64,000 nucleotides of DNA from Neglectibacter timonensis (GTDB lineage Bacteria; Bacillota; Clostridia; Oscillospirales; Acutalibacteraceae), in the NCBI RefSeq assembly GCF_900048895.1, contig NZ_LT160635.1, positions 62,001-126,000 of the forward strand. The letters are read 5' to 3'. The position numbers and the translations under genes were made by a program. The notes beneath the pieces were generated by a model that saw only the letters and a list, made by a program, of their open reading frames with translations, did no database searches and was not told where the DNA came from. Shown one piece after another: positions 1 to 64,000 of this stretch (its first letter is position 1; each line of letters begins with the position of its first letter).

Positions 1-285
1 CCGGGTGATGGGCAGGCCGTCGTCCTTGCGCACGATGGTGTAGGTGGAAAGGGTGGGGCTGACGCCCTTGATCAGGTCGGTGGGGTCGATGCCGAAGCGC
101 TGCGCGCATTTGTAGATAAAGGTAAAGCTGAAATCCGCTTCGCCCGCCTCGCATTTCTGATATTCCTCTTTGGTGACGCCGGTGCATTTTGCCATTTCAT
201 CCTCAGAAAGGCCCGTGATTTCCCGCATGGTGCGGATGCGTTCCGCGACCTCTGCTAGCTGGGTCTTCAAATCTGTTTTCTCCAT
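1..285 (-). CDS. HTH (XRE-type) regulator with start of cupin domain, partial
   Basis: The gene runs off the left edge; 95 codons are visible, in frame to base 1. The first ~65 residues form an XRE-type helix-turn-helix (IRTMREITGLSEDEMAK, then VTKEEYQKCEAG, then FIYKCAQRFGIDPTDLI). They are followed by a stretch (TLSTYTIVRKDDGLPITR) that looks like the lead-in to a C-terminal cupin, as in XRE-cupin regulators. The ATG at 285 has an AAGGGGAAAC ribosome site just upstream. The gene is the first ORF downstream of a T-box leader whose terminator ends about 125 bases before the ATG, so it and whatever follows beyond the window edge are probably controlled by aminoacylation of a tRNA. Target genes are unknown. 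The family call is solid for the HTH and moderate for the cupin. Confidence 0.8.
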   Translation of the reverse strand, partial: MEKTDLKTQLAEVAERIRTMREITGLSEDEMAKCTGVTKEEYQKCEAGEADFSFTFIYKCAQRFGIDPTDLIKGVSPTLSTYTIVRKDDGLPITR

Positions 286-410
286 GGTAAGTTTCCCCTT
301 TCTTTGGCTTATTATGAATGAGAAGCCGTTTAAATTGAATGACGCGCTGGCAGCTTTGTCCGGCGGCGTTGGCTTTTCGTTTTATCCGCGGATTCTACAG
401 GACCAGGCCA

Positions 411-735
411 AATAAAAAACCGTCTCAAAAGATGATATGCTCATCTCTTGAGACGGAATAAACTCCGCGGTACCACTCAAATTGCGCTTTCGCGCCACCT
501 TGTCGGGCTCCAGCAAGCCCTATGCACTAACGCAGCATACGCAGGAAAGGCTTACTGCCCGGGAGCTCCGGGATTCGGCTTTCCGGCTCGGAAGGGATGG
601 GCATAAGCCCCCAGAAGGGAAGGGCTTCAGGAATTCTCCGCATTGGCTCGCAGCAGCCGCCAACTCTCTGAAACGGATAAAATTCAGGCCGTCTTCGTCA
701 TCGCCTTTTCTTTTATACAGTTGTAAAAGATTGTA
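411..735 (-). promoter_or_regulatory. T-box leader with terminator (no tRNA ligase directly downstream)
   Basis: Read on the minus strand, the canonical T-box sequence TGGTACCGCGG (475-465) precedes a strong terminator. Its arms at 456-442 and 434-420 pair over 15 bases, and a U-run follows to 411. Further upstream is a long Stem I-like region with the conserved CAGAGAG motif and a GGCGGCTGCTGCGAGCC apical hairpin. By analogy with the proS T-box in this window, the GAA-GCC-C-TTC stretch suggests a GCC (Ala) specifier, but the specifier-loop fold is not clean and TTC (Phe) or CTG (Leu) cannot be excluded. The next gene is an HTH/cupin regulator, not an aminoacyl-tRNA synthetase. This element explains the gene-free stretch 286-856. 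Confidence 0.88.
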
Positions 736-739
736 ATTG

Positions 740-768
740 ATAGTACACCAACTTTCGCAGGTTGTCAA
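740..768 (-). promoter_or_regulatory. sigma-A promoter of the T-box leader
   Basis: TTGACA (768-763) and TACTAT (745-740) are separated by exactly 17 bases, placing the start point just before T-box Stem I. Confidence 0.75.
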
Positions 769-856
769 GAGCAATCCTGCAAAAAATTTTCATCTTCAAG
801 GCGTTTCGGAAACGAGAACGTCAGAGAAAACCGGAATGGCGCGGCGATTCCTAATT

Positions 857-2281
857 TTATAGGGAAAGTGCCGCAGGCCCGGCGGATTCCGGCAGCAGGC
901 TGCTGAAATAGTTCCGGAGCTTCTGTTCCTCGCCAGCCAAAAAGCTGCCCCAGGCGGCGGAAAAAATTTCCGGTCCGTCCTGCAGGCATTGCTCCAGATG
1001 GTAAGCCCTCTCAGAATATTCGTCATGGAGGCAGCGGCCCTTTAAGCGCAGCAGGGTAAAGGGATATCCCCAGAGGAGCAGTTCCCGGATTCTGCCGTAG
1101 CATTCCCGGATGGAGGCGAGAGGGCACTGCTCTTCTACAAAGGTGAGGCAGATGTCAAAACAGAGATATTCCTGCTTTTCCTCCCTCAGCCGTTTGAAAC
1201 TTTCCAGCAGCCACAGGCGCTGTTCCGGAGAGACAGCCTCCAGCGTGTAGCGGGATACCTGGGGGATGGTCAGCGTCAGCAGCTGCAGGCTTTCCAGATA
1301 GAGCCGCAGGCCCACCTGGATTTCCGGCCTGGAATAATCGGTTTCCCGGGGCTCCATATAGACCAGCGTTCCCTTTCCCTGCTGGGGCAGTACAACGCCC
1401 AGCTGTTCCAGAATATCCAGGGAACGCCGCACCGTATTGCGGGAAACCCCGTATCGTTCCATCATCTTGGGGAGGGAGGGCAGATAGCTCCCCACAGGAT
1501 ATTGGCCTGAGAGAATGCCGGAGATCATCCGGGAAGCCAGGGAGTACCGCAGCTGGGGACGCAGCCGGCTGACGGTCCATCGGAAAGGCACCGGCTCTTC
1601 CTGATCCGGAGGGCATTCCGCTTTGACCTCCCGGAGAAAGGCAAACAGCGCCTCGGACGCCTTCCTGCAGGAGGTTTCAAAACGCCCGTTCAGGAGGGCT
1701 GCGATGTCTTCCCGGGAGCTTATGCCAGGCTCCAGACGAAAGGGCACCTCCCCTTTCGCCCCTTCCAGGTAGGGGAACTGAAGATAGCGGATGGCCTCCC
1801 AGTAAAGATTCAGCGCCAGCCGGTTTTTGAGAGAGCGGATGGCCAGCAGATGGAATTCCACCGGCAGGGCCGCCGGACTGTGAGCGGGGTCCTCCAGACC
1901 GTGCCGGAGCTGCGCCCAGTCCTCCTCCTCCCAGCAGTCCAGCCCCGCCCTCCAGAGAGGCTCCAGAAGAAGCTTCGCGGACAGCGCCAGATCCCGAATC
2001 CCCTCCTCGCGGGGAACAAAGTATCTGGCGGCGTTTTTCCGGAAACTGCCCTTGGGAACCCGGCAGGCTACCTTTGCCGTCTTTCTGGCGTCGACCTTCA
2101 GATAGCCCTTCTTCTCCAGTTCGCTGAAGGCACAGCGAACCGTGGCGGGCGCCAAATGAAACATGGCGCAAATTTTGGGAATAGAGGGCAGGCTGTCCCC
2201 ACAGGAATAGAGTCCGTACAGAATACCGGCTTCATAATATTCGGAAACGAGCTTATAAAGACCTGCATCGAAATCCATCAT
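857..2281 (-). CDS. transcriptional regulator with two GntR-type winged helices
   Basis: A protein of 474 aa with two separate GntR-family winged helix-turn-helix domains. One is at the N-terminus (about 5-75: DSLPSIPKICAMFHLAPATVR, then AFSELEKKGYL). The second is in the middle (about 235-310: SYLPSLPKMMERYGVSRNTVR, then SLDILEQLGVVLPQQGKGT). Each is followed by a helical region that resembles neither the FCD, UTRA nor MocR aminotransferase domains. Duplicated GntR regulators are unusual, because most members carry one DNA-binding domain and dimerise. The start is the ATG at 2281, preceded by AGGGTG; an in-frame GTG six bases upstream (2287) is the alternative. The gene stands alone and its target is unknown. 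It could recognise a direct or inverted pair of half-sites as a monomer. Confidence 0.8.
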   Translation of the reverse strand: MMDFDAGLYKLVSEYYEAGILYGLYSCGDSLPSIPKICAMFHLAPATVRCAFSELEKKGYLKVDARKTAKVACRVPKGSFRKNAARYFVPREEGIRDLALSAKLLLEPLWRAGLDCWEEEDWAQLRHGLEDPAHSPAALPVEFHLLAIRSLKNRLALNLYWEAIRYLQFPYLEGAKGEVPFRLEPGISSREDIAALLNGRFETSCRKASEALFAFLREVKAECPPDQEEPVPFRWTVSRLRPQLRYSLASRMISGILSGQYPVGSYLPSLPKMMERYGVSRNTVRRSLDILEQLGVVLPQQGKGTLVYMEPRETDYSRPEIQVGLRLYLESLQLLTLTIPQVSRYTLEAVSPEQRLWLLESFKRLREEKQEYLCFDICLTFVEEQCPLASIRECYGRIRELLLWGYPFTLLRLKGRCLHDEYSERAYHLEQCLQDGPEIFSAAWGSFLAGEEQKLRNYFSSLLPESAGPAALSL

Positions 2282-2450
2282 TTTCACCCTGTTCTATCAT
2301 ATCACAAGTTCCAAAAAGTTTCCTCCAAGATTTTCTAAATACCACAGGGAAGAGTTCGCAGCCGCCTGCTTTTTAAGAAGCTGATTCCGGTTAAACTCAC
2401 GAAACTGAAACAGACGGCAAAGGTTTCACCGTCACAAACAGCTGCCGGAA

Positions 2451-2481
2451 GTATAGCCCAAGCCGGGAGCTTGGGCTATAC
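2451..2481. other. perfect 13-bp inverted repeat in an intergenic region
   Basis: Arms GTATAGCCCAAGC (2451-2463) and GCTTGGGCTATAC (2469-2481) surround a 5-base loop. The repeat lies between the GntR-type regulator (start 2281) and the 3' end of the aldo/keto reductase (2574). No U-run follows on either strand, so it is either a weak terminator of the minus-strand reductase gene or a protein-binding palindrome. Confidence 0.5.
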
Positions 2482-2573
2482 CCGGGCCGGAGCAGGGCGC
2501 CGGAAGATAAAACAAGGAAACCTGCCGGCAGGCAGGCTTCCTCGGAGGGATCGGCGGCATTCAGCCGGACCCG

Positions 2574-3428
2574 TCAGAACGTTGTGGTATCCGGGTCGGA
2601 GGAATAGCCCACGCAGCCCTTCAGGTCTGCAATCAGCTGCACGTCGGAGGAATCCAGCTCGAAGTCAAACACCTGGGTGTTCTCCCGGATCCTGGAAGGC
2701 GTAACGGACTTCGGCAGGGGAAGGTATCCGCGCTGCAGGCTCCAGCGGATACAGATCTGCGCGATGGACTTCTGGTACTTTTCGGCGAGCGCCTTCATTT
2801 CCGGCACCTCGAAAATCTTCCCCACACCCAGAGGGCTGTAGGCCTCCAGCAGGATATTGTGAGTGCGGCAGTATTCCACAACCTCATCCTGGGTATCTCC
2901 CGGGCACAGGCGGATTTGGTTGACCATGGGGGCGATTTCCGCCGTCCTGCTCAACTCCTCCATGTGGCGGGGCCGGAAATTGCTGATGCCGATTGCGCGG
3001 ATCCGCTTGCTCCGGTACAGCTCTTCGAAGGCCTTCCAGGTGCCTGCGTTGGCCTCCTGCCAGTGGTCGCGGAAGGCGATGGGGTTGGGCCAGTGGATCA
3101 GGAACAGGTCCAGGTAATCCGTCCCCAGTTTCTCCAGGGTCGTCTCAAAGGCGGCAAGGGTTTTCTCGTAGCCATGCTCGCTGTTCGTCAGCTTTGAGGT
3201 GAGGAACAGCTCCTTCCGGTCAATGCCGCTCTGCTTTACGGCAATGCCCACGCTCTCCTCGTTTCCGTAGCCCTGAGCCGTATCGATATGGCGGTAGCCC
3301 GCTTCAAGGGCGCTGAGGACCGAGGAGACGGCCACTTCCCCGTTGGGCGTCTGCCAGGTTCCGAACCCGATGCAGGGGATTTTTACGCCGTTTGCCAGGG
3401 TATAGCAGTCTGTCAATGCTTTCATCAT
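2574..3428 (-). CDS. aldo/keto reductase
   Basis: A 284-aa NAD(P)H-dependent aldo/keto reductase with a TIM-barrel fold, likely reducing aldehydes or ketones in the cytoplasm. The catalytic tetrad is visible: Asp49 and Tyr54 (HIDTAQGYGNE), Lys79 (LTSKL) and His112 (LIHWPNP). Family signatures GIKxSNF-like (IRAIGISNF) and the C-terminal cofactor-binding LPKSVTPSRIREN are also present. Length and order match the bacterial 2,5-diketo-gluconate reductase-like group. The start is the first of two tandem ATGs, seven bases after GGGAGGT. It is monocistronic; no neighbour reveals the substrate. Confidence 0.92.
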   Translation of the reverse strand: MMKALTDCYTLANGVKIPCIGFGTWQTPNGEVAVSSVLSALEAGYRHIDTAQGYGNEESVGIAVKQSGIDRKELFLTSKLTNSEHGYEKTLAAFETTLEKLGTDYLDLFLIHWPNPIAFRDHWQEANAGTWKAFEELYRSKRIRAIGISNFRPRHMEELSRTAEIAPMVNQIRLCPGDTQDEVVEYCRTHNILLEAYSPLGVGKIFEVPEMKALAEKYQKSIAQICIRWSLQRGYLPLPKSVTPSRIRENTQVFDFELDSSDVQLIADLKGCVGYSSDPDTTTF

Positions 3429-3587
3429 TTTAAATACCTCCCGTGTTTTGAGCCGGCATCTGCCGGCCCTACCGCTGTTTTCTCAATCATATACCTTAAC
3501 GTCGGGGAGAAGTCAATAGGAAAAGGGGCCGCGGGAAAAATAAATTCTGGAAAAGCCGTCCTGTCGGAAACCCCCAGGGATGGGAAA

Positions 3588-3613
3588 TGCCCTCCCGGGA
3601 TCCCGGGAGGGCA
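3588..3613 (-). terminator. 26-base perfect palindrome after the rhomboid-like gene
   Basis: TGCCCTCCCGGGA is followed directly by its reverse complement (3588-3600 and 3601-3613), just past the stop of the minus-strand gene ending at 3627. It is very GC-rich but lacks a U-run, so it is a probable but imperfect intrinsic terminator. Confidence 0.5.
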
Positions 3614-3626
3614 TAAAACAGGCAGC

Positions 3627-4277
3627 TCAGTACCGCCGGTTATTTTTCCGAAAGTTGTACCTGGTTTTCCAGAAACCCGCCTGCTGCTTTGCGTTGCGCA
3701 GGAGATCACCGCCGAAGAACAGCACGATGTTCAGCAGGGCGAACAGGATGGCAAGCTTTGAAGGCCAGCCACCCGCGAAGAATGCAAAGATAAAATACAG
3801 GGCGTCCAACAGGGCCAGCCATTTGATTTTGATGGGCAGGAAGAAGAACACCAGCACCTGATTGTCGGGATAGATGGCGGCAAAGGCCAGAAAGAGGGAC
3901 ATGTTGAGAAATCCGTTCGCAGCGTAGCCTGTGATCAGCCCGGAGCAGACGGCGCCCAGCACGCCCACCAGGTAAAAGATGTTGAAGCGGAAGCTGCCCC
4001 AGGCACTTTCCAGCCCGTTGCCGATCAGGCAGTAAAAATAGAGGCTGAACAAAATCCAGATGGGGGAGCTGTTTGGGGGGAGAAAGAGAAAGGTGACCAG
4101 CCGCCAGACCTCTCCCCGGAGGATGAGAGACCGGTCGAAATAGAGCGCGGCGGAGACCTGGCCGCCCAGGACCAGATCCGTTACATAGACGGCAAGCATG
4201 ACGCCTGTGATAAAATACATCAGATGAGGGATGGAATGCCTGCCGAATTTGCGTTCGAGAGAGTCAATCCAGTTCAT
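3627..4277 (-). CDS. rhomboid-like membrane protein, apparently non-catalytic
   Basis: A 216-aa protein with about six hydrophobic segments and the rhomboid fold landmarks RGEVWRLVTFLFLPP (loop 1), GNGLESAWGSFRFNIFYLVG and NMSLFLAFAAIYPDNQ. Active rhomboid proteases need a GxSG serine and a late-helix histidine. Here the equivalent position reads LNMSLFLAF, without the flanking glycines, and no transmembrane histidine is visible, so it is likely a pseudoprotease or derlin-like protein. AAAGGA lies upstream of the ATG. It is monocistronic, followed by a palindrome. The fold call is good; loss of activity is inferred from missing residues. Confidence 0.72.
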   Translation of the reverse strand: MNWIDSLERKFGRHSIPHLMYFITGVMLAVYVTDLVLGGQVSAALYFDRSLILRGEVWRLVTFLFLPPNSSPIWILFSLYFYCLIGNGLESAWGSFRFNIFYLVGVLGAVCSGLITGYAANGFLNMSLFLAFAAIYPDNQVLVFFFLPIKIKWLALLDALYFIFAFFAGGWPSKLAILFALLNIVLFFGGDLLRNAKQQAGFWKTRYNFRKNNRRY

Positions 4278-4502
4278 AGAGGGAATTCCTTTCTGCCTGT
4301 AAGCTTTGTTACAGCATACCAGCCTTTTGAGAGGCTGTCAAATCGCCTCGGCTTTTCAGAAAGGTTGCAGGAAAGGCCTTGCAGAGAAAGCCCCGTCCGC
4401 CTCCCCTCGGGCGAAGGGAAGGAAGACGGGGCCGTCGTGTCCCGGGCGTCCGGCAGAACCTGCAGGCGGGTGCGCCCCCGCTGCACCCTCAGCAGGGCGG
4501 AG

Positions 4503-5075
4503 TTACACCGGCCGGAACCCGAAGTAGCTGAGCAGGCCGTAGTAAATGCCCCGGGCAAAGCCCGGCTGGTCGTCCCGCAGCTTCCGGGCGTCTTCGGTAT
4601 TGGAGAGATACCCCAGCTCCACCAGTACGGCAGGCATGGCGGTGCGGCGCAGGACGTAAAGGGATGGGTTCAGGCGTACGCCGTTATCCCTGGTGCCTGC
4701 CTGCGCCACAAGGGAATTCAGGATGTGCTGGGCCAGCCAGTAGGCTTGGGTGTAAGTCTGGTAAACGTAGACCTCGCTGCCGTTGATGGCGGGGTTTGTA
4801 TTGGAATTGCAGTGGATGCTGACAAAATAGTCGGCGGGCCAGGAGTTGGCCATGCTGACCCGCTGCTGCAGGCTGCCGGCATTGCTGGTACCCAGGCTTT
4901 CCGTGGGCGTGGTGCGCGAGGTGCGGGCGGTAAACCGGGGATCGTCGTTGAGCAGCTCCGCCAGGTAGATCCCCACATTGTAGGTGACGTCCTGCTCCCG
5001 CAGGCCGTTGCCCTCCGCCCCCGCGTTGGGGCCGCTGGGATTGTGGCCCTGGTCGATAAAAATGCGGATTGGCAA
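4503..5075 (-). CDS. N-acetylmuramoyl-L-alanine amidase (Amidase_3)
   Basis: A 190-aa zinc amidase that cleaves the bond between N-acetylmuramic acid and L-Ala in peptidoglycan. Zinc ligands and the catalytic acid can be read: His11 (IDQGHNP), Glu27 (GLRE), His88 (SIHCNSN) and Glu153 (LVELGYLSN). The domain fills the whole protein. No signal peptide or wall-binding repeats are visible, unlike CwlC/LytC-type enzymes, so it may act in mother-cell lysis or germination, or be exported by another route. The start is a TTG at 5075, preceded by AGGAGGG at good spacing. It is a single gene between unrelated neighbours. Confidence 0.9.
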   Translation of the reverse strand: MPIRIFIDQGHNPSGPNAGAEGNGLREQDVTYNVGIYLAELLNDDPRFTARTSRTTPTESLGTSNAGSLQQRVSMANSWPADYFVSIHCNSNTNPAINGSEVYVYQTYTQAYWLAQHILNSLVAQAGTRDNGVRLNPSLYVLRRTAMPAVLVELGYLSNTEDARKLRDDQPGFARGIYYGLLSYFGFRPV

Positions 5076-5227
5076 GAAAAAGCCCTCCTTTCTTACTTTC
5101 TTTTACTCTATCCTATTCCGGAGAAACGCCGGAAGTGCGGAAAAGGCCTGGAAAGCAAAGGGGGACTGGCTGTGACGTCTTCCGCGCTTTTCCGCCATGT
5201 AGGCATGTCCTGTCAGCAGGAACATGC

Positions 5228-6520
5228 TTACATGATCTGCGCGCCGGAGACATAGGCGGACAGCATGACGCCCAGAAAAACGGCTTCCCCGGCCAGAAGC
5301 AGCCGCCGCAGGGTGGGACGGTTCTCTGTGAGGGCCGCCAAAAAAAGGAAGAAGACGAAGCCGCAGGAGAGATACCTGCCGCCGCTGATCAGCCAGGAAA
5401 GGGAATAGTTGGCGATCAGATAGCAGAAGCCGTAGGCCAGCAGGCTTGCCGGAAGCTTTCTGTTCCGGATGCCCGCGGCCAGCAGAAGGAAAAAGGCGGG
5501 AAGGAGAAGCAGCTCCGGCAGCCAGATGGCCCAGCCCAGGGTATTTCCAAAGTTTTTTACGAGGTAATTCCAGAGCGTGACCACCACCTTGGAAATCCAC
5601 ATGGGCCCCTGGTACCAGTGCTTTTGATGAGTCACAAAGGCAAAGGCGTCCCCGTCCACGATGAAATTCAGCAGCAGATAGGAAAGCGTCCCCAGCAGAG
5701 GGCAGAGCAGCAGCGGGATTTTGCGGGCAAGCGCCTTCCAGGCCGCCCGGAGGGACTGCCCTGCCGGGGGCCGCAGGGGCTGTACGGTTTTCAGCAGCTC
5801 CACAGCCGCCGGGACCAGGACCAGAAAGCCCGTCATCCGGGTCATGGCGGACAGGCAGCCCCACACCGCGTAAGCGGCCCATTTGTGCCGGAGCGCGCAG
5901 TAACAGGCGGCTGAGGTGGTCAGCAGGAACAGCCCCTCCGTCATCACGGTACCGAAGAAAAAGGAGTAGGGGAAAAGGGAGAGGAACAGCACCGCGTCCT
6001 CCGCTGTCTTTTTTCCGCTGCATTCGACGCCTGTTTTGTAAACCCAGCAGCAGCCCCAGGCATAACAAAGCGTGGAGAGCAGCGCGCCGGCCAGGGCGGT
6101 ATTTGGGAGCACCCAGGAAAGCAGCCTGACCAGCCAGACGTAGCAGGGAAAGAATACGAGAAAGAGGTGTTGTCCGTCTTCCTGATAGCCGGAATAGCCC
6201 TGGCCGGCCAGATTGATATAGTGCCGCACATCCCAGAGTTCCAGCCGCTGGAAGCATTCCTGAAAAGAAATGGATTCCCTGGCCTGCAGCATGACGCAGG
6301 CTACTGCGGCAAAGAGCACCAGAAGCCGTATGGCAAGGGCGGTCAGGAAAATTCTCCGTTGTTCCGGACAGCGTTCCTCTTCCGTCCTCTGGGGTTCGCC
6401 CCACAGGGAGGGGAATCGTCGAAAGAGATTTGGGGAAGCCCCCCAGGCCGCGGCGCAGCGGAGGAGAAGGGCGGCCAAACAGAGCAGCATAGGCAGGGTG
6501 AGCAGCAGGTGGGACAGCAC
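5228..6520 (-). CDS. integral membrane mannosyltransferase-like protein (PIG-V/COG5542 type)
   Basis: A 430-aa polytopic protein with roughly ten hydrophobic segments. Near the N-terminus it has the GT-C style acidic motif ELWDVRHYINLAGQGY and then FFPCYVWLVRLLS, the arrangement seen in PIG-V-like mannosyltransferases that use lipid-linked sugar donors. FLSLFPYSFFFGTVMTEG is a second characteristic block. The function is probably sugar transfer to a lipid or surface polymer on the outer face of the membrane. The start is GTG at 6520, with AAGGAG upstream; the stop overlaps a hairpin at 5196-5233. A larger Pro/Arg-rich reading frame on the same strand was rejected as a shadow. Confidence 0.8.
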   Translation of the reverse strand: MLSHLLLTLPMLLCLAALLLRCAAAWGASPNLFRRFPSLWGEPQRTEEERCPEQRRIFLTALAIRLLVLFAAVACVMLQARESISFQECFQRLELWDVRHYINLAGQGYSGYQEDGQHLFLVFFPCYVWLVRLLSWVLPNTALAGALLSTLCYAWGCCWVYKTGVECSGKKTAEDAVLFLSLFPYSFFFGTVMTEGLFLLTTSAACYCALRHKWAAYAVWGCLSAMTRMTGFLVLVPAAVELLKTVQPLRPPAGQSLRAAWKALARKIPLLLCPLLGTLSYLLLNFIVDGDAFAFVTHQKHWYQGPMWISKVVVTLWNYLVKNFGNTLGWAIWLPELLLLPAFFLLLAAGIRNRKLPASLLAYGFCYLIANYSLSWLISGGRYLSCGFVFFLFLAALTENRPTLRRLLLAGEAVFLGVMLSAYVSGAQIM

Positions 6521-6610
6521 GGCGCTTTCTCCTTTCCGGGGGTTTATGCAGATCCGTCATCCTTTAGACGAACTGCCCGGGGAGTTCCTTACGGGGCTTC
6601 CGGCAAAAAA

Positions 6611-6635
6611 GGCCCGCAGATTATCTCTGCGGGCC
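6611..6635 (-). terminator. intrinsic terminator
   Basis: On the minus strand GGCCCGCAGA and TCTGCGGGCC pair around a short loop and are followed by six Ts. The hairpin lies 30 bases past the stop of the gene ending at 6665. Confidence 0.85.
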
Positions 6636-6664
6636 AGAGCGGATTTTTCTGCCGCTTTTGGGGC

Positions 6665-7123
6665 TCATTCTTTTGTCCTGAGACCCGAACGCAGAAGGAA
6701 TTCCCGCTTTGCAGCGGGGAACTTTCTGGCGGGATAGAATTTGGAGACAGAGGAACGGCTGAGCGCGGCGAATTGGAAACCCCGGAACAGTCCCAGATCG
6801 ATCCCCAGAAAGTAGACGCCGTTGGCAAAGGCCAAAACCCTGCTGTCGGGGAAAATGGAGATGCCGTCGATTTCCACGCCGTTTTCGTAGAGCGTCAGAA
6901 ATTCACAGACAGCGTCGTAGGCCTTGCGCAGCTTTTTGAGCATGGCCTTCTGGGCGGCGGTTTCCGTGCCGTCCGCCCGTCCGGCATAGGCGCCGTCCGG
7001 AAAGACGACGGCAAGCACCTCGCCGTCCAGGTGGAACTCAAAGGATTTGTCCTCCCGGCAGTATTTTGCGGTGCAGCCCAGCCTGGCGGCCTGGCGGGCA
7101 AGTTCAAAGGGCACTCTGCTCAT
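6665..7123 (-). CDS. conserved-looking protein of unknown function
   Basis: A 152-aa soluble protein starting MSRVPFELARQAARLG. I do not recognise the family. It has a mixed alpha/beta pattern with no signal peptide or membrane segment and a basic C-terminus (PARKFPAAKREFLLRSGLRTKE). The chosen ATG at 7123 has GGGAGGGAT seven bases upstream. An upstream in-frame extension to 7231 lacks any ribosome site and was rejected. It is divergent from the DegV gene and followed by a clear terminator, so it is an independent transcription unit. Confidence 0.72.
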   Translation of the reverse strand: MSRVPFELARQAARLGCTAKYCREDKSFEFHLDGEVLAVVFPDGAYAGRADGTETAAQKAMLKKLRKAYDAVCEFLTLYENGVEIDGISIFPDSRVLAFANGVYFLGIDLGLFRGFQFAALSRSSVSKFYPARKFPAAKREFLLRSGLRTKE

Positions 7124-7343
7124 GGCGATCCCTCCCAAAATAAGCTCTTGTTCCAGAGTATGCCGGGATTGGAATTTTGCCCCGAAAAAGAAAGAGCTGG
7201 GCCCGGCGTATAGAAAAAACTTCCAGCGCACAGACTAGAAAAGCATGGAGTAAACCCGGCGCGGTTTGTGCATCGGTCCCCAGGGAGGAACGGGTGCGCG
7301 CACGGCGGGCGCTCAACAAAAAACGAAAAGAGGAGGGGTTCTG

Positions 7344-8183
7344 ATGCGGATTGTCACGGATTCGGCGGCAGATTTTGAACCGGAAGAGCTTGTCCGGCTG
7401 GGTGTGGAGAGCGTCTCTCTGGGCGTATCCTTCGGAGAAACCTTTTACCGGGAGAATGAGACGCTGACGAAAGCGCAGTTCTATACCCAGCTGCAGGAGC
7501 ACAGAGAATTTCCCCAGACCTCGCAGCCCTCCCCTCAGGAATTCCGGCGGGTCTTCGGCCAGGCCCAGGAAATGGGGGAGGAGACCCTGGGGGTGTTTTT
7601 GTCCTCAGGCCTCAGCGGTACCTTCCAGGGCGCGGAACTGGCAAAAAGCGACCTGGAATACCAGGGCTGCTGTCTGGTGGACAGTCTCACCGCTTCTGCA
7701 GGGCAGCGGATTCTGGTGGAGCATGCGGCCGCCCTGCGGGAGTGCGGGAAGAGCGCAGTCGAAATCGCCGCCGCGTTGGAACAGCTGAAAGGGAGAGTGG
7801 TCCTCTATGCCTGCCTGGACACCCTGAAATATCTCCAGAAGGGCGGGCGCATTTCCACGGCGGCAGCTGTGATTGGGGCGGTGGCCGGCGTCAAGCCCAT
7901 CCTCACCGTCACAAGAGAGGGAAAGCCGGAGATTGTTTCCAAGGCCCTGGGGATGCGGAGGGCCGTCGCCTATCTGCGGAAACAGCTGAGAGAAAAGAGG
8001 CCGGACGGCAGCTTCCCGGTGTACTTGATGTACACCCATGTCAGGGAAAACGCCCTGCTCCTGCAGCGGGCGGTGGAAGAGGAGGGAATCCTCGTGCCGG
8101 ACGGCGCCCTTCTGGATGTGGGCGCCGTCATCGGCAGCCATATCGGCCCCAACGCCTGCGGGCTTGTCTATGTCAGGGAATAA
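7344..8183 (+). CDS. DegV family fatty-acid-binding protein
   Basis: A 279-aa DegV/FakB-type protein, which binds a single fatty acid and presents it to the fatty acid kinase FakA for incorporation into phospholipid. Family blocks are the N-terminal IVTDSAADF, the TSQPSP loop (about residue 58), FLSSGLSGTFQGA, VDSLTASAGQR, LKYLQKGGRIS and the C-terminal GAVIGSHIGPNACG. AGGAGGGG lies just before the ATG at 7344. Upstream in-frame codons lack a ribosome site. No FakA gene is visible in the window. Confidence 0.93.
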   Translation: MRIVTDSAADFEPEELVRLGVESVSLGVSFGETFYRENETLTKAQFYTQLQEHREFPQTSQPSPQEFRRVFGQAQEMGEETLGVFLSSGLSGTFQGAELAKSDLEYQGCCLVDSLTASAGQRILVEHAAALRECGKSAVEIAAALEQLKGRVVLYACLDTLKYLQKGGRISTAAAVIGAVAGVKPILTVTREGKPEIVSKALGMRRAVAYLRKQLREKRPDGSFPVYLMYTHVRENALLLQRAVEEEGILVPDGALLDVGAVIGSHIGPNACGLVYVRE

Positions 8184-8228
8184 AGGGAGCGCCGTCCTCC
8201 GGCAAAAACCGCCTTTCGGGCCAAAACC

Positions 8229-8257
8229 TTGATGCGCAGCGTCTTGTCTGGTATACT
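8229..8257 (+). promoter_or_regulatory. promoter of the small gene at 8287
   Basis: TTGATG and TATACT are spaced by 17 bases, 30 bases before the start codon. Confidence 0.65.
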
Positions 8258-8286
8258 AAGCAGAGTATAAGCGGGAGATGATACCG

Positions 8287-8565
8287 ATGGCACAGAAAAC
8301 AGAATTACCGGATATCGCAAAGCTGAACCATTTTACAGAGGGGAACCTGTATACGGGCAGCAAGACCAAGGACTGGGAAAAGGGGACGGTGATCCGCTAC
8401 AAGGTGTGGCCGGACAGGGAAAATGAAAAGCTGATTGCCAGCTGCTGGGCCCAGGACGTCTGCTATGAAAAGGCCCAGGATAAGGAGGAGCGGGAATTCC
8501 CCCTGACGGCGGAGGGCGTGGACGCCGTCAGGAACTGGCTGATGGAGCGTTATCTGCAGCTGTAG
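8287..8565 (+). CDS. small hypothetical protein (92 aa)
   Basis: It encodes MAQKTELPDIAKLNHFTEG and continues to a C-terminal VRNWLMERYLQL. It is a compact, charged, soluble protein that I do not recognise. The ATG at 8287 is preferred because GGGAG lies nine bases upstream. An ATG at 8278 would sit directly on that site. It has its own promoter at 8229-8257, which supports it being a real gene. Confidence 0.7.
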   Translation: MAQKTELPDIAKLNHFTEGNLYTGSKTKDWEKGTVIRYKVWPDRENEKLIASCWAQDVCYEKAQDKEEREFPLTAEGVDAVRNWLMERYLQL

Positions 8566-8683
8566 GCAGGGCGTTTTTGGAGAGACGCCCCGGCGCTTGA
8601 GCGAAAGGACGCAAAAGGACAAAAAGACACCCCTGGGGCAGGAAAGAAATGAACCCAACCAGTAAAAACGGACAGTGACAAAA

Positions 8684-8722
8684 CACCCCCTGAAGTAGGA
8701 AAACAGACTACATCAGGGGGTG
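8684..8722 (-). terminator. intrinsic terminator of the CAP-SLH gene
   Basis: Arms CACCCCCTGAAGTAG (8684-8698) and CTACATCAGGGGGTG (8708-8722) pair. On the minus strand the hairpin is followed by TTTTGT. It may also stop plus-strand transcription from 8287-8565. Confidence 0.8.
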
Positions 8723-8775
8723 ATTTCCAGGCTGGAGGCCGGACGGATGTGGGAGGGAAAGCGCGCTGACGGAGA

Positions 8776-9843
8776 TCAGCCTGCAAAACGCTGCAGCATG
8801 GCGGCGGCTTCGGCGCGGGTGGCGCGGCCCTGGGGGTCCAGGCGGGAACCCTTTCCGGTGAGAATCCCCCGGTTTACGGCCCATTGAACGGCATCCTGCG
8901 CCCAGGGACTGACGGCTTCTCCATCAGAAAAGGCGGAGAGGCTGCCCTGAACCGGACCCTGTAGATTTGCGTAGCGGTACAGCATCGCTGCCAGCTGTTC
9001 CCGGGTGATGGGAGAGGACGGCTCGAACCTGCCGCCTCCCACGCCGGTGACGATGTTCCGCCGGGCCGCCCAGGCCACGGCTTTGGCATAATAGGCGTCC
9101 GGGGATACGTCGGTAAAGCCGGAAGCGGCGCTGGAGGCGGGTTTTCCTGCCAGGCGGTAGAGCACCTCTGCCAGCATTCCCCGCTCCAGCAAGGTGTCCG
9201 GAGAGAATGTTGCGGCCGACACACCGCCGAAAAGACCCCGTTCATAGGCCCAGCGGATGGATTCCCGGCCCCAATGGCCGTCGATATCCGTAAACGGCGT
9301 GCCGGGATAGGGCTGGGGCCCGGGGGAGGGCTCCGGAGAGGGTTCTGGCTTGGGCTGGGGATTGGAGCCCGTGTAGAAAATCTGCACCCAGTAATAGGTT
9401 CTGCCGGACTGGAACAGGCCGATCCCCACCTGTTCAAACTCCCCGTTTAAGATGTTGGCCCGGTGTCCGGGAGAATTCATCCAGTCGCTCATGGTTTGGG
9501 CCACCGTGTCGGCATAGCCGGAATTGTAGGCGATGTTCTCCCCTGCCCTGCGGTAGGAAAGGCCCAGGTCGTCCAGCGCGGTAAAGGGGCCGCGTCCGTC
9601 CGGGCGGGTATGGGAAAAGAGCCGCGGCAGCTCTTCCGCCCTCACATCGGCGGCCTGCTCCAGCAGGCTGTTGTCTGCTGTCACAGGGGTAAGCCCCGCG
9701 TTTTTTCGTTCTTTATTGATCAGCTCCACCATGCGGGCGGCCTTCTGGCGAAGGTCCGCGTCCTTGGCGGAGACGGGCAAGGCCGGCAGGACGCCCAGCA
9801 GAAGTGTCAGCGTCAGCAGCCAAGCGGCAAATTTCTTTTTCAT
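8776..9843 (-). CDS. secreted CAP-domain protein anchored by three SLH repeats
   Basis: A 355-aa exported protein. It has a signal peptide (about 1-26, ending PVSA-KD) and a CAP/SCP domain (about 30-155) with the conserved pocket residues His78 (FSHTRPDG), Glu102 (GENIAYN) and His127 (SPGHRANIL). A Pro/Glu/Ser linker follows (about 160-185), and then three SLH repeats (FTDIDGHWGRESI, FTDVSPDAYYAKAV, FSDGEAVSPWAQDAV) that bind pyruvylated wall polymer. It is a wall-bound CAP protein similar to YkwD plus SLH anchors. The start has GAAAGGA and a promoter at 9878-9906. It is the first of six SLH proteins in the window. Confidence 0.93.
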   Translation of the reverse strand: MKKKFAAWLLTLTLLLGVLPALPVSAKDADLRQKAARMVELINKERKNAGLTPVTADNSLLEQAADVRAEELPRLFSHTRPDGRGPFTALDDLGLSYRRAGENIAYNSGYADTVAQTMSDWMNSPGHRANILNGEFEQVGIGLFQSGRTYYWVQIFYTGSNPQPKPEPSPEPSPGPQPYPGTPFTDIDGHWGRESIRWAYERGLFGGVSAATFSPDTLLERGMLAEVLYRLAGKPASSAASGFTDVSPDAYYAKAVAWAARRNIVTGVGGGRFEPSSPITREQLAAMLYRYANLQGPVQGSLSAFSDGEAVSPWAQDAVQWAVNRGILTGKGSRLDPQGRATRAEAAAMLQRFAG

Positions 9844-9877
9844 GGAAATCTATCCTTTCCATCATGAGGATGCTATT

Positions 9878-9906
9878 ATCATACAGGCTGTACCCGGCTT
9901 TTTCAA
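9878..9906 (-). promoter_or_regulatory. promoter of the CAP-SLH gene
   Basis: On the minus strand TTGAAA (9906-9901) and TATGAT (9883-9878) are 17 bases apart. Confidence 0.65.
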
Positions 9907-9936
9907 CCCGCAGAATTTGGATGCGAAACAGGGATC

Positions 9937-9964
9937 TTGACAAAAGGCCGTTTTTCGTTATAGT
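9937..9964 (+). promoter_or_regulatory. promoter of the CorC-gene leader
   Basis: TTGACA (9937-9942) and TATAGT (9959-9964) have a 16-base spacer. The resulting transcript would have a leader of about 250 bases before the gene at 10222. Confidence 0.7.
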
Positions 9965-9970
9965 ATATAT

Positions 9971-10136
9971 AATATAGATTTTATATTTCTGAATGAGAAA
10001 GGATTTTTGAGTTACCATGGACGACGCCGACGGCGGCTCAGACGGGGACGGCAAAGCCAATTGTTTTGACAGCAGAGTGATAGAATACAGGCATAGCTTG
10101 TGGAATCCGGATTCCACAGGTTATGCTTTTTTGTGT
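9971..10136 (+). promoter_or_regulatory. structured 5' leader ending in a terminator; candidate cis-regulatory RNA
   Basis: The leader between the promoter and the CorC/CNNM gene ends in an 18-base-pair hairpin (10091-10108 with 10109-10126, two G-U pairs), followed by TTTTTTGTGTTTT. The terminator lies about 90 bases before the start codon, so expression must depend on read-through. The GC-rich stretch before it (10018-10075) has short complementary segments (GCCGAC/GGCGGC, GGCAAAGCC) and an in-frame Asp/Gly-rich mini-ORF from ATG 10018 without a good ribosome site. It does not match the M-box or yybP-ykoY consensus as I know them. This region fills the gap 9844-10221. Confidence 0.55.
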
Positions 10137-10221
10137 TTTGCAGTCCAGCTCCGGAAACGGTGTTAAAGAGGAACCGGAGAACTGTGGAAAAAATTTATTC
10201 TGCTGAAGAAAAAAGGAGTGC

Positions 10222-11562
10222 ATGAATTTGAGTTCCATCCCTGCCCAGCTTTTGCTGCAGGCTGTTTTAATTTTGATCAACGCGTTTTTTGCCGCTACGG
10301 AGATCGCCGTAATCTCTCTGAGTTCCGCGAAGCTCAAGCGGCTGGAGGAGGAGGGCGACAAGACCGCCCCGAAGCTTTTGAAGCTGGTGGAGGAGCCCTC
10401 CGGCTTCCTTTCCACCATTCAGGTGGGCATCACTTTGGCCGGCTATTTGGGCAGCGCCTTTGCAGCGGAAAACTTTTCCGGCTATTTTGTCTCCTGGGTT
10501 TACGACGGCTTAGGATTTCACGCCCTCCCGGAAGGCGTGCTGAACGCCCTGGCCATTGTGGTCATCACCATCATCCTTGCCTATTTCACCCTGATTTTCG
10601 GCGAGCTGGTTCCGAAACGCATCGCCATGCAGAAATCCTTTGAAGTGGCGAAATTTGCCTGCCGTGTGGTATCGGGCATCTCTTTTGTCATGCGCCCGGT
10701 GATCTGGTTCCTGTCGAAATCCACCAATGGGGTTCTGCGGGTGCTTCGGCTCAAAACGGAAGCGGAAGAGGAAGCGGTCACGGAGGACGAAATCCGCATG
10801 ATGGTGGACCTGGGCGGACAGCGGGGCGCCATCGACGAAGACGAGCAGGAGTGGATTCAGAACGTGTTTGAATTCGGGGACATGACGGTGCGGGAAGCCA
10901 TGACGCCCCGTGGCGACGTGGAGGCCTTTTCTGCGGACGCTTCCCGGGAGGAGGTTCTGGAGACCATCCGGCGGACCGGCCTCTCCCGGTTCCCGGTGTA
11001 TGAGGGAACCGTAGACACCATTGCAGGCGTGCTCAATACGCGGGATTTTCTGCTGAGTGTGGGCAGCGGGGAGGAGAAGACCGTGCGGGAACTGATGCGT
11101 CCGGCCTATTTCGTGCCGGAGTCCATCCATGCGGACCATCTGTTCCGGGAGATGCAGCAGAAAAAGGTGCATATGGCCGTGGTGGTGGACGAATACGGCG
11201 GTACCGGCGGCATCATCACCATGGAGGACCTGCTGGAAGAAATTGTGGGGAACATCTACGATGAGTTCGACCCGGCGGAATCCCCGGAAATCGAACAGCT
11301 GGGGGAAAACCTGTGGAGGGTGTCCGGCGGCGCTTCCATCGGAGACCTTTCCGAGGCGCTGGGGGTGAAGCTGCCGGAGAGTGAAAGTTACGACACGGTT
11401 GGCGGCCTGATCTTCACCCAGCTGGACTTTATCCCCAGGGACGGCTCTCAGCTGGACCTGGAGCTCTGCGGCCTTTCCCTGCATGTGGAGGAGGTTCGGG
11501 AGCACCGCATCGAACGGATTCTGATAAAAAAGCAGGAAAAGCCGGAAATCTCTGAAATTTGA
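10222..11562 (+). CDS. CNNM/CorC-HlyC family transporter (DUF21-CBS-CBS-CorC_HlyC)
   Basis: A 446-aa membrane protein of the CNNM/CorC family, associated with Mg2+ (or Co2+) efflux or homeostasis. Order: DUF21 membrane domain (about 1-190; NAFFAATEIAVISLSSAKLK and GELVPKRIAMQ), two CBS motifs (about 215-335; MTPRGDVEAF, then LSRFPVYEGTVDTIAGVLNTRDFL and VVVDEYGGTGGIITMEDLLEEIVGNIYDEFD), then the C-terminal CorC_HlyC domain (VSGGASIGDLSEALG, then YDTVGGLIF). AAGGAG is only three bases before the ATG, so the TTG at 10228 is a possible alternative start. The upstream terminated leader suggests riboswitch-like or attenuation control. Confidence 0.93.
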   Translation: MNLSSIPAQLLLQAVLILINAFFAATEIAVISLSSAKLKRLEEEGDKTAPKLLKLVEEPSGFLSTIQVGITLAGYLGSAFAAENFSGYFVSWVYDGLGFHALPEGVLNALAIVVITIILAYFTLIFGELVPKRIAMQKSFEVAKFACRVVSGISFVMRPVIWFLSKSTNGVLRVLRLKTEAEEEAVTEDEIRMMVDLGGQRGAIDEDEQEWIQNVFEFGDMTVREAMTPRGDVEAFSADASREEVLETIRRTGLSRFPVYEGTVDTIAGVLNTRDFLLSVGSGEEKTVRELMRPAYFVPESIHADHLFREMQQKKVHMAVVVDEYGGTGGIITMEDLLEEIVGNIYDEFDPAESPEIEQLGENLWRVSGGASIGDLSEALGVKLPESESYDTVGGLIFTQLDFIPRDGSQLDLELCGLSLHVEEVREHRIERILIKKQEKPEISEI

Positions 11563-11587
11563 CAAATCCTGCGGCTTGTGTTACGAT
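11559..11587 (+). promoter_or_regulatory. promoter of the TPP-regulated operon
   Basis: TTGACA (11559-11564), a 17-base spacer and TACGAT (11582-11587). The -35 box overlaps the stop codon of the preceding gene. Confidence 0.7.
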
Positions 11588-11637
11588 ACTCCTGCCAGAA
11601 AAAGGTTCCGTCCGGAGCCTGAAAAAGTGAATCAGAA

Positions 11638-11722
11638 CCAGGGGAGCCGGTTGTCCGGCTGAGAGGAAGCAATGGAACTTCGACCCTTTTAACCTGATGT
11701 GGGTAATGCCAACGTAGGAAGA
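11638..11722 (+). promoter_or_regulatory. TPP (thiamine pyrophosphate) riboswitch
   Basis: It carries the THI-box landmarks in order: GGGGAGCC, GGCTGAGAGG (with the CUGAGA core), GACCC near the middle, AACCTGATGTGGGTAATGCC and AACGTAGGAA. A terminator follows immediately. When TPP is bound, the transporter operon downstream should be switched off. Confidence 0.96.
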
Positions 11723-11733
11723 CGAAAAGCTTT

Positions 11734-11777
11734 AAAAAGCTCTTTTTGCGCAGGCATGCGCAGAAAGAGCTTTTTTG
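11734..11777 (+). terminator. riboswitch-controlled terminator
   Basis: AAAAAGCTCTTTTTGCGC pairs with GCGCAGAAAGAGCTTTTTT around a 6-base loop, directly after the TPP aptamer. It is the expression platform for premature termination. Confidence 0.9.
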
Positions 11778-11813
11778 ATGCGCCGGGACGGAAGAGGAAA
11801 AGGAGCGTTTTAT

Positions 11814-12452
11814 ATGCCGGAAAAAAAGAAAAAATACGTGGAATATGGGTGCTGCTGCGGATCCTCCTGCGGCAGGGTCGGCGGGCCTGAGGGTATTACA
11901 GGCTGCCGGTTCAGCCTGTCCCCCATGAGCGACGCCTATGTGGACATTATCCTGGAGGCGGTGCGGCAGGCAGACGTGTCGAAGGTGTACTCCCTCACCG
12001 ACGAGCTCTCCACCGTGTACCGCGGCAGGCGGCAGCATGTGCTGGACGCGCTGAAGGCGTGCTTTACCGGCGCTTACCGGGAAGGGGTGCACATGGTGCT
12101 GGAAGCCACCCTGTCCAAGGGCTGCCCCGGCGATACAGAAGGGGAGAGCTATCTGGCGGCGGATGATGTCCTGCAGAACGAGCCCAGGATCCGGGACGTG
12201 CACTTCCCGGTAACCTCGAAAATTTCCCTGTACCCCATGGGGATGGAGGACTATATGCCCCACATTGCGGCGGTGGTCAACCGTGCGGTGGATCTGGGGA
12301 TCTATGACCGCTCCGCCCATTATGTGACGGTGCTCAAGGGCGACGTGCAGGATCTGTTCTCCTATTTCGACTGGGTGCTCTGCTACTGCGCGGAGCATTT
12401 GGGGCACGCGGTATTCCAGGTCACCCTGAGCGTCAACAGCCCCAGCGAATGA
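11814..12452 (+). CDS. ykoF: YkoF-like thiamine/HMP-binding protein
   Basis: A 212-aa protein of the YkoF family, which binds thiamine or its hydroxymethylpyrimidine moiety with two ferredoxin-like repeats. They are visible as FSLSPMSDAYVDIILEAV with EGVHMVLEATLSKGCPG, and ISLYPMGMEDYMPHIAAVVNRAVDLG with HAVFQVTLSVNSP. An N-terminal Cys-rich tail (GCCCGSSCG) precedes the first repeat. The ATG at 11814 follows AAGGAG at eight bases. It is the first gene of the TPP-controlled ykoFEDC-type operon. Confidence 0.9.
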   Translation: MPEKKKKYVEYGCCCGSSCGRVGGPEGITGCRFSLSPMSDAYVDIILEAVRQADVSKVYSLTDELSTVYRGRRQHVLDALKACFTGAYREGVHMVLEATLSKGCPGDTEGESYLAADDVLQNEPRIRDVHFPVTSKISLYPMGMEDYMPHIAAVVNRAVDLGIYDRSAHYVTVLKGDVQDLFSYFDWVLCYCAEHLGHAVFQVTLSVNSPSE

Positions 12453-12513
12453 GACGGGAGTCCGGATATTTTGAAAAAAGGCCGCTGCTGCGGCAGAAGA
12501 GAGGATGTCAGCC

Positions 12514-13098
12514 ATGAAACTCAAACATATTCTGTTCATTGCCATTACCGCCGTGCTGTTCGGCGTGTTTTATCTGGGAACCACCTATGCGGGCACGTTC
12601 CTCACCGGGGTGCTCACGCCCATGGGCCTGGGTATCCTGGGGTACGAGCCCTTTTACGGCATCTGGTTTATGGCGGCGGTTTTCATCACCTATGTGATTC
12701 AGAAGCCCGGCGTAGGCCTGATCGCCGAAATGCTGGCATCCTTCCTGGAGGTGCTGATGGGAAACATGTTCGGCCCCATCATCTTCCTCAGCGGGCTGAT
12801 TCAGGGCCTGGGGTCCGAGGTGGCGTTCGCCGCGTTCCGCTATAAAAAGTTCGGCTATCCCCAGACCATGCTGGCGGCTGTGGGCTGCACGGTGTTCAGC
12901 TATATCTGGACGGGGATCCGCCAGGGCTACCACACCTTTGCCCCCGGAATCCTCATTGCCATCTTCGCGATCCGGCTGCTCAGCTCCCTGCTGTTCTGCG
13001 GCGTGTTGTGCAAGCTGCTGGGGGATGGCCTGGCGAAGGCGGGCGTGCTCCGGGGCTTCGCGCTGGGCGACAGGCAGAAGCTGACGGTAGAAGACTGA
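12514..13098 (+). CDS. ykoE: ECF transporter S component for HMP/thiamine (YkoE)
   Basis: A 194-aa membrane protein with about five to six hydrophobic helices, typical of a substrate-capture (S) subunit of an ECF vitamin transporter. It matches the YkoE type: FGVFYLGTTYAGTFLTG, FYGIWFMAAVFITYVIQKPG, FLEVLMGNMFGPI and GLGSEVAFAAFRYKKFGYP. The ATG at 12514 is preferred over the ATG at 12505 because GAGAGG sits nine bases before it but directly against the earlier codon. It lies between ykoF and the ATPase gene, under the TPP riboswitch. Confidence 0.9.
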   Translation: MKLKHILFIAITAVLFGVFYLGTTYAGTFLTGVLTPMGLGILGYEPFYGIWFMAAVFITYVIQKPGVGLIAEMLASFLEVLMGNMFGPIIFLSGLIQGLGSEVAFAAFRYKKFGYPQTMLAAVGCTVFSYIWTGIRQGYHTFAPGILIAIFAIRLLSSLLFCGVLCKLLGDGLAKAGVLRGFALGDRQKLTVED

Positions 13099-13099
13099 C

Positions 13100-14563
13100 A
13101 TGGCGGCGTATCTGGAGCTTTGCAACGTGAGCTTCCGCTATTTGGAGGAAGCGCAGGCCGACGTGCTGCAGCATGTGAATTTCGCCCTGGAAGAGGGAAA
13201 GGTCACTGTGCTTTTGGGGGCCAGCGGCTGCGGGAAGAGCACCCTGGCCCTGTTGGCGGCGGGGATTTTTCCGGAAAACGGCGGGGTGATGGAGTCGGGG
13301 GAAATCCGGCTGCTGGGGCGGCCTCTCGCGGAGTACGCCATCCCCCAGCGCACGAAGGCCCTGACCGTGCTGTTTCAGAATCCGGACCTGCAGTTCTGTA
13401 TGGACACCCTGCGCAAGGAGCTGTTTTTCTGCCTGGAAAACCTCTCGGTTAGTCCGGAGGAAATGGAGGCGCGGGTGGAAAAGTTCGCCCGGCTGTACGG
13501 GGTGGAGGAACTGCTGGACAGAAAGCTCTCCACCCTGTCCGGGGGAGAGAAGCAGAAGGCGGCCCTCTGCTGTCTTCTGCTTTTGGAGCCCCGGGGGATG
13601 ATTCTGGACGAGCCCTTTGCCAATTTGGACCCGGAGTCCGCCGCGGGGCTGCTGGAGCTTCTTCGGCGGTACCGGCGGGAGCAGGGGGCTACTGTGGCGG
13701 TCATCGACCACAAATTGGACCGCTGGCTGGATTTTGCCGATGAGATTATGGTGCTGGGCAGCGGAGGAAAAACGCTTGCCCGGGGAATCCATCCGGAAAG
13801 TCTGGGGGAATACCGGCGGCTGTTTCAGGAGGAAGGGCTGTTTTTCCCCGGGGAGCCCCAGGCTTTCGAGGCCCGGGAGCAGTCCGGCGAGGTTGTGTTG
13901 GAGCTTCGGGATGCTGCCTATGGCTACCCGGGCCGGACGCTTGCCCGGGGGCTTTCAGCTTCTTTCCGCAGAGGAAGCGTCTCCGCCATTTTGGGGCCCT
14001 CCGGCTCCGGGAAGACCAGCCTGTTTTCCGTGATTCTGGGGCAGCTGCCCTACAGCGGCTCGGTGCGGGTGGCGGGCATGGAGGTCAAAAAGGCCGGAAA
14101 GAAAAAGCTGTACCGGGAGGTTTCGGCGGTGTTCCAGAATCCGGGAAACCAGTTTATTGCGCTGAATGTGCTGGACGAGGTGTTCAAAAGTCTGGAGCTC
14201 TGGAATCCACGGGAAAACGGGGAGGCGCTCCGGAGCAGGGCGCTGGAAATTCTGGACCGGTACGGTCTGAAAAAATACCGGCGCTATTCGCCCTACATGC
14301 TCAGCCAGGGCCAGCAGAGGCGGCTGGCGGTGCTCTCCGTGCTGGCTGGCGGCCAAAGGCTGCTGCTGCTGGACGAGCCCACCTACGGGCAGGACTGCAG
14401 GAGCACCAGGGCCATGATGGAACAGCTGAGGCAGCTGTGCGCGGAGGGCCTCACCGTGGTTTTCTCCACCCATGACAGGGAGACCGCCTGTCAATACAGC
14501 GACGCGGTCTATGAATTGCAGGAGGGAGGGCTGAGGCCGTGGAACGGATCAATCCGGCGGTAA
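13100..14563 (+). CDS. ykoD: ECF transporter double ATPase (YkoD)
   Basis: A 487-aa fusion of two ABC ATPase domains energising the thiamine-precursor transporter. Domain 1 has Walker A GASGCGKST (about 40-48), signature LSGGEKQK and Walker B MILDEPFANLD. Domain 2 has Walker A GPSGSGKTS (about 294-302), signature LSQGQQRR and Walker B LLLLDEPTYGQD, where an unusual Tyr-Gly replaces the usual Ser/Ala-Gly/Asn. The start codon lies one base after the ykoE stop, and the 3' end overlaps ykoC by 25 bases, implying translational coupling. Confidence 0.94.
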   Translation: MAAYLELCNVSFRYLEEAQADVLQHVNFALEEGKVTVLLGASGCGKSTLALLAAGIFPENGGVMESGEIRLLGRPLAEYAIPQRTKALTVLFQNPDLQFCMDTLRKELFFCLENLSVSPEEMEARVEKFARLYGVEELLDRKLSTLSGGEKQKAALCCLLLLEPRGMILDEPFANLDPESAAGLLELLRRYRREQGATVAVIDHKLDRWLDFADEIMVLGSGGKTLARGIHPESLGEYRRLFQEEGLFFPGEPQAFEAREQSGEVVLELRDAAYGYPGRTLARGLSASFRRGSVSAILGPSGSGKTSLFSVILGQLPYSGSVRVAGMEVKKAGKKKLYREVSAVFQNPGNQFIALNVLDEVFKSLELWNPRENGEALRSRALEILDRYGLKKYRRYSPYMLSQGQQRRLAVLSVLAGGQRLLLLDEPTYGQDCRSTRAMMEQLRQLCAEGLTVVFSTHDRETACQYSDAVYELQEGGLRPWNGSIRR

Positions 14564-15264
14564 AGACGGCGGCGTTTTTGCTGCTGGGCCTGGTGCTCTC
14601 CTTTAACGGCAGCATCGTGGCAAACCTTTTGCTGATCGTGCTGGGGCTGCTGTTCCTGTTCCTTGCGCCGGGCAGCAAAAAAAGGGCGCTTTCCATCGGC
14701 GGCGGGGCGCTTCTGGCGGCGCTGAGCCTGTTTTTTACCTCCCTCTGGTTCGGCAGGGAGGGCGGCGGAAGCCAGAGCGTCAATTTTGCCATGGCCGCCG
14801 TGTCCTCCGGCTCCCTGCGCAGCGGCGTGCTGCTGGGCACGCGCATTCTGGCCTTTGCCGCCATAGGGCTGCTGTTTGCCTTCACCACTTCCAGCGACCT
14901 TCTGGTGGCCTCCTACATCCAGCAGTTCCGTCTGCCGCCCAGGTATGCCTACGGCATTTTGGCAGCCTACCATTTTTCAGGGAGCCTCGCCCGGGAATTC
15001 CGGAAAGTGCGGCTGGCCTTCCGGGTGCGGGGAGTGAGGGTGGGGCCGCTCTCCCTGAAGCCGCTGTTCGTCATGCTGGTGAACGCGCTGCACTGGTCCG
15101 GGGACATTGCAGCGGCCATGGAATCCAAAGGATTTGACGGCAGCCGGAACCGGACCTACCGGCTCCGCCCCCGGGTGGAGCCGCGGGACTGGGTGTTTGC
15201 CGCCGGGGTGCTGGCGGTCATGGGCGCCATGCTGGGCTGCAATCTTCTGCCCGGCGTTTTGTAA
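14539..15264 (+). CDS. ykoC: ECF transporter T component (YkoC, CbiQ family)
   Basis: A 241-aa membrane protein with about five helices (RINPAVKTAAFLLLGLVLSF at the start) and the cytoplasmic coupling motifs of T subunits: REFRKVRLAFRVRGVR and AMESKGFDGSRNRT, both Ala/Arg-Gly type. It joins YkoD to YkoE. GGAGGG lies upstream inside ykoD. It is the last gene of the operon; a weak GC-rich hairpin follows at about 15267-15290. Confidence 0.93.
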   Translation: MERINPAVKTAAFLLLGLVLSFNGSIVANLLLIVLGLLFLFLAPGSKKRALSIGGGALLAALSLFFTSLWFGREGGGSQSVNFAMAAVSSGSLRSGVLLGTRILAFAAIGLLFAFTTSSDLLVASYIQQFRLPPRYAYGILAAYHFSGSLAREFRKVRLAFRVRGVRVGPLSLKPLFVMLVNALHWSGDIAAAMESKGFDGSRNRTYRLRPRVEPRDWVFAAGVLAVMGAMLGCNLLPGVL

Positions 15265-15334
15265 CCGGCGCGTGAGGTGCGCCCGGCAAAAAAGCAGGCG
15301 TCTATTTCAAACTTCTTACAGTTTTCTTTTTCCG

Positions 15335-15363
15335 TTGTAATCCCGGTGAAAAGCACCTATAAT
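15335..15363 (+). promoter_or_regulatory. promoter of the DUF308 gene
   Basis: TTGTAA and TATAAT are separated by 17 bases, about 40 bases before the start codon. Confidence 0.75.
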
Positions 15364-15401
15364 AGAAGAAAGTGAAATTCTGCCGCAGGGAGGCTTTCTT
15401 T

Positions 15402-15932
15402 ATGTTAAAAGGGATTCGAAACAGTATTATCTTGACTTCGCTGCTGTACATTGTTCTGGGCGTCGTGCTCATCGTGTTCCCCGAGGTGTCGCTGGGGCTC
15501 GCCTGTATCCTCATCGGCGCGGTGACGCTGATCTACGGCGTGGTGCGCATTGTCGCCTTTGTGCGGGACGGCGGCGAGGCGTCCGGCCGGTTTGACCTTT
15601 TCGTGGGTGTGCTGCTGGCCGCTCTGGGCATCTTCCTGCTGGTCTGCCCGCAGGTGATCGTATCGCTGATCCCCATCGCCCTGGGCATCTATATCATCGT
15701 GGACAGTGTTTCCGCCGTGAAGAAAGCGCTGGATCTGAAGGCGCTGGGCTTTGAGCACTGGTGGGTCTCCTTTCTCGTGGCGCTGGCCCTGCTGATCCTG
15801 GGCGCGGTGATGGTGGTGCGGCCTTTGGCGGCGGCCAGCGTTCCGGTGGTCTTCATCGGCATTGTGTTCCTGTTTGACGGGGTTTCCACTCTGGCGAACA
15901 CTGTGGTGGCCGACCGGGTCTTCCGGAACTGA
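15402..15932 (+). CDS. DUF308 (HdeD-like) membrane protein
   Basis: A 176-aa protein with six hydrophobic helices arranged as repeated two-helix units (LLYIVLGVVLIVFPEVSLGLACILIGAVTLIYG and similar). This is the pattern of the DUF308/HdeD family, linked in enterobacteria to acid resistance but of unknown molecular function. The ATG at 15402 follows AGGGAGG by nine bases, and an upstream ATG at 15372 has no ribosome site. It is monocistronic with its own promoter. Confidence 0.87.
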   Translation: MLKGIRNSIILTSLLYIVLGVVLIVFPEVSLGLACILIGAVTLIYGVVRIVAFVRDGGEASGRFDLFVGVLLAALGIFLLVCPQVIVSLIPIALGIYIIVDSVSAVKKALDLKALGFEHWWVSFLVALALLILGAVMVVRPLAAASVPVVFIGIVFLFDGVSTLANTVVADRVFRN

Positions 15933-16045
15933 GCGCACCGCAGGAGGGGGCCTCTCCCCAAATGCGGACGGGGCACAGCGTGCCCGTGAAAATGGGATCA
16001 CAAGAGAGAAAAATTAAAAAATAGTTTCCTGAAAACACAGCGCGC

Positions 16046-16153
16046 AAAACCGGCGCCTTTTCAGAGCGGTTTTGACAGGCGCCCTATTTACTGGACGATT
16101 CAGTAGAGAGGGCGCCTGTCCTTTCAGCTCAAAAAGGACGCCGGTTTCTTTTT
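16046..16153. other. three-tier nested inverted repeat with a T-tract; probable terminator
   Basis: Outer arms AAAACCGGCGCCTTTTCAG and CTCAAAAAGGACGCCGGTTT (about 16046-16065 and 16128-16147) enclose inner arms GACAGGCGCCCT and AGGGCGCCTGTC (16074-16085 and 16109-16120). These enclose TACTG and CAGTA around GACGATT. TTCTTTTTTAA follows on the plus strand. It lies between the convergent DUF308 and proS genes and can terminate both, but it is much longer than an ordinary terminator. Confidence 0.6.
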
Positions 16154-16196
16154 TAAGGGTTTTCCCGGCAGGCGGCGTTTCTGCCTTTCCGTTTCT

Positions 16197-17894
16197 TTAT
16201 ATCAAGCCAAGCAGATGGACGGCCGCTCCGGCCAGAGGGACCTTTTGGGTAAAGCTGTGGTCCCTGGCGGCAATTTCGCAGTAGCCCTCCCGCAGGTTCC
16301 GGGGGCTGACCACCACCCGGAAGGGCACGCCCAAAAGATCGGCGTCGGAGAACTGGACGCCGGCGCTCACCGGGCGGTCGTCGTACAGCGTCTCCACGCC
16401 TGCGGCCTGAAGCTCCCCGTAGAGACGGTCCGCGGCCTCCTTCACATCCGGGTTTTCGGCGCGCACTGCGCAGAGGTGCGCTTGCCAGGGAGCGATGGAG
16501 AGGGGCCAGACGGGTCCGAATTCATCGTGGCGCGCCTCGCACACCGAGGCGGCAAGCCGTCCGATCCCAATGCCGTAACAGCCCATCAGGGGGAAATGGA
16601 AATTGCCTTCCCGGTCCAGGTACCGCATGCCCATGGCTTCGGTATACTTGGCGCCCAGCTGGAAGATGTTTCCCACCTCGATTCCCCGGGAGATGGAAAT
16701 GGATCGCCTGCCGCAGCGGGGGCAGATTCCTTCGTCCTGCAGTTTTGCAAAATCCTCATAGCGCAGCTCCCCCAGCTCCCGCCGGAGGTCCAGGCCCGTA
16801 TAATGGAATCCCTCCCGGTTGGCTCCGCAGCAGAGGTTGTTGGCGTTCTCAAGGGAGCGGTCGAAGAGCAGGGTAAGCCCGTCCGGCAGCCCGCAGGGCC
16901 CCAGAAAACCGGGGTGCAGCCCGCTTTCCTCCGTGAGGGAGGCCGGGCGGATCCCGCAGCCCAGAAAATTCGTCACTTTGGTCTCGTTCACTTCCAGGTC
17001 GCCCCGCAGGAACAGCAGTACCAGGCCGCCGTCCGTCTCCTTTTCATAGGCCACTGCCTTACAGGCCTTCTCCCGGGGCAGATGCAGGAGCTGGCAGACC
17101 TCCTCAATGGTGTGGGCGCCGGGGGTGCCCGTCAGGGTCAGCGGCTGTGACTGTTCGTCCCGGCGGTTTTCCACGATGCACTCCGCCGCCTCCAGGTTGG
17201 CCCGGTAGCCGCATTCCCCGCATAGGGCGATGGAATCCTCCCCCACGGGGGTCAGCAGCATAAATTCATGGGAAAGGCTGCCTCCCATCATGCCGGAGTC
17301 GGAGGCTACGGAGATCACTTCGGGAATGCCTGCCCGGGCGAAAATGCGTTCATAGGCTTGCAGGCAGCGCTGGTAGAACGCCTCCAAGTCCTCCTGGGAG
17401 GTGTGAAAGGAGTAGGCGTCCTTCATGGAAAATTCCCGCACCCGGATCAGCCCGCCCCGGGGACGCGCCTCGTCCCGGAATTTTTCCTGAATCTGATAGA
17501 GGAAAAAGGGGTATTTGGCATAGCTTTGCCCGTACTCCCGCACCAGCTGTACCGCAGCCTCCTCATGGGTCATGCCCAGCACCAGGGGCGCGCCGTTCCG
17601 GTCGGAAAACCGCAGCAGCTCGCTGCCGATGGTATCGTACCGGCCGGACTCCTGCCACAAAGCGGCCGGAAGGGCAACGGGGAACTGTACCTCCTGGCCA
17701 TCCAGGGCGTCCATCTCCTCCCGGATAATCTGTTCAATTTTCCGAGTGATCCGCCGCAGGGGCGGGTATTGGGAATAGATGCCGGAGGCCACGTATTTCA
17801 TATAGCCGCCCCGAAGCATCAGGACATGGCTGTCGATGACGCAGTCCGCCGGCCGCTCCTTAAAACGGTCTCCAATCAGCTGCTTTATTTTCAT
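16197..17894 (-). CDS. proS: proline-tRNA ligase
   Basis: A 565-aa class II synthetase that charges tRNA-Pro. Motif 2 is FRDEARPRGGLIRVREFSMKDAYSF and motif 3 is GCYGIGIGRLAAS. Between them lies the bacterial-type YbaK-like editing insertion (about 240-390), which removes mischarged Ala. The C-terminal anticodon-binding domain follows (WPLSIAPWQAHLCAV to the end). Length equals the normal bacterial ProS. It is preceded by a Pro T-box leader and promoter. Confidence 0.97.
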   Translation of the reverse strand: MKIKQLIGDRFKERPADCVIDSHVLMLRGGYMKYVASGIYSQYPPLRRITRKIEQIIREEMDALDGQEVQFPVALPAALWQESGRYDTIGSELLRFSDRNGAPLVLGMTHEEAAVQLVREYGQSYAKYPFFLYQIQEKFRDEARPRGGLIRVREFSMKDAYSFHTSQEDLEAFYQRCLQAYERIFARAGIPEVISVASDSGMMGGSLSHEFMLLTPVGEDSIALCGECGYRANLEAAECIVENRRDEQSQPLTLTGTPGAHTIEEVCQLLHLPREKACKAVAYEKETDGGLVLLFLRGDLEVNETKVTNFLGCGIRPASLTEESGLHPGFLGPCGLPDGLTLLFDRSLENANNLCCGANREGFHYTGLDLRRELGELRYEDFAKLQDEGICPRCGRRSISISRGIEVGNIFQLGAKYTEAMGMRYLDREGNFHFPLMGCYGIGIGRLAASVCEARHDEFGPVWPLSIAPWQAHLCAVRAENPDVKEAADRLYGELQAAGVETLYDDRPVSAGVQFSDADLLGVPFRVVVSPRNLREGYCEIAARDHSFTQKVPLAGAAVHLLGLI

Positions 17895-17970
17895 AGTTCT
17901 TCTATTCCTTTCTCCCTGCCGGTTGTTTTGTACAGGCGCATGGCCTTGCCGGAAGAGGGGTGCGCAGGGG

Positions 17971-18270
17971 AAAAAGAAAACGCCCTAAACCGGTTTCAAA
18001 CGGTTTAGGGCGAACAGGGTTCTGTCCGTGGTACCACCTAAATTCGGAAAATCCGCACTGAGGACCTTCCGCACTTTTCCGCACAGGGCTTTTGCCCGAT
18101 ACGGCTTCCCCTGTGACGGGAGGAACCCGGTGAGGCTTACAGGAAAAAATCGTTCGGCCCACAGCTCGAAGAGGGGTTCTGCGTCCTTCCAGCAAAGGCT
18201 TGCACCTGCCGCCTTCTCTCTGAGCGTTCCGGAACGCTTACTGTTTCTTCTCATCGCTTTTTTCATTTAA
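17971..18270 (-). promoter_or_regulatory. T-box leader of proS (Pro specifier CCC)
   Basis: On the minus strand the T-box core GGTGGTACCACGG (18038-18026) is followed by terminator arms CGCCCTAAACCG and CGGTTTAGGGCG (18012-18001 and 17992-17981) and a T-rich run. Stem I upstream shows AGTA on the 5' side (ACAGTAAGCG), the CAGAGAG motif and AGAA-CCC-C-TCTTC on the 3' side. This gives the proline codon CCC (about 18176-18173) as specifier, consistent with proS downstream. This element explains most of the gap 17895-18461. Confidence 0.95.
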
Positions 18271-18278
18271 TTTGCCCC

Positions 18279-18307
18279 ATTAAACCACAGCGGATGGAAA
18301 AAGTCAA
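18279..18307 (-). promoter_or_regulatory. promoter of the proS T-box leader
   Basis: TTGACT (18307-18302) and TTTAAT (18284-18279), 17 bases apart, on the minus strand. Confidence 0.7.
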
Positions 18308-18461
18308 GGGGGAATTCCAGGCGGGGGCTGTCCTTTTTTGTCACATTCCCCCGAATTCAGGGAAAAACGGGGTAGAATTGACCGGAAACACCGGCAGGAA
18401 CAGCGGCGTGATGCTTTTATCAAGCCGTCTGCCGGATTCTGTGACTGTAGGAGGGAGTTTG

Positions 18462-18812
18462 GTGACAAATTCGACCGGCACGGCAGGCGGGCTCTTGGAC
18501 AGGGTGGCAAAACACCGCACCAGAATCGGATATGGTTATTTGGAAACCGCAGTCGAACTGGTGATCCGCAAAGGCGTCTTTCCTGCCAAAGGCCTGATGA
18601 AGCTTTACGGGGAAATTGCCGAGCGGGAGAAAAAGTCGGCGCGCACGGTGTCCCGGGATATCGCCCGGGCTGTGGAAGATCTTTGGGAATGCGGGGACGT
18701 AAAGCTATTGCAAAAGCTTTTGGACAGGCAGATGATTTCCGGAACCTCGCCCGGAGAAACCATTTTTCTGCTGGCAAACTATCTGTCCGGCGGGAAAATC
18801 CGGCTGAAATGA
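18462..18812 (+). CDS. stand-alone Spo0A C-terminal-type DNA-binding protein
   Basis: A 116-aa protein consisting almost entirely of a Spo0A_C (sporulation response regulator DNA-binding) domain. The visible landmarks are IGYGYLETAVEL, KLYGEIAEREKKSARTVSRDIARAVEDLW and SPGETIFLLANYL, which parallel GYxYLxxAI, LYPxIAxxYxTTxSRVERAIRHAIxxAW and the C-terminal helix of Spo0A. There is no receiver domain, so it cannot be controlled by phosphorelay in the usual way. The start is GTG at 18462, preceded by AGGAGGGAG; longer ORF starts lack such a site. Its targets could overlap 0A boxes. Confidence 0.82.
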   Translation: MTNSTGTAGGLLDRVAKHRTRIGYGYLETAVELVIRKGVFPAKGLMKLYGEIAEREKKSARTVSRDIARAVEDLWECGDVKLLQKLLDRQMISGTSPGETIFLLANYLSGGKIRLK

Positions 18813-18914
18813 GAGAAACGGCCGGATTTTCCTCTTCAAGGGATACCTGGGCCAGTCAGACGGTTTCTTATCATCCGGCGGTTATACTCTCTTTGGGCCG
18901 CCCTTTGGCAAAGC

Positions 18915-18948
18915 GCCGCCCCCATTGCCGGCTGGCAATGGGGGCGGC
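18915..18948. terminator. hairpin between convergent genes
   Basis: A 15-base perfect stem, GCCGCCCCCATTGCC with GGCAATGGGGGCGGC, and a 4-base loop lie between the Spo0A_C-like gene and the 3' end of the large SLH gene. TTGTTT follows on the plus strand. Confidence 0.7.
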
Positions 18949-18980
18949 TTGTTTCAGCCCAGTTGTTTTTTACAAGACTG

Positions 18981-21900
18981 TTATTTCACCAGGTTTTCCA
19001 CAAAACGCATCAATATGGCGGCCACTTGGGCACGGGCGGCGTTGTCCTGGGGAGCCAGAACGCCCGTTCCCGTACCGCCGATAATGCCGGCGCTTACGGT
19101 CCAGCATATGGCGTCAACAGCGTATTCGCTAGTGCTTCCCGCATCCATGAAGCCGGACAGAGAGCCCTCTGCGGCAGGGCAGCCTGCGTAACGCCAGAGC
19201 ATGGCGGCGGTCTGTTCGCGGGTAACGGCATGGTTGGGGTTTGAGCCGTCGGATACGCTGTTGGCGACTGCCCATTCCATCCCCTTCTCATACCAGACTG
19301 CTCCGCCCTCGGTATCCTGTCCGTCGAATCGGGCCAGAACCGTCATCAGCATAGCGCGGGTCATGGGGCTGTCCGGGGCAAAGGACGTCTCGCTAATGCC
19401 GCCGAACAACCCGCGTGCCGTGACGAAATCGATGGCGTCCTGGGCCCAGTGGCCGGTGGTGTCGGAAAAATCCTTGGCGTTGTTCACCAGCACCAGTTCA
19501 GCGGAGCCTTCCAGCTTGACCAGCATGCCGTCCCCGGTGGGAAAGGACAGCTTGATGAGTTCGCCGGTGTCCTCGTCTCTTGCCACCATGCCGTAGTCCA
19601 CATCGGCGGGTATGGTCACAGTGGTACCGCCCACGTTCTGGGGGATGGTGACTTCGGCCGTCACATCCCTGCCGGGCTCATCCACGGTTTTGACCTTGAC
19701 GCCGTCGGCGCGGGTCTCGGTGGTAATCACAGTGCCGTCCGCCATGGTCTCCACCACCAGCGTGGAACCGTCCGGATTGGTGGTGGTCTCCGTAGTGGAG
19801 CCGCCGCTGGAGGAGGAATGGGTGCGGATCGTCAGAGTGCCGCCCACATAGTTGAAGTCATAGTTTGTGGCGCTTCCACCGCTGGGGGTCAGCGTGTAGC
19901 TGCCAGCCGCCGTATGGCTGTTCTTGACGGAAGGAGCCGTATAGCCAGCGGCTGTGCCGGCTGTCTCGTTATTCACAAAGCCGGTGACGGTCACTTTCAG
20001 CGCAGGCGTTCCGCCCACATAGATTGTCTCGCCCGCGTAAGTGGCGGTCAGGACTGCTTTGTTAACCGTCAGGGTAAAGCTGTCAGAGGCGGTGGAATAA
20101 TTGGCATTGCCCGCGAAAGTCGCCGTGATGGTGGTCGTACCCGCGCCGACGATGGTAACGGTATCTCCGCTTACAGTGGCGACTTTCTCATTGGAGCTGG
20201 TCACGGTTGCGGTTTTGTTGTCGCTGACGGTGTAGACAACATCAAAAGCTGCGCCGCCGTAGGCCGCTGTTTTGGCGTCCTCTGCCGGGCTGGTGATTGT
20301 TACATTCCCGGTATTAGTTGCCTTGGTGATGGTCACGCCGGTGCTGGAGACAGAATCGCTCTTGTCAGCGCCGTTCACAGCCGTCACCTTACAGTAGTAG
20401 GTGCTGTCGGAGGTCAGACTGCTGACGGTGTAGGTTTGACTGGTCGCGCCGCTAATTGCGGAGCCACTGTCGGGAGTGCCTGTATACCACTGATATTCAT
20501 AGGTCACGCCCTCAAGCTCATGGATGGCTGCGGCGGTCAGAATCGCGCTCTGGCTGCTGGTGATGGAGGATGCTGAGGCGGTTACTTCAACTTCGGGTTT
20601 ACCCAGCGTCCACTTGGCGTAGTAGGCCGTGGCGTTCTGAGGTGCTCCGCTCAACTTGGGTCCACTGAAATCCGCATTAACATACCACCCATCAAAGGTA
20701 TAACCTTCTCTAACCGGCGCGTTCAGCGCTTCGGTTGTAAATTCTCCTGCGGGGACAACGCCTCCGTTGGTAATGGCGTATACCAACTGTCCGTAGTTTG
20801 TATCATTATGGGCCAGCTTTATTTTTGCGGCCTCCGATGCAAGATAGACCACAGTCCCATGAGCAAGCGAGCCCAGACAGCCTGTAAATTCAGCATCATC
20901 CGTAAGAGCAGACATGTTTATGGTAGCCAGTCGGTGGTCATGAAACATATTTGTGCCGATTTTTTTTACCGTTGAGGGGATGGTGATAGCGGTTATAGTG
21001 GACTGCTGGAAAACAGAATTACCGAGCTCTTCCAGGCCCTCCGGCAGAGAGATGGATGTTATAAGAGAGAACTTAAACGAATTGTTTCCTATTTTTTTAA
21101 TTTGACTGTTCTCAGAAAAAACTACATTTGCAATCGTATTCGCATCTTTAGTTGATGAACTAAAAGCGGAATCCCCAATTTCGGTAACTTGCGAGGGGAT
21201 GACAATGGAGGTAATCGGTACGTTGGAGAAAGCGCTCGTTCCAATGGAAGTGAGTTCGGAGGGAAGCTCAATTTCTGTGATGCCTTTACAACCATTGAAG
21301 GTATTCGCCCCCAGCTTTGTTAATCTGGAATTATTTGCAAATGTAATCTTTGACAGCTTTGCACAGCCCCAAAAGCTGCCGGTCAGTTCTTCAACCGCTG
21401 ATGGAATTGTGATTTGTCCAATCATGTTGGAACAGTTTTGAAAAGCGTTTGGTCTAATTTCCGTGAGCGATTGCGGGAGGATTTCTTTCGCGTCTGATTT
21501 CTCAGTGTTGTTGAAATAGACCAGCTTGCTGCACGCCCCAAATGCGCTTTTACCAATTGCCGTGAGAATGTCTGGGTTTTCGAACGTGACGGTTTCCAAC
21601 GTTGAGCAGCTATAAAAAGCCGCTTCTCCAATCACCTCCAACTGTGCGGGAAAAGTGATTTCGGTTAGTTTAGCCATAGAGTGAAAGCCATTGAGCCCGA
21701 TCTCCCTCAACCGGCTGCCTCCTTCAAATTCCACAGCGGAAACATTCTTGCACCAAAGAAATGCGCAGCTTCCAAGTTTTGTAATGCCTGCGCCAATGAC
21801 TATTTTCGTAATCTGGTCCTGATACGCATTATCAGGCAGCGCAATACACCACGGATTGTCTTTTTGATCAGAATAATCCGCCATTGCTCCGTTTCCGGAG

Positions 21901-24671
21901 ATAGTGAGGGCATAGGCGGTTTTTTCTTCGCCATCTACCGTTACTGTTCCATTTTTGGTTAACGCCCAAGTGACATTTCTTCCCTCATTGACGGCAGGAT
22001 CACCGCAGAAGCCGCCGGTGATGAGCCACTTGGCGTAGTAGGTGCTGTCAGCCGAGACGGTGGTTGCAGGTGTTCCGGTCAATTCCGCGTTATCATACCA
22101 TCCATCAAAAACATAGCCTGTTTTAGTCGGTAGAGGGATTGCGGTTGCTTTAAAGATAGCCTCCTGTGTAAAGCTACCGCCTTTCGCATCGACTCCAGCA
22201 CTGTTCTGCACGGTTCCTTGTCTGGTGCTGTGGGATGCGGGGCCTATAGAAAAGCAATTAGTAACCTTCTCTGCGTTCCAAATGCAGTTTTCGATCATTC
22301 CGCTTTCATTCGTCCATACGAAAGGGCCCTTGTCATTACCGCTATTGTTTCCAGTTACATATACATCGGAATAGCAATTTTTGATGGTTCCTGCATTTGT
22401 GCCTCCAAGGCCTCCAGTCATGATATTTGGCCCTGCGTTTCGTGTATCGCCAGTACTGTAGCATTGGGAAATACTTCCACTGTTCTTTCCAAAAATAAGT
22501 CCGCTGTAATGTCCTATGCCACCAAGAAATGCCGAGTTTGTTACAGCGCATTTGGTCACTTTTGCGTTTTCCGAAATTGTTCCAACCAACACTCCGCTGT
22601 TTGGTCCGCCGTTTAGATATGCATTATCTAAATAGAGGTCTGTAATTTTTCCTGATTCTTCTAATGCCTTAAACAGGCCGCTTCCTTGTGTATACTCATC
22701 GGAAATTATAAAATTAGAAATTGTGTGTTGGTTGCCTTGCACATTCATTACTGCCGGCACAGGTGTAATGCTTTTTCCCAAGCAATCAATATCAGCCGTA
22801 AACGAAATAAATGCGTTAGGAATATTTCTTTGACTTATATTTTCCGAGAGAACCTCCAAATCTTCCAAATTTGAAACGAGGATAGGACTTTGATCCGTCC
22901 CCTCTCCGGAAAGAACTTTCGGTCTATTTAATGTAATGCGAAATATTTTCACGGTTTCTCCAGGATATGTGACCTGGAATGTGCAGGATTTTACCGTATC
23001 CAAAGATTCAAATTCCACTGTGGCTGGAAGTCCAGTAAGCGTTGCGCCTGTACTTGCAGAGGCAGAAATCGCAACAGAACCGCAATTCATGGGAATGCTA
23101 ATTGAAAGTTCCTGCGCCACAGCAGAACCCGTTCCATCATAACCGCCAATTACGGCATCTCCATCCATGATTTTTAGCTTTTCTGCATAAAATACAGTTG
23201 GAAAACCCGTCTTTGCTTGAAGTACAAGCCCTTGCGCTCCGTCAATACTCCAAATATTATCAAAATCTAATGCTGGAAAGTTAGAAGCATCCTTGAATTG
23301 ATTGGCGGAAAGCGTCGTTACATCTGTTTCAGCACCCGCTCCAATTGGAGAGTATGTTTCATGGCCCTCAGCATAACACCGCATAATAGAACCACTGTTG
23401 TAATTTCCGACCACTGAGCCTATATTCATGACCGGATTCTCAGCGTTGACGGACGCGGAAAAGTTTAGGACGCAGCATTGCTCAACGCTTCCACCCAGGT
23501 TGAAGCCGGCAATACCGCCGACATCGAAACTCCTGCTTGATACACTATTTGTTAAACAAAACGTTACATCATAAACGAAGCAGTTTGTATATATATTTCC
23601 CTGACGAAGTTCTCCAGCGATTCCGCCGCCTCTGATATTGCTGTTTCCTGATAAATTAAATGTAAAGTCCGAAACAGAACAATAGGAGATAATTCCACCC
23701 GTATCTAAAATTGTCGAACCTACGATACCGCCCACGCCACTTCTTACTGTAACCGTGCCATTTGAAATACTGCAATTTGTAATGGTTCCATCTTGCAGTT
23801 GAGGAGAAATCACACCACATGTATCGACTACATGTCCTTCTTCTGCCGAAATATCAATCTGGGAAACCTTTAAATTTTTTATAGCGCCTCCATTCTTAAT
23901 GATAGGGAAAAGGCCTTGCCAACTTGAAGTAGCGGAAATATAAAGATTAGAAATTGTGTGTCCATTCCCATTAAATTCTCCAGAAAACGCATAAGTATTA
24001 TTCCATGATGCCCAATAGTGTGCACTCAGGTTAATATCAGACTCTAAGCTGACGCTATAGCCAGTATAGGCGTTAGTTTGAAGCTGCTTTGCAAACCATG
24101 CCATTCCCTCGGAAGATGAAATTGTGACTTTTTTATTTTCCTCGTCAGCAGTATACCCATTAGGGCATTCTGTAACAGCCTCAATCCATGTGCCTTCTGG
24201 CATCGGCTCACTGAAAGTATCGGTAGAATATAGAACAGTAAGGATCCTTTCAATGACGATTTCCTGCTCATTAGTCAATGTCAGTCCGTTCTCATCAGAA
24301 AAGGCGTAAATGTCGGTAATCTGATTGTAGACCGCCTCTATCTGCCCCTCATCCTCCGGGCTAATGTCCGTAAGGGCGGGCAGAGCCGCGACTAGCTCCG
24401 AAAGCCGCTCCTCAGCAGAGGACCCCTCGCCGGGCTCCGTCGGCTCCTCCGCAGGGGGGGCCGACGGTTTCACATAGAGGGGACAGCTCTCGTCGTGGGT
24501 ATCCTCCGTACAGCCTTCCAATTCTGTGCAGACAATGGGCGCTCCGCCGTCCTGCGGTTCATCCTCCGCCGCCAGTGCAGCCGTGGGCAGCATACCGATC
24601 AGCAGGCACAAGGCCAGCAGACTCGACAGGATTCGGCTACTATAAGGCTTCCATTTGCGTTGCTTTTTCAT
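18981..24671 (-). CDS. giant SLH-anchored surface protein with BspA-like leucine-rich repeats
   Basis: A 1,896-aa exported protein. Order: signal peptide (about 1-35, TAALAAEDE); a spacer; a long GLUG-like beta repeat region (about 220-820, GGIAGFNLGGSVEQC type); a Listeria-Bacteroides repeat (FDGWYDNAEL, TYYAKW, about 880); BspA-type LRR_5 repeats (about 930-1260, IGEAAFYSCSTLETVTF type); a second FDGWY/YYAKW repeat (about 1350); Ig/MBG-like modules (about 1370-1590); a TETTTNPDGS linker; and three C-terminal SLH repeats (about 1730-1896). It is probably an adhesin. The LRR/GLUG-coding part is visibly more AT-rich than the SLH-coding part. The start has TAGGAGGG. It lies downstream of an invertible-looking segment and recombinase; in the order shown, no good promoter faces it. 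Confidence 0.9.
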   Translation of the reverse strand: MKKQRKWKPYSSRILSSLLALCLLIGMLPTAALAAEDEPQDGGAPIVCTELEGCTEDTHDESCPLYVKPSAPPAEEPTEPGEGSSAEERLSELVAALPALTDISPEDEGQIEAVYNQITDIYAFSDENGLTLTNEQEIVIERILTVLYSTDTFSEPMPEGTWIEAVTECPNGYTADEENKKVTISSSEGMAWFAKQLQTNAYTGYSVSLESDINLSAHYWASWNNTYAFSGEFNGNGHTISNLYISATSSWQGLFPIIKNGGAIKNLKVSQIDISAEEGHVVDTCGVISPQLQDGTITNCSISNGTVTVRSGVGGIVGSTILDTGGIISYCSVSDFTFNLSGNSNIRGGGIAGELRQGNIYTNCFVYDVTFCLTNSVSSRSFDVGGIAGFNLGGSVEQCCVLNFSASVNAENPVMNIGSVVGNYNSGSIMRCYAEGHETYSPIGAGAETDVTTLSANQFKDASNFPALDFDNIWSIDGAQGLVLQAKTGFPTVFYAEKLKIMDGDAVIGGYDGTGSAVAQELSISIPMNCGSVAISASASTGATLTGLPATVEFESLDTVKSCTFQVTYPGETVKIFRITLNRPKVLSGEGTDQSPILVSNLEDLEVLSENISQRNIPNAFISFTADIDCLGKSITPVPAVMNVQGNQHTISNFIISDEYTQGSGLFKALEESGKITDLYLDNAYLNGGPNSGVLVGTISENAKVTKCAVTNSAFLGGIGHYSGLIFGKNSGSISQCYSTGDTRNAGPNIMTGGLGGTNAGTIKNCYSDVYVTGNNSGNDKGPFVWTNESGMIENCIWNAEKVTNCFSIGPASHSTRQGTVQNSAGVDAKGGSFTQEAIFKATAIPLPTKTGYVFDGWYDNAELTGTPATTVSADSTYYAKWLITGGFCGDPAVNEGRNVTWALTKNGTVTVDGEEKTAYALTISGNGAMADYSDQKDNPWCIALPDNAYQDQITKIVIGAGITKLGSCAFLWCKNVSAVEFEGGSRLREIGLNGFHSMAKLTEITFPAQLEVIGEAAFYSCSTLETVTFENPDILTAIGKSAFGACSKLVYFNNTEKSDAKEILPQSLTEIRPNAFQNCSNMIGQITIPSAVEELTGSFWGCAKLSKITFANNSRLTKLGANTFNGCKGITEIELPSELTSIGTSAFSNVPITSIVIPSQVTEIGDSAFSSSTKDANTIANVVFSENSQIKKIGNNSFKFSLITSISLPEGLEELGNSVFQQSTITAITIPSTVKKIGTNMFHDHRLATINMSALTDDAEFTGCLGSLAHGTVVYLASEAAKIKLAHNDTNYGQLVYAITNGGVVPAGEFTTEALNAPVREGYTFDGWYVNADFSGPKLSGAPQNATAYYAKWTLGKPEVEVTASASSITSSQSAILTAAAIHELEGVTYEYQWYTGTPDSGSAISGATSQTYTVSSLTSDSTYYCKVTAVNGADKSDSVSSTGVTITKATNTGNVTITSPAEDAKTAAYGGAAFDVVYTVSDNKTATVTSSNEKVATVSGDTVTIVGAGTTTITATFAGNANYSTASDSFTLTVNKAVLTATYAGETIYVGGTPALKVTVTGFVNNETAGTAAGYTAPSVKNSHTAAGSYTLTPSGGSATNYDFNYVGGTLTIRTHSSSSGGSTTETTTNPDGSTLVVETMADGTVITTETRADGVKVKTVDEPGRDVTAEVTIPQNVGGTTVTIPADVDYGMVARDEDTGELIKLSFPTGDGMLVKLEGSAELVLVNNAKDFSDTTGHWAQDAIDFVTARGLFGGISETSFAPDSPMTRAMLMTVLARFDGQDTEGGAVWYEKGMEWAVANSVSDGSNPNHAVTREQTAAMLWRYAGCPAAEGSLSGFMDAGSTSEYAVDAICWTVSAGIIGGTGTGVLAPQDNAARAQVAAILMRFVENLVK

Positions 24672-24770
24672 AACGTTGTTTCCCTCCTAATATTGTCAAC
24701 AGAATCAACATTCCGCATATTGCCCGGCCATCATTTATGGGCTGGATGTGAACGGAAATGGAAAAACATA

Positions 24771-24804
24771 CGGCCTCATCACTCCAAAAAGGAGTGAAAG
24801 GCCG
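24771..24804 (-). terminator. intrinsic terminator inside segment 1
   Basis: CGGCCTCATCACTCC pairs with GGAGTGAAAGGCCG around AAAAA. On the minus strand it is followed by TATGTTTTT. It would stop transcription from the recombinase before the SLH gene in the present orientation. Confidence 0.78.
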
Positions 24805-24873
24805 TAGAAAAATAGGCCGCAAAAAATCATCTTTTCGCGGCTGAATTTTTTGCGCCGAAAAGCCATGGAATAC

Positions 24874-24902
24874 TTGCGTTTCTGCGGGATACATGCTACA
24901 AT
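24874..24902 (+). promoter_or_regulatory. promoter inside segment 1, pointing away from the SLH gene
   Basis: TTGCGT and TACAAT with a 17-base spacer and an extended TGC before the -10 box. It is the best promoter in the segment and faces the recombinase 3' end. Inversion between the flanking repeats would aim it at the SLH gene with no terminator in between. Confidence 0.7.
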
Positions 24903-24970
24903 TTTTTTACAATATGTAATCCTGATAGTTCTATGTCTGTAGGCTATCTGGACGGAATGTTGATTTCGTC

Positions 24971-25816
24971 CTATGAGACGAGTCCCAGCCGGTTAAGCTG
25001 CCGTTGATGCTCCGCGCCGGAGGTCAGCAAATAAATCCGGGTCGTCTCAATGGTGGAATGTCCCAGCACGTCGGCCAGTTTGGCAATATCCTTGTAGGCC
25101 CGGTAATAGGCGGTTGCAAAGAGGTGGCGCAAATTGTGGGGGAACACCCTGGAAGGCGCCACGCCTGTATATTTGCAAAGCCGCTTCATTTCCGCCCAGA
25201 TCTGACGGCGCGACAGACTTTTTCCGTTTCCAGTGAGAAAGATCTCACCGGAGACGTTTTTTTCTTTTCCGGCGAATTTTAAGAGCTTGCGGGCCAGCTT
25301 GTTGGGAATTAAAATGGTGCGTATTTTGCCTTTTAAGCGGATCTCTGCCCGTCCCCGCTGGACGGCCTCCAGGGTGATATACCGAACTTCGCTGACCCGT
25401 ATGCCTGTGGCGCAGATGGTCTCCATGAGCAGGGCCAGCCGATCCCGGCCCAGGTCCCGTGCTGCTGCAATGAGTTTGTCATAACTGTTCCGGTCCAGTT
25501 CCCGGGCCGGGTCCCGGAACAGCCGGCGCTGGACCTTGAGGAAGCGGGCGTGGCAGCCCTCCCAGCCCAGAAAGCGGAACAGGCCGTTAAGGGCGGAGAG
25601 GGCGGCGTTCACTGTGGAGGGAGAGCGGTGCTCTTCCAGCAGCCCCTCCTTCCAGCCTGCCACGGTTTCCTTTGTCACAGCCCGGCCGTCCAGCCATGCG
25701 GCGAAGGAATGGATGCTCCGCAGGTATTTTTCGATGGTGGCCGGAGCCCGTTCCTCCTGAATCAAATAGCGGCCATAGGCCGCAATCCGCTCCGGGGTCA
25801 GTTTGTAATTCTCCAT
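24971..25816 (-). CDS. tyrosine recombinase, probable invertase for segment 1
   Basis: A 281-aa XerC/D-like tyrosine recombinase. Arg140 (TGIRVSE), Lys162 or Lys164 (LKGKIR), His227 and Arg230 (PHNLRHLF), His253 (LGHST) and Tyr262 (TRIYLL) complete the catalytic set. The N-terminal SAM-like core-binding domain spans about 5-85. It is strongly similar to the recombinase at 32505-33353 over the catalytic domain (shared KGKIRTIL, VFPHNLRHLFA and IAKLADVLGHS). GAAAGGAG precedes the ATG. It is not next to phage genes; both copies lie directly upstream of a promoter-bearing inverted-repeat segment and an SLH gene. The role as local invertase is inferred. Confidence 0.93.
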   Translation of the reverse strand: MENYKLTPERIAAYGRYLIQEERAPATIEKYLRSIHSFAAWLDGRAVTKETVAGWKEGLLEEHRSPSTVNAALSALNGLFRFLGWEGCHARFLKVQRRLFRDPARELDRNSYDKLIAAARDLGRDRLALLMETICATGIRVSEVRYITLEAVQRGRAEIRLKGKIRTILIPNKLARKLLKFAGKEKNVSGEIFLTGNGKSLSRRQIWAEMKRLCKYTGVAPSRVFPHNLRHLFATAYYRAYKDIAKLADVLGHSTIETTRIYLLTSGAEHQRQLNRLGLVS

Positions 25817-26022
25817 GTTGAAAACTCCTTTCGCAAAGTATAGGGTTATTGTACCTTGCAGAAAAGGCTCTATGCAGGAAAGCCTTAGGGCATACCGGGT
25901 ACAGGTCTGCGGTTTTCTCAGAGAAATTTACAGTGTGCAAAAAAATCTGGGGCGTGCTCCGTGCGGCCCGCCTTTTCAGGAACAAGTCCATGGAAAAACC
26001 GGTGATTGGAAGGCTTCTTGAA

Positions 26023-26069
26023 AAAAGGCGAAGCCCTGCAGAGATCATCTCTGCAGGGCTTCGCCTTTT
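26023..26069. terminator. bidirectional intrinsic terminator
   Basis: A 22-base perfect stem (26023-26044 with 26048-26069) with T-tracts on both strands, just past the 3' end of the DUF1846 gene. It closes the 26077-27558 unit and fills part of the gap 25817-26076, where I see nothing else. Confidence 0.92.
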
Positions 26070-26076
26070 AATTTTT

Positions 26077-27558
26077 TTATTTATGGTAAAGCTTTTTGGA
26101 CTGGTACTGGGGCTCGCAGGTCAGGTTGACTCCCAGCTTGCGGAAGGTGCCCTCGTCCACATGGGACAGGATGACGGAGGAATGGGCCTCGCAGCCCCGC
26201 AGCTTGGGCAGCTGGCGCAGGGCCAGCTCGGCGGTGGGGTTGGTGGCCGCGCTGATGGACAGGGCCACCAGGATTTCATCGGTGTGCAGGCGCGGGTTCC
26301 GGTTGCCCAGATGCTTGATTTTCAGGTTCTGGATGGGTTCGATGACAATGGGGGAGATGAGGTGGATGTCTTTCTGAATGCCGCCCAGAGCCTTCAGGGC
26401 GTTCAACAGCACGGCTGCGGAAGCGCCCAGCAGGGAGGAGGTTTTTCCTGTGATAATCCGTCCGTCAGGCAGCTCTACGGCGGCGGCGGGCATGCCGGTT
26501 TCTTCCGCCCGGCAAAGGGCGCGGGCAATGACGGGCCGGTCTTCGGAAGTGATGCCGGCCTTGTTCATCAGCAGCTCCACCTTGTAGACCACCTCTTCGC
26601 TGCCGTTGCCCTGGCGCTGCTCGCACATGGCGCTGTAATAGCGGCGGATGATCTCCTGCCGGGCGGCCCGGCAGCAGGCCTCGTCGTCGATGATACAGTT
26701 TCCGGCCATATTCACGCCCATATCCGTGGGGGATTTATAGGGGGAGGCGCCTGCGATTTTTTCAAACATGGCGTTGAGGACGGGGAAAACCTCCACGTCC
26801 CGGTTGTAATTCACCGCGGTCACCTCGTAGGCGTCCAGATGGAAGGGGTCGATCATGTTCACGTCGTTCAGGTCGGCGGTGGCGGCCTCATAGGCCAGGT
26901 TCACCGGGTGCTTCAGGGGGAGGTTCCAGACGGGAAAGGTCTCGAATTTGGCATAGCCCGCGGTGATGCCCCGACGGTGTTCGTGGTAGAGCTGGCTCAG
27001 GCAGGTGGCCATCTTTCCGCTGCCCGGCCCCGGGGCGGTCACCACCACCAGGGAACGGGAGGTCTCGATATATTCATTCCTGCCGAAGCCCTCGTCGCTG
27101 ACAATGAAGGGGACGTTTGCGGGATAGCCCGGAATGGTATAGTGGCGGTATACCTTGATGCCCAAAGATTCCAGCCGGTTCTGGAAAGCCTCCGCTGCGG
27201 GCTGGGAATTGTACTGGGCCAGCACCACGCTGCCCACGAACAGGTCGATTTCCCGGAAGGCGTCGATGAGCCGCAGTACGTCCAGATCGTAGGTGATGCC
27301 CAGATCGCCCCTTACCTTATTTTTCTCAATATCAGAGGCGTTGATGACGATGACGATTTCCGCCTGTTCCTTGAGCTGGAGCAGCATGTTCACCTTACTG
27401 TCCGGCTTAAAGCCCGGAAGCACCCGGGAAGCGTGAAAGTCGTCAAACAGTTTGCCGCCGAATTCCAGGTACAGCTTGCCGCCGAATTGGTCGATGCGCT
27501 CCCGTATCTGCTGAGACTGCAGCTTTAGATATTTGTCGTTGTCGAACCCGATTTCCAT
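26077..27558 (-). CDS. DUF1846 domain protein
   Basis: A 493-aa cytoplasmic protein covering the full DUF1846 family length. Recognisable blocks are the N-terminal [67 protein letters not shown] (a P-loop-like GPGSGK segment) and [19 protein letters not shown]-like sequence. The family is common in Firmicutes and structurally known, but its biochemical role is unsettled. GGGGAAAG precedes the ATG, and a consensus promoter lies at 27600-27628. It is monocistronic. Confidence 0.93.
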
Positions 27559-27599
27559 GAATCTTTCCCCCTCGAATCCTTAAAACTCAATCGTTCCAA

Positions 27600-27628
27600 A
27601 TTATATCACAGAAGATACGCCAATGCAA
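27600..27628 (-). promoter_or_regulatory. promoter of the DUF1846 gene
   Basis: TTGCAT (27628-27623), 17-base spacer, TATAAT (27605-27600) on the minus strand. Confidence 0.75.
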
Positions 27629-27721
27629 AACAGATTCCGAAAGAAAACGTCCCTTTTTCTATTCAGCCGCCTGCCAGTTCCGGCGGGCACAGTGCTGAAA
27701 TGGGCCGCAGGAGAAACCACA

Positions 27722-28504
27722 TCAGCATTTTTTCAGATATTCTGTGGGGGAGACGCCGAAATACCGTTTGAACATCCGGGAAAAACTGAACACATCGGAA
27801 TATCCCGTGGAGATAGCGGCCTCGCTGGGGGTCTGGCCGTGCTCCCGCATAAGCTCGGCACCCTTTTCCAGGCGGAAGCCGGTCAGGTATTGCTGCGGAG
27901 ATTTTCCGGTCTCCCGCCGGAAGAGGCCGCTGAAATAGCTGCGGTCAAGATTGAGACGCCGCGACAGCTCTGAGATGGAAATGCCCCGCATATATTCTGT
28001 CTCCAAATAGGTTTTTGCCGCGTTGACATAGTCCTGGCCGCGGCCCTGGCATTCCTGGAAGGGGCCGGACTGAAGCAGGGCCAGGAGCTCCCAGATTTTT
28101 CCGCAGAGAAAGGCCTCCCTCCCTGCGGTCAGGGAGGCTGCCTGCCGCATGGAGGAAAACAGCTTTTCCGCCTGGGGGAGGAGAAGCACGTCCCGGGAAA
28201 GTGCTTCGGGAAGGGGCAGGCCCAGCTCAAAGCCAATCCAGAGGTAGTGCCAGGGGGCTTCCCGGTCCGCCTCATAGTAGGTCATATCATAGGGGTGGAT
28301 CACAAAAATCTGTCCCGGACCCAGGTCATAGCTGCGCCCGCCCACCGTAAAGACGCCTTTGCCTGACACCACATAGTGCAAAAGCAAATAGGAACGGGAG
28401 GCCGGGCCGAAAGAATGTCCCGGCGCGCAGTGCTCCCACCCAAACTGGATGGGGTTAACCTCCTTCCATCTCTGGTTTGACAGCAGAACAGTTTGCATCT
28501 CCAT
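27722..28504 (-). CDS. AraC family regulator with cupin sensor
   Basis: A 260-aa regulator. The N-terminal AraC-type cupin (about 1-150; LLHYVVSGKGVFTVGGRSYDLGPGQIFVIHP) binds an effector, probably a sugar. The C-terminal double helix-turn-helix (about 165-260; ISISELSRRLNLDRSYFSGLFRRETGKSPQQYLTGFRL, then EAAISTGYSDVFSFSRMFKRYFGVSPTEYL) binds DNA. The ATG at 28504 is chosen because GGAGG is seven bases upstream; the longer ORF start runs into an intergenic repeat. It is divergent from the GH4 glycosidase gene, which it most likely controls. Confidence 0.92.
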   Translation of the reverse strand: MEMQTVLLSNQRWKEVNPIQFGWEHCAPGHSFGPASRSYLLLHYVVSGKGVFTVGGRSYDLGPGQIFVIHPYDMTYYEADREAPWHYLWIGFELGLPLPEALSRDVLLLPQAEKLFSSMRQAASLTAGREAFLCGKIWELLALLQSGPFQECQGRGQDYVNAAKTYLETEYMRGISISELSRRLNLDRSYFSGLFRRETGKSPQQYLTGFRLEKGAELMREHGQTPSEAAISTGYSDVFSFSRMFKRYFGVSPTEYLKKC

Positions 28505-28518
28505 CTTCACACCTCCTT

Positions 28519-28766
28519 CCGCTTTCTTTCGCAGAAAGCTTGGCAAAGAACTCTGAGCTCCAGCCCTCACGCCTTCGGATTCCGGGCTGGAGAAGGGCTG
28601 CCCTTAGCCTTCCCCTTGAGGGGAGAGGGGAAACAGATTCCCTGTGGGAATCTGCTGGATGAGGTGGAGTGTCTTATTCACTCCACCTCATCAGCCGCCT
28701 CGGCGAAGATCTCTGAACAGAGCGAAGAGATCTTTTGGACAGGCTTCCCCTCAAGGGGAAGCCTTA
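28519..28766. repeat. intergenic palindromic repeat, family member A
   Basis: It begins CCGCTTTCTTTCGCAGAAAG (28519), shared with 60139. It continues with a CTCCAGCCC/GGGCTGGAG hairpin and several palindromic modules: CTTCCCCTTGAGGGGA-type, CACTCCACCTCATCAGCCGCC, GAAGATCTCTGAACA and GCTTCCCCTCAAGGGGAAGC. The modules recur at 55898-55955 and 60139-60573 in other orders and orientations. The element starts a few bases beyond the araC ribosome site and fills most of the araC-GH4 spacer (28505-28904). Confidence 0.78.
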
Positions 28767-28904
28767 CCTGAGATTTGACGGCTAACATCTAGCATCATAC
28801 CAAAGAAACCTCACATTGTGCAATACCCAATACGGGATTTCCGTGATAAGCTAAAGCCGGAGTGGGCAGGAGCCCACGAAACGCGGAAAGGATGTTGTTT
28901 GAAA

Positions 28905-30227
28905 ATGAAGAAAATAACTTTTATGGGCGCGGGCAGCACGGTGTTCGTGCGCAATGTGCTGGGGGACTGCCTTTGCAGCGAGGTGCTGCGGGACGCGGAA
29001 TTCGCCCTGTACGACATTGACGCCAAAAGGCTTTCGGAAAGTGCGGAGATCATCGGCGCCATGAACGAAACCATGGGCGGGCATGCGAAGGTCACCGCGC
29101 ATCTGGGGGTGGAGAACCGGAAAGAGGCGCTGCGCGGGGCCGATTTCGTGGTGAACGCCATTCAGGTGGGGCTTTACGACCCCTGCACCATCATCGACTT
29201 CGAGGTGCCGAAAAAATACGGCCTGCGCCAGACCATCGGCGACACGCTGGGCATCGGCGGCATCATGCGGGCGCTGCGCACCATCCCTGTGCTGGCGGAT
29301 TTTGCCAGGGATATGGAGGAGGTCTGCCCCGACGCCCTTTTCCTGAATTACACCAACCCCATGGCCATGCTTACCGGCTATATGCAGCGCTATACCGGGG
29401 TGAAGACCGTGGGCCTGTGCCACAGCGTGCAGACCTGCAGCGAGACCCTTCTTAAAGAACTGGACATGGAGGATAAGCTGCAGGACCGCAAGGAGCTCAT
29501 CGCCGGCATCAACCACATGGGCTGGCTTTTAAAGCTGGAAGACCGGGACGGAAACGACCTGTATCCCGAAATCCGCCGCAGAGCCAGGGAGAAGAACGCC
29601 TCGGAAAAGCACAACGACATGGTGCGTCTGGACTACATCGAAAAATTCGGCTATTACTGCACCGAGTCCAGCGAGCACAATTCTGAATACAACATGTTCT
29701 ACATCAAATCCAAATCCCCGGAGCTCATTGAGCGGTTCAACACCCCCCTGGACGAATACCCCCGCCGCTGCGTCAACCAGATCGAGGGCTGGGCCAAGGA
29801 ACGCGACGAACTGCGCAAGAACCGCCGGCTGGAGCACGAGCGTTCCAAGGAATACGCTTCCCACATCATGGAATCCATTGTGACGGGCGATCCCTACAAG
29901 ATCGGCGGCAATGTGCTCAACGCAGGCGGATTGATTGAGAACCTGCCCCAGGACGCCTGTGTGGAGGTGCCCTGCCTGATCGACGGCATGGGCGTGCATC
30001 CCTGCAGGGTGGGCCGCCTGCCTGTGCAGTGCGCCGCCATGAACATGACCAACATCAACGTGCAGCTGCTGACCATCGAGGCCGCCGTCACTGGGAAGAA
30101 GGAACACATTTACCAGGCCGCCATGCTGGACCCCCACACCGGCAGCGAGCTGGATATTGACACCATCGTGAAAATGGTGGATGACCTGATAGAGTCTCAC
30201 GGCAGCTGGCTGCCGGAGTACCGCTGA
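28905..30227 (+). CDS. glycoside hydrolase family 4 (alpha-galactosidase/alpha-glucosidase type)
   Basis: A 440-aa GH4 enzyme that hydrolyses alpha-glycosides by an NAD- and Mn-dependent redox-elimination mechanism. The N-terminal Rossmann motif is FMGAGSTVFVRN (about 6-17). The metal/active-site block is GLCHSVQ (Cys172, His173), with GINHMGWLL further on (His about 202). CHS is typical of the MelA/AglA side of the family, but substrate (melibiose, alpha-glucosides or glucuronides) cannot be fixed from sequence alone. The ATG at 28905 follows GAAAGGA; the upstream extension is noncoding. It is divergent from the AraC regulator and followed by a terminator, with no transporter beside it. Confidence 0.92.
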   Translation: MKKITFMGAGSTVFVRNVLGDCLCSEVLRDAEFALYDIDAKRLSESAEIIGAMNETMGGHAKVTAHLGVENRKEALRGADFVVNAIQVGLYDPCTIIDFEVPKKYGLRQTIGDTLGIGGIMRALRTIPVLADFARDMEEVCPDALFLNYTNPMAMLTGYMQRYTGVKTVGLCHSVQTCSETLLKELDMEDKLQDRKELIAGINHMGWLLKLEDRDGNDLYPEIRRRAREKNASEKHNDMVRLDYIEKFGYYCTESSEHNSEYNMFYIKSKSPELIERFNTPLDEYPRRCVNQIEGWAKERDELRKNRRLEHERSKEYASHIMESIVTGDPYKIGGNVLNAGGLIENLPQDACVEVPCLIDGMGVHPCRVGRLPVQCAAMNMTNINVQLLTIEAAVTGKKEHIYQAAMLDPHTGSELDIDTIVKMVDDLIESHGSWLPEYR

Positions 30228-30230
30228 TCC

Positions 30231-30262
30231 AAAAAGGCAGGGCGTGTGCGCCCTGCCTTTTT
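30231..30262 (+). terminator. intrinsic terminator of the GH4 gene
   Basis: GGCAGGGCG with CGCCCTGCC, flanked by AAAAA and TTTTT, four bases past the stop codon. Confidence 0.92.
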
Positions 30263-30398
30263 GCGTCCCCCGCAGGAAAGCTTCACCGGGAAAGTCTTAA
30301 ACTTATAAAAAATGTTTTGAGCATCGGAGGAAGGTTTTCCCTGGCCGGAGGCCTCTTCCGTTACTTTTTGCTTTGCCACAATTTTAACAAATTGGTCA

Positions 30399-30427
30399 TT
30401 GATTCTTTAGAGGCTATGTGCTAAAAT
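30399..30427 (+). promoter_or_regulatory. promoter of the PEP carboxykinase gene
   Basis: TTGATT, 17-base spacer, TAAAAT. Confidence 0.7.
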
Positions 30428-30496
30428 AGATGCTGGGTAACAAGTGTTCATTTTCACATGCATTTTTTTGCCATTGGGCGAAAGGAGAAATTTATA

Positions 30497-32263
30497 ATGA
30501 CCAACAACAAGACTGTGCTGAGCTGGCTTGAAGAGATGAAAGCGCTGGTCACACCCGACGAGGTTGTGTGGATCGACGGCTCCGAAGAGCAGCTCGAGGC
30601 GCTGCGCAAGCAGGCCTGCGAAACCGGCGAGATGATTAAGCTCAACGAGGAAAAACTCCCCGGCTGCTATCTGCACCGCACGGCTGTCAATGACGTGGCC
30701 CGCGTGGAAGGCCGCACCTTCATCTGCTCCCAGAAGGAAGAGGACGCCGGCCCCACCAACCATTGGATGGACCCCCAGAAAGCCTACAAGATGCTTTTCG
30801 ACATTGCCCGCGGCAGCTACAAGGGCCGTACCATGTACGTGATCCCCTACTCCATGGGTCCCATCGGTTCTCCCCTTGCCAAGATCGGCATTGAGGTTAC
30901 CGACTCCATCTACGTGGTGCTGAACATGGCCATCATGACCCGCGTGGGACAGGCTGTGCTGGACGTGCTGGGCGACAGCAGCGACTGGGTCAAGGGCCTG
31001 CACTGCAAAGTGAATATCGAGGAAGAGAACCGCTATATCTGCCACTTCCCCGAGGACAATTATATCATCAGCGTGAACTCCGGCTACGGCGGAAACGTGC
31101 TGCTGGGCAAGAAGTGCTTTGCGCTGCGCATCGCTTCCTTCCTGGGCAAGAACGAGGGCTGGATGGCCGAGCATATGCTGATCCTGGGCATTGAAAATCC
31201 CCAGGGCGAGGTCAAGTATGTGTCCGCGGCGTTCCCGTCCGCCTGCGGCAAGACCAACCTGGCCATGCTCATCCCGCCGGAAGGCTACCGCGAGAAGGGC
31301 TACAAGGTCTGGACTGTGGGCGACGATATCGCCTGGATGCGCCAGGGCCCCGACGGCCGCCTGTATGCCATCAACCCGGAGGCCGGCTTCTTCGGCGTGG
31401 CTCCCGGAACCAATATGAAGTCCAACCCCAACGCCCTGATCTCCACCCAGAAGGGTACCATCTTCACCAACGTGGTGCAGAATCTGGACGACAACACCGT
31501 GTGGTGGGAGAGCCTGGACAAGAATCCGCCTGAGCACGCCATGAACTGGAAGGGCGAGCCCTGGAACGGGAAGACCTCCGATCAGAAGGGCGCTCATCCC
31601 AACAGCCGCTTCACCGCGCCTGCCAAGAACTGCCCCTGCATCAGCCCAGAGTTCGAAAATACTGCAGGTGTGCCGATTTCCGCCATCATCTTCGGCGGCC
31701 GCCGCGCTCAGACCACCCCGCTGGTCTATCAGTCTAAGGACTGGAACAACGGTGTGTTCGTAGGCTCTATTATGGCTTCTGAGACCACTGCCGCCGCCAC
31801 CGGCGCTGTGGGCGTTGTCCGCCGTGACCCCATGGCAATGCTGCCCTTCTGTGGCTACCACATGGGCGATTACTTCAAGCACTGGTTCGAAATGGGCGAG
31901 AAGCTGGGCGACAAGGCTCCCAAGATTTTCAACACCAACTGGTTCCGTCTGGATGACGAAGGCCACTTCATTTGGCCGGGCTTCGGCGACAACTTCCGTG
32001 TACTGGAGTGGATTATCCGCCGCTGCGAGGGCAAGGTGGACGCTGTGGAAACTCCTATCGGCTTTGTGCCCAAGGCTGAGGACATCAATCTGGAGGGTCT
32101 GGAGGACTTCACGGTGGAAGATCTGCAGAAGATTCTGGATGTGGACAAGGCTGCCTGGGCCAAGGAGGCCGAGGGCATTGAAGAGTTCTACAAGCAGTTT
32201 GGCGACAGACTGCCTCAGGAGCTTCGCAATCAGCTGGAGACCCTGAAGAAGAACTGCCAGTAA
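30497..32263 (+). CDS. pckG: phosphoenolpyruvate carboxykinase (GTP)
   Basis: A 588-aa GTP-type PEPCK that interconverts oxaloacetate and PEP with GTP/GDP. In anaerobic clostridia it often runs toward oxaloacetate for fermentation. Key blocks are the GTP-type P-loop SACGKTN (248-254), substrate-binding YGGNVLLGKKCFALRIAS, WMAEHML, metal-site TVGDDIAWM and PEAGFFGVAPGTN. Length is normal. The ATG at 30497 follows AAGGAG. The codon bias is strong, as expected for a highly expressed gene. It is monocistronic with its own promoter and a strong terminator. Confidence 0.97.
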   Translation: MTNNKTVLSWLEEMKALVTPDEVVWIDGSEEQLEALRKQACETGEMIKLNEEKLPGCYLHRTAVNDVARVEGRTFICSQKEEDAGPTNHWMDPQKAYKMLFDIARGSYKGRTMYVIPYSMGPIGSPLAKIGIEVTDSIYVVLNMAIMTRVGQAVLDVLGDSSDWVKGLHCKVNIEEENRYICHFPEDNYIISVNSGYGGNVLLGKKCFALRIASFLGKNEGWMAEHMLILGIENPQGEVKYVSAAFPSACGKTNLAMLIPPEGYREKGYKVWTVGDDIAWMRQGPDGRLYAINPEAGFFGVAPGTNMKSNPNALISTQKGTIFTNVVQNLDDNTVWWESLDKNPPEHAMNWKGEPWNGKTSDQKGAHPNSRFTAPAKNCPCISPEFENTAGVPISAIIFGGRRAQTTPLVYQSKDWNNGVFVGSIMASETTAAATGAVGVVRRDPMAMLPFCGYHMGDYFKHWFEMGEKLGDKAPKIFNTNWFRLDDEGHFIWPGFGDNFRVLEWIIRRCEGKVDAVETPIGFVPKAEDINLEGLEDFTVEDLQKILDVDKAAWAKEAEGIEEFYKQFGDRLPQELRNQLETLKKNCQ

Positions 32264-32311
32264 AATCAGCTTACAAGGTTATACTCACGCAGTAATTTCA
32301 ACCTCTTTCAT

Positions 32312-32351
32312 AAAAGCGGCGGCCGGGCTTAAGCCCGGCCGCCGCTTTTTT
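32312..32351 (+). terminator. intrinsic terminator of pckG
   Basis: A perfect palindromic hairpin: the arm AAAAGCGGCGGCCGGGCTT followed by its complement and TTTTTT. Confidence 0.93.
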
Positions 32352-32504
32352 GTGCCCGGCTTCGGCATGGGAAGACCGGAACACTGGAAAGGCATACTTT
32401 TGCCAATATATGGAAACAGGAGCTTTTCTGCCCTTTCAATGGTACTATTAGGAAAAGAAAAAGCCTAATTCAGACGAAAACAGGCCCTTGGAAAGGAAGA
32501 GACT

Positions 32505-33353
32505 ATGGAGGAGTTCCGGCGGGTTACAGGCAAGCAGGTGGAAGAGTTCCTGGCTTACCTGGTTCGGGAGGAGAAAAGTGAGCGGACGGTGGAGAAATAC
32601 GGCAGAGACGTACGTGCCTTTTGTGCCTTTCTCCCGGTGGGGAAAGCGGTGGAGAAGGAACGGGTGCTGGCCTATAAGGAGCACCTGGTTAAGAGATATG
32701 CGCCTTCCAGCGTGAATTCCATGCTGGCGGCGGTGAACAGTTTTCTCGGATTTTTGGGAAGGGAAGACTGCCGGGTAAAAAAGCTGAAGATCCAGCGGAG
32801 GGCTTTCTGCCCGGCCGACCGGGAATTGAACCGGGCGGAGTACCTGCGGCTGATCCAGGCGGCAGAGGCCACGGGGCGCAGCCGGACTTCCCTGCTGCTT
32901 CAGACGCTGGGCTCCTCCGGCATACGGGTGTCGGAAACCAGCGCCATTACAGTGGAGGCGCTGCGGCAGGGAAAGGCCGTGATCCGCCTCAAGGGAAAGA
33001 TACGCACCATCCTGCTGCCGCAAAAGCTGTGCAGGAAGCTCCTTCGCTATGCAAAGCGGCAGAGGATTTTTTCCGGGCCGGTATTTCTTACCAGGAACAA
33101 GCGCCCCATGAACCGCAAAGAGATTTGGGCCGCATTCAAAAGCTTGTGCAGCCGGGCGGGAGTGGCAGCGCAGAAGGTGTTCCCCCACAATCTGCGCCAT
33201 CTGTTTGCCCGTACTTTCTACGAGGCGCGGCACGACATCGCGAAGCTTGCGGATGTGCTGGGGCACAGCTCCATCGACACCACCCGTATCTATATCGTGA
33301 CGTCGGGTGAAGAGCACTGCAGGACGCTGGAGCAGATGCATCTGCTGTTGTAG
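32505..33353 (+). CDS. tyrosine recombinase, probable invertase for segment 2
   Basis: A 282-aa tyrosine recombinase. Catalytic residues are Arg141 (SGIRVSE), Lys163/Lys165 (LKGKIR), His228 and Arg231 (PHNLRHLF), His254 (LGHSS) and Tyr263 (TRIYIV). The N-terminal core-binding domain covers about 8-85. It is a close paralogue of the recombinase at 24971-25816, and both lie upstream of a promoter-bearing inverted-repeat segment and an SLH gene. The extended -10 box TGGTACTAT at 32441-32448 is a probable promoter. The stop lies 41 bases before the first inverted repeat. Flipping of the adjacent segment is inferred from position. Confidence 0.94.
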   Translation: MEEFRRVTGKQVEEFLAYLVREEKSERTVEKYGRDVRAFCAFLPVGKAVEKERVLAYKEHLVKRYAPSSVNSMLAAVNSFLGFLGREDCRVKKLKIQRRAFCPADRELNRAEYLRLIQAAEATGRSRTSLLLQTLGSSGIRVSETSAITVEALRQGKAVIRLKGKIRTILLPQKLCRKLLRYAKRQRIFSGPVFLTRNKRPMNRKEIWAAFKSLCSRAGVAAQKVFPHNLRHLFARTFYEARHDIAKLADVLGHSSIDTTRIYIVTSGEEHCRTLEQMHLLL

Positions 33354-33394
33354 CGGTTACCGGGCGTGGCCACCCGTTTTCAGGCAAAAAAGAA

Positions 33395-33591
33395 TTGGGA
33401 CATAACGCACATTATGTCCCAATCTTACCTTGTCCGCCGGTTGATTCGCCTTCATTATGCCATACTATAACTGGAAAATCAAGGGATATGGAAATGGTTT
33501 TTCACATAAAAAACTGGAAGCGAGGCAGGTTTGCCAACGCATTTTACAATATACACAAAACAGGCGGGACATAATGTGCGTTATGTCCCGC
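33395..33591. repeat. invertible promoter segment 2 (24-bp inverted repeats)
   Basis: The left site (33395-33422) has 11-base arms TTGGGACATAA and TTATGTCCCAA around CGCACA. The right site (33564-33591) has arms GCGGGACATAA and TTATGTCCCGC around TGTGCG. The inner 24 bases of the right site (33566-33589) are the exact reverse complement of those of the left (33397-33420), including the asymmetric centre. This is what a tyrosine recombinase needs for inversion. The 145-bp interior carries a promoter facing the SLH gene at 33734. It explains most of the gap 33354-33733. Confidence 0.88.
33441..33468 (+). promoter_or_regulatory. promoter inside segment 2, facing the SLH gene (ON)
   Basis: TTGATT (33441-33446) and TACTAT (33463-33468) with a 16-base spacer. 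It is the best promoter of the interior and is directed to the gene at 33734. No comparable promoter is seen on the opposite strand. Confidence 0.62.
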
Positions 33592-33733
33592 TCTGATTTT
33601 ATTTTGAAGAGTTTCACTGCAAAAAACCTTTCGTCAAAATTGCCTTGGCCGTGGGTCGTATCCATAACAGCGGCAGACAGGACTAAATTTTTGCTGCCGT
33701 TACATCATGCTACAGAGAAGTGGAGGAAAGAGT

Positions 33734-35992
33734 ATGAAAAAGAGACGTTTGCTGGCAGTCACCCTGGTGCTGGCATTGGTGCTCGGTTCTGTGGCGCTGC
33801 CCGCAGGGGCCGCGTTCCAGGACGCAAAGGGCCACTGGGCGCAGGAGGCTATCGAGCGCTGGGAGGGCAGAGGCGTTGTCAAGGGGGACGAGAAGGGCTT
33901 CCGTCCTGACGATCCCATGACCCGTGCGGAGTTTGCCGTGGTGCTGGACCGGCTGATGGCCTATGCGGAGACCAAGGTGAATCCTTTTAAGGATGTGCCG
34001 GCGGGCACATGGTATACCAAGTCCGTACTGGGTGCGGCTGCAGCGGGAATCCTGCTGGGAACCGACGTGGACAAAGCGTCCCCCGGAGATAGAATCACCC
34101 GGGAGCAGGCCTTCACTTTGATGGGCCGGGCGCTGATGGTGAAAGAGAACGAGGCCGGCACGGCTGCCTACAGCGACGCGGCTGAGATCAGCAAGTATGC
34201 CAAAGGCTATATCGGCGGCATGACCGCGGCCGGGATTCTCCACGGCAGCAACGGGAAGTGCAGCCCCAAGTCGAACATCACCCGCGCCGAGGTAATCACT
34301 GTGGTGGACAACGCCATTGGGGACATCGTGGACAAGGCCGGGGAATATCAGAAAGATTCTGAAAAATCAGTGATTGTGAACGCGGCGGGCGCCGTACTCA
34401 AGGATATGGCCGTCAAGGGCAACCTGATCATCGCGGAAGGCGTGGGCAGCGGCGATGTGACGCTGGACGGCGTCACCGTGGAGGGCAGCCTGGTCCTGCG
34501 CGGCGGCGGGGAGCATTCCGTCGTCATCAAGGGAAAATCCAAACTGGGCACGGTGCTTGTAAACCGCAGGGACGGCAAGCTGCGGGTTGCCGTGGAAGAC
34601 GGCGCTGAGGTGGAAATCATCACCGTGGAGGACGGTTCCGACGACGTGAGGATAGAGGGCGAAGTGGGAACCCTGATTGTGGAAAATACAGAGGCTGCCG
34701 TGGAAGTGGCGGGCAGTGCCGGTAAGGTGGAGGTGCCTGAGACGGCGGCGGGAGCCCAGGTTAAAGTGGCCGAAGGCGCCAGTGTGGGCACATTGAACGT
34801 GGCCGCACCCAAGACGAACGTAGAGGTGTCCGGTTCGGTAAGCAGCCTTACTGTGCAGGAGACGGCAGAGGCCGCCGCAGTGACCGTAAACGCGGCCGCG
34901 GCAGTATCCAGTATGACTTCCGCAGCGGATAAGCTCAATGTGGACGGCAAGGGAACCGTGCAGAATCTCACCGTCACAGGCGGCGAGGGCGTTGTGGTTT
35001 CCGGCGACACCAAGGTCAGCAACGTGCAGAACAAGGGTGACGACAGCATCCTGGTGGGCGGCGAGGAGGTAAAGCCAGATACGGGTTCAGGCGGCGGAGG
35101 CGGCACTGTGACGCCCCCGGTAACACCCGCGCCCACAGAAGCTGAGCTGAAGAAAGCTTTGCTGGACAAGGTGAACAGTGAGATTCCCGGGGTCAACGGC
35201 GTTATGAGCTATGCGAAGCTCAGTGCTGCTGAAGCCCAGGGAAGCGGTTATGCGGTATCCGTAGAGGTATATGAGCCGTCCACAAAGCTGTCGGCCGTGG
35301 CAAACGATGTGCTGGCGAAAGTGATCGGCATTGTAAAGAACTATGGGCAGATTGAAACTCTGGACGTTGCCAGTACCACGGGAATTTCTCTGAATGCGGC
35401 GGACTGCGACCAGAAGATCATCGCGGCGGTGAAGGCCTGGGGCGGCAGCGGCTGGAATGGGGACACCACTCTGGCGGATGTGGTCGGCAAGGCGGATTTG
35501 ACGCTCACCCTCCATGGAGCCAGCGGCGGCACCTCTTATACGGCTTCCTACACGCTGAGCTTTCAGGATATGTCAGAACCGGCTCTGCAGCAGAAAGTGG
35601 CGGCTAGCTTTACCGGGCTGGGAACCAGTGTCGGCGAGTTTGCAAATCTGAGCGCGGAAGGAGCAGCGCTCAAGGTCACCGTAAAGACAGCTGCTGCGAA
35701 CAAAACTGTTGGAGAGGTGTACGATAAGCTGTTCAATCCTTTGATAACGGCGGTGGGCGGCTATGAGGAATTCAAAACAGTGAGGCTGGGGGATTCCGGG
35801 GCACTCACCAAGGAAGAGCTTAAGGATGCGGTGAAGCTTACCGCGGCGGTGAAGGGCTGCGGGCTCGGTGTGGCCGGGACAACGAAGCTCAGCCAGCTTG
35901 CCGGTAAATCGATCGATGTTGTGTTAGCTTCCAACGCGGGTAAGACTTATACCTTTACCCTTTCCTTTGTTAATGAAACGACAGAAGCATAA
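33734..35992 (+). CDS. SLH surface protein with beta-repeat region and duplicated C-terminal domain
   Basis: A 752-aa exported protein. It has a signal peptide (about 1-26, ALPAGAA) and three SLH repeats (about 27-205, FQDAKGHWAQEAIERW and so on). A Val/Gly-rich region with short beta repeats follows (about 210-445, GDVTLDGVTVEGSLVLRGG style), then a GSGGGGG linker. Last come two tandem copies of a ~125-aa domain of unknown function (about 475-605 and 620-750, both ending in a YT-hydrophobic-SF strand: SYTLSF, TFTLSF). GGAGGAAAG precedes the ATG. It is directly downstream of segment 2, so expression should be phase-variable. A strong hairpin separates it from the next SLH gene. Confidence 0.9.
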   Translation: MKKRRLLAVTLVLALVLGSVALPAGAAFQDAKGHWAQEAIERWEGRGVVKGDEKGFRPDDPMTRAEFAVVLDRLMAYAETKVNPFKDVPAGTWYTKSVLGAAAAGILLGTDVDKASPGDRITREQAFTLMGRALMVKENEAGTAAYSDAAEISKYAKGYIGGMTAAGILHGSNGKCSPKSNITRAEVITVVDNAIGDIVDKAGEYQKDSEKSVIVNAAGAVLKDMAVKGNLIIAEGVGSGDVTLDGVTVEGSLVLRGGGEHSVVIKGKSKLGTVLVNRRDGKLRVAVEDGAEVEIITVEDGSDDVRIEGEVGTLIVENTEAAVEVAGSAGKVEVPETAAGAQVKVAEGASVGTLNVAAPKTNVEVSGSVSSLTVQETAEAAAVTVNAAAAVSSMTSAADKLNVDGKGTVQNLTVTGGEGVVVSGDTKVSNVQNKGDDSILVGGEEVKPDTGSGGGGGTVTPPVTPAPTEAELKKALLDKVNSEIPGVNGVMSYAKLSAAEAQGSGYAVSVEVYEPSTKLSAVANDVLAKVIGIVKNYGQIETLDVASTTGISLNAADCDQKIIAAVKAWGGSGWNGDTTLADVVGKADLTLTLHGASGGTSYTASYTLSFQDMSEPALQQKVAASFTGLGTSVGEFANLSAEGAALKVTVKTAAANKTVGEVYDKLFNPLITAVGGYEEFKTVRLGDSGALTKEELKDAVKLTAAVKGCGLGVAGTTKLSQLAGKSIDVVLASNAGKTYTFTLSFVNETTEA

Positions 35993-36012
35993 ATTTTAGA
36001 AACCGCAGGAAG

Positions 36013-36048
36013 ACCCCGCGGGGGAGCTTGCCCGTTCCCCCGCGGGGT
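36013..36048 (+). terminator. GC-rich hairpin between two SLH genes
   Basis: ACCCCGCGGGGGA (36013-36025) pairs with TCCCCCGCGGGGT (36036-36048), followed by TCTTCACTTTTG. It is an imperfect terminator that may allow read-through from the switchable promoter into the next SLH gene 30 bases downstream. Confidence 0.7.
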
Positions 36049-36077
36049 TCTTCACTTTTGAGATGGGGGAAAACAGG

Positions 36078-39000
36078 ATGAAAAAAGGATTCTGCCGGAG
36101 GAAAGCGCTTTCCCTGGCACTGGCCTTCTGTCTGGCCCTGCCGGGCACGGCACTGGCCGCCGAACCGGAGCCTGTGGAAAAGGTCACGGTACAGGGGTAT
36201 CAGGAAACCGACGCCTCTGAGTTTTATGGCCTTTTTACCCACAGCGACAGCGAGGTAACGGTCACCGTCAAAAACGACGCCAAGCAAAACGGGAACGGCT
36301 GGGAACAGGCAGGTTTTACCCACGCAGGCCGTCCCGTGGTGCAGAGCAGCGCGGAGTCGGGAAAATACGCGGGGCTTGCCCTGGAGGTGAGCAGGCCCTG
36401 TTATCTGGTCTATGATTATACGTTGGCCTCCAAGTCAAGCTCTTCCCTGTATCATAAGACGGCGGCAAACCTGACAAAGACCTCCGGTACAACTTCTTAT
36501 ACGAACCTTTCAAGCAGCGGGGCCCGGAGCGACTATCAGGATGAGGGCGAGGTTGCAGCCGGAGCATGGAAAACGGCAGTTGTGGATCTGACGGATGCCA
36601 ACACCAGCAACCGTGTCCTATGGCTGGAGCACTACCGGTCTTCTTCCGATAAGAACCCAATTGCCAGGGCTTATGTTTCCAATCTCCGGTTCTATGAGTC
36701 TCTGGAGAGCCTTCCGGAGGCGTACAAGGCCACAGTGGACTTCCGGTTCAATCCGGAACACGGCTACGTGGAGAGCAAATATTACAGCAAAAAAACAAAT
36801 ATTGAAACGCCCTCGGTCCTGGTATTCCCCATCTACTCCAAATTGTCCCTGTACTTTCGTTATGAAGAGGAAATCGATGTTCAGGGCTGGAAAGTGACGG
36901 ATTCCGAAGGGAATACCGTCAAGGAGGACCCGGAGTATTCCATCCTTTCCATTCCATTGGAAAAGCCGGATGCCTATACGGCGGCGCTGCAGTCGGTGCC
37001 GATTGCCCCCGCGCCGGAGAAGATGGAGCTTTACTGCCGGGATCCGGCAGGCACCTGGAGCCTTCTGGCCGGGGATGTGGCGGATTTCGACGGTTATTGG
37101 TGGAGCCAGGCTTATGAGAAGGACAAGAGCCGGGAGTGGAAAATAAAGGTTATAAAGGGCGCTGCCGCATATGACTCCGTCACCGTTACGGATAATGGCG
37201 AGCCTACTGCTCTGAATGAAGAAGGCTGCTATGAGCTTACACCGGGTAATGCGCAGCATGTGGTGGAGTTCCGCTTTCGGAAGCAGGACTTTTCGGACTG
37301 TGTCCGCACTGTACTGCTCTGGCCCACCGTCACCCTGGAGGAAGGAATACCGGGGTCAGAAGAGCTGGAGTTTTTAACGGATGACCCTCTGCAGCTCTAT
37401 TGGGGAAAGGGATATCCCTGGCAGTACAGCAACGGGCTCAGCACACCGGAGCGGACTGTTTTTGCCACAACCAACCAGGAGGCTTACCTTTTTTCCTCCT
37501 GGCTGTCCGTCACGGCAAAGAACCCGGGGATCCTTTCCTTTGACTATATGGTGGATGGCAGTGAAGAAAACGATTTGAAAATCGCGGTCGAGGATGGGAA
37601 CGAGCTGGTTACGATCAGTGGGAAAAAGGGATGGACCCATTTGGAAATCCCTCTGGAGGCTGCCGAAGGAAGCCAAACGGTCACCTTGAATTATACGAAT
37701 TGGGACAAGGAATCGACAGACTCTTATGCCGCCTTTTCCAATATGAAATTTGAGACAGGGACGGCGGAGCTCAATCTGACCGTTAAGGGCACCGGCACGG
37801 TTACGGGGCTGCAGCCGGGAGCAAACAGCGCAGCGGTCGGTTCGACCGTAAAACTGACGGCGGTACCCGGAGAAAACAATCAATTTCTCGGCTGGCTGGA
37901 TGAAAAAAATGAGCTGCTGTCACTGGAGGCCGAATTCGAGCTGATGGTCCGTGAGGACAAACAAATCACGGCGCTCTTCGCCGACCCCCGGAATGCCGTA
38001 GCACAGGCGGGGATCGAGCTGTTTGATACGCTGCCGGAAGCCTTTGACGCGCTGAAAACCGAGGGCGGCACGGTCCGGCTGATTCGGGACCTCACCCTGC
38101 AGGAGAACCTGGAAGTGCCGGAAAAAACCACTTTGCTTGTACCCTGTTCCGAATTTGATACCGGATATGACGCGCAGACCGGCTACAATCCGGACGGCAC
38201 GGAGACGAGCCCTGCTACGGGGGTGTCCCCAAAGGCTAAGCTGTTCAAAACCCTGACGGTACCGGAGGGTGTCACGCTGACGGTGAAGGGGACGGTGCTG
38301 GTCAACGCGGTGACAGGACGTCCTGGGGCCGGGCATTATGACATGGATGTGACCGGAGGCTACGGGCAGATCGAGCTGGGCGGTGAAATTCAAATACCCA
38401 GCGGAGGCGTTTTGGATGTGTGCGGCTATGTGAAGGGGGGCGGCACTGTTACCGTAAAGTCCGGCGGCGAGGTACGGGACCTGTACGTAGTGCGCAATTG
38501 GCGCGGCGGCTCCCAGGCGTTTGAGGTCTTTCCAAGCGTGTACCCCATGAACCAGGCTGACATGCACAACATCACGGCTGAAACCCGGATTGAGGCCGGC
38601 GGCAGCCTGGTGGGCACGGTGAAGATGTATGCTTCCGGCAGCTATTATTACACCCGGTTCCCCCAAGTGGATTCTAAGAATGGGCTGATCCGCCTGCAGG
38701 AAGGAGGGGCCGCGGTAAAGACCTATGACGCGGAAAGCGGCAGGGAAAAGCTGGCGCTTTCCGGCGGGGGAACCGTGGCTTCCAGCACCTTGGAAATTGT
38801 GGGCATGGATTTGAGCACGGCGGGGTTTCTCTATCCTGTTGACGGGGATATGGATTTTGAGCTGATTTCCGGAGATTGGACAGTCAGCGAACGGCTAAAA
38901 TTTATGCCGGGGGCCCAGGTGGCGGTGGATAACGGGGCCTCCCTCACCATTGCGGAAAAAACCGGCCACGATGGAAGCCTGCGGAACCAGGTTGTCTTTT

Positions 39001-40817
39001 ATGACAGCTTCCAGCCTGAGGATCCGAAAAATACCAGTACAACCGCATATCCAAAGGATCGGGGCGCTGCGGTCCTCACGCTGGAGGGCGGCGCGTCGCT
39101 CACCGTTAACGGCAGCTTCGCCGGGAAGATTCTGCCGGGGCGGAGTGCATCCGCGGAGTCCCCGGTACAGATTGTCACCGGGGAAAACTGCGGTTTGACG
39201 GTGAACAGCCTGGAGGCCAACGGTTACTGCAACGGAACCCGGGAGCTGCTCTTTGCCGCCGGCCTGGGTACGGAAGCGCAGGGAATGGCTGCCGGGGAGG
39301 ATTACCTCTGTTATTATGAGGATGGCGCCCTGGTGGTGAAGGACCGGGCGACTCAGAGCTTCGAAGGAGCCTGCGCCGCACTGGCGGAGGCCGACCCCCC
39401 GGCCACTTCCCTCAAGGGGGAAGCCGCGCTGATCGGATACATAACCGATTGGACCCGGGGCCTGGTTCGAGAAGAAGCAATCACAGTCGCTGTAGAACTG
39501 ACGGAGGGCGGCTATGTGGAGCCCGAGGCCGGTACCGCCGAAAATCCTTCCGGCACACCGGGCAGCTTTGCCTTTACCATAACCCTTTCCCAGGAGGGGC
39601 TGGAGCCCTATACCACGGGCGTGATGACGCTGACGCTGGTGGCAGCGCCCTACACCCCGCCCTCCAGCGGCGGAGGTGGCGGGAGTTCGGTGACGGAGGA
39701 GACCGTGACAAATCCCGACGGGTCGCAGACCACCATTGTCACGGATCCCGGCGCGGGCACCGTGACAGAGACCACCAGGGGTACGGACGGCTCTGTTGCC
39801 GTCAAGGTGACCAGGGACGATGGTTCCGTCACCGAGAGCCGGGAGACAGCCTCGGGCGCGCATGCTGAGACCGAAATCGGGGCGGACGGTTCTGTCGGTA
39901 TTGAGGCCGGAGTTCCGAGCACAGCGATAGAAAACGGCGAACGTTCCGTGGAAACTGCGGCGGGGACGATTACCCTGCCGGAAGCGGCGGGCGGAGAAAC
40001 CAGCTTTGTGCTGCGGGTGGTACCCTCCGCCGGAGGAATTGCCGATATCTGGCTGGAAATCCGTGTGAACGGCATACCGCTTTCCGATTTGTCCGGCATG
40101 CAGCTGAGAATCGACCTGAAGCGGCTGCTGGAAGAGAAAAAACAGCTTTCTCTGCGCGGAGCCGGAGGGGACGCCGTCGAAGCGGGACTGCGGCCGGGTT
40201 TGGTGGCTGTGGAGGCGGACAGGGTGCTGCCAAACTCCTATGTCACAGGCACAGAGCTGGTGCTGCGTGGCGCGACCGGCGGAACGCTGCGGGTCGAAGA
40301 ACGCGCCGTCAGATTTGAGGATGTGCCGGAAAGCTTCTGGGGCGCAGGGGATATTGCTTTTGCGGCGGCCCGTGAGCTGCTGCAGGGCACGGGCCCGGCG
40401 GAGTTTTCCCCGGAGGAACACCTGACCAGGGCCATGCTGATGACGGTGTTGGCCAGGATTGAAGGGATTGACACCCAGGGTACGCCCTGGTATGAAAAGG
40501 GGATTCAATGGGCCGTGGAGACAGGCGTTTCCGACGGCTCCGAGCCCCACGCCCCCATCACACGGGAACAGCTGGTGACCATGCTGTACCGCTATTTCAG
40601 GACGCGGTCTGACGCCGTGCAGTCTGACAATTCGGCCACGCTTTCCGGCTTTGCCGACGGCGGGGCGGTGAACAGTTGGGCCGCCGAAGCCCTGGGCTGG
40701 GCTGTGGAGCGGGGAATCGTACGGGGGAAGGAAGGAAACAGGATCGATCCCCAGGGTACGGCTACCCGGGCGGAAACCGCAGCCATGCTCCAGCGGTTTT
40801 TGCTGTTGGAATCGTGA
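36078..40817 (+). CDS. very large SLH surface protein
   Basis: A 1,579-aa exported protein. It has a signal peptide (about 1-28, PGTALAAEP), several beta-rich modules without clear family match, an InlB-like divergent repeat (about 560-635, FLGWLDEKNELLSLEAEFELMVREDKQITALFAD) and a beta-helix-like region (about 650-1100). A Ser/Gly hinge is followed by TEETVTNPDGSQTT, a linker shared with the SLH protein at 18981-24671. Three SLH repeats end the protein (about 1410-1579, FEDVPESFWGAGDI and so on). The ATG at 36078 is preferred over 36063 for spacing from GGGGGA. It is probably a structural coat protein or adhesin, and no promoter of its own is obvious. Confidence 0.88.
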   Translation: MKKGFCRRKALSLALAFCLALPGTALAAEPEPVEKVTVQGYQETDASEFYGLFTHSDSEVTVTVKNDAKQNGNGWEQAGFTHAGRPVVQSSAESGKYAGLALEVSRPCYLVYDYTLASKSSSSLYHKTAANLTKTSGTTSYTNLSSSGARSDYQDEGEVAAGAWKTAVVDLTDANTSNRVLWLEHYRSSSDKNPIARAYVSNLRFYESLESLPEAYKATVDFRFNPEHGYVESKYYSKKTNIETPSVLVFPIYSKLSLYFRYEEEIDVQGWKVTDSEGNTVKEDPEYSILSIPLEKPDAYTAALQSVPIAPAPEKMELYCRDPAGTWSLLAGDVADFDGYWWSQAYEKDKSREWKIKVIKGAAAYDSVTVTDNGEPTALNEEGCYELTPGNAQHVVEFRFRKQDFSDCVRTVLLWPTVTLEEGIPGSEELEFLTDDPLQLYWGKGYPWQYSNGLSTPERTVFATTNQEAYLFSSWLSVTAKNPGILSFDYMVDGSEENDLKIAVEDGNELVTISGKKGWTHLEIPLEAAEGSQTVTLNYTNWDKESTDSYAAFSNMKFETGTAELNLTVKGTGTVTGLQPGANSAAVGSTVKLTAVPGENNQFLGWLDEKNELLSLEAEFELMVREDKQITALFADPRNAVAQAGIELFDTLPEAFDALKTEGGTVRLIRDLTLQENLEVPEKTTLLVPCSEFDTGYDAQTGYNPDGTETSPATGVSPKAKLFKTLTVPEGVTLTVKGTVLVNAVTGRPGAGHYDMDVTGGYGQIELGGEIQIPSGGVLDVCGYVKGGGTVTVKSGGEVRDLYVVRNWRGGSQAFEVFPSVYPMNQADMHNITAETRIEAGGSLVGTVKMYASGSYYYTRFPQVDSKNGLIRLQEGGAAVKTYDAESGREKLALSGGGTVASSTLEIVGMDLSTAGFLYPVDGDMDFELISGDWTVSERLKFMPGAQVAVDNGASLTIAEKTGHDGSLRNQVVFYDSFQPEDPKNTSTTAYPKDRGAAVLTLEGGASLTVNGSFAGKILPGRSASAESPVQIVTGENCGLTVNSLEANGYCNGTRELLFAAGLGTEAQGMAAGEDYLCYYEDGALVVKDRATQSFEGACAALAEADPPATSLKGEAALIGYITDWTRGLVREEAITVAVELTEGGYVEPEAGTAENPSGTPGSFAFTITLSQEGLEPYTTGVMTLTLVAAPYTPPSSGGGGGSSVTEETVTNPDGSQTTIVTDPGAGTVTETTRGTDGSVAVKVTRDDGSVTESRETASGAHAETEIGADGSVGIEAGVPSTAIENGERSVETAAGTITLPEAAGGETSFVLRVVPSAGGIADIWLEIRVNGIPLSDLSGMQLRIDLKRLLEEKKQLSLRGAGGDAVEAGLRPGLVAVEADRVLPNSYVTGTELVLRGATGGTLRVEERAVRFEDVPESFWGAGDIAFAAARELLQGTGPAEFSPEEHLTRAMLMTVLARIEGIDTQGTPWYEKGIQWAVETGVSDGSEPHAPITREQLVTMLYRYFRTRSDAVQSDNSATLSGFADGGAVNSWAAEALGWAVERGIVRGKEGNRIDPQGTATRAETAAMLQRFLLLES

Positions 40818-40832
40818 AAAAAAGCAAAATTA

Positions 40833-40881
40833 AAAAGCGGATCCCGTGTCCGGCGCGCTGCCGGGCACGGGATCCGCTTTT
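40833..40881 (+). terminator. strong intrinsic terminator
   Basis: A 20-base stem, AAAAGCGGATCCCGTGTCC with its near-perfect complement ending CGCTTTT, just past the SLH gene stop at 40817. Confidence 0.92.
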
Positions 40882-41060
40882 CTGCGGTGTCATGCAACAT
40901 GGCATATCCCGGACGGACGGGGGCATGCTGTACCGGGGGTATTGCAGCCGGAAAAACTTTTATAGCAGTCCGCTGTCCGCCCGCGTGGGCTGCAGCCTTT
41001 CTGGGAAACTACCTGTTTCTGGGATAATTCTTAAGGATTTTCTAGTTTTTTGCCGATCGA

Positions 41061-41089
41061 TTGAATTTTTCGTCGTTTCATGGTACGAT
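41061..41089 (+). promoter_or_regulatory. promoter of the ATP-grasp gene
   Basis: TTGAAT, 17-base spacer ending TGG, TACGAT. Apart from this and the terminator at 40833-40881 I see nothing in the gap 40818-41228. Confidence 0.7.
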
Positions 41090-41228
41090 AGTCCGGCAAG
41101 AACAGCAGAACATGAGGGATCGGGGTTTGGCTTGTTTTCAGCCAGGCCCTGTATTTGATTTGAACTTTGCGGCTGCGTCCGGATGAAAGAGCAATCTGGT
41201 CCGGAGCAGGAAAGGAGAGGTCGGAACA

Positions 41229-42272
41229 ATGGCGGAAAAGAAAGGCTTTCATCTGTTTGGCTACGTGGGCAGGATTCTGCGGGGCGTGCGGATTGACGAA
41301 TTGAAAAAATCGCTGGACAAGGCGCGGGAGCGAAGCGGCAGGAACAGAGTTTCCCTGTTTTTTGACATGCTCTGGTGCGCCGCCCGCTATGGGGCGGGCT
41401 ATCACGATTACGTGATGTTCGGTTTCTATGATATGGATGGAAAGCACAGAAAGACCTATGTGACGCGCATCAAGAACAAAAAGCTTATCACCCTGCTCAA
41501 CGACCCGGACGCTGCGGACGGTTTCGACCGGAAGACCCTGTTTTACCCCAGGTTTCAGGAGTTCCTGAAACGCGATTTTCTCATCGTGGAGCACACCGAT
41601 GAGAAAGCCTTCTGCGAGTTTATGGAAAACAGGGAGGTGCTCTTTGCAAAGCCGGACGTGGGCGAAAGCGGCAAGGGCATCGAGAGGCTGCAGAAATCCG
41701 ACTTCACGGACCTGCACGCCATGTATACCTATGTGAAAGAACGCCGGTTCGGCACTGTGGAGGGAGAACTGAAACAGCACGAGGCACTGGCGAAGCTCTA
41801 CCCCAACAGTGTGAATACCATGCGGGTGGTTACGCTGCTCACCGGCAGCGAAGCCCGGGGCTGGAAAGCGAACTGTGTGTACGCTGTGCTCAAAATCGGC
41901 AACGGCGGGAAATTTGTGGACAATCTGGAGAATGGGGGCATGTTCTGTCCCGTGAACCTGGAAACCGGAGAGCTGACCGCCGTGGGGCACACCTCATCCC
42001 TGGAGACGGTGGAGGCGCACCCTGTAACGGGCATCCGCCTGCCGGGCTACCGTATTCCCTTTGCCAAGGAGGCGGTGGAGCTGTGCAAGAAGGCGGCGCT
42101 GGTGGAACCCCGCATGCGCTTTGTGGGCTGGGACGTGTGCATCACGCCGGAGGGCCCCGCCATTGTGGAGGGCAACGACTATCCGGGCTACGACTTCTGG
42201 CAGCAGCCGGAGCATACCCCGGACCGTACCGGCCTCTGGCCCTACTATAAGAAAATGCTGCCGGAGCTGTGA
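41229..42272 (+). CDS. sugar-transfer-associated ATP-grasp protein
   Basis: A 347-aa ATP-grasp enzyme of the type found with capsule and exopolysaccharide genes. The ATP-binding and metal-binding blocks can be read: LFAKPDVGESGKGIERL (lysine plus glycine loop), NTMRVVTLLTG, NGGMFCPVNLETGELTAVGH and the C-terminal VGWDVCITPEGPAIVEGNDYPGYDFWQ (acid and Asn metal ligands). It probably ligates an amino acid or carboxylate to a sugar-containing surface polymer. AAGGAGAGG precedes the ATG. It sits alone among SLH genes and could modify the wall polymer they bind, which is an inference from position. Confidence 0.85.
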   Translation: MAEKKGFHLFGYVGRILRGVRIDELKKSLDKARERSGRNRVSLFFDMLWCAARYGAGYHDYVMFGFYDMDGKHRKTYVTRIKNKKLITLLNDPDAADGFDRKTLFYPRFQEFLKRDFLIVEHTDEKAFCEFMENREVLFAKPDVGESGKGIERLQKSDFTDLHAMYTYVKERRFGTVEGELKQHEALAKLYPNSVNTMRVVTLLTGSEARGWKANCVYAVLKIGNGGKFVDNLENGGMFCPVNLETGELTAVGHTSSLETVEAHPVTGIRLPGYRIPFAKEAVELCKKAALVEPRMRFVGWDVCITPEGPAIVEGNDYPGYDFWQQPEHTPDRTGLWPYYKKMLPEL

Positions 42273-42460
42273 GCTACGGCCTGTGGGCAAGGGCAATGGA
42301 CCGCCAATGGAAGGAAAAGGCGCCCGGAAGCAGAGAAATGCTGCTTCCGGGCGCTCTTTTTGAGAGGCGGATGAAAAGCTGGAATGGCATGCTTTTTTCA
42401 CAAAAAGTTTACCTGACAGCGGGCGATTTCACTATAAAACCAATTGCACAAGAATTCTGC

Positions 42461-42489
42461 TTGATTACACACAGAAGAGGGTCTATAAT
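42461..42489 (+). promoter_or_regulatory. promoter of the long SLH-gene leader
   Basis: TTGATT, 17-base spacer, perfect TATAAT. It starts a leader of about 580 bases before the gene at 43073. Confidence 0.78.
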
Positions 42490-42544
42490 AAAAATAGTAA
42501 AAAATTAACTGATCGGAAATTTAAGTTTTTCTGAATTGACTGCC

Positions 42545-42593
42545 AAAAGGGGATGTACATCCCCTTTTGTGCCTTGGGATCCCAAGGCACAAA
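42545..42593. other. two overlapping perfect palindromes in the leader
   Basis: Palindrome 1 (42545-42568) is AAAAGGGGATGT followed by its reverse complement. Palindrome 2 (42566-42593) is TTTGTGCCTTGGGA followed by its reverse complement. They share TTT, so they could form adjacent hairpins. The first has a weak T-tract and may terminate. They lie between the promoter and the c-di-GMP riboswitch. Confidence 0.7.
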
Positions 42594-42669
42594 AACATCA
42601 TGCTTGACAGGGTGCCGGATTTTCAGGCGAAAAGCTGTTTCAGGCTGATGAGAAAAAATGAATACATTA

Positions 42670-42742
42670 GCAATCCCTGTCGAAAGACGGAGTCGCAAAG
42701 CCGTGAGACTAACCCGCCCAAGCGGTATGTCTGTCTGGTTGC
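42670..42742 (+). promoter_or_regulatory. c-di-GMP-I (GEMM) riboswitch
   Basis: P1 arms GCAATCC (42670-42676) and GGTTGC (42737-42742) enclose two helices. P1b is CTGTC-GAAA-GACGG with the docking GAAA tetraloop. It is followed by the conserved CGCAAAGCC joining strand and a second hairpin AGACTAACCCGC-CCAA-GCGGTATGTCT, whose CUAA...UAUG internal loop is the tetraloop receptor. This is the core of the GEMM-I aptamer. A terminator follows within ten bases, so ligand binding probably sets read-through into the SLH gene. Confidence 0.87.
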
Positions 42743-42749
42743 ATTTTTT

Positions 42750-42796
42750 ACCGGCGGGGGTTGGGCAATTCCTTCCGGTTTGTTTTTGCTTTCAGG
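42750..42796 (+). terminator. terminator following the c-di-GMP aptamer
   Basis: ACCGG-C-GGGG pairs with CCTT-CCGGT (G-U pairs included), followed by TTGTTTTTGCTTTC. It is the likely expression platform. The remaining 42797-43072 shows only a spurious-looking small ORF from 42835. Confidence 0.75.
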
Positions 42797-43072
42797 GGAA
42801 TTTTTCAGAAGAATAGAAGAAAGGTTGTGGTTGGATGAAAAGAACTGCGTGCCTGGCTGAGGATTCAGGGGCGCGGACAGGATGGCCTGCGCAGTTTCGG
42901 GCTGGAGCAGGCGAAGGCAGGGTCTGCAGCTTGAACAAGGTGAGAGGACGGGAGCAGGAGCTTTCAACGGAGGCTCAAGGCTTTCCGGCATAAAAAACGC
43001 AAAGTATTTACTGCGCCGGGAATAAAACCGCAGGAAAACGCGGTCCGGCGTGGAAAAGGGAGGATCGACAAT

Positions 43073-46000
43073 ATGAGGAAGACTGTACAGAAAAGGATTT
43101 GGGCCATCGTACTGACCCTATGTATGATGATATCGCTTATGCCATCGGCGCTTGCCGCGTCGGCGAAGGATTTTACCGATGTTCCCCCCAAGGCATGGTA
43201 TTATGGCGCTGTGGATTATGTGGCGGAGCATGGGTATTTCAACGGCACCGATGTGGGAAAATTTTCGCCCGACAAACCTATGACCCGCGGTATGTTCGTA
43301 ACCGTGCTTGCACGGGTGGACGGCGTGGAGGGAAATGACCAGGCGAACCCCTTTGAGGACGTGCCTTCGGGCATGTGGTACTCCGGCGCGGTGGCCTGGG
43401 CCGCGGAACGGGGCATCGTCCTGGGTGTGGGGGACAACAGGTTCGCGCCAGAGCGGCAGGTCAGCCGTCAGGAAATGGCCGCCTTCATCGCACGGTACCT
43501 GACCTATTACATGAAAGAGCACGGCGTGACCTTCCAAGCGACCGGAACGGCCCCTGCTTTTAAGGATGCGGACAAAATTGCAGACTACGCTGTGGAAGCG
43601 GTGGAGCTTTGCCGCACCTACGGCCTGGTGTACGGAGACGAGAAGGGCTGCTTTGTCCCCGGATCGCTGGCGACACGCGCAGAGGCGGCAACGGTGATTC
43701 AGCGGCTGGCCCTGCTGTTGGAAACCGGTGAGGAAGAGCCCTCCGGAGGCGGCGGGGGCGGAGGAGGCGGCGGTACATCCGCTTCCGCCAGCTCCGGCAC
43801 CGCCGCCGGGTTTATCCAAGCGGCGCAGAAAGAGGCCGACACAGTCACCGCCACCGTGGAGACTGACAACAGCATCACGGTAAACGACGACATCGCCATC
43901 AGCAACCCAAGCGTCAAAACCCTGACGCTTGACCTGAACAACGCCAGCCTGGGAAACCTGACGGTCAATTCCACCAGCGCAACCCGGATCGAAATCAAGG
44001 GCGAAACGGCCTCCGTTTCCTCCCTGACCATCAACGCGCCCAGGGCTACGGTGACAAACGGCGTGGCCGTCAATGGTTCCGTCAACCTTCAGGCCGTGTC
44101 CAACAGCACCTTCAATAACACGGCCCCCATTTCTGGCAACATCACCGTAACCGGACCTGCCGCGGTGAACGACACGCAGGAGAACCCCGCCCCCGTGGTG
44201 ATCGCCACGGAGAAGCAGGTGATTGTCCGCGGAAAATCCGAAACTATCAGCATTCAGGCGGACGGCGCAAAGCTGACTCTGAGCACGGCGGCAGCGGTGA
44301 ACCCCACCGTCAGCAGCACCGCCGAAAATGTGACTCTGGCCGTCACCACGGGAGAGCAGACCACCATCAGCGGCACGGTGGAACAGGTTACAGCCACGGC
44401 CTCAGCGCCTAAGCTGAAGGTCGAAGGCACAGTGGCCGTGCTGGCCGCCAAAGCGGCCGCCAGCCTCAGTTTGACAGGCGGCGGTTTGGTGGAAAACTTG
44501 GCCGCAGGAAGTACAAACATAGAAATTCCGTTGGAGAATACGGCGCTGAGCATCGCCTCGGCGGAGCTCGTCGGCGGCAGCCTTACCGCGCCTGACGGCG
44601 TGGTGGACACGGTAAAGGCCAGCGGAACGGTGGAACTGAAAGCCAGCGTGAACAAGGCCGAAACCCAGCCCGGTACCACGCTGAAGCTGGCGGGGGAGGG
44701 AAAGACGGTCAACACCCTGACTGCCGGCGGCACTCTGACCATGGCCGGCCAGGGAACCGTGGGCCAGATCGACGTGACGGCGAACACCAGCAGCACCGTC
44801 GAGATTGCCCAGGAGATCACCGTCTCCGCCGTCAACAACACCGGCAGCGGCCAGGTGAAGCTGGAAGACAAAGGCAATGCGGGGCGCGTGGCAACCGAAA
44901 AGGCCGCGCCGCCCACAACCGTCCGCTTTGCCGCGCCCACTGCGGCAGGCGGCAAAGGGACGATCACCGGGGTGACCAACGCCATGGAATACAGGGCTTC
45001 CGGAGACTGGGAGCCGATCAACAGTGAAAGCATTTCAGTGGATGCCGGGACCTACCAGGTCCGCGTCAAAGCCACCGATACCAAACTGGCCAGCGAGGCC
45101 GTCACGGTTACCATTCCCGCCGCCGTCGCGGTGAAAGAGGCCGCCGTTCAAGGCAAGCCCTATGTGGGGCAGACCCTTACCGCTGTGGCCAATGCCGACG
45201 CCACCGGCACGCTGGCCTATGAGTGGAAGGCCGGAGAAACTGTAATTGCCGGCGCACAGGGAAAGACCTTTGTGCTGACGGACAAGCAGATCGGCAAGGC
45301 CGTCACCGTAACCATTTCCAACTATGAAGGTTCGGAAACCGCCACCAGTGCCCCCACTGCAGCCATTACCGCGGACAAGACCGCGCTGAAAAAGCTGCTG
45401 GATAAGGCGGAGGAGGTACAGCAGGGCGTGGTGGTTGAGGACCTTTCTGCTGAGAAAGTCGCGAAGGGTATCGTCTTTGTGACGGCGCAGGAAAAAGCTG
45501 ATTTGACTACCGCAGTGGGCCATGCAAAAGAAATCGCAGATAATAAAGATGCTCTCGCCTCTGCGGTGTCCGGGCAGGAGAAAGCCCTGCGCGCCGCCGT
45601 GGACGCTTACACCGCGGCGAAAAAGGTGGGCACGCTCGATGAAGCGGCAACCCTGCAAAGCGCACTTGGCGAGCTGATCAACGCGGCAACTGGCGCAAAG
45701 GTTCAAACGACCGCTGCCGATGCCGCGGAAGTGGAGCCCGGCAAAGCATGGGTGACAGAGGAAGTAAAATCTGCGTATGAAGCAGCCATCAGCGCTGCGG
45801 AAGCGGCGAAAGACAGCGGCGACTCCGCTGTGCTGGCCAAAGCCATCACGGACCTGAACGCCGCCATGAGCGTGTACCAGAAAGCGGTTCGGAAGGGTGC
45901 GGCGCTGGACGACACAGCCCTGCTGGCAGCCGTCAACGCGGCGGAGCTGAACGCGGCCTCTGTGAGCATTTCCGCAGACGGCAAGGACGTCCTGCCCAGC

Positions 46001-49000
46001 CAGTCGTGGGTCACCGAATTGAATAAGGGAACCTACACGGCCGCGATTGCTGCCGCAAAGAATACGTCGGCAGCAACGCAGAGCGTGAATGCGAAAGCGC
46101 TTACAACCTTGAACGCGGCCACGGAGATCTTCAACGGCAAAAAGGAGCAGGGCACAAAGGACATCATTCCGCCCATCGTCACTGATGTATCCGCGGAGAA
46201 GCAGGAGACAGGTGCTCAGTACACGATTTCGTTTACCTCCAACGAGGCTGGAACGTACAGCTATCAGGTAGGCAGCACGGAAGGTGCGTGGACTGCGGGA
46301 GAAACTTTTTCTGAGGCCGATACTCCCGTTACCTTCGCCTATACTCCGGCCGCACCGGGCGCTGTCCTTTATCTTCAGGTCTCCGACGCAAGCGGCAACG
46401 CCTCCGTCGTACAGGTCAAGGTAGGGGAAGATCCGGAAACCGCCGAAGCCTCCATCGGCAGTGCCAAGTATGAGACGTTTGAGCAGGCCCTGGCCGCCGC
46501 TTCCTCTGGCCAGACCATCAAGCTGCTGAAGGACGTGGAGCTGTCAGAGGCAGTGACTATAACCAAGTCTGTCACACTGGAGCTCAACGGCCAAACCATC
46601 AACGGAACGGGCTTTTCCGCACGGGCGTTTACTGTGAACGCGCCGGGGAAAACAGTGACCGTGCTGGATTCTTCCTCAGACAGAACCGGAGCAATTAACT
46701 CAGAGAACGGCTCCTTCAAGGTGGACGCCGGTACGCTGAATATCGGTGCTGAGGGTAAGTTCGGCGGTAATTACAACAATACTGTACAAAACTGGGGCGG
46801 CATTAAGGCCACCGGAGAAAACGTCACAATCAATGTATGGGATGCAAAGATTACTTCCACCACCGGAGGCTGCTTTGCCATTGAAGGCGGAGCAGGCGAC
46901 GTGCTGAACATCTACGGAGGTACTTTCACGCAACAGACATATTATGACTTCGTGAGCTGCTGCGTTGGCTTTGGTTCTTCCGCCACCATCAATATCTCAG
47001 GCGGAGAATTTACCTGCAAGGATGGTCAGTCGGTTCTTTCCGGCTGGGACAGCGGCGCGACGGTAAACATCACCGGCGGTGTCTTTACAGCAGAAGGCAA
47101 AGCCAAAAATGTTTTCCAGGTGGACGCCGTTCCGGGAAACATCAAGACTGTGGATGGCGGGGATGACGCACCGTATCAGGCTCCTGACTGGAACATCAGC
47201 GGCGGTACCTTTACAGGGCCGATCGAAGTGAGCGCGACCGTAAACGAAATCTTCCCCACAAGCGTGGAAATCACCGGCGGCACATTTTCCGTGGACCCCA
47301 GCGCGTATGTGGCCCAGGATTACAAGGTGGTTAAAAACACTGAAGATACCTATACCGTGGGAGTAAAAACGGAACCCGATGAAAACGACGTGGCAAGCGT
47401 GGGTGGGCGGTTCTTTACCACGCTTCAGGCAGCGTTTGACGCCGCACATGATGGGGAAACCATTCAGCTGTGCAAGGACGCAGTAGCAGAGGACGGCGTT
47501 GAAATGGAGCGTGCCGGGGTTACTCTGAATCTTGATTTGGCTAGGCATACCTATACAGTAACCAATGGCGCGAATGTCAATAACCGTGCGTTCAAGATTA
47601 TCTCCGGTACGCTGAATGTTACTGGCGGAGGTAAAATCGTTGCGGTCGGAAGCGGAACCACGGCAGCGGAAGGTTCCGGCGCTTACGGCGCGTTCCGCGT
47701 AGAGGCGGAGGGCGTTCTGAATGTAAGCGGCGTCACCTTGGAAAACAGTCGTCCCTATGGACTGAACGTGAAGGTGTGTGGTGGTGAAGCAACCCTGAGC
47801 GGCGTTACGATTCACTCCAGCTATGGGGGCGGCATCGAGGTGACCGAATCAAAGCTTGGTGAAAAATCAAAGCTGGGTACGGCGACCGTGGCCGATTGTA
47901 CCTTTACCCAGAAAAACTATTCTGACCATTGCAGTTCAACTCTGTCGGTTTCCGGCGGCAGTACCTTGAATGTCTCCGGCGGCACTTACACGTCGGAATC
48001 TGGACGGGCGCTGTACGTGTTCTCCTCCGGCGGTTATATCAACGTTTCCGGCGGAACATTTTCCGGGGTGAAGGACGTCATACGTGCGGAAATTGATACC
48101 AATACTTACCCTGAGTATGAAGGCGGACTTAAAATCACCGGCGGCGACTTTACGGGGCCGATTACGATCACCTCACCTGCTTCCCTCACTATCACCGGCG
48201 GCACCTTCTCTGTGAACCCCAGCGCGTATGTGCGGGACGATCTTACGGCCAAGGAAAGCGGCGGCAAGTGGATAATAGAGAAGAGAACGGCGGATGACCC
48301 CGGCACCGTGGCAAGCGTGGGCGAGCGGTGCTTCCGCACTCTTGCGAGCGCGGTGGAGGCCGCCCAATCGGGCGATACTATCAAACTGCTGCAGGACACA
48401 AAGCTTACCGAGATTGTCACTATTCCGGCGAGCGCTGAAATTACCCTTGACCTGAACGGAAAGACGCTGACGCTTGACGCGTCCGGGACAAGGTTAATCC
48501 AAAATGAGGGAAATCTTACCATCAATGGAAACAGCGGTAAGATTTCCGGTATCAACTCCGGTGCGTACGGGTTGATTGATAACTATGGATCGCTCGAGGC
48601 TAATCAAGTGACTTTCAAAGATGTAGGTTTAGATAACGGCGCATCAATCAAAAACCGGCCTGGCGTAAATTCCTCTCTGACGCTGAACCAGTGTTCCATG
48701 ACAGCCACTGGTGAGAATAAGGGAAATGCCAATGTTTACAGTGATGGAACACTGACTATAAATGGCGGTACCTTTACCGATTATAGTAGCGGTGCTTATG
48801 CGGTGATTTGCAACAGCGGGGAAGCTACTTTGAGATCCGATTCAGAATCGCCGCTTACAGTTGAGGGGGCTAAAGGCGCTTTGGGGATCAATTCCGGCAC
48901 TGTAACAATTAACGGCGGTACCTACACAAGCGGCACCTATTATGGTGTCTGGATTACCAATAATGGGGTAAACACCGATGTGACCATTAATGACGGCAGC

Positions 49001-49264
49001 TTTACCGGAGAGAGATATGGCCTTTATGCTTCGGTGGACGATGGCAAGCAGGATTCCAGCAACGCCAATATCCTTGTCCAAGGCGGTTCCTTTACCGGTA
49101 ACACGGAAGCAGCCGCAGCGCTGAATGAGTCTCAATCGAAACTGGAGTGGTGCATGACAATCGTTGGCGGCACGTTTTCCACCAACCCCAGCGATTATGT
49201 GCCGGAGGGCTACGAGGCCACAGAGAGCAATGGCAGCTGGACTGTAGCTGCGGTTGCCCCGTAA
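43073..49264 (+). CDS. giant SLH surface protein with FIVAR and beta-helix regions
   Basis: A 2,063-aa exported protein. It has a signal peptide (about 1-29, PSALAAS), three N-terminal SLH repeats (about 32-215) and a run of glycines (about 224-235). A Thr/Val-rich beta-solenoid follows (about 250-600). FIVAR-like helical modules come next (about 770-1020, KAWVTEEVKSAYEAAISAAEAAKD and similar). A long parallel beta-helix fills the C-terminal half (about 1120-2060) with repeated NISGGTFT-type rungs and three copies of a VGGRFFTTLQAAFDAAHDGETIQLCKDA-type segment. It looks like a stalked adhesin. GGGAGGAT precedes the ATG. It is transcribed from a leader with a c-di-GMP riboswitch. Confidence 0.9.
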   Translation: MRKTVQKRIWAIVLTLCMMISLMPSALAASAKDFTDVPPKAWYYGAVDYVAEHGYFNGTDVGKFSPDKPMTRGMFVTVLARVDGVEGNDQANPFEDVPSGMWYSGAVAWAAERGIVLGVGDNRFAPERQVSRQEMAAFIARYLTYYMKEHGVTFQATGTAPAFKDADKIADYAVEAVELCRTYGLVYGDEKGCFVPGSLATRAEAATVIQRLALLLETGEEEPSGGGGGGGGGGTSASASSGTAAGFIQAAQKEADTVTATVETDNSITVNDDIAISNPSVKTLTLDLNNASLGNLTVNSTSATRIEIKGETASVSSLTINAPRATVTNGVAVNGSVNLQAVSNSTFNNTAPISGNITVTGPAAVNDTQENPAPVVIATEKQVIVRGKSETISIQADGAKLTLSTAAAVNPTVSSTAENVTLAVTTGEQTTISGTVEQVTATASAPKLKVEGTVAVLAAKAAASLSLTGGGLVENLAAGSTNIEIPLENTALSIASAELVGGSLTAPDGVVDTVKASGTVELKASVNKAETQPGTTLKLAGEGKTVNTLTAGGTLTMAGQGTVGQIDVTANTSSTVEIAQEITVSAVNNTGSGQVKLEDKGNAGRVATEKAAPPTTVRFAAPTAAGGKGTITGVTNAMEYRASGDWEPINSESISVDAGTYQVRVKATDTKLASEAVTVTIPAAVAVKEAAVQGKPYVGQTLTAVANADATGTLAYEWKAGETVIAGAQGKTFVLTDKQIGKAVTVTISNYEGSETATSAPTAAITADKTALKKLLDKAEEVQQGVVVEDLSAEKVAKGIVFVTAQEKADLTTAVGHAKEIADNKDALASAVSGQEKALRAAVDAYTAAKKVGTLDEAATLQSALGELINAATGAKVQTTAADAAEVEPGKAWVTEEVKSAYEAAISAAEAAKDSGDSAVLAKAITDLNAAMSVYQKAVRKGAALDDTALLAAVNAAELNAASVSISADGKDVLPSQSWVTELNKGTYTAAIAAAKNTSAATQSVNAKALTTLNAATEIFNGKKEQGTKDIIPPIVTDVSAEKQETGAQYTISFTSNEAGTYSYQVGSTEGAWTAGETFSEADTPVTFAYTPAAPGAVLYLQVSDASGNASVVQVKVGEDPETAEASIGSAKYETFEQALAAASSGQTIKLLKDVELSEAVTITKSVTLELNGQTINGTGFSARAFTVNAPGKTVTVLDSSSDRTGAINSENGSFKVDAGTLNIGAEGKFGGNYNNTVQNWGGIKATGENVTINVWDAKITSTTGGCFAIEGGAGDVLNIYGGTFTQQTYYDFVSCCVGFGSSATINISGGEFTCKDGQSVLSGWDSGATVNITGGVFTAEGKAKNVFQVDAVPGNIKTVDGGDDAPYQAPDWNISGGTFTGPIEVSATVNEIFPTSVEITGGTFSVDPSAYVAQDYKVVKNTEDTYTVGVKTEPDENDVASVGGRFFTTLQAAFDAAHDGETIQLCKDAVAEDGVEMERAGVTLNLDLARHTYTVTNGANVNNRAFKIISGTLNVTGGGKIVAVGSGTTAAEGSGAYGAFRVEAEGVLNVSGVTLENSRPYGLNVKVCGGEATLSGVTIHSSYGGGIEVTESKLGEKSKLGTATVADCTFTQKNYSDHCSSTLSVSGGSTLNVSGGTYTSESGRALYVFSSGGYINVSGGTFSGVKDVIRAEIDTNTYPEYEGGLKITGGDFTGPITITSPASLTITGGTFSVNPSAYVRDDLTAKESGGKWIIEKRTADDPGTVASVGERCFRTLASAVEAAQSGDTIKLLQDTKLTEIVTIPASAEITLDLNGKTLTLDASGTRLIQNEGNLTINGNSGKISGINSGAYGLIDNYGSLEANQVTFKDVGLDNGASIKNRPGVNSSLTLNQCSMTATGENKGNANVYSDGTLTINGGTFTDYSSGAYAVICNSGEATLRSDSESPLTVEGAKGALGINSGTVTINGGTYTSGTYYGVWITNNGVNTDVTINDGSFTGERYGLYASVDDGKQDSSNANILVQGGSFTGNTEAAAALNESQSKLEWCMTIVGGTFSTNPSDYVPEGYEATESNGSWTVAAVAP

Positions 49265-49327
49265 GTGTAAGAACCGCAGATTTTTCGTTCAGAGCGGCGC
49301 ACGGAAAACGCGCCTGCTTGTTCCAAT

Positions 49328-49369
49328 AAAAACCGTCCTGCAGGAGAGTTATCCTGCGGGACGGTTTTT
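49328..49369 (+). terminator. intrinsic terminator of the giant SLH gene
   Basis: AAAAACCGTCCTGCAGGA with TCCTGCGGGACGGTTTTT around a 6-base loop. Apart from this hairpin and the minus-strand one at 49622-49650 I see nothing clear in 49265-49662. Confidence 0.9.
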
Positions 49370-49621
49370 GCTGTTAAGACTTTTGGGGCGAATGCGGGCC
49401 GCTGTGTGCATGCCGCCTCATCCGGCACGGCTTCCCGGCGAGGGCTGTAGTTACGTCCTGGCCCTGTAAGGCTGAATTCCCAAAGGGTACTCTCCCGGGC
49501 GGCGGCATGTTTTCCGCGGCCCGGGCCCTGTAACGGACGGAAATCGTTTACCGCAGTTGTTCCTTTCTCTTGCTGCCGACTGAAGTCCGGCACCCCCCGG
49601 CTTCTTGGCATCCGGCAGGAC

Positions 49622-49650
49622 AAAAAAACGGCGCCGGATATCCGACGCCG
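49622..49650 (-). terminator. intrinsic terminator of the padR operon
   Basis: On the minus strand CGGCG-T-CGGA pairs with TCCG-G-CGCCG, followed by seven Ts. It lies 13 bases past the stop at 49663. Confidence 0.83.
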
Positions 49651-49662
49651 CGAATGTTTATC

Positions 49663-50118
49663 TCAAGAGAGGTTCCCGTAACTGTCGCAGGAGATGGAGA
49701 CCGTCCTGCCGGTATTTGTGCCTTTATAACTCACACTGCCGTAGCCATAGGCGGATTTGCCGGAGGTCCAGGCGTCCTTTGAGTTAAAGGAGGCGGAGGT
49801 GGAATAGGTGGTGACCGTGCAGGAAGCGGAAGTGGCGGAGGAACTCACCCCATAGGAATAGGTGAAGGAACCGTGTACGGTGACCGCAAAGATCGCCACA
49901 TCATTGCTATTGTAATAGGTCGAGGTTTTGGAGCCTCCCTGGCTGGAGCGCAGCAGGGAATTCTCCCGGGTCAGCTCTGTGACAAAATAACTGCCGTCCG
50001 GCAGGTACTCCACGGTCCTGGTCTCCGGCGTTTCCGGAACAGCCTTGGCGGAGGCAGGGAGAGTGGCCACTGCAAACAAAAGCGAACAGCACAAAAGCAG
50101 GGAAAGAATTTTTTTCAT
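49663..50118 (-). CDS. small secreted protein of unknown function
   Basis: A 151-aa exported protein with a clear signal peptide (about 1-24, MKKILSLLLCCSLLFAVATLPASA). The mature part is rich in Ser, Thr, Tyr and Gly (SFTYSYGVSSSATSASCTVTTYSTSASF) and has two cysteines. I do not recognise a family. GAGAGGAG precedes the ATG. It starts 14 bases after the membrane-protein gene and is the last gene of a padR-led operon, so it is probably the main output of that regulator. Confidence 0.8.
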   Translation of the reverse strand: MKKILSLLLCCSLLFAVATLPASAKAVPETPETRTVEYLPDGSYFVTELTRENSLLRSSQGGSKTSTYYNSNDVAIFAVTVHGSFTYSYGVSSSATSASCTVTTYSTSASFNSKDAWTSGKSAYGYGSVSYKGTNTGRTVSISCDSYGNLS

Positions 50119-50132
50119 GATAAGTGCTCCTC

Positions 50133-50555
50133 TCAATACACCCCGACGACACTGCCGGGGTCCAGATCCATACTGGAATCCGGAACAATGGTTTCCACAA
50201 AATAGCCGTCGCGATATGCGATTTTATCCGCAATGTCAAACGCGTACAGGGCGGCCATCACGGCCAGCAAAACGACGATGAGGATACCGGCAATCCAGAA
50301 GAGCTTTCTGCGTTTCAGGCTTTGGCTCAGCTTGACGGGGTCCTCCGTCCCGATGTAAGCCTCCACCACTTCTTCCGGAGTACCGATTGCGGCGACGATT
50401 TCCTCATAACGGACGGAACCGTCGGGATGCAGGTGCTCCCCGATGAGAAGCTCAATGCCGCGCAGTATTTCCTTCTTGCGCTGACGCGGGCATTCCAAAA
50501 GAGAGCTCACCTTTTTCAGGTAGCTTTGAACCGCGGGGTTTTCAGTTGCGTTCAT
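50133..50555 (-). CDS. PadR-associated membrane protein (HAAS/DUF1700-like)
   Basis: A 140-aa protein. The N-terminal helical domain (about 8-75: YLKKVSSLLECPRQRKKEILRGIELLIGE, then IVAAIGTPEEVVEAYIG) has the pattern of HAAS/DUF1700-type domains, which are usually encoded next to PadR regulators. One transmembrane helix (about 92-115) and a short extracytoplasmic tail follow. The ATG at 50555 lies inside the padR 3' end (overlap of 14 bases) with GGAGGACGACC before it, indicating translational coupling. It may sense envelope state and modulate PadR; this is inference. Confidence 0.82.
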   Translation of the reverse strand: MNATENPAVQSYLKKVSSLLECPRQRKKEILRGIELLIGEHLHPDGSVRYEEIVAAIGTPEEVVEAYIGTEDPVKLSQSLKRRKLFWIAGILIVVLLAVMAALYAFDIADKIAYRDGYFVETIVPDSSMDLDPGSVVGVY

Positions 50556-50901
50556 GGTCGTCCTCCGTATGGTAAGCAAAGAAATTCTGCATCCCCTGGG
50601 CAGAGCGTTTATAATCCGCCAGAATTTCCTGAAAGTATTCCATTCCGGATTCCGTCAGATGATAATAAACGCGCACACGGGACTTGACGTCTCCTGAAAG
50701 TTCCCGCCGGTCCGTGACCACGCCCCGTTTCACCAGCCGGTACATCGACATATAAATTGCCGCTTCCGCCATGGAAAGGAGCCCGCCGCTCCGCCTGAAA
50801 ATTTCCTGAGACATCTCATACCCGTACATGTCCTTTTCCTGTAGCAAAGACAAGCACAGGAGTTCCACCGATACCTTTTTTGTAGGTTCACCGTTTGCCA
50901 T
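50542..50901 (-). CDS. PadR family transcriptional regulator
   Basis: A 119-aa PadR-type winged helix repressor: VELLCLSLLQEKDMYGYEMSQEIFRRSGGLLSMAEAAIYMSMYRLVKRGVV, followed by the wing (SRVRVYYHLTESG) and the dimerisation helix. The ATG at 50901 is used; a GTG at 50913 would sit on the ribosome site. It is first in a three-gene operon (PadR, HAAS-like membrane protein, secreted protein) and divergent from the secreted protein at 51154. The shared intergenic region holds both promoters and is very AT-rich. Confidence 0.93.
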   Translation of the reverse strand: MANGEPTKKVSVELLCLSLLQEKDMYGYEMSQEIFRRSGGLLSMAEAAIYMSMYRLVKRGVVTDRRELSGDVKSRVRVYYHLTESGMEYFQEILADYKRSAQGMQNFFAYHTEDDHERN

Positions 50902-50934
50902 AATTGTGTGCACACTCCGTAATATTACTGCCTT

Positions 50935-50963
50935 ATCATAGCATTTTTTAAAAATTTTGTAAA
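50935..50963 (-). promoter_or_regulatory. promoter of the padR operon
   Basis: TTTACA (50963-50958), 17-base spacer, TATGAT (50940-50935), minus strand. Confidence 0.68.
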
Positions 50964-50989
50964 TATGTAAATTTATAAGTAAATAATGG

Positions 50990-51018
50990 TTGATTTGTCA
51001 AATGGATAATGATATTAT
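50990..51018 (+). promoter_or_regulatory. promoter of the secreted protein gene at 51154
   Basis: TTGATT, 17-base spacer, TATTAT, only 27 bases from the divergent padR promoter. One PadR operator could therefore control both. Confidence 0.68.
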
Positions 51019-51153
51019 ACACAGTATAAAGGAAATTATGGAGAACATCCAGCAAAATTGCGAGAAAAGTGGTTCGGATGGGAGCATGAAAGCGCGGACA
51101 GCGGCAAAAAATACGTGCAAAAAAATTGGAAAGCCAGGAAGAGAGGGAACAAC

Positions 51154-52218
51154 ATGAAAAAGAAAATTGCACTGCTTACCGGAATTCTGCTGGCGATTTG
51201 CGTGGCTGCAGGGACCTTGGCTTCTGCGGATACGGACGCGGCGTATTTGGGAGATCTGGACGCTGCCGAGAGAGAAAAAATAATCGCAAACAAGGAAGCG
51301 GATCAGGCTGTTGTTTTGGATTCTCAAGGGATAGACTATACCAATAAGGAAACCATGTTTGCCTCTTTTGGATTCACAGAGGACGATCTCCGGCCTACAG
51401 ACCTGACTCTGGTACAGACGAGAAGTAATTCAGTTTCCAATACCGCTGCAAATAAAGAATATATTTATGACAGAATGCTCAATACGATTGACTTTTACGA
51501 CACGCTGCAGGGAAGCTTCGAGTTCAGTCAGGCGTTTTCCAATCTCAACTACACAGCAACCTATTGCGTGAGATCTGGAGAGGACAGGAAATCTTTTGAA
51601 AGTATTCTGTATGAACCGGATTCCGCAAGCTTACTGAGCGGCGAAGCCGCGTCAGAGGCTGAGCCAAAAAAGATAACGGCCTACTTCGACGGGCAGACCA
51701 AAACAGAGAAGGAGGTTGCGGCAAATGTGTTGACACGGGGAACAGAGGAGACTGAGAAGGTTCTCCGCACCGCACAGATCGATGTGGAGGAAAAAGAGGC
51801 CTGTGATTTTGTCTCCCTGATTCGTGCGGGATCCCGCGTGACCACGGATGAAGAGGGAATCAACACCTATTACTACCGGGAAAACCTGAACGGCTTAGGG
51901 TACTGCCGTGAGAGCATCGATCCCCAGGAACTGGCTATCGGGTATTTGAGAAATTTTGATACCTGGGATATCACAGGGGAAGAAGCGGTTGCAGGCAGAA
52001 ACTGTCTTGTGCTGGAAGGCGAATTGTCCGGTTTCTATTCTGAAAAACGCCACACGGCAGAGTTTAAGCTGTGGGTGGACAGAGAAACCGGAATTCTTAT
52101 AAAATCGGAACATTACGATGCGGACGGCAATTTGTCCGAATCCCTGACGACCACCAGCATCACGGTAAACGCGCCGGTGACAGACGAAACTTTTTTGGCG
52201 CTGGGTTGCGAATTCTGA
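51154..52218 (+). CDS. secreted LolA/MucB-like protein
   Basis: A 354-aa exported protein with a signal peptide (about 1-25, AICVAAGTLASAD). The C-terminal part (about 115-350) has the strand pattern and phrases of the LolA/MucB-RseB fold (DITGEEAVAGRNCLVLEGELSGFYSEKRHTAEFKLWVDRETGILIKSEHYDADGNLSES). Similar proteins are found with ECF sigma or PadR systems. No lipobox cysteine is visible. GAGAGGGAA precedes the ATG. It is divergent from the PadR operon and probably part of the same envelope response. The fold call is moderate and the function unknown. Confidence 0.78.
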   Translation: MKKKIALLTGILLAICVAAGTLASADTDAAYLGDLDAAEREKIIANKEADQAVVLDSQGIDYTNKETMFASFGFTEDDLRPTDLTLVQTRSNSVSNTAANKEYIYDRMLNTIDFYDTLQGSFEFSQAFSNLNYTATYCVRSGEDRKSFESILYEPDSASLLSGEAASEAEPKKITAYFDGQTKTEKEVAANVLTRGTEETEKVLRTAQIDVEEKEACDFVSLIRAGSRVTTDEEGINTYYYRENLNGLGYCRESIDPQELAIGYLRNFDTWDITGEEAVAGRNCLVLEGELSGFYSEKRHTAEFKLWVDRETGILIKSEHYDADGNLSESLTTTSITVNAPVTDETFLALGCEF

Positions 52219-52293
52219 ATGAATTTGACAGGCATACGGCGCAAAGGGCGGCGTGGTTTGTACGGCATCTGGACGGAATAGAGGAATTGAGCA

Positions 52294-52323
52294 GAGCGGC
52301 CTTTCGTAAGGGAAAAGCCGCTC
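52294..52323 (+). terminator. intrinsic terminator
   Basis: GAGCGGC-CTTT pairs with AAAA-GCCGCTC, followed by CTTTC. It lies 75 bases past the stop at 52218. Confidence 0.7.
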
Positions 52324-52390
52324 CTTTCATTGGAATATCAGACTGCAATACTGCATTCCGCCTGCCCGGCTATGGCATGTGAGATTGCGG

Positions 52391-52419
52391 TTGACTTATC
52401 CATGAAATGGTACTATAGT
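52391..52419 (+). promoter_or_regulatory. promoter of the SLH gene at 52592
   Basis: TTGACT, 17-base spacer, TATAGT. The following 170-base leader contains a GGCGCATGCGTGCGCC hairpin (52521-52536) but no riboswitch that I recognise. Confidence 0.72.
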
Positions 52420-52591
52420 TGAATTATAGAAATTTATGTTAAAAAAATTTAGGAAAATTTATAATAAATTCCCGTGCGAAATTGTAACCCCGTATAGCTC
52501 CGGCTACTTTTCGGGAGGTGGGCGCATGCGTGCGCCTTTGGCATAGAAGCACAGCCGCAATGAGACATTTGAGGCGGAGAGGAGGAAAGCA

Positions 52592-54166
52592 ATGAAAAAG
52601 GGAAGGAACAAAGCGCTGGCGGTCCTGCTTTCGGGCGTCCTGGTATTCGCGTTGGCTTCGCCGGCATTGGCGTCCGGGCGGTTTTCCGACGTACCGGAGA
52701 CAGCTTGGTATGCCCCGGCGGTGGGGTACGCAGAGGAAAACGAACTGTTCCTGGGCGGGGGAGACGGAAAGTTCCATCCGGATTCCTCCATGAGCCGCGC
52801 CATGCTTGCCCAGGTACTGGCGAGAAATACCGCAGGGTACAGACAGGAGGACTGGGCCGGGGCGTCCGGATTCACGGATGTGGACCAGGCGCGCTGGTAT
52901 GCGGAGCCCGTCAAGTGGGCCGTTACGTCAGGCGTTGCGAACGGAGAGGGAAATAACCGGTTCCGGCCGGACAGGCCGGTCACCCGGGAAGAGACGGCGG
53001 TGATGCTTTACCGCTATGCCCAGAGGACGGGCAACAGGATCGTCTGCACAGTGGATGCCGGAAAGAAATTCAAGGACGCGGGACAGGTCTCTCCATGGGC
53101 GGCCGACGCGGTTGACTGGGCCGCGTCCAACGGAATCTTGCAGGGATATCCAGACGGGACGCTCCGCCCGAACCGGGCCGTCAGCCGCGCAGAGGCCGCC
53201 TGCATGCTGTACGCGTCCGCAAGGGTTCTGGAAAGCACAAAGGTGCTGTACCCGGTGGGCACGCCGCTGCCGGAGGAGATCGGCTGGAGCGGCGCGGGCA
53301 GGGACATGTGGAAGCTCAATGCGTATCTCTGCAAGGATTTGGACGAGCTGAAGGGCGTGGGCACGGATTTTCTGACCGAGGCCCCGGAGGGCATCACCGG
53401 CCTGCCCGTGTACCGGGATAAGTATCCCTCCGACGAATATGAGACGACGGAGGAAATGAAGGCAGGCTACCGGAAACGGGTGGAGGATTTCCTGACCGCG
53501 GTGGGCCGCGGAGATTTGGTGGAGGCGGGCTTGACCCCCAACAGCTATCTGTGGAACGAGAGCGATACCCCGAGCTTTTCCTGTGACTTTCCAGAGTTTA
53601 AAGTTTCGGCAATGGCACGCGGCATGACCTTGGGCCTGAAGCTCCCGGGTGTCAAGGAAATGGGAACGGAGGAGCTGAAAACGCTGCTTGCGGAAAATGT
53701 GTTTCTTGCAGAGGCATGCAGGTATGCGGGGATAGACAATCCGGCGTTCGCTTCCAGGCAGGATTATACTTTTAGCGGGGACGGCTCCAGAAAGTTATTC
53801 TATATTTACCAGGACTGCGAGGACGCGGGACAGGCCGCGTTCAACCGGGCGCTGGCCCCCATGTTTCTGTCTGTGGAGACAGATGACTCCACAGCAGTGG
53901 GCGTCACGGCGCCTGACGCGATGGAATATGCGGGGGATTACGTCCTGCTCCCCTACAACGAGGCGCTGAAGCAGCTGGAAGAAGAGAAGGGTATAAAGAG
54001 CCAGGACGTCCTCGGCTATAAATTGGAGTACGACAATATGATTACCGCGTACTATTACATGCCCCATTACAAATTTTACTACGATATCACGGGGAGCCGT
54101 CCCTACGCGCTTCCGGAGGGTTTTCGTGAATATGGGGAATACGCGGTGCGGGCGGTGAAGGACTGA
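52592..54166 (+). CDS. SLH surface protein with unknown C-terminal domain
   Basis: A 524-aa exported protein. It has a signal peptide (about 1-28, ASPALASG) and three SLH repeats (about 30-215: FSDVPETAWYAPAV, FTDVDQARWYAEPV, FKDAGQVSPWAADAV). A globular C-terminal domain (about 230-524) follows that I do not recognise, rich in Tyr and acidic residues (DNMITAYYYMPHYKFYYDITG). GGAGGAAAG precedes the ATG. Compared with the giant SLH proteins it may be an enzyme or binding protein rather than a stalk. It has its own promoter. Confidence 0.88.
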   Translation: MKKGRNKALAVLLSGVLVFALASPALASGRFSDVPETAWYAPAVGYAEENELFLGGGDGKFHPDSSMSRAMLAQVLARNTAGYRQEDWAGASGFTDVDQARWYAEPVKWAVTSGVANGEGNNRFRPDRPVTREETAVMLYRYAQRTGNRIVCTVDAGKKFKDAGQVSPWAADAVDWAASNGILQGYPDGTLRPNRAVSRAEAACMLYASARVLESTKVLYPVGTPLPEEIGWSGAGRDMWKLNAYLCKDLDELKGVGTDFLTEAPEGITGLPVYRDKYPSDEYETTEEMKAGYRKRVEDFLTAVGRGDLVEAGLTPNSYLWNESDTPSFSCDFPEFKVSAMARGMTLGLKLPGVKEMGTEELKTLLAENVFLAEACRYAGIDNPAFASRQDYTFSGDGSRKLFYIYQDCEDAGQAAFNRALAPMFLSVETDDSTAVGVTAPDAMEYAGDYVLLPYNEALKQLEEEKGIKSQDVLGYKLEYDNMITAYYYMPHYKFYYDITGSRPYALPEGFREYGEYAVRAVKD

Positions 54167-54235
54167 ATTTGATGGACGAAACGTGATTTTGCTTTCCATC
54201 CGGCGGGAAGGGGAAGAAAAAGCTCGTAAACAGGC

Positions 54236-54274
54236 AGCGGGGCGGGGCTGCTCCAAAAGGGACCCCACCCCGCT
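54236..54274 (+). terminator. GC-rich hairpin after the SLH gene
   Basis: AGCGGGGCGGGG with CCCCACCCCGCT around a 15-base loop, 70 bases past the stop at 54166. No T-run follows, so it is a weak terminator call. Confidence 0.5.
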
Positions 54275-54412
54275 GTCGGGTCGGATTTGAAGTGGGAAGA
54301 TCGATTCATCAGGCGGGAAACAGGCCGTCGTTGGAGGGATGGAAGGAAGTTCTTGCTTTCTGTGAGAGATGGAGGCCGCGGACCCTGCGGCCCAGTGATC
54401 GAGGTGGAGTGA

Positions 54413-55066
54413 ATGGCCCGGAACATAGAACAGATCATGGAATTGTTTCAGAGCGGCCCGGAATGGGGGATGTCAAAGCTGAGTCCGCCGGACAAGGCGT
54501 CCCTTTTAGAACTCCAGAAGACTTATCCCTTGCCGGAGGACTATGTCAAAATCCAATCCGTCACAGACGGTTTTGTGCTGTTTCAGGCGGGAGATTACCG
54601 GATGAATGATCTCAAATTTATCCTGAAAACCAGAAGTTGGGTCCCTTACAATTTGGGACTCATGGACAGCGTAGTGACGGTGGGGTATTTTATGGGTTAC
54701 GATATTGTCATCAACCAAAGGGAAAGCCGCACAGCGTCCTACCTCTACGCGGGGGATTCCGGTTCGGACTTTATCCGGATCGGCACGATAACGGACTTTT
54801 TCAATGGATTGATCGAATCAAAGGGGGAACTGCCGTTTTGGGAGAGCAAAGGCCAGGAGCTGTTTGATTTCTCAGCGGATAACCTGCCTCAGAATCCTGG
54901 GGTCCTGGAGGTTCCGGCCCGTGGGAGGAGGATCGTATCCACAAGGCCCTATTATCCCAGCCCGGAGGAAATCCATAGAAATGGGCTGGACAGGGCCGTT
55001 ACAGTGGAGTATTCCAACGGTACAGAAACGATCTTCTTCTTGCGGGACGGCGAAAGAATTGACTGA
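54413..55066 (+). CDS. SMI1/KNR4 (SUKH)-like protein
   Basis: A 217-aa cytoplasmic protein. Blocks such as LLELQKTYPLPEDYVKIQSVTDGF, VGYFMGYDIVINQRE and YLYAGDSGSDFIRIGTITDFFNGLIE follow the SUKH superfamily pattern (helix, LPxDY, then beta strands and a C-terminal helix). SUKH proteins are often immunity proteins against polymorphic toxins but also occur alone. No toxin gene is adjacent. GAGGTGGAG precedes the ATG. Assignment is moderate. Confidence 0.68.
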   Translation: MARNIEQIMELFQSGPEWGMSKLSPPDKASLLELQKTYPLPEDYVKIQSVTDGFVLFQAGDYRMNDLKFILKTRSWVPYNLGLMDSVVTVGYFMGYDIVINQRESRTASYLYAGDSGSDFIRIGTITDFFNGLIESKGELPFWESKGQELFDFSADNLPQNPGVLEVPARGRRIVSTRPYYPSPEEIHRNGLDRAVTVEYSNGTETIFFLRDGERID

Positions 55067-55083
55067 GGCCCGCGGGCCCGGCT

Positions 55084-55139
55084 GAAATGCCTGCAGAACA
55101 GCTGCGCTTTTATCAGGCGGGCGTTCTGCGGGCATTTTC
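55084..55139 (+). terminator. intrinsic terminator
   Basis: GAAATGCCTGCAGAAC pairs with GTTCTGCGGGCATTTTC over a 23-base loop, followed by TCTCG, just after the SUKH-like gene. Confidence 0.72.
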
Positions 55140-55342
55140 TCGCTTTTGAAGCGAAAGGGAATCCGGCGCGGAGGAAAAAACGGCTGTCCCATGATGGGGA
55201 GGAACGTGTCTTTTCCGGCAGGTTTGGCGGCGCTTCTGCTTGACAAAGGGATTCTGCGCTGTTAAACTTGACTCAAACTATAATGAAGGGGAGGCGGGGC
55301 GCTGCGGGCCCGGCTTCTCCAGGCGGAAGGAATGGTAACTAC

Positions 55343-55732
55343 ATGACATACAGCATCTCACAGGCAGCCAGCCGTTTCGGGGTGGAGCCCCACACGCTGC
55401 GGTTTTATGAGAAGGAGGGCATCATCACGCCGGAGCGCACGGAAAGCGGGATTCGGGCGTATACGGAGGAGAATATGTCCCAGCTGGAAATGGCCATGTG
55501 CTTAAAGAGCACCGGCATGCCGCTGAAGGACATCAAGCGCTATTTTGAGCTGGTGGACGCGGGGGACGATACCCTGGACGAACGCCTCAAAATCTTTACC
55601 GACCACCGGGAGCACGTGCTGGAGGAAATCGGCGTGCTGCAGCGGCACCTGTGCAAAATCGAGGGGAAGATCAAATGGTATTCCGGGTTTATTGAAGAGC
55701 GGAAGAAGGAGCTCAATAAACAGGCTGGGTAA
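55343..55732 (+). CDS. MerR family transcriptional regulator
   Basis: A 129-aa MerR-type regulator: N-terminal winged helix YSISQAASRFGVEPHTLRFYEKEGIITPERTESGIRAYTEENMSQLEMAMCLKSTGMPLKDIKRYF, then a dimerisation coiled coil (about 80-125). There are no conserved metal-binding cysteines at the C-terminus, so it belongs to the small AdhR/YfmP-like group rather than the metal sensors. The ATG at 55343 follows GGAAGGAA. It is monocistronic and its target is unclear. Confidence 0.92.
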   Translation: MTYSISQAASRFGVEPHTLRFYEKEGIITPERTESGIRAYTEENMSQLEMAMCLKSTGMPLKDIKRYFELVDAGDDTLDERLKIFTDHREHVLEEIGVLQRHLCKIEGKIKWYSGFIEERKKELNKQAG

Positions 55733-55897
55733 AAGATGACCTCGCCTCCGCTCGGCCGTCTTCGGGAAGAACAGTTTCCACTCCGCAACGCCCGACTTTC
55801 CTGCGGAAGGTACCGGGCTTCTTCCGGCCCGAAGAAAAAATGGCATACGCAGTTCGAAGATATTCCGTTCCCTGTTCTGCCGCTGGGGTGGAAGAGG

Positions 55898-55955
55898 GAC
55901 GTTCCACCTCATCAGCCGCCTGCGGCGGCAGCTTCCCCTCAAGGGGAAGCCTAGG
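55898..55955. repeat. intergenic repeat, truncated family member C
   Basis: CCACCTCATCAGCCGCCTGC is followed by a GCTTCCCCTCAAGGGGAAGC palindrome. Both modules are shared with 28519-28766 and, in opposite orientation, 60270-60573. It lies between the MerR gene and the purine permease; apart from the permease promoter I see nothing else in 55733-56076. Confidence 0.72.
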
Positions 55956-56031
55956 GGCGTCCTTGCCTTTCTCCGGCCTGGAGGGGAGTTTTGGTCCTGA
56001 AATTTATTATGAATAAAATGTGACGAAAGTA

Positions 56032-56060
56032 TTGATTTTCTATAAAGAAATTGTTATACT
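56032..56060 (+). promoter_or_regulatory. promoter of the purine permease gene
   Basis: TTGATT, 17-base spacer, TATACT. Confidence 0.75.
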
Positions 56061-56076
56061 GAATTCTGTTGCAGGA

Positions 56077-56137
56077 ACCCCTATTTTGTTTCACTTTGGC
56101 GAGTGTTGGAGAAAGTAGGGGTCAATTTTATTTTTTT
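56077..56137 (+). terminator. attenuator-like hairpin in the purine permease leader
   Basis: ACCCCTA (56077-56083) pairs with TAGGGGT (56116-56122), extended by TTT/AAA and enclosing a CACT/AGTG stem. CAATTTTATTTTTTTC follows directly before the ribosome site. No purine aptamer is evident, so any control could be protein- or translation-linked. Confidence 0.62.
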
Positions 56138-56153
56138 CAGGAGTGTGACTGTT

Positions 56154-57521
56154 TTGGAAAAATTCTTCAAGCTGAAGGAGCACGGCACGAACGTCCGCAC
56201 CGAAATTATTGCCGGCATTACCACCTTCCTGTCCATGGCGTACATCCTGGCGGTGAACCCCAGCATCCTTTCCGCTGCGGGTATGGACCAGGGCGCGGTG
56301 TTTACCGCCACGGCAGTTTCGGCGGCATTTGCCACCATTATCATGGGCGTGTTCGCCAACTATCCGGTGGCGCTGGCTTCCGGCATGGGCCTGAACGCCT
56401 ACTTTGCCTACACGGTCTGCCCGCAGCTCCAGGAGATGGGCATCACCGATCCCTGGAAAATCGCCCTGACGGCGATTCTGGTGGAGGGCATCATCTTCAT
56501 TCTGCTTTCCCTGTTCAAATTCCGGGAAACCCTGGTGAATTCCGTACCGGCCAACCTGAAGTTCGGCATTTCCGCCGGTATCGGCCTGTTTATCGCCATT
56601 GTGGGCCTGAAGGGCGCAGGAATCATCATTGCCGACCCCTCCACCCTGGTGGCGCTGGGCGACGTTTCCAGCCCCGCGGTGGTGCTGGCCTTTGTGGGCC
56701 TTCTGATCATCGGCATCATGTGGCATTTTAAGGTAAAGGGCGCCATTCTGTGGGGCATCCTGATCACCTGGGTGCTGGGCATTATCGCCGAGCTGACCGG
56801 ATGGTATGTGGTGAATCCGGAAGCCGGCGTCTACTCGCTGATCCCCAATTTCAGCAGCGGCATTCTGCCCCCCTCCCTTGCCCCCACGTTCTTCCAGTTT
56901 GATTTCAGCTTTATCGCCAAAAACGTGATGAATTTCGTGGTCATCGTGTTTGCATTCCTGTTTGTAGATCTCTTTGATACTGTGGGCACTTTGATCGGCG
57001 TGGCCGACCAGGGCGGCCTGCTCACCAAGGACGGCAAGCTCCCCAAGGTGGGCGCTGCCCTGATGAGCGACGCTGTGGGCACCGTGGCGGGCGCCTGCCT
57101 GGGCACCTCCACCGTCACCAGCTATGTGGAATCCACCGCGGGCGTGGCCGAGGGCGGCCGTACCGGCCTGACGGCTCTTTCCACCGCCGGCATGTTCATT
57201 CTGGCCCTGTTCCTCTCTCCCATCTTCCTGGCCATCCCCAGCTTTGCCACCACCCCTGCGTTGGTGTTTGTTGGCCTGCTGATGATGAAATCCGTGCTGA
57301 AGATGAAGTTCGACGGCGATATCGCCGACGTGCTGGGCGGCTTTGTGGCCCTGATCATGATGCCCTTCTCCTATTCCATTGCCAACGGCATCATGTTCGG
57401 CATCGTGGCCTGGGTCATCCTCAAGGTCTGCACCGGCAAAATCAAGGAAATCCATCCTGTCATGTGGGTGTCCTTCGGCCTCTTTGTCCTGCGCATCATC
57501 ACCCTGGTGCTGCATGTATAA
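56154..57521 (+). CDS. AzgA-like purine (adenine/guanine/hypoxanthine) permease
   Basis: A 455-aa NCS2/AzgA-type permease with about twelve to fourteen membrane segments, importing purine bases with protons. Signatures are GTNVRTEIIAGITTFLSMAYILAVNPSIL, ASGMGLNAYFAYTV, FLFVDLFDTVGTLIGVADQGGLL and GTSTVTSYVESTAGVAEGGRTGLTAL. The start is best placed at TTG 56154, ten bases after AGGAG. A longer GTG start (56103) lies inside the attenuator hairpin. It is monocistronic with its own promoter and a clear terminator. Confidence 0.94.
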   Translation: MEKFFKLKEHGTNVRTEIIAGITTFLSMAYILAVNPSILSAAGMDQGAVFTATAVSAAFATIIMGVFANYPVALASGMGLNAYFAYTVCPQLQEMGITDPWKIALTAILVEGIIFILLSLFKFRETLVNSVPANLKFGISAGIGLFIAIVGLKGAGIIIADPSTLVALGDVSSPAVVLAFVGLLIIGIMWHFKVKGAILWGILITWVLGIIAELTGWYVVNPEAGVYSLIPNFSSGILPPSLAPTFFQFDFSFIAKNVMNFVVIVFAFLFVDLFDTVGTLIGVADQGGLLTKDGKLPKVGAALMSDAVGTVAGACLGTSTVTSYVESTAGVAEGGRTGLTALSTAGMFILALFLSPIFLAIPSFATTPALVFVGLLMMKSVLKMKFDGDIADVLGGFVALIMMPFSYSIANGIMFGIVAWVILKVCTGKIKEIHPVMWVSFGLFVLRIITLVLHV

Positions 57522-57559
57522 GGCGGCTCACCCCTGAAGGGGAAATCATTGCTTTCTCA

Positions 57560-57592
57560 ACTGTCGCGGCAGCCGCCGCGGCAGTTTTTTTT
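57560..57592 (+). terminator. intrinsic terminator of the purine permease
   Basis: ACTGTCGCGGC with GCCGCGGCAGT around AGCC, followed by eight Ts. Confidence 0.92.
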
Positions 57593-57686
57593 CTGCGGGG
57601 AAAGCGGGCCGGCCGGCACTGGCGGCCAAAAATTTTGTATGAGATTTTTCAGGCTTGCTGGACGCGGGAAAAGGCGGAACGGGGCC

Positions 57687-57714
57687 TTGTAAATCTGAGT
57701 CAATCCTTTATAAT
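57687..57714 (+). promoter_or_regulatory. promoter of the TetR-ABC operon
   Basis: TTGTAA, 16-base spacer, TATAAT. A TTGACCGGTTTGGTCGGA stretch just downstream is a possible TetR operator. Confidence 0.72.
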
Positions 57715-57763
57715 GGCATTGACCGAATGAGCTTGACCGGTTTGGTCGGAAGGGGCTGCATAC

Positions 57764-58444
57764 ATGAACGAGGCTTTTTTTGCGCTGCCGGAGGAAAAAC
57801 GGCAGAGGATTCTCAACGCGGCGCTGGAGGCGTTCGCAAAGCACGAATACAAAAAGGCGTCCACAGACGACATCGCCGCTAAGGCGGGAATCTCCAAGGG
57901 GCTGCTGTTCTACTATTTCCACAACAAGAAGGAGCTGTATCTCTATCTGCTGGAGTATGCAAACGAGGCGGTGCGCAGGGCTGCCCAAGAGGCCAACCTG
58001 CGGGAGGAGACAGATTTCTTTGAGATGCTGGAAAAAGGGGCGCGGGCAAAGACGGGGATTCTGGAGCAAAACCCCTATCTGCTGGACTTTACGGTCCGCT
58101 CCTTCTACTCCTCCCAGGAGGAGGTTTCCCAGGCGGTGGCCGCCTCTTACCAGCAGAAGGTGGGCTCTGCGTTTCCGGACTATTTCAGCCATATCGACTT
58201 TTCTAAATTCCGGGAGGGTGCGGACCCGGCCTACCTGTTCCGCATGCTCACCTGGATGACGGACGGGTACATGCACGAGGCCCGGCAGAGGGGAATCCCG
58301 GTGGACTCCGGAACGGTGATGGAGGAATTCCGCCGCTGGTCTCAAATATTCCGGAGGATGGTTTACAGGGAAGAGGAAACGGGCGGGGCCCCCGGCGGAA
58401 AGCCGGAAGAGCCGGCCCAGGAGAAAGGGGCGGATACAGAATGA
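57764..58444 (+). CDS. TetR family regulator
   Basis: A 226-aa regulator. N-terminal TetR helix-turn-helix: PEEKRQRILNAALEAFAKHEYKKASTDDIAAKAGISKGLLFYYFHNKKELYLYLLEYA. The C-terminal helical ligand domain (about 70-205) is followed by a Pro/Gly/Glu tail. GGAAGGGG precedes the ATG. Its stop overlaps the ATPase start (ATGA), so it is co-translated with the exporter it presumably controls; ligand unknown. Confidence 0.94.
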   Translation: MNEAFFALPEEKRQRILNAALEAFAKHEYKKASTDDIAAKAGISKGLLFYYFHNKKELYLYLLEYANEAVRRAAQEANLREETDFFEMLEKGARAKTGILEQNPYLLDFTVRSFYSSQEEVSQAVAASYQQKVGSAFPDYFSHIDFSKFREGADPAYLFRMLTWMTDGYMHEARQRGIPVDSGTVMEEFRRWSQIFRRMVYREEETGGAPGGKPEEPAQEKGADTE

Positions 58445-59328
58445 ACGTGATCGAGGTCAAGGGCCTGACGAAGGACTATGGCCGGGGCCGGGGAATTTTC
58501 GGGGTGAGCTTTTCCGTGGGCCGGGGCGAAACCCTGGGCTTCCTGGGCCCCAACGGGGCGGGCAAGACCACCACGCTGCGCCATTTGATGGGCTTCCTGC
58601 ACCCGGATTCCGGCGAGGCCCGCATTCTGGGAATGGACTGCTTCCGGCAGGCGGCGGAAATCCAGAAGCATCTGGGCTACCTGCCGGGGGAGATCGCCTT
58701 TCCCGACGGCATGCGGGGAGAAGAGTTCCTCCGGTTCCAGGCCGGAATGAAAGGGAGGAAGGACCTGGGCAGGGCAAAGGAACTTTCCGAACGGTTTGAG
58801 CTGGATTTAACCGGAAGGATTTCCAAAATGTCCAAGGGGACCAAACAAAAGCTGGGGATTGTCTGCGCCTTCCTGCAGGATCCGGAGCTCCTGCTGCTGG
58901 ACGAACCCACCAGCGGGCTGGACCCCCTGATGCAGAACCGGTTTGTTGAGCTGCTGCTGGAAGAGCGGGCCAGGGGCAAGACCATCCTCCTTTCCTCCCA
59001 TGTGTTCGAGGAGACCGAACGCACCTGCGGCCGTGCCGCCATTCTGCGGAAAGGCAGGCTGGCCGCTGTGGAGGATATGGAGCGGCTGCGGGCCAGCCGG
59101 TCCAAGACCTTTTGCATCTCCTTTGCCCGGGAAGAGGAGGCTGCCCGTTTTGCCGGGACGTTCCCGGAGGCTGTCCCCAGGGGCACAGAGGTGGAACTGC
59201 CGCTTTCCGGCAGCGCCGACAGGCTGGTCAAGGCTTTGGCAGGCTATGAGGTGCGGGATCTTTCCACCCGCAGCCAGACCCTGGAAGAGCTGTTCCTAAG
59301 CTATTACGGAGAGGAGGCGGCGAAATGA
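58441..59328 (+). CDS. ABC transporter ATP-binding protein
   Basis: A 295-aa ATPase: Walker A GPNGAGKTTT (about 36-45), Q-loop region LGYLPGE, signature MSKGTKQKLG (degenerate LSGGQ), Walker B LLLLDEPTSGLDP and switch His in LLSSHVFEE. The C-terminal extension (about 215-295) is typical of drug/bacteriocin-type exporters. It overlaps TetR upstream and the permease downstream by four bases each (ATGA). Confidence 0.95.
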   Translation: MNVIEVKGLTKDYGRGRGIFGVSFSVGRGETLGFLGPNGAGKTTTLRHLMGFLHPDSGEARILGMDCFRQAAEIQKHLGYLPGEIAFPDGMRGEEFLRFQAGMKGRKDLGRAKELSERFELDLTGRISKMSKGTKQKLGIVCAFLQDPELLLLDEPTSGLDPLMQNRFVELLLEERARGKTILLSSHVFEETERTCGRAAILRKGRLAAVEDMERLRASRSKTFCISFAREEEAARFAGTFPEAVPRGTEVELPLSGSADRLVKALAGYEVRDLSTRSQTLEELFLSYYGEEAAK

Positions 59329-60122
59329 GCGGCACGCTGCTGAAAAGGGAACTGAAGATAAACGGAAAGCTGCTGGCGCTGTTTCTCGCAGTGCTCACCC
59401 TATACGGGGGGATGATCACCAGCATGTTTGACCCCAAGCTGGGGGAGAGCCTGAAGGCTATGGCGGATTCCATGCCGGACCTGTTCTCCGCCTTCGGCAT
59501 GAACCAGTCCGGAGCCACGCTCACGGAGTTCCTGTCCAACTATCTCTACGGGTTTCTGCTGGTTGTATTCCCCATGGTGTTCCTCATCCTGCTGGCGAAC
59601 CGGCTTTTGACCCGCTACCTGGACCGGGGTTCCATCGCCTTTCTGCTGGCCACGCCCAACCGCCGCAGCAAACTTGCCCTGACCCAGGCTTTTGTCATGG
59701 TTTTGCTGCTGTTCTGCCTGACTTTGTACATGACCGGCCTGCTTCTGGGCTTAAGCGCGGCACTGTTTCCGGGGGAGCTGGACTGCGGGGCCTTTCTCCT
59801 GCTGAACGCAGGGTTGTTCGGGCTCTACCTGTTCCTTTCCGGGCTGTGCTTCTGCACTGCCTGCCTGTGGAGCGAACCCAGGCTTGCCACGGGCGTGGGC
59901 GCCGGGGCCTGCATTGCCTTTGTGCTGCTGCAGATGCTCTCCCGGGTAGGAGAAAAATTTGAATGGCTGAAATATGCCACACCGCTGACCCTTTTCGATC
60001 CCCAGGGATTGATTGGCGGAGAGCCTTCGGCAGTGTGGAGCTTCCTTCTCCTATATACTGGGGGGCTGGCGCTGTATGGAGTGGGAATCGCCGTATTCTG
60101 CCGCCGGGACATCCCTGCCTGA
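59325..60122 (+). CDS. ABC-2 type permease
   Basis: A 265-aa membrane subunit with six hydrophobic segments (LLALFLAVLTLYGGMITSM through LYTGGLALYGVGIAVFC) and the extracellular loop between the first two. It pairs with the ATPase encoded immediately upstream; the substrate is probably a small toxic compound or peptide, given the TetR control. It is the last gene of the operon. Confidence 0.9.
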   Translation: MSGTLLKRELKINGKLLALFLAVLTLYGGMITSMFDPKLGESLKAMADSMPDLFSAFGMNQSGATLTEFLSNYLYGFLLVVFPMVFLILLANRLLTRYLDRGSIAFLLATPNRRSKLALTQAFVMVLLLFCLTLYMTGLLLGLSAALFPGELDCGAFLLLNAGLFGLYLFLSGLCFCTACLWSEPRLATGVGAGACIAFVLLQMLSRVGEKFEWLKYATPLTLFDPQGLIGGEPSAVWSFLLLYTGGLALYGVGIAVFCRRDIPA

Positions 60123-60138
60123 GCTCCCCAGCCCCAAT

Positions 60139-60573
60139 CCGCTTTCTTTCGCAGAAAGCTTGGCAAAGAACCTTATGCTCCAGCCCTCGCGCCTTCGGCT
60201 TCCGGGCTGGAGAAAGGGCTAAGGGCGCTGGACGCGTGCCGGTGGCACGCGTCCAGCGCCGACCACAGACTTCCCCTTGAGGGGAAGTCTGTCAAAAACA
60301 TCTCTTCACTTTGTTCAGAGATCTTCGCCGGAGGCGGCTGATGAGGTGGTTCTGCCTCCTTACTCTGCCGCTGCGGATGAAAGAATGGGACTTTCCACCT
60401 CATCCGGCAGATTCCCGCAGGGAATCTGTTTCCCCTCTTCCCTCGAGGGGAAGGCACAGTTCAAAGGCTTCCCCTTGAGGGGAAGTCTGCCAAAAAGATC
60501 TCCTCACTTTGTTCAGAGATCTTCGCCGGAGGCGGCTGATGAGGTGGTTCTGCCTCCGTGCTCTGCCGCCGCG
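60139..60573. repeat. intergenic repeat cluster, family member B with two tandem copies
   Basis: It begins with the same CCGCTTTCTTTCGCAGAAAG block as member A (60139), then a CTCCAGCCC/GGGCTGGAG hairpin. A perfect 17-base-pair hairpin with a 3-base loop follows (60224-60240 with 60244-60260), and then two nearly identical ~106-bp direct copies (60270-60375 and 60468-60573). Each runs from CTTCCCCTTGAGGGGAAG through CTTCGCCGGAGGCGG to GATGAGGTGGTTCTGCCTCC. Between them is a third, inverted variant. The cluster fills the gap 60123-60589 and lies at the 3' ends of two convergent genes. Confidence 0.85.
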
Positions 60574-60589
60574 AAGTGATCAGGAAGCG

Positions 60590-61684
60590 TTACATCCCGG
60601 CTTCAGAGTATGGGTGGAACGCCTGCTGCCCTTTGCATTTCTCCGTGCCGTAGCGCAGGGCTTCGTCCAGCAGGGCGCGAAGGCTTTCCGGCGGCGTGTC
60701 GGGGGTCATGTTGTTGCCCGCCGCCAAAATGAGCCGTCCTTCGGGACGGTAGTAGGTGTCAATCATAAACCGCACCTCTTCCCGTACCTCCTCCGGCGTG
60801 CCGTAGGGGATGATCTGCTGCACGTCGAACCCGGCCCAGAAGCAGAGCTGCCCGCCGAATTTTTCCGCGATTTCCCTTTCCTGCATGGTATATTTCTGGA
60901 TGGGGTGCAGCACGTCCAGACCAATTTCAATGAGGTCCGGGATCATCATTTCGATGTTTCCGCAGGCGTGCAGCCAGAAATGCATGCCCAGCTGATGGGC
61001 GTACTCGATGAGCTCCCTGTAATAGGGCTTGAAAAATTCCCGGAAGATTTCCAGAGAGAAAAAGGGCCCTTTCTGGGTGCCGATGTCGTCGCTGGTCCAG
61101 ACGGCGTCCAAGCGGAGCTCCTCCCTTCCGCGCCGGAGCATGACCTTGTAAAAATCTGTCAGGGCCCGGAACAGCCGGTGCACCTTGTCGGGGGACTCGT
61201 AGAAATCGCACAGCGCGTTTTCCATGCCCCGCAGGGACCAGAGCCGTTCAAACAGCCAGTACCACCAGAGCCCCACCCGGTAGGTCCCGTCGTCCGGCGG
61301 AACGTTTCCGGGAATCAGGCCTGGGTAACCAGGGTCGGGAAAATCCGCCAGCACCGCGTCCAGCTGGTCCCACTGCAGGGCTGTAACGGCATCCAGCGAG
61401 GTGTTCTCGGGGAAAAAATTGTCCACGTTCATCCACCGGTAGGAGGGGGCGTCCTTTGGAGCCTGAAAAACATCGGGGATTTTGAAATCAATCCTGGTGA
61501 AATCGCAGGGGCAGGAGTCCAGAATTTCCCGGATCAGGGGAGCCTTTTCCCCAAAGACAGAGGGATCGGCCCAATGCTGCACGGCAATGGGGACCCTGCG
61601 GGCACGGCCCTTTCCTTCGATCACCCCCGCCATTTCTTCCCTGGTCAGGGGCCTGTCAAATTCTGAAGAGATTCCGGTTGTCAT
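60590..61684 (-). CDS. uroporphyrinogen decarboxylase/MtaA-like protein
   Basis: A 364-aa TIM-barrel protein of the UROD superfamily, on the branch that includes MtaA-type corrinoid methyltransferases. Blocks are TSDDIGTQKGPFFSLEIFREFFKPYYRELIEYAHQLGMHFWLHACGNIEMMIPDLIEIGLDVLHPIQ (HxCG zinc-site motif) and GRLILAAGNNMTPDTPPES. The HACGN motif and the missing heme-type N-terminus suggest methyl transfer rather than heme synthesis. No corrinoid protein gene is adjacent, which is unusual. The ATG at 61684 is supported by AGAGAGG; the long upstream ORF extension was rejected. Confidence 0.85.
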   Translation of the reverse strand: MTTGISSEFDRPLTREEMAGVIEGKGRARRVPIAVQHWADPSVFGEKAPLIREILDSCPCDFTRIDFKIPDVFQAPKDAPSYRWMNVDNFFPENTSLDAVTALQWDQLDAVLADFPDPGYPGLIPGNVPPDDGTYRVGLWWYWLFERLWSLRGMENALCDFYESPDKVHRLFRALTDFYKVMLRRGREELRLDAVWTSDDIGTQKGPFFSLEIFREFFKPYYRELIEYAHQLGMHFWLHACGNIEMMIPDLIEIGLDVLHPIQKYTMQEREIAEKFGGQLCFWAGFDVQQIIPYGTPEEVREEVRFMIDTYYRPEGRLILAAGNNMTPDTPPESLRALLDEALRYGTEKCKGQQAFHPYSEAGM

Positions 61685-61957
61685 TTTGAGATCGCATCCT
61701 CTCTGTAAACGGACCGCCGTGCACTGCGGCGGCCCTTTCTTTTTCCAGCCTTCCGTCCCCTTCCGCAATTCCCGGCCAAGGGGGTTCTTGCTGCCATTAT
61801 AGCGGATCTCGCGGGATCGTGCCAGGGCATTTTTTAAAATTCCCAAATGATCTTGGGGGATGGGAAGCGGACTGCTATGATAGGCGGGAAAAAGCGCAGG
61901 CGCACGGCCCCATAAAAAGTGGGGGAAAAAATTTTGCAAAAAAATGAAGTTTCCCTC

Positions 61958-61988
61958 TTGACCCTCACGCCGCGTGAGGGAGTAGGAT
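61958..61988 (+). promoter_or_regulatory. MerR-type promoter with palindromic operator
   Basis: TTGACC (61958-61963) and TAGGAT (61983-61988) are separated by 19 bases, the overlong spacer typical of MerR-activated promoters. A perfect palindrome, arms CCCTCACGC and GCGTGAGGG (61962-61980), fills the spacer. The next gene is a TipA-type MerR protein, so this is probably autoregulation. Confidence 0.85.
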
Positions 61989-62021
61989 AGAACCACGGTA
62001 CCGGAAAGAAGGAGGATTTCC

Positions 62022-62786
62022 ATGGAGGAAGACAGGAACAGAGAGCTGCTGCTGACCGTGAAGGAGACGGCCCGGCTTAGCGGTGTGAGCGTGCGCACGC
62101 TCCACTACTATGATGAGATCGGCCTGCTGCGGCCTGCCGAAGTGACCCAGGCCGGCTACCGGCTCTATGGGGAGCGGGAGCTCCTCCGGCTGCAGCAGAT
62201 CCTGCTGTTCCGGGAACTGGAATTTCCCCTCAAAGAAATAATGCCTCTGCTGGAAGCGGCGGAGACCGGCCGGAACAGTGCGCTGGAAAGACAGAAGTCC
62301 CTGTTGGAACTGAAGCGGGAGCGGCTTTCCGGGTTGATCAGGCTGGTGGAAAACTTGATGAAAGGAGAACGGAACATGAATTTTGAGGCTTTTGACAAGA
62401 AGGAATACGAAGCGCGGCGCGACGCCTACGCGGAGGAGGCGCGGGAACGCTGGGGGGATACTGAGGCTTACCGGGAATCCCAGCGCAGGACTGCCGCTTA
62501 CAAGGATGGGGACTGGACGGAAATTCAGGAAGAGATGGAGGGGATTTTCCGGCGGTTTGCGGACTGCATGGACCAGAGCCCGGAGCCGGCAGGGGCAAGG
62601 GGGCCGGCCGGCGAGCTGCAGGCATATCTCAGCCGGCGGTTTTACCTATGCACGCCGGAGATCCTTTCCGGGCTGGGGGAGATGTACGCGGCGGACCAGA
62701 GGTTCCGCGCCTATTTCGACAAAATCCGCCCCGGGCTGGCTGACTATGTGTCGGAGGCACTGAAGGCGCATGCGGCTTCCCTTTGA
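62022..62786 (+). CDS. MerR regulator with TipAS drug-binding domain
   Basis: A 254-aa TipAL-type activator. The MerR winged helix (about 10-80: LTVKETARLSGVSVRTLHYYDEIGLLRPAEVTQAGYRLYGERELLRLQQILLFRELEFPLKEI) is joined by a coiled coil to a TipAS domain (about 125-250: FDKKEYEARRDAYAEEARERWGDTEAYRESQRRTA, and so on). TipAS binds thiopeptide and other peptide antibiotics. An internal start at MNFEAFD (62377, after AAGGAGAACGGAAC) could also give the separate TipAS form, as in Streptomyces. GAAGGAGGA precedes the ATG. It has its own MerR-type promoter. Confidence 0.92.
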   Translation: MEEDRNRELLLTVKETARLSGVSVRTLHYYDEIGLLRPAEVTQAGYRLYGERELLRLQQILLFRELEFPLKEIMPLLEAAETGRNSALERQKSLLELKRERLSGLIRLVENLMKGERNMNFEAFDKKEYEARRDAYAEEARERWGDTEAYRESQRRTAAYKDGDWTEIQEEMEGIFRRFADCMDQSPEPAGARGPAGELQAYLSRRFYLCTPEILSGLGEMYAADQRFRAYFDKIRPGLADYVSEALKAHAASL

Positions 62787-62971
62787 GCGGCCGCTGGTTA
62801 ACGGATACCCAAAGGCTTACTGTGCATTCTGCGGACGGCTTTTGAACCTTTCTGCGTAAAAAACTTATCATCCTTTTGGCGTTGCGAGTACGGCAGTGTT
62901 TTTCGGGTTTTTACGGTATGCCTGAAATACGGCACATAGGCCGTGCAATCGGTTTACGCAGCGCCTGCGGG

Positions 62972-62999
62972 GGGCCGGAAGATATTTTTCTTCCGGCCC
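62972..62999. other. hairpin between TipA-like and methyltransferase genes
   Basis: GGGCCGGAAGA pairs with TCTTCCGGCCC around ATATTT. No T-run follows on either strand, so it is a weak terminator or regulatory palindrome. Otherwise nothing is recognised in 62787-63097. Confidence 0.45.
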
Positions 63000-63097
63000 T
63001 GTACTTTTCCGCCGGGTTGCTTTATACTGGACAGAAACCCGTAAAATCGGGAATGCGTTTCCCGGGAGGGAGACACAAGAGAACAGGAGGGTGGGCC

Positions 63098-63889
63098 ATG
63101 CCGGAGAACGCGGAAATTGACGGCGGCAGGTTTTTTGACTGGGGACGGGCTTCCCAGGAGTATGCCAAATATCGGGATATCTATCCGGAGGAGTTTTACC
63201 AAAGGATTGTTGGAGCCGGCCTGTGCGTCAAAGGGCAGAGGGTGCTGGATCTGGGCACGGGTACAGGGGTGCTGCCCCGCAATCTGTACCGGTACGGCGC
63301 GGAGTTCGTGGGTACGGATATTTCCCCCCAACAGATCGGGCAGGCCAGGGCGCTGTCCGCTGCGGGCGGTATGGATATTGCTTACGAATGCGTTGCTGCG
63401 GAGGAATGCAGATATCCAGACGGTTCCTTTGACGTGGCGACCGCCTGCCAGTGTTTTTTCTACTTCAACCACCAGGTGCTGGCGCCCAGGCTCAGCAGGA
63501 TGCTGAAACCTGACGGGAGGCTGGCGCTGCTGTACATGGCCTGGCTTCCCGGGGAGGACACCATAGCGGCTGCCAGTGAAAAGCTGGTGCTGCGGTACAA
63601 TCCCTCCTGGTCGGGCGGCGGAGAGACACGGCACGAAATTTTCGTGCCCCAGGTCTATGAACAGTATTTTGAGGCGGAGAGCAGCCAGGTCTTTGATCTG
63701 CAGGTCCCCTTTACCCGGGAAAGCTGGAACGGCCGGATCAAGGCTTGCCGGGGAATCGGCGCGTCCCTGAGCGGGGAGGAGATCGCCGGGTTTGAACGGG
63801 AACACAGGGCGCTGCTGGCGGCCTGCGCGCCGGAGGAATTCCAGATTCTCCATTATGCGGCAATCACGGTGCTGAAACGCAGGGTGTGA
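63098..63889 (+). CDS. SAM-dependent class I methyltransferase
   Basis: A 263-aa methyltransferase. SAM-binding motif I is VLDLGTGTGVLP (about 49-60), motif II VGTDISPQQI and motif IV-like FDVATACQCFFYF, with LKPDGRLALLYMAWLP after it. This matches the Methyltransf_11/25 group, which act on small molecules. The substrate is not apparent. The ATG at 63098 follows AGGAGGGTG. The GNAT gene starts 33 bases later and may be in the same transcript. Confidence 0.9.
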   Translation: MPENAEIDGGRFFDWGRASQEYAKYRDIYPEEFYQRIVGAGLCVKGQRVLDLGTGTGVLPRNLYRYGAEFVGTDISPQQIGQARALSAAGGMDIAYECVAAEECRYPDGSFDVATACQCFFYFNHQVLAPRLSRMLKPDGRLALLYMAWLPGEDTIAAASEKLVLRYNPSWSGGGETRHEIFVPQVYEQYFEAESSQVFDLQVPFTRESWNGRIKACRGIGASLSGEEIAGFEREHRALLAACAPEEFQILHYAAITVLKRRV

Positions 63890-63921
63890 TTTGGCTGCCT
63901 GCCGGGAAAGGGGCGGTAAGG

Positions 63922-64000
63922 ATGATGATGAAGGAAATCACGCTGCGGGCCTACCGCAGCGAAGATCTGCCGGAGCTGCTGCGGCTCTTTCATGAGACAG
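63922..64000 (+). CDS. GNAT family acetyltransferase, N-terminus only
   Basis: The gene runs off the right edge. The visible start MMMKEITLRAYRSEDLPELLRLFHET is the usual first strand and helix of a GNAT N-acetyltransferase. There are three tandem ATGs (63922, 63925, 63928), and AAGGGGCGG and TAAGG upstream do not decide between them. It lies just downstream of the methyltransferase gene. Confidence 0.65.
   Translation, partial: MMMKEITLRAYRSEDLPELLRLFHET

Follow-up and report, generated by a model that had tools for sequence, protein, structure and literature searches.

Organization of the locus

Within the 64,000-nucleotide stretch of DNA analyzed here (the window), a tyrosine recombinase gene is followed by two short inverted sites and by a gene for an SLH-domain surface protein (Table 1), and every part of this anatomy named in the original prediction is present. 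The recombinase product contains a Phage_integrase domain and six positions (R141, K165, H228, R231, H254 and Y263) that do not vary among all 26 family members compared, and which we take to be the catalytic R-K-H-R-H-Y residues; these features place it in the tyrosine recombinase superfamily, as had been proposed. The nearest solved structures and the nearest NCBIfam models are XerA, XerC and XerD. However, the focal recombinase falls below the cut-offs of all three models (XerA, 145.5 against 220 bits; XerD, 121.4 against 329.6; XerC, 109.1 against 335.15), and its own genome has other tyrosine recombinases, at 28% identity. The Pfam match also bears out the SLH domains assigned to the downstream gene, whose ATG is preceded by GGAGG at 33722-33726.

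Table 1. Features of the focal cassette and of the second cassette in the window.
Feature	Position	Strand	Remarks
Tyrosine recombinase (presumed invertase), 282 aa	32505..33353	+	Pfam Phage_integrase 2.6e-24; relatives precede site pairs
Left-site hairpin followed by CTTTTTT, terminator-like	33393..33424	-	would end an OFF-state transcript short of the recombinase gene
Left recombination site, GGGACATAA-CGCACA-TTATGTCCC	33397..33420	.	exact inverted pair; arms match the family form ACATAA-N6-TTATGT
Putative invertible segment, 145 bp	33421..33565	.	between exact inverted sites; segments in related cassettes are inverted
Promoter-like TTGATT-16-TACTAT of the original prediction	33441..33468	+	weaker; -10 at 97 bp from the right site, outside the family position rule
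Promoter-like TTGATT-17-CATAAT with TG extension	33454..33482	-	faces the recombinase (OFF); -10 lies 33 bp from the left site
Right-site hairpin, moderately T-rich tail, weakly terminator-like	33563..33592	+	before the SLH gene
Right recombination site, GGGACATAA-TGTGCG-TTATGTCCC	33566..33589	.	exact inverted pair
SLH-domain surface protein, 752 aa (target gene)	33734..35992	+	Pfam SLH 2.3e-26
Second cassette, recombinase	24971..25816	-	51% identical to the first
Second cassette, site adjoining the recombinase	24953..24965	.	site search
Second cassette, site adjoining the SLH gene	24703..24715	.	site search
Second cassette, target SLH protein, 1896 aa	18981..24671	-

When recomputed, the two 24-base sites were indeed exact reverse complements separated by 145 nt, each consisting of 9-bp arms around an asymmetric 6-bp core. 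They form the longest perfect inverted pair in the window at spacers of 60-600 nt, and the longest arm found in 30 shuffled windows was 14 bases versus the 24 observed (the shuffles for window arms, as for site pairs and promoters, permuted single bases and not dinucleotides). The focal sites are thus inverted repeats flanking a short segment, as in known invertons, and the 145-bp spacer is short for the recombinase family. The focal site pattern did not occur elsewhere in the 3.67-Mb genome at up to two mismatches, and the same pattern read backwards, used as a control, gave one match per strand. The site half ACATAA/TTATGT presumably resembles a dif half-site; a Firmicutes dif consensus had no match in the genome at up to three mismatches.

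A second cassette in the window spans 18981-25816, and the genome as a whole carries four, each placed before an SLH gene. The four recombinases are accompanied by four different site sequences, an arrangement that fits the proposal of a dedicated invertase.

Site pairs and inverted segments in the recombinase family

The family comprised 124 distinct recombinases, after tblastn matches below 44% identity, shorter than 150 aa or short of the C-terminus had been dropped together with 12 duplicates. Leaving out the 15 with less than 400 nt downstream, an inverted-repeat pair followed the recombinase stop codon in 96 of 109 distinct relatives, and the other 13 had no pair at the threshold. The script chose wrongly for at least one pair among the 96, that of L052, where a better pair lies further away. 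None of 21 other tyrosine recombinases was followed by a pair. In an earlier set that included duplicates, pairs were found downstream in 84 of 97 cases versus 4 of 107 upstream controls. Dyad symmetry was used to align the family sites for their consensus, whose symmetry is therefore partly built in by construction. Among viral contigs, one recombinase was found, 24% identical, and three such contigs had one copy each of the general site pattern.

Segments have also inverted during the evolution of related cassettes. The orientation was opposite in 13 of 44 homologous segment pairs, and outside these 44 the cassettes L127 and L140 are collinear in the recombinase (70% DNA identity) and the target region (67%, or 60% for the target protein), with the segment between the sites inverted. 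L078 and L103 are collinear from the recombinase to the left site (83%) and again differ by an inverted segment, and both orientations were likewise found in the homologous cassettes L096/L115 and L129/L132 and in others. By our reading, the opposite-orientation pairs represent about three independent events.

No orthologue of the focal cassette turned up in the 28 other genomes of the genus. When the 29 genomes, its own included, were searched with the SLH target protein, nothing but the focal gene itself exceeded 29-38% identity; the switch DNA matched its own genome alone, and searches with the focal segment recovered no homologue. Because neither an orthologue nor a segment homologue was recovered, we infer the inversion of the focal segment from its relatives, and judge that the neighbouring enzyme very probably carries it out. 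At the family level the invertible-promoter reading is well supported by the distribution of site pairs and by segments lying both ways, observations that uphold the original description of a self-contained cassette but not its claim that the switch was captured ON.

Promoter direction and switch state

The original prediction placed a promoter, TTGATT-16-TACTAT, in the segment and aimed it at the SLH gene. Although these hexamers are present, a consensus scan of 33300-33760 reported no promoter on the plus strand; the best match inside the segment lies on the minus strand, with a 9/12 sigma-70-like fit and an extended TG.

The position of promoters across the family bears on this choice. Strong sigma-70-like matches occurred in 76 segments, 60 facing the recombinase and 16 facing the target, and their -10 elements lay 20-60 bp from the faced site in 51 of the 60 and 13 of the 16, most often at 40-50 bp, against a shuffle expectation of 6.8 of 33.2. 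A first promoter rule applied to 83 segments called 55 OFF, 15 ON and 13 ambiguous, and a looser zone rule applied to all 96 called 65 OFF, 17 ON, 2 both and 12 uncalled. The zone-rule OFF count exceeds that in shuffles (14.75), whereas the ON count does not (15.6), and we therefore rely instead on the enrichment of strong matches at particular positions and on the homologous inverted pairs. Among the 44 pairs, promoter calls were concordant in 27 of 27 called pairs of the same orientation and discordant in 10 of 10 called pairs of opposite orientation (7 uncalled), a concordance that partly follows from homology itself. Promoter calls at single loci are fallible, as the zone-rule ON count shows, and of the four cassettes of the genome, all called OFF, one (L031) was ambiguous by the first promoter rule. 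A weak match (E 0.001, 44 nt) places the segment of the second cassette opposite to that of L132, yet both were called OFF.

Since both the position rule and the consensus place the focal promoter on the minus strand, facing the recombinase, the cassette was probably assembled in the OFF position, which corrects the earlier ON call; more generally, the usual spacing of the -10 element allows the state of such a switch to be read from an assembly. That the cassette is instead ON as assembled, with the forward hexamers driving the SLH gene, appears improbable. The hexamer pair does exist within the segment, and promoters could face both ways, as in the two of 96 cassettes called both, but the forward match scores lower (7.1 versus 9.5), went unreported in the scan, and has its -10 element 97 bp from the right site, while 64 of 76 strong family promoters keep it within 20-60 bp.

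We therefore consider it highly likely that the locus is a phase-variation cassette in which the recombinase flips the 145-bp promoter segment, with the SLH gene OFF as assembled and ON after inversion. The enzyme encoded at 32505 would recombine the two inverted sites by strand exchange in their 6-bp cores, and thereby flip the segment together with the one, presumably active, promoter that it carries. As assembled, this promoter would point at the recombinase and transcription from it should end at the hairpin of the left site, so that the SLH gene is expected to be OFF. After inversion the promoter would drive transcription across the right site and into the SLH gene, and the level of the SLH protein would be expected to follow the switch.

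Terminator-like hairpins at the sites

Both sites fold as hairpins. The plus-strand fold of the right site is predicted at -23.3 kcal/mol as assembled versus -16.9 after in-silico inversion, and is thus 6.4 kcal/mol stronger in the assembled orientation; the minus-strand fold of the left site is not weakened by inversion (-18.3 to -19.1 kcal/mol), although its perfect stem is reduced from 12 to 9. Among the 96 cassettes, terminator-like sites were found at the left site in 10 on the minus and 2 on the plus strand, and at the right site in 4 on the plus and 3 on the minus strand, as compared with 1 of 96 and 0 of 96 at control places. Site terminators were rejected as a family rule, being rare, and are described here for the focal copy alone.

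The stronger right-site hairpin invites comparison with cwpV of C. difficile, whose OFF transcript has been proposed to contain an intrinsic terminator (PMC2784873). A switch of that kind, in which transcription enters from outside and the segment makes or breaks a site terminator rather than moving a promoter, seems quite doubtful for the focal cassette: a promoter-like site lies inside the segment at a position that follows a family rule, and the terminator-like right site recurs on the plus strand in just those 4 of 96 cassettes. Such a terminator effect may act in addition to promoter inversion. That the 24-bp sites never invert, being static elements of the operator or terminator kind, is very improbable. 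Each does form a strong hairpin with a T-rich tail, but in the family terminator features are confined to a minority of site pairs (left minus 10/96, right plus 4/96), and segments lie inverted between conserved flanks in related cassettes.

Relation to known switches and targets

Returning to promoter inversion, the kind of switch is already known, from inverton group 139 of Clostridia (PMC11892184) and from cwpV (PMC2784873), and the focal cassette is a member of a widespread switch family. As described in the main text of the former report, group 139, with invertase group 35, comprises inverted repeats near a tyrosine recombinase in gut Clostridia, with examples in Intestinimonas butyriciproducens and Clostridium sp. 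D5 that change orientation in sequencing reads; from the coordinates given, their spacers come to 227 and 205 nt, which falls in the range of the focal family. Recombinase class, adjacency and spacer range agree between the two, by description and not by sequence, and the terms SLH and S-layer are absent from that main text (PMC11892184). An identity of the focal family with the reported I. butyriciproducens inverton (14-bp arms, 227-nt spacer) was considered, but because no geometry matched, the family was not tied to it: spacers measure 262 and 253 nt in two cassettes of I. butyriciproducens An565, and in a second Intestinimonas genome three of four recombinases are accompanied by site pairs, whose spacers are 233, 224 and 185 nt long.

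In Bacteroides, invertible promoters with Mpi-type recombinases turn surface loci on and off, and one recombinase can serve many sites. The present cassettes are similar in that invertible promoters would switch surface loci, but they belong to another phylum, use another promoter type, and each has its own recombinase. The cwpV promoter lies outside the invertible segment, and RecV (CD1167) was identified as its recombinase by testing seven candidates (PMC2784873); the focal cassette, in contrast, has a promoter-like site inside the segment and the recombinase gene adjacent. What emerges is a probable promoter-flipping switch linked with SLH surface proteins in an Oscillospiraceae-like bacterium, probably a gut inhabitant, whose genome holds four such cassettes.

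Closely related recombinases precede unrelated genes in this family, which makes the re-targeting of cassettes directly testable. Of the 116 listed target pieces, 109 were given to Pfam, and one cassette had no ORF; targets were chosen mechanically as the longest ORF soon after the right site, and some are therefore not true targets. A tentative and rather speculative extension is that recombinase, promoter and private site pair together form a portable module, re-placed before unrelated genes of Clostridia that include those for surface proteins, capsule, c-di-GMP enzymes and even a second recombinase. On this conjecture, different 6-bp cores would prevent recombination between cassettes of the same genome, and the four cassettes so kept apart could therefore give up to 16 SLH surface states. 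The focal hairpins would also act as terminators, the left one perhaps protecting the recombinase against antisense transcription while the switch is OFF, and the right one, which is stronger when OFF, keeping read-through out of the SLH gene; the right hairpin alone is predicted to be weaker after inversion.

Recombination sites and flanking genes

The arrangement proposed in the original prediction, in which two 24-base sites, each the exact reverse complement of the other, lie 145 nt apart between a tyrosine recombinase gene and a gene with SLH domains, was borne out by our analysis, with the recombinase matching Phage_integrase at 2.6e-24. The closest models to this recombinase were XerA, XerD and XerC, and it scored below every one of their curated cut-offs. 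The 24-base pair was the longest perfect inverted pair in the window at spacers of 60-600 nt (maximum of 14 in 30 shuffled windows), and the site pattern was absent elsewhere in the 3.67-Mb genome at up to 2 mismatches. The locus is a real invertible-promoter cassette, and probably a functional one.

Features of the focal cassette and of the remainder of the window
Feature	Position	Strand	Remark
Second cassette of the same family (recombinase, sites, SLH protein)	18981-25816	-	complete
Inverted pair within a repeated stretch	28600-28770		
Focal tyrosine recombinase	32505-33353	+	
Focal left site	33397-33420		
Promoter of the original prediction	33441-33468	+	
Focal right site	33566-33589		
Focal SLH gene	33734-35992	+	
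Hairpin between SLH-type genes	36013-36048		
Second SLH-type gene	36063		
Third SLH-type gene	43073		judged by eye

Recombinase family and associated site pairs

In protein searches, 18 of 60 related genomes encoded relatives of the focal recombinase at 46-60% identity, and its own genome encoded four family recombinases, including the focal one. The family set combined the related-genome matches, the best 80 of at least 580 relatives in GTDB genomes, gathered with a 26-sequence recombinase alignment, and extra copies from nine of those genomes. Removal of 12 duplicates left 124 recombinases, 109 of which had at least 400 nt downstream. An inverted-repeat pair (score of at least 12, within about 600 nt of the stop codon) followed 96 of these 109, at least one of the pairs being misassigned (cassette locus L052, whose better pair sits further downstream). 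In an earlier set that included duplicates, a pair (threshold 11.5, the 99th percentile of shuffles) was present downstream in 84/97 compared to 4/107 in the upstream control, and none of 21 other tyrosine recombinases (<42% identity) from the same set of loci had a site pair. The left-site form ACATAA-TNNNNA-TTATGT was common to the family (73 of 96 aligned) and palindromic cores were found in 0/96. In genome G065, which carries L147, eight cassettes have site pairs, and on inspection by eye no two of their cores are alike.

At five loci (L034, L035, L036, L041 and L043) the first recombinase is followed by another, more distantly related tyrosine recombinase. A site pair passing the threshold sits between the two at L035, L036 and L043, and thus one segment orientation may drive a recombinase. 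Additionally, seven of the eight family-like recombinase matches in genome G042 (L056-L062 and L067) sit at most 150 nt away from the end of a contig, as if the assembly had been broken by repeated or flipping DNA.

Inversion among relatives

All-versus-all comparison of the inner segments (E <=1e-6) yielded 44 homologous pairs from 33 cassettes, with 31 agreeing and 13 disagreeing in their orientation relative to the recombinase. Judged from these alignments, the cassette family inverts over evolution. For example, L127 and L140 match collinearly over the recombinase and the target region, the inversion being confined to the stretch between the sites (E 1.8e-14 when the sites are included; the inner segments alone, at 6.4e-6, miss the cut-off). 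Likewise, L078 and L103 are collinear from the recombinase through the left site (83% DNA identity), and their segments and right sites match in the inverted sense. Loci L096 and L115, both in one MAG, also have opposite segments, with a clear promoter call in neither. The focal segment had no homologue among the segments compared.

Promoter position and orientation

Measured from the site it faces, the -10 end of the best sigma-70-like match was 40-50 bp away in 44 of 96 segments and 20-60 bp away in 76. Strong matches occurred in 76 segments, 60 facing the recombinase (51 within the 20-60 zone) and 16 facing the target (13 within it), where shuffles predicted 33.2 strong matches, 6.8 of them inside the zone. 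The focal cassette had originally been read as captured ON, with a plus-strand promoter, TTGATT-16-TACTAT; this pair is 97 bp away from the right site and is outscored by a minus-strand match, TTGATT-17-CATAAT with a TG extension, located 33 bp from the left site. By the position and score of this predicted promoter, the assembled cassette is very probably OFF, with its promoter facing the recombinase. The remaining three cassettes of the genome were likewise called OFF, one of which, L031, was ambiguous by an earlier promoter rule. A looser zone rule gave 65/96 OFF calls against 14.75 from shuffles and 17/96 ON calls against 15.6; as the latter counts are close, individual ON calls are weak.

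Predicted hairpins at the sites

Both focal sites form strong predicted hairpins on both strands (z -4.6 to -7.9). On the minus strand the left-site hairpin is followed by CTTTTTT, which should stop an OFF-state transcript short of the recombinase gene. In the assembled orientation the two sites have perfect stems of 12 and 11 bp, both of which shorten to 9 bp when the segment is inverted in silico; inversion weakened the right-site plus-strand fold (-23.3 to -16.9 kcal/mol) and not the left-site minus-strand fold (-18.3 to -19.1 kcal/mol). These predicted folds recall the terminator proposed for cwpV (PMC2784873). Terminator-like sites were no general rule across the family.

Target genes and known invertons

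All four cassette targets in the focal genome are SLH proteins. Pfam searches of 109 ORF pieces following cassettes, including those of this genome, found phage-integrase N-domains (12), SLH (8), GGDEF (5), collagen repeats (4) and CpsB/CapC (3), amongst others, within the 25 of 71 families listed. EAL (2) and HD domain proteins also sit after some cassettes. The c-di-GMP-type targets recall pdcB and pdcC of C. difficile, described as phase-variable c-di-GMP genes (PMC11868660). Recombinase pairs with at least 80% identity had homologous downstream ORFs, chosen mechanically, in only 4/16 cases; such unlike neighbors of closely related recombinases suggest that family cassettes get re-placed ahead of new genes.

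The focal family may correspond to Clostridia inverton group 139, which is linked to tyrosine invertase group 35 and some of whose members, one from Intestinimonas butyriciproducens among them, switch orientation in reads (PMC11892184). Among non-subscription papers, our searches found none linking an invertible promoter or inverton to an SLH domain or S-layer homology, and none on inverton phase variation in Oscillospir- taxa; for invertible promoters and S-layers in Firmicutes, the single paper listed was a phage review. This kind of switch is already known; within the reach of these searches, the focal cassette is a new member, with a new SLH target.

Other features of the window

In the second cassette, 237 nt separate two perfectly matching 13-bp sites, the SLH protein is 1896 aa long and the promoter was called OFF. 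Another inverted pair, of 16 bp with a 121-nt spacer, lies in a stretch matching 57 places in the genome and looks like a miniature repeat element rather than a switch. The three SLH-type genes lie close together, and only the first comes after a cassette.
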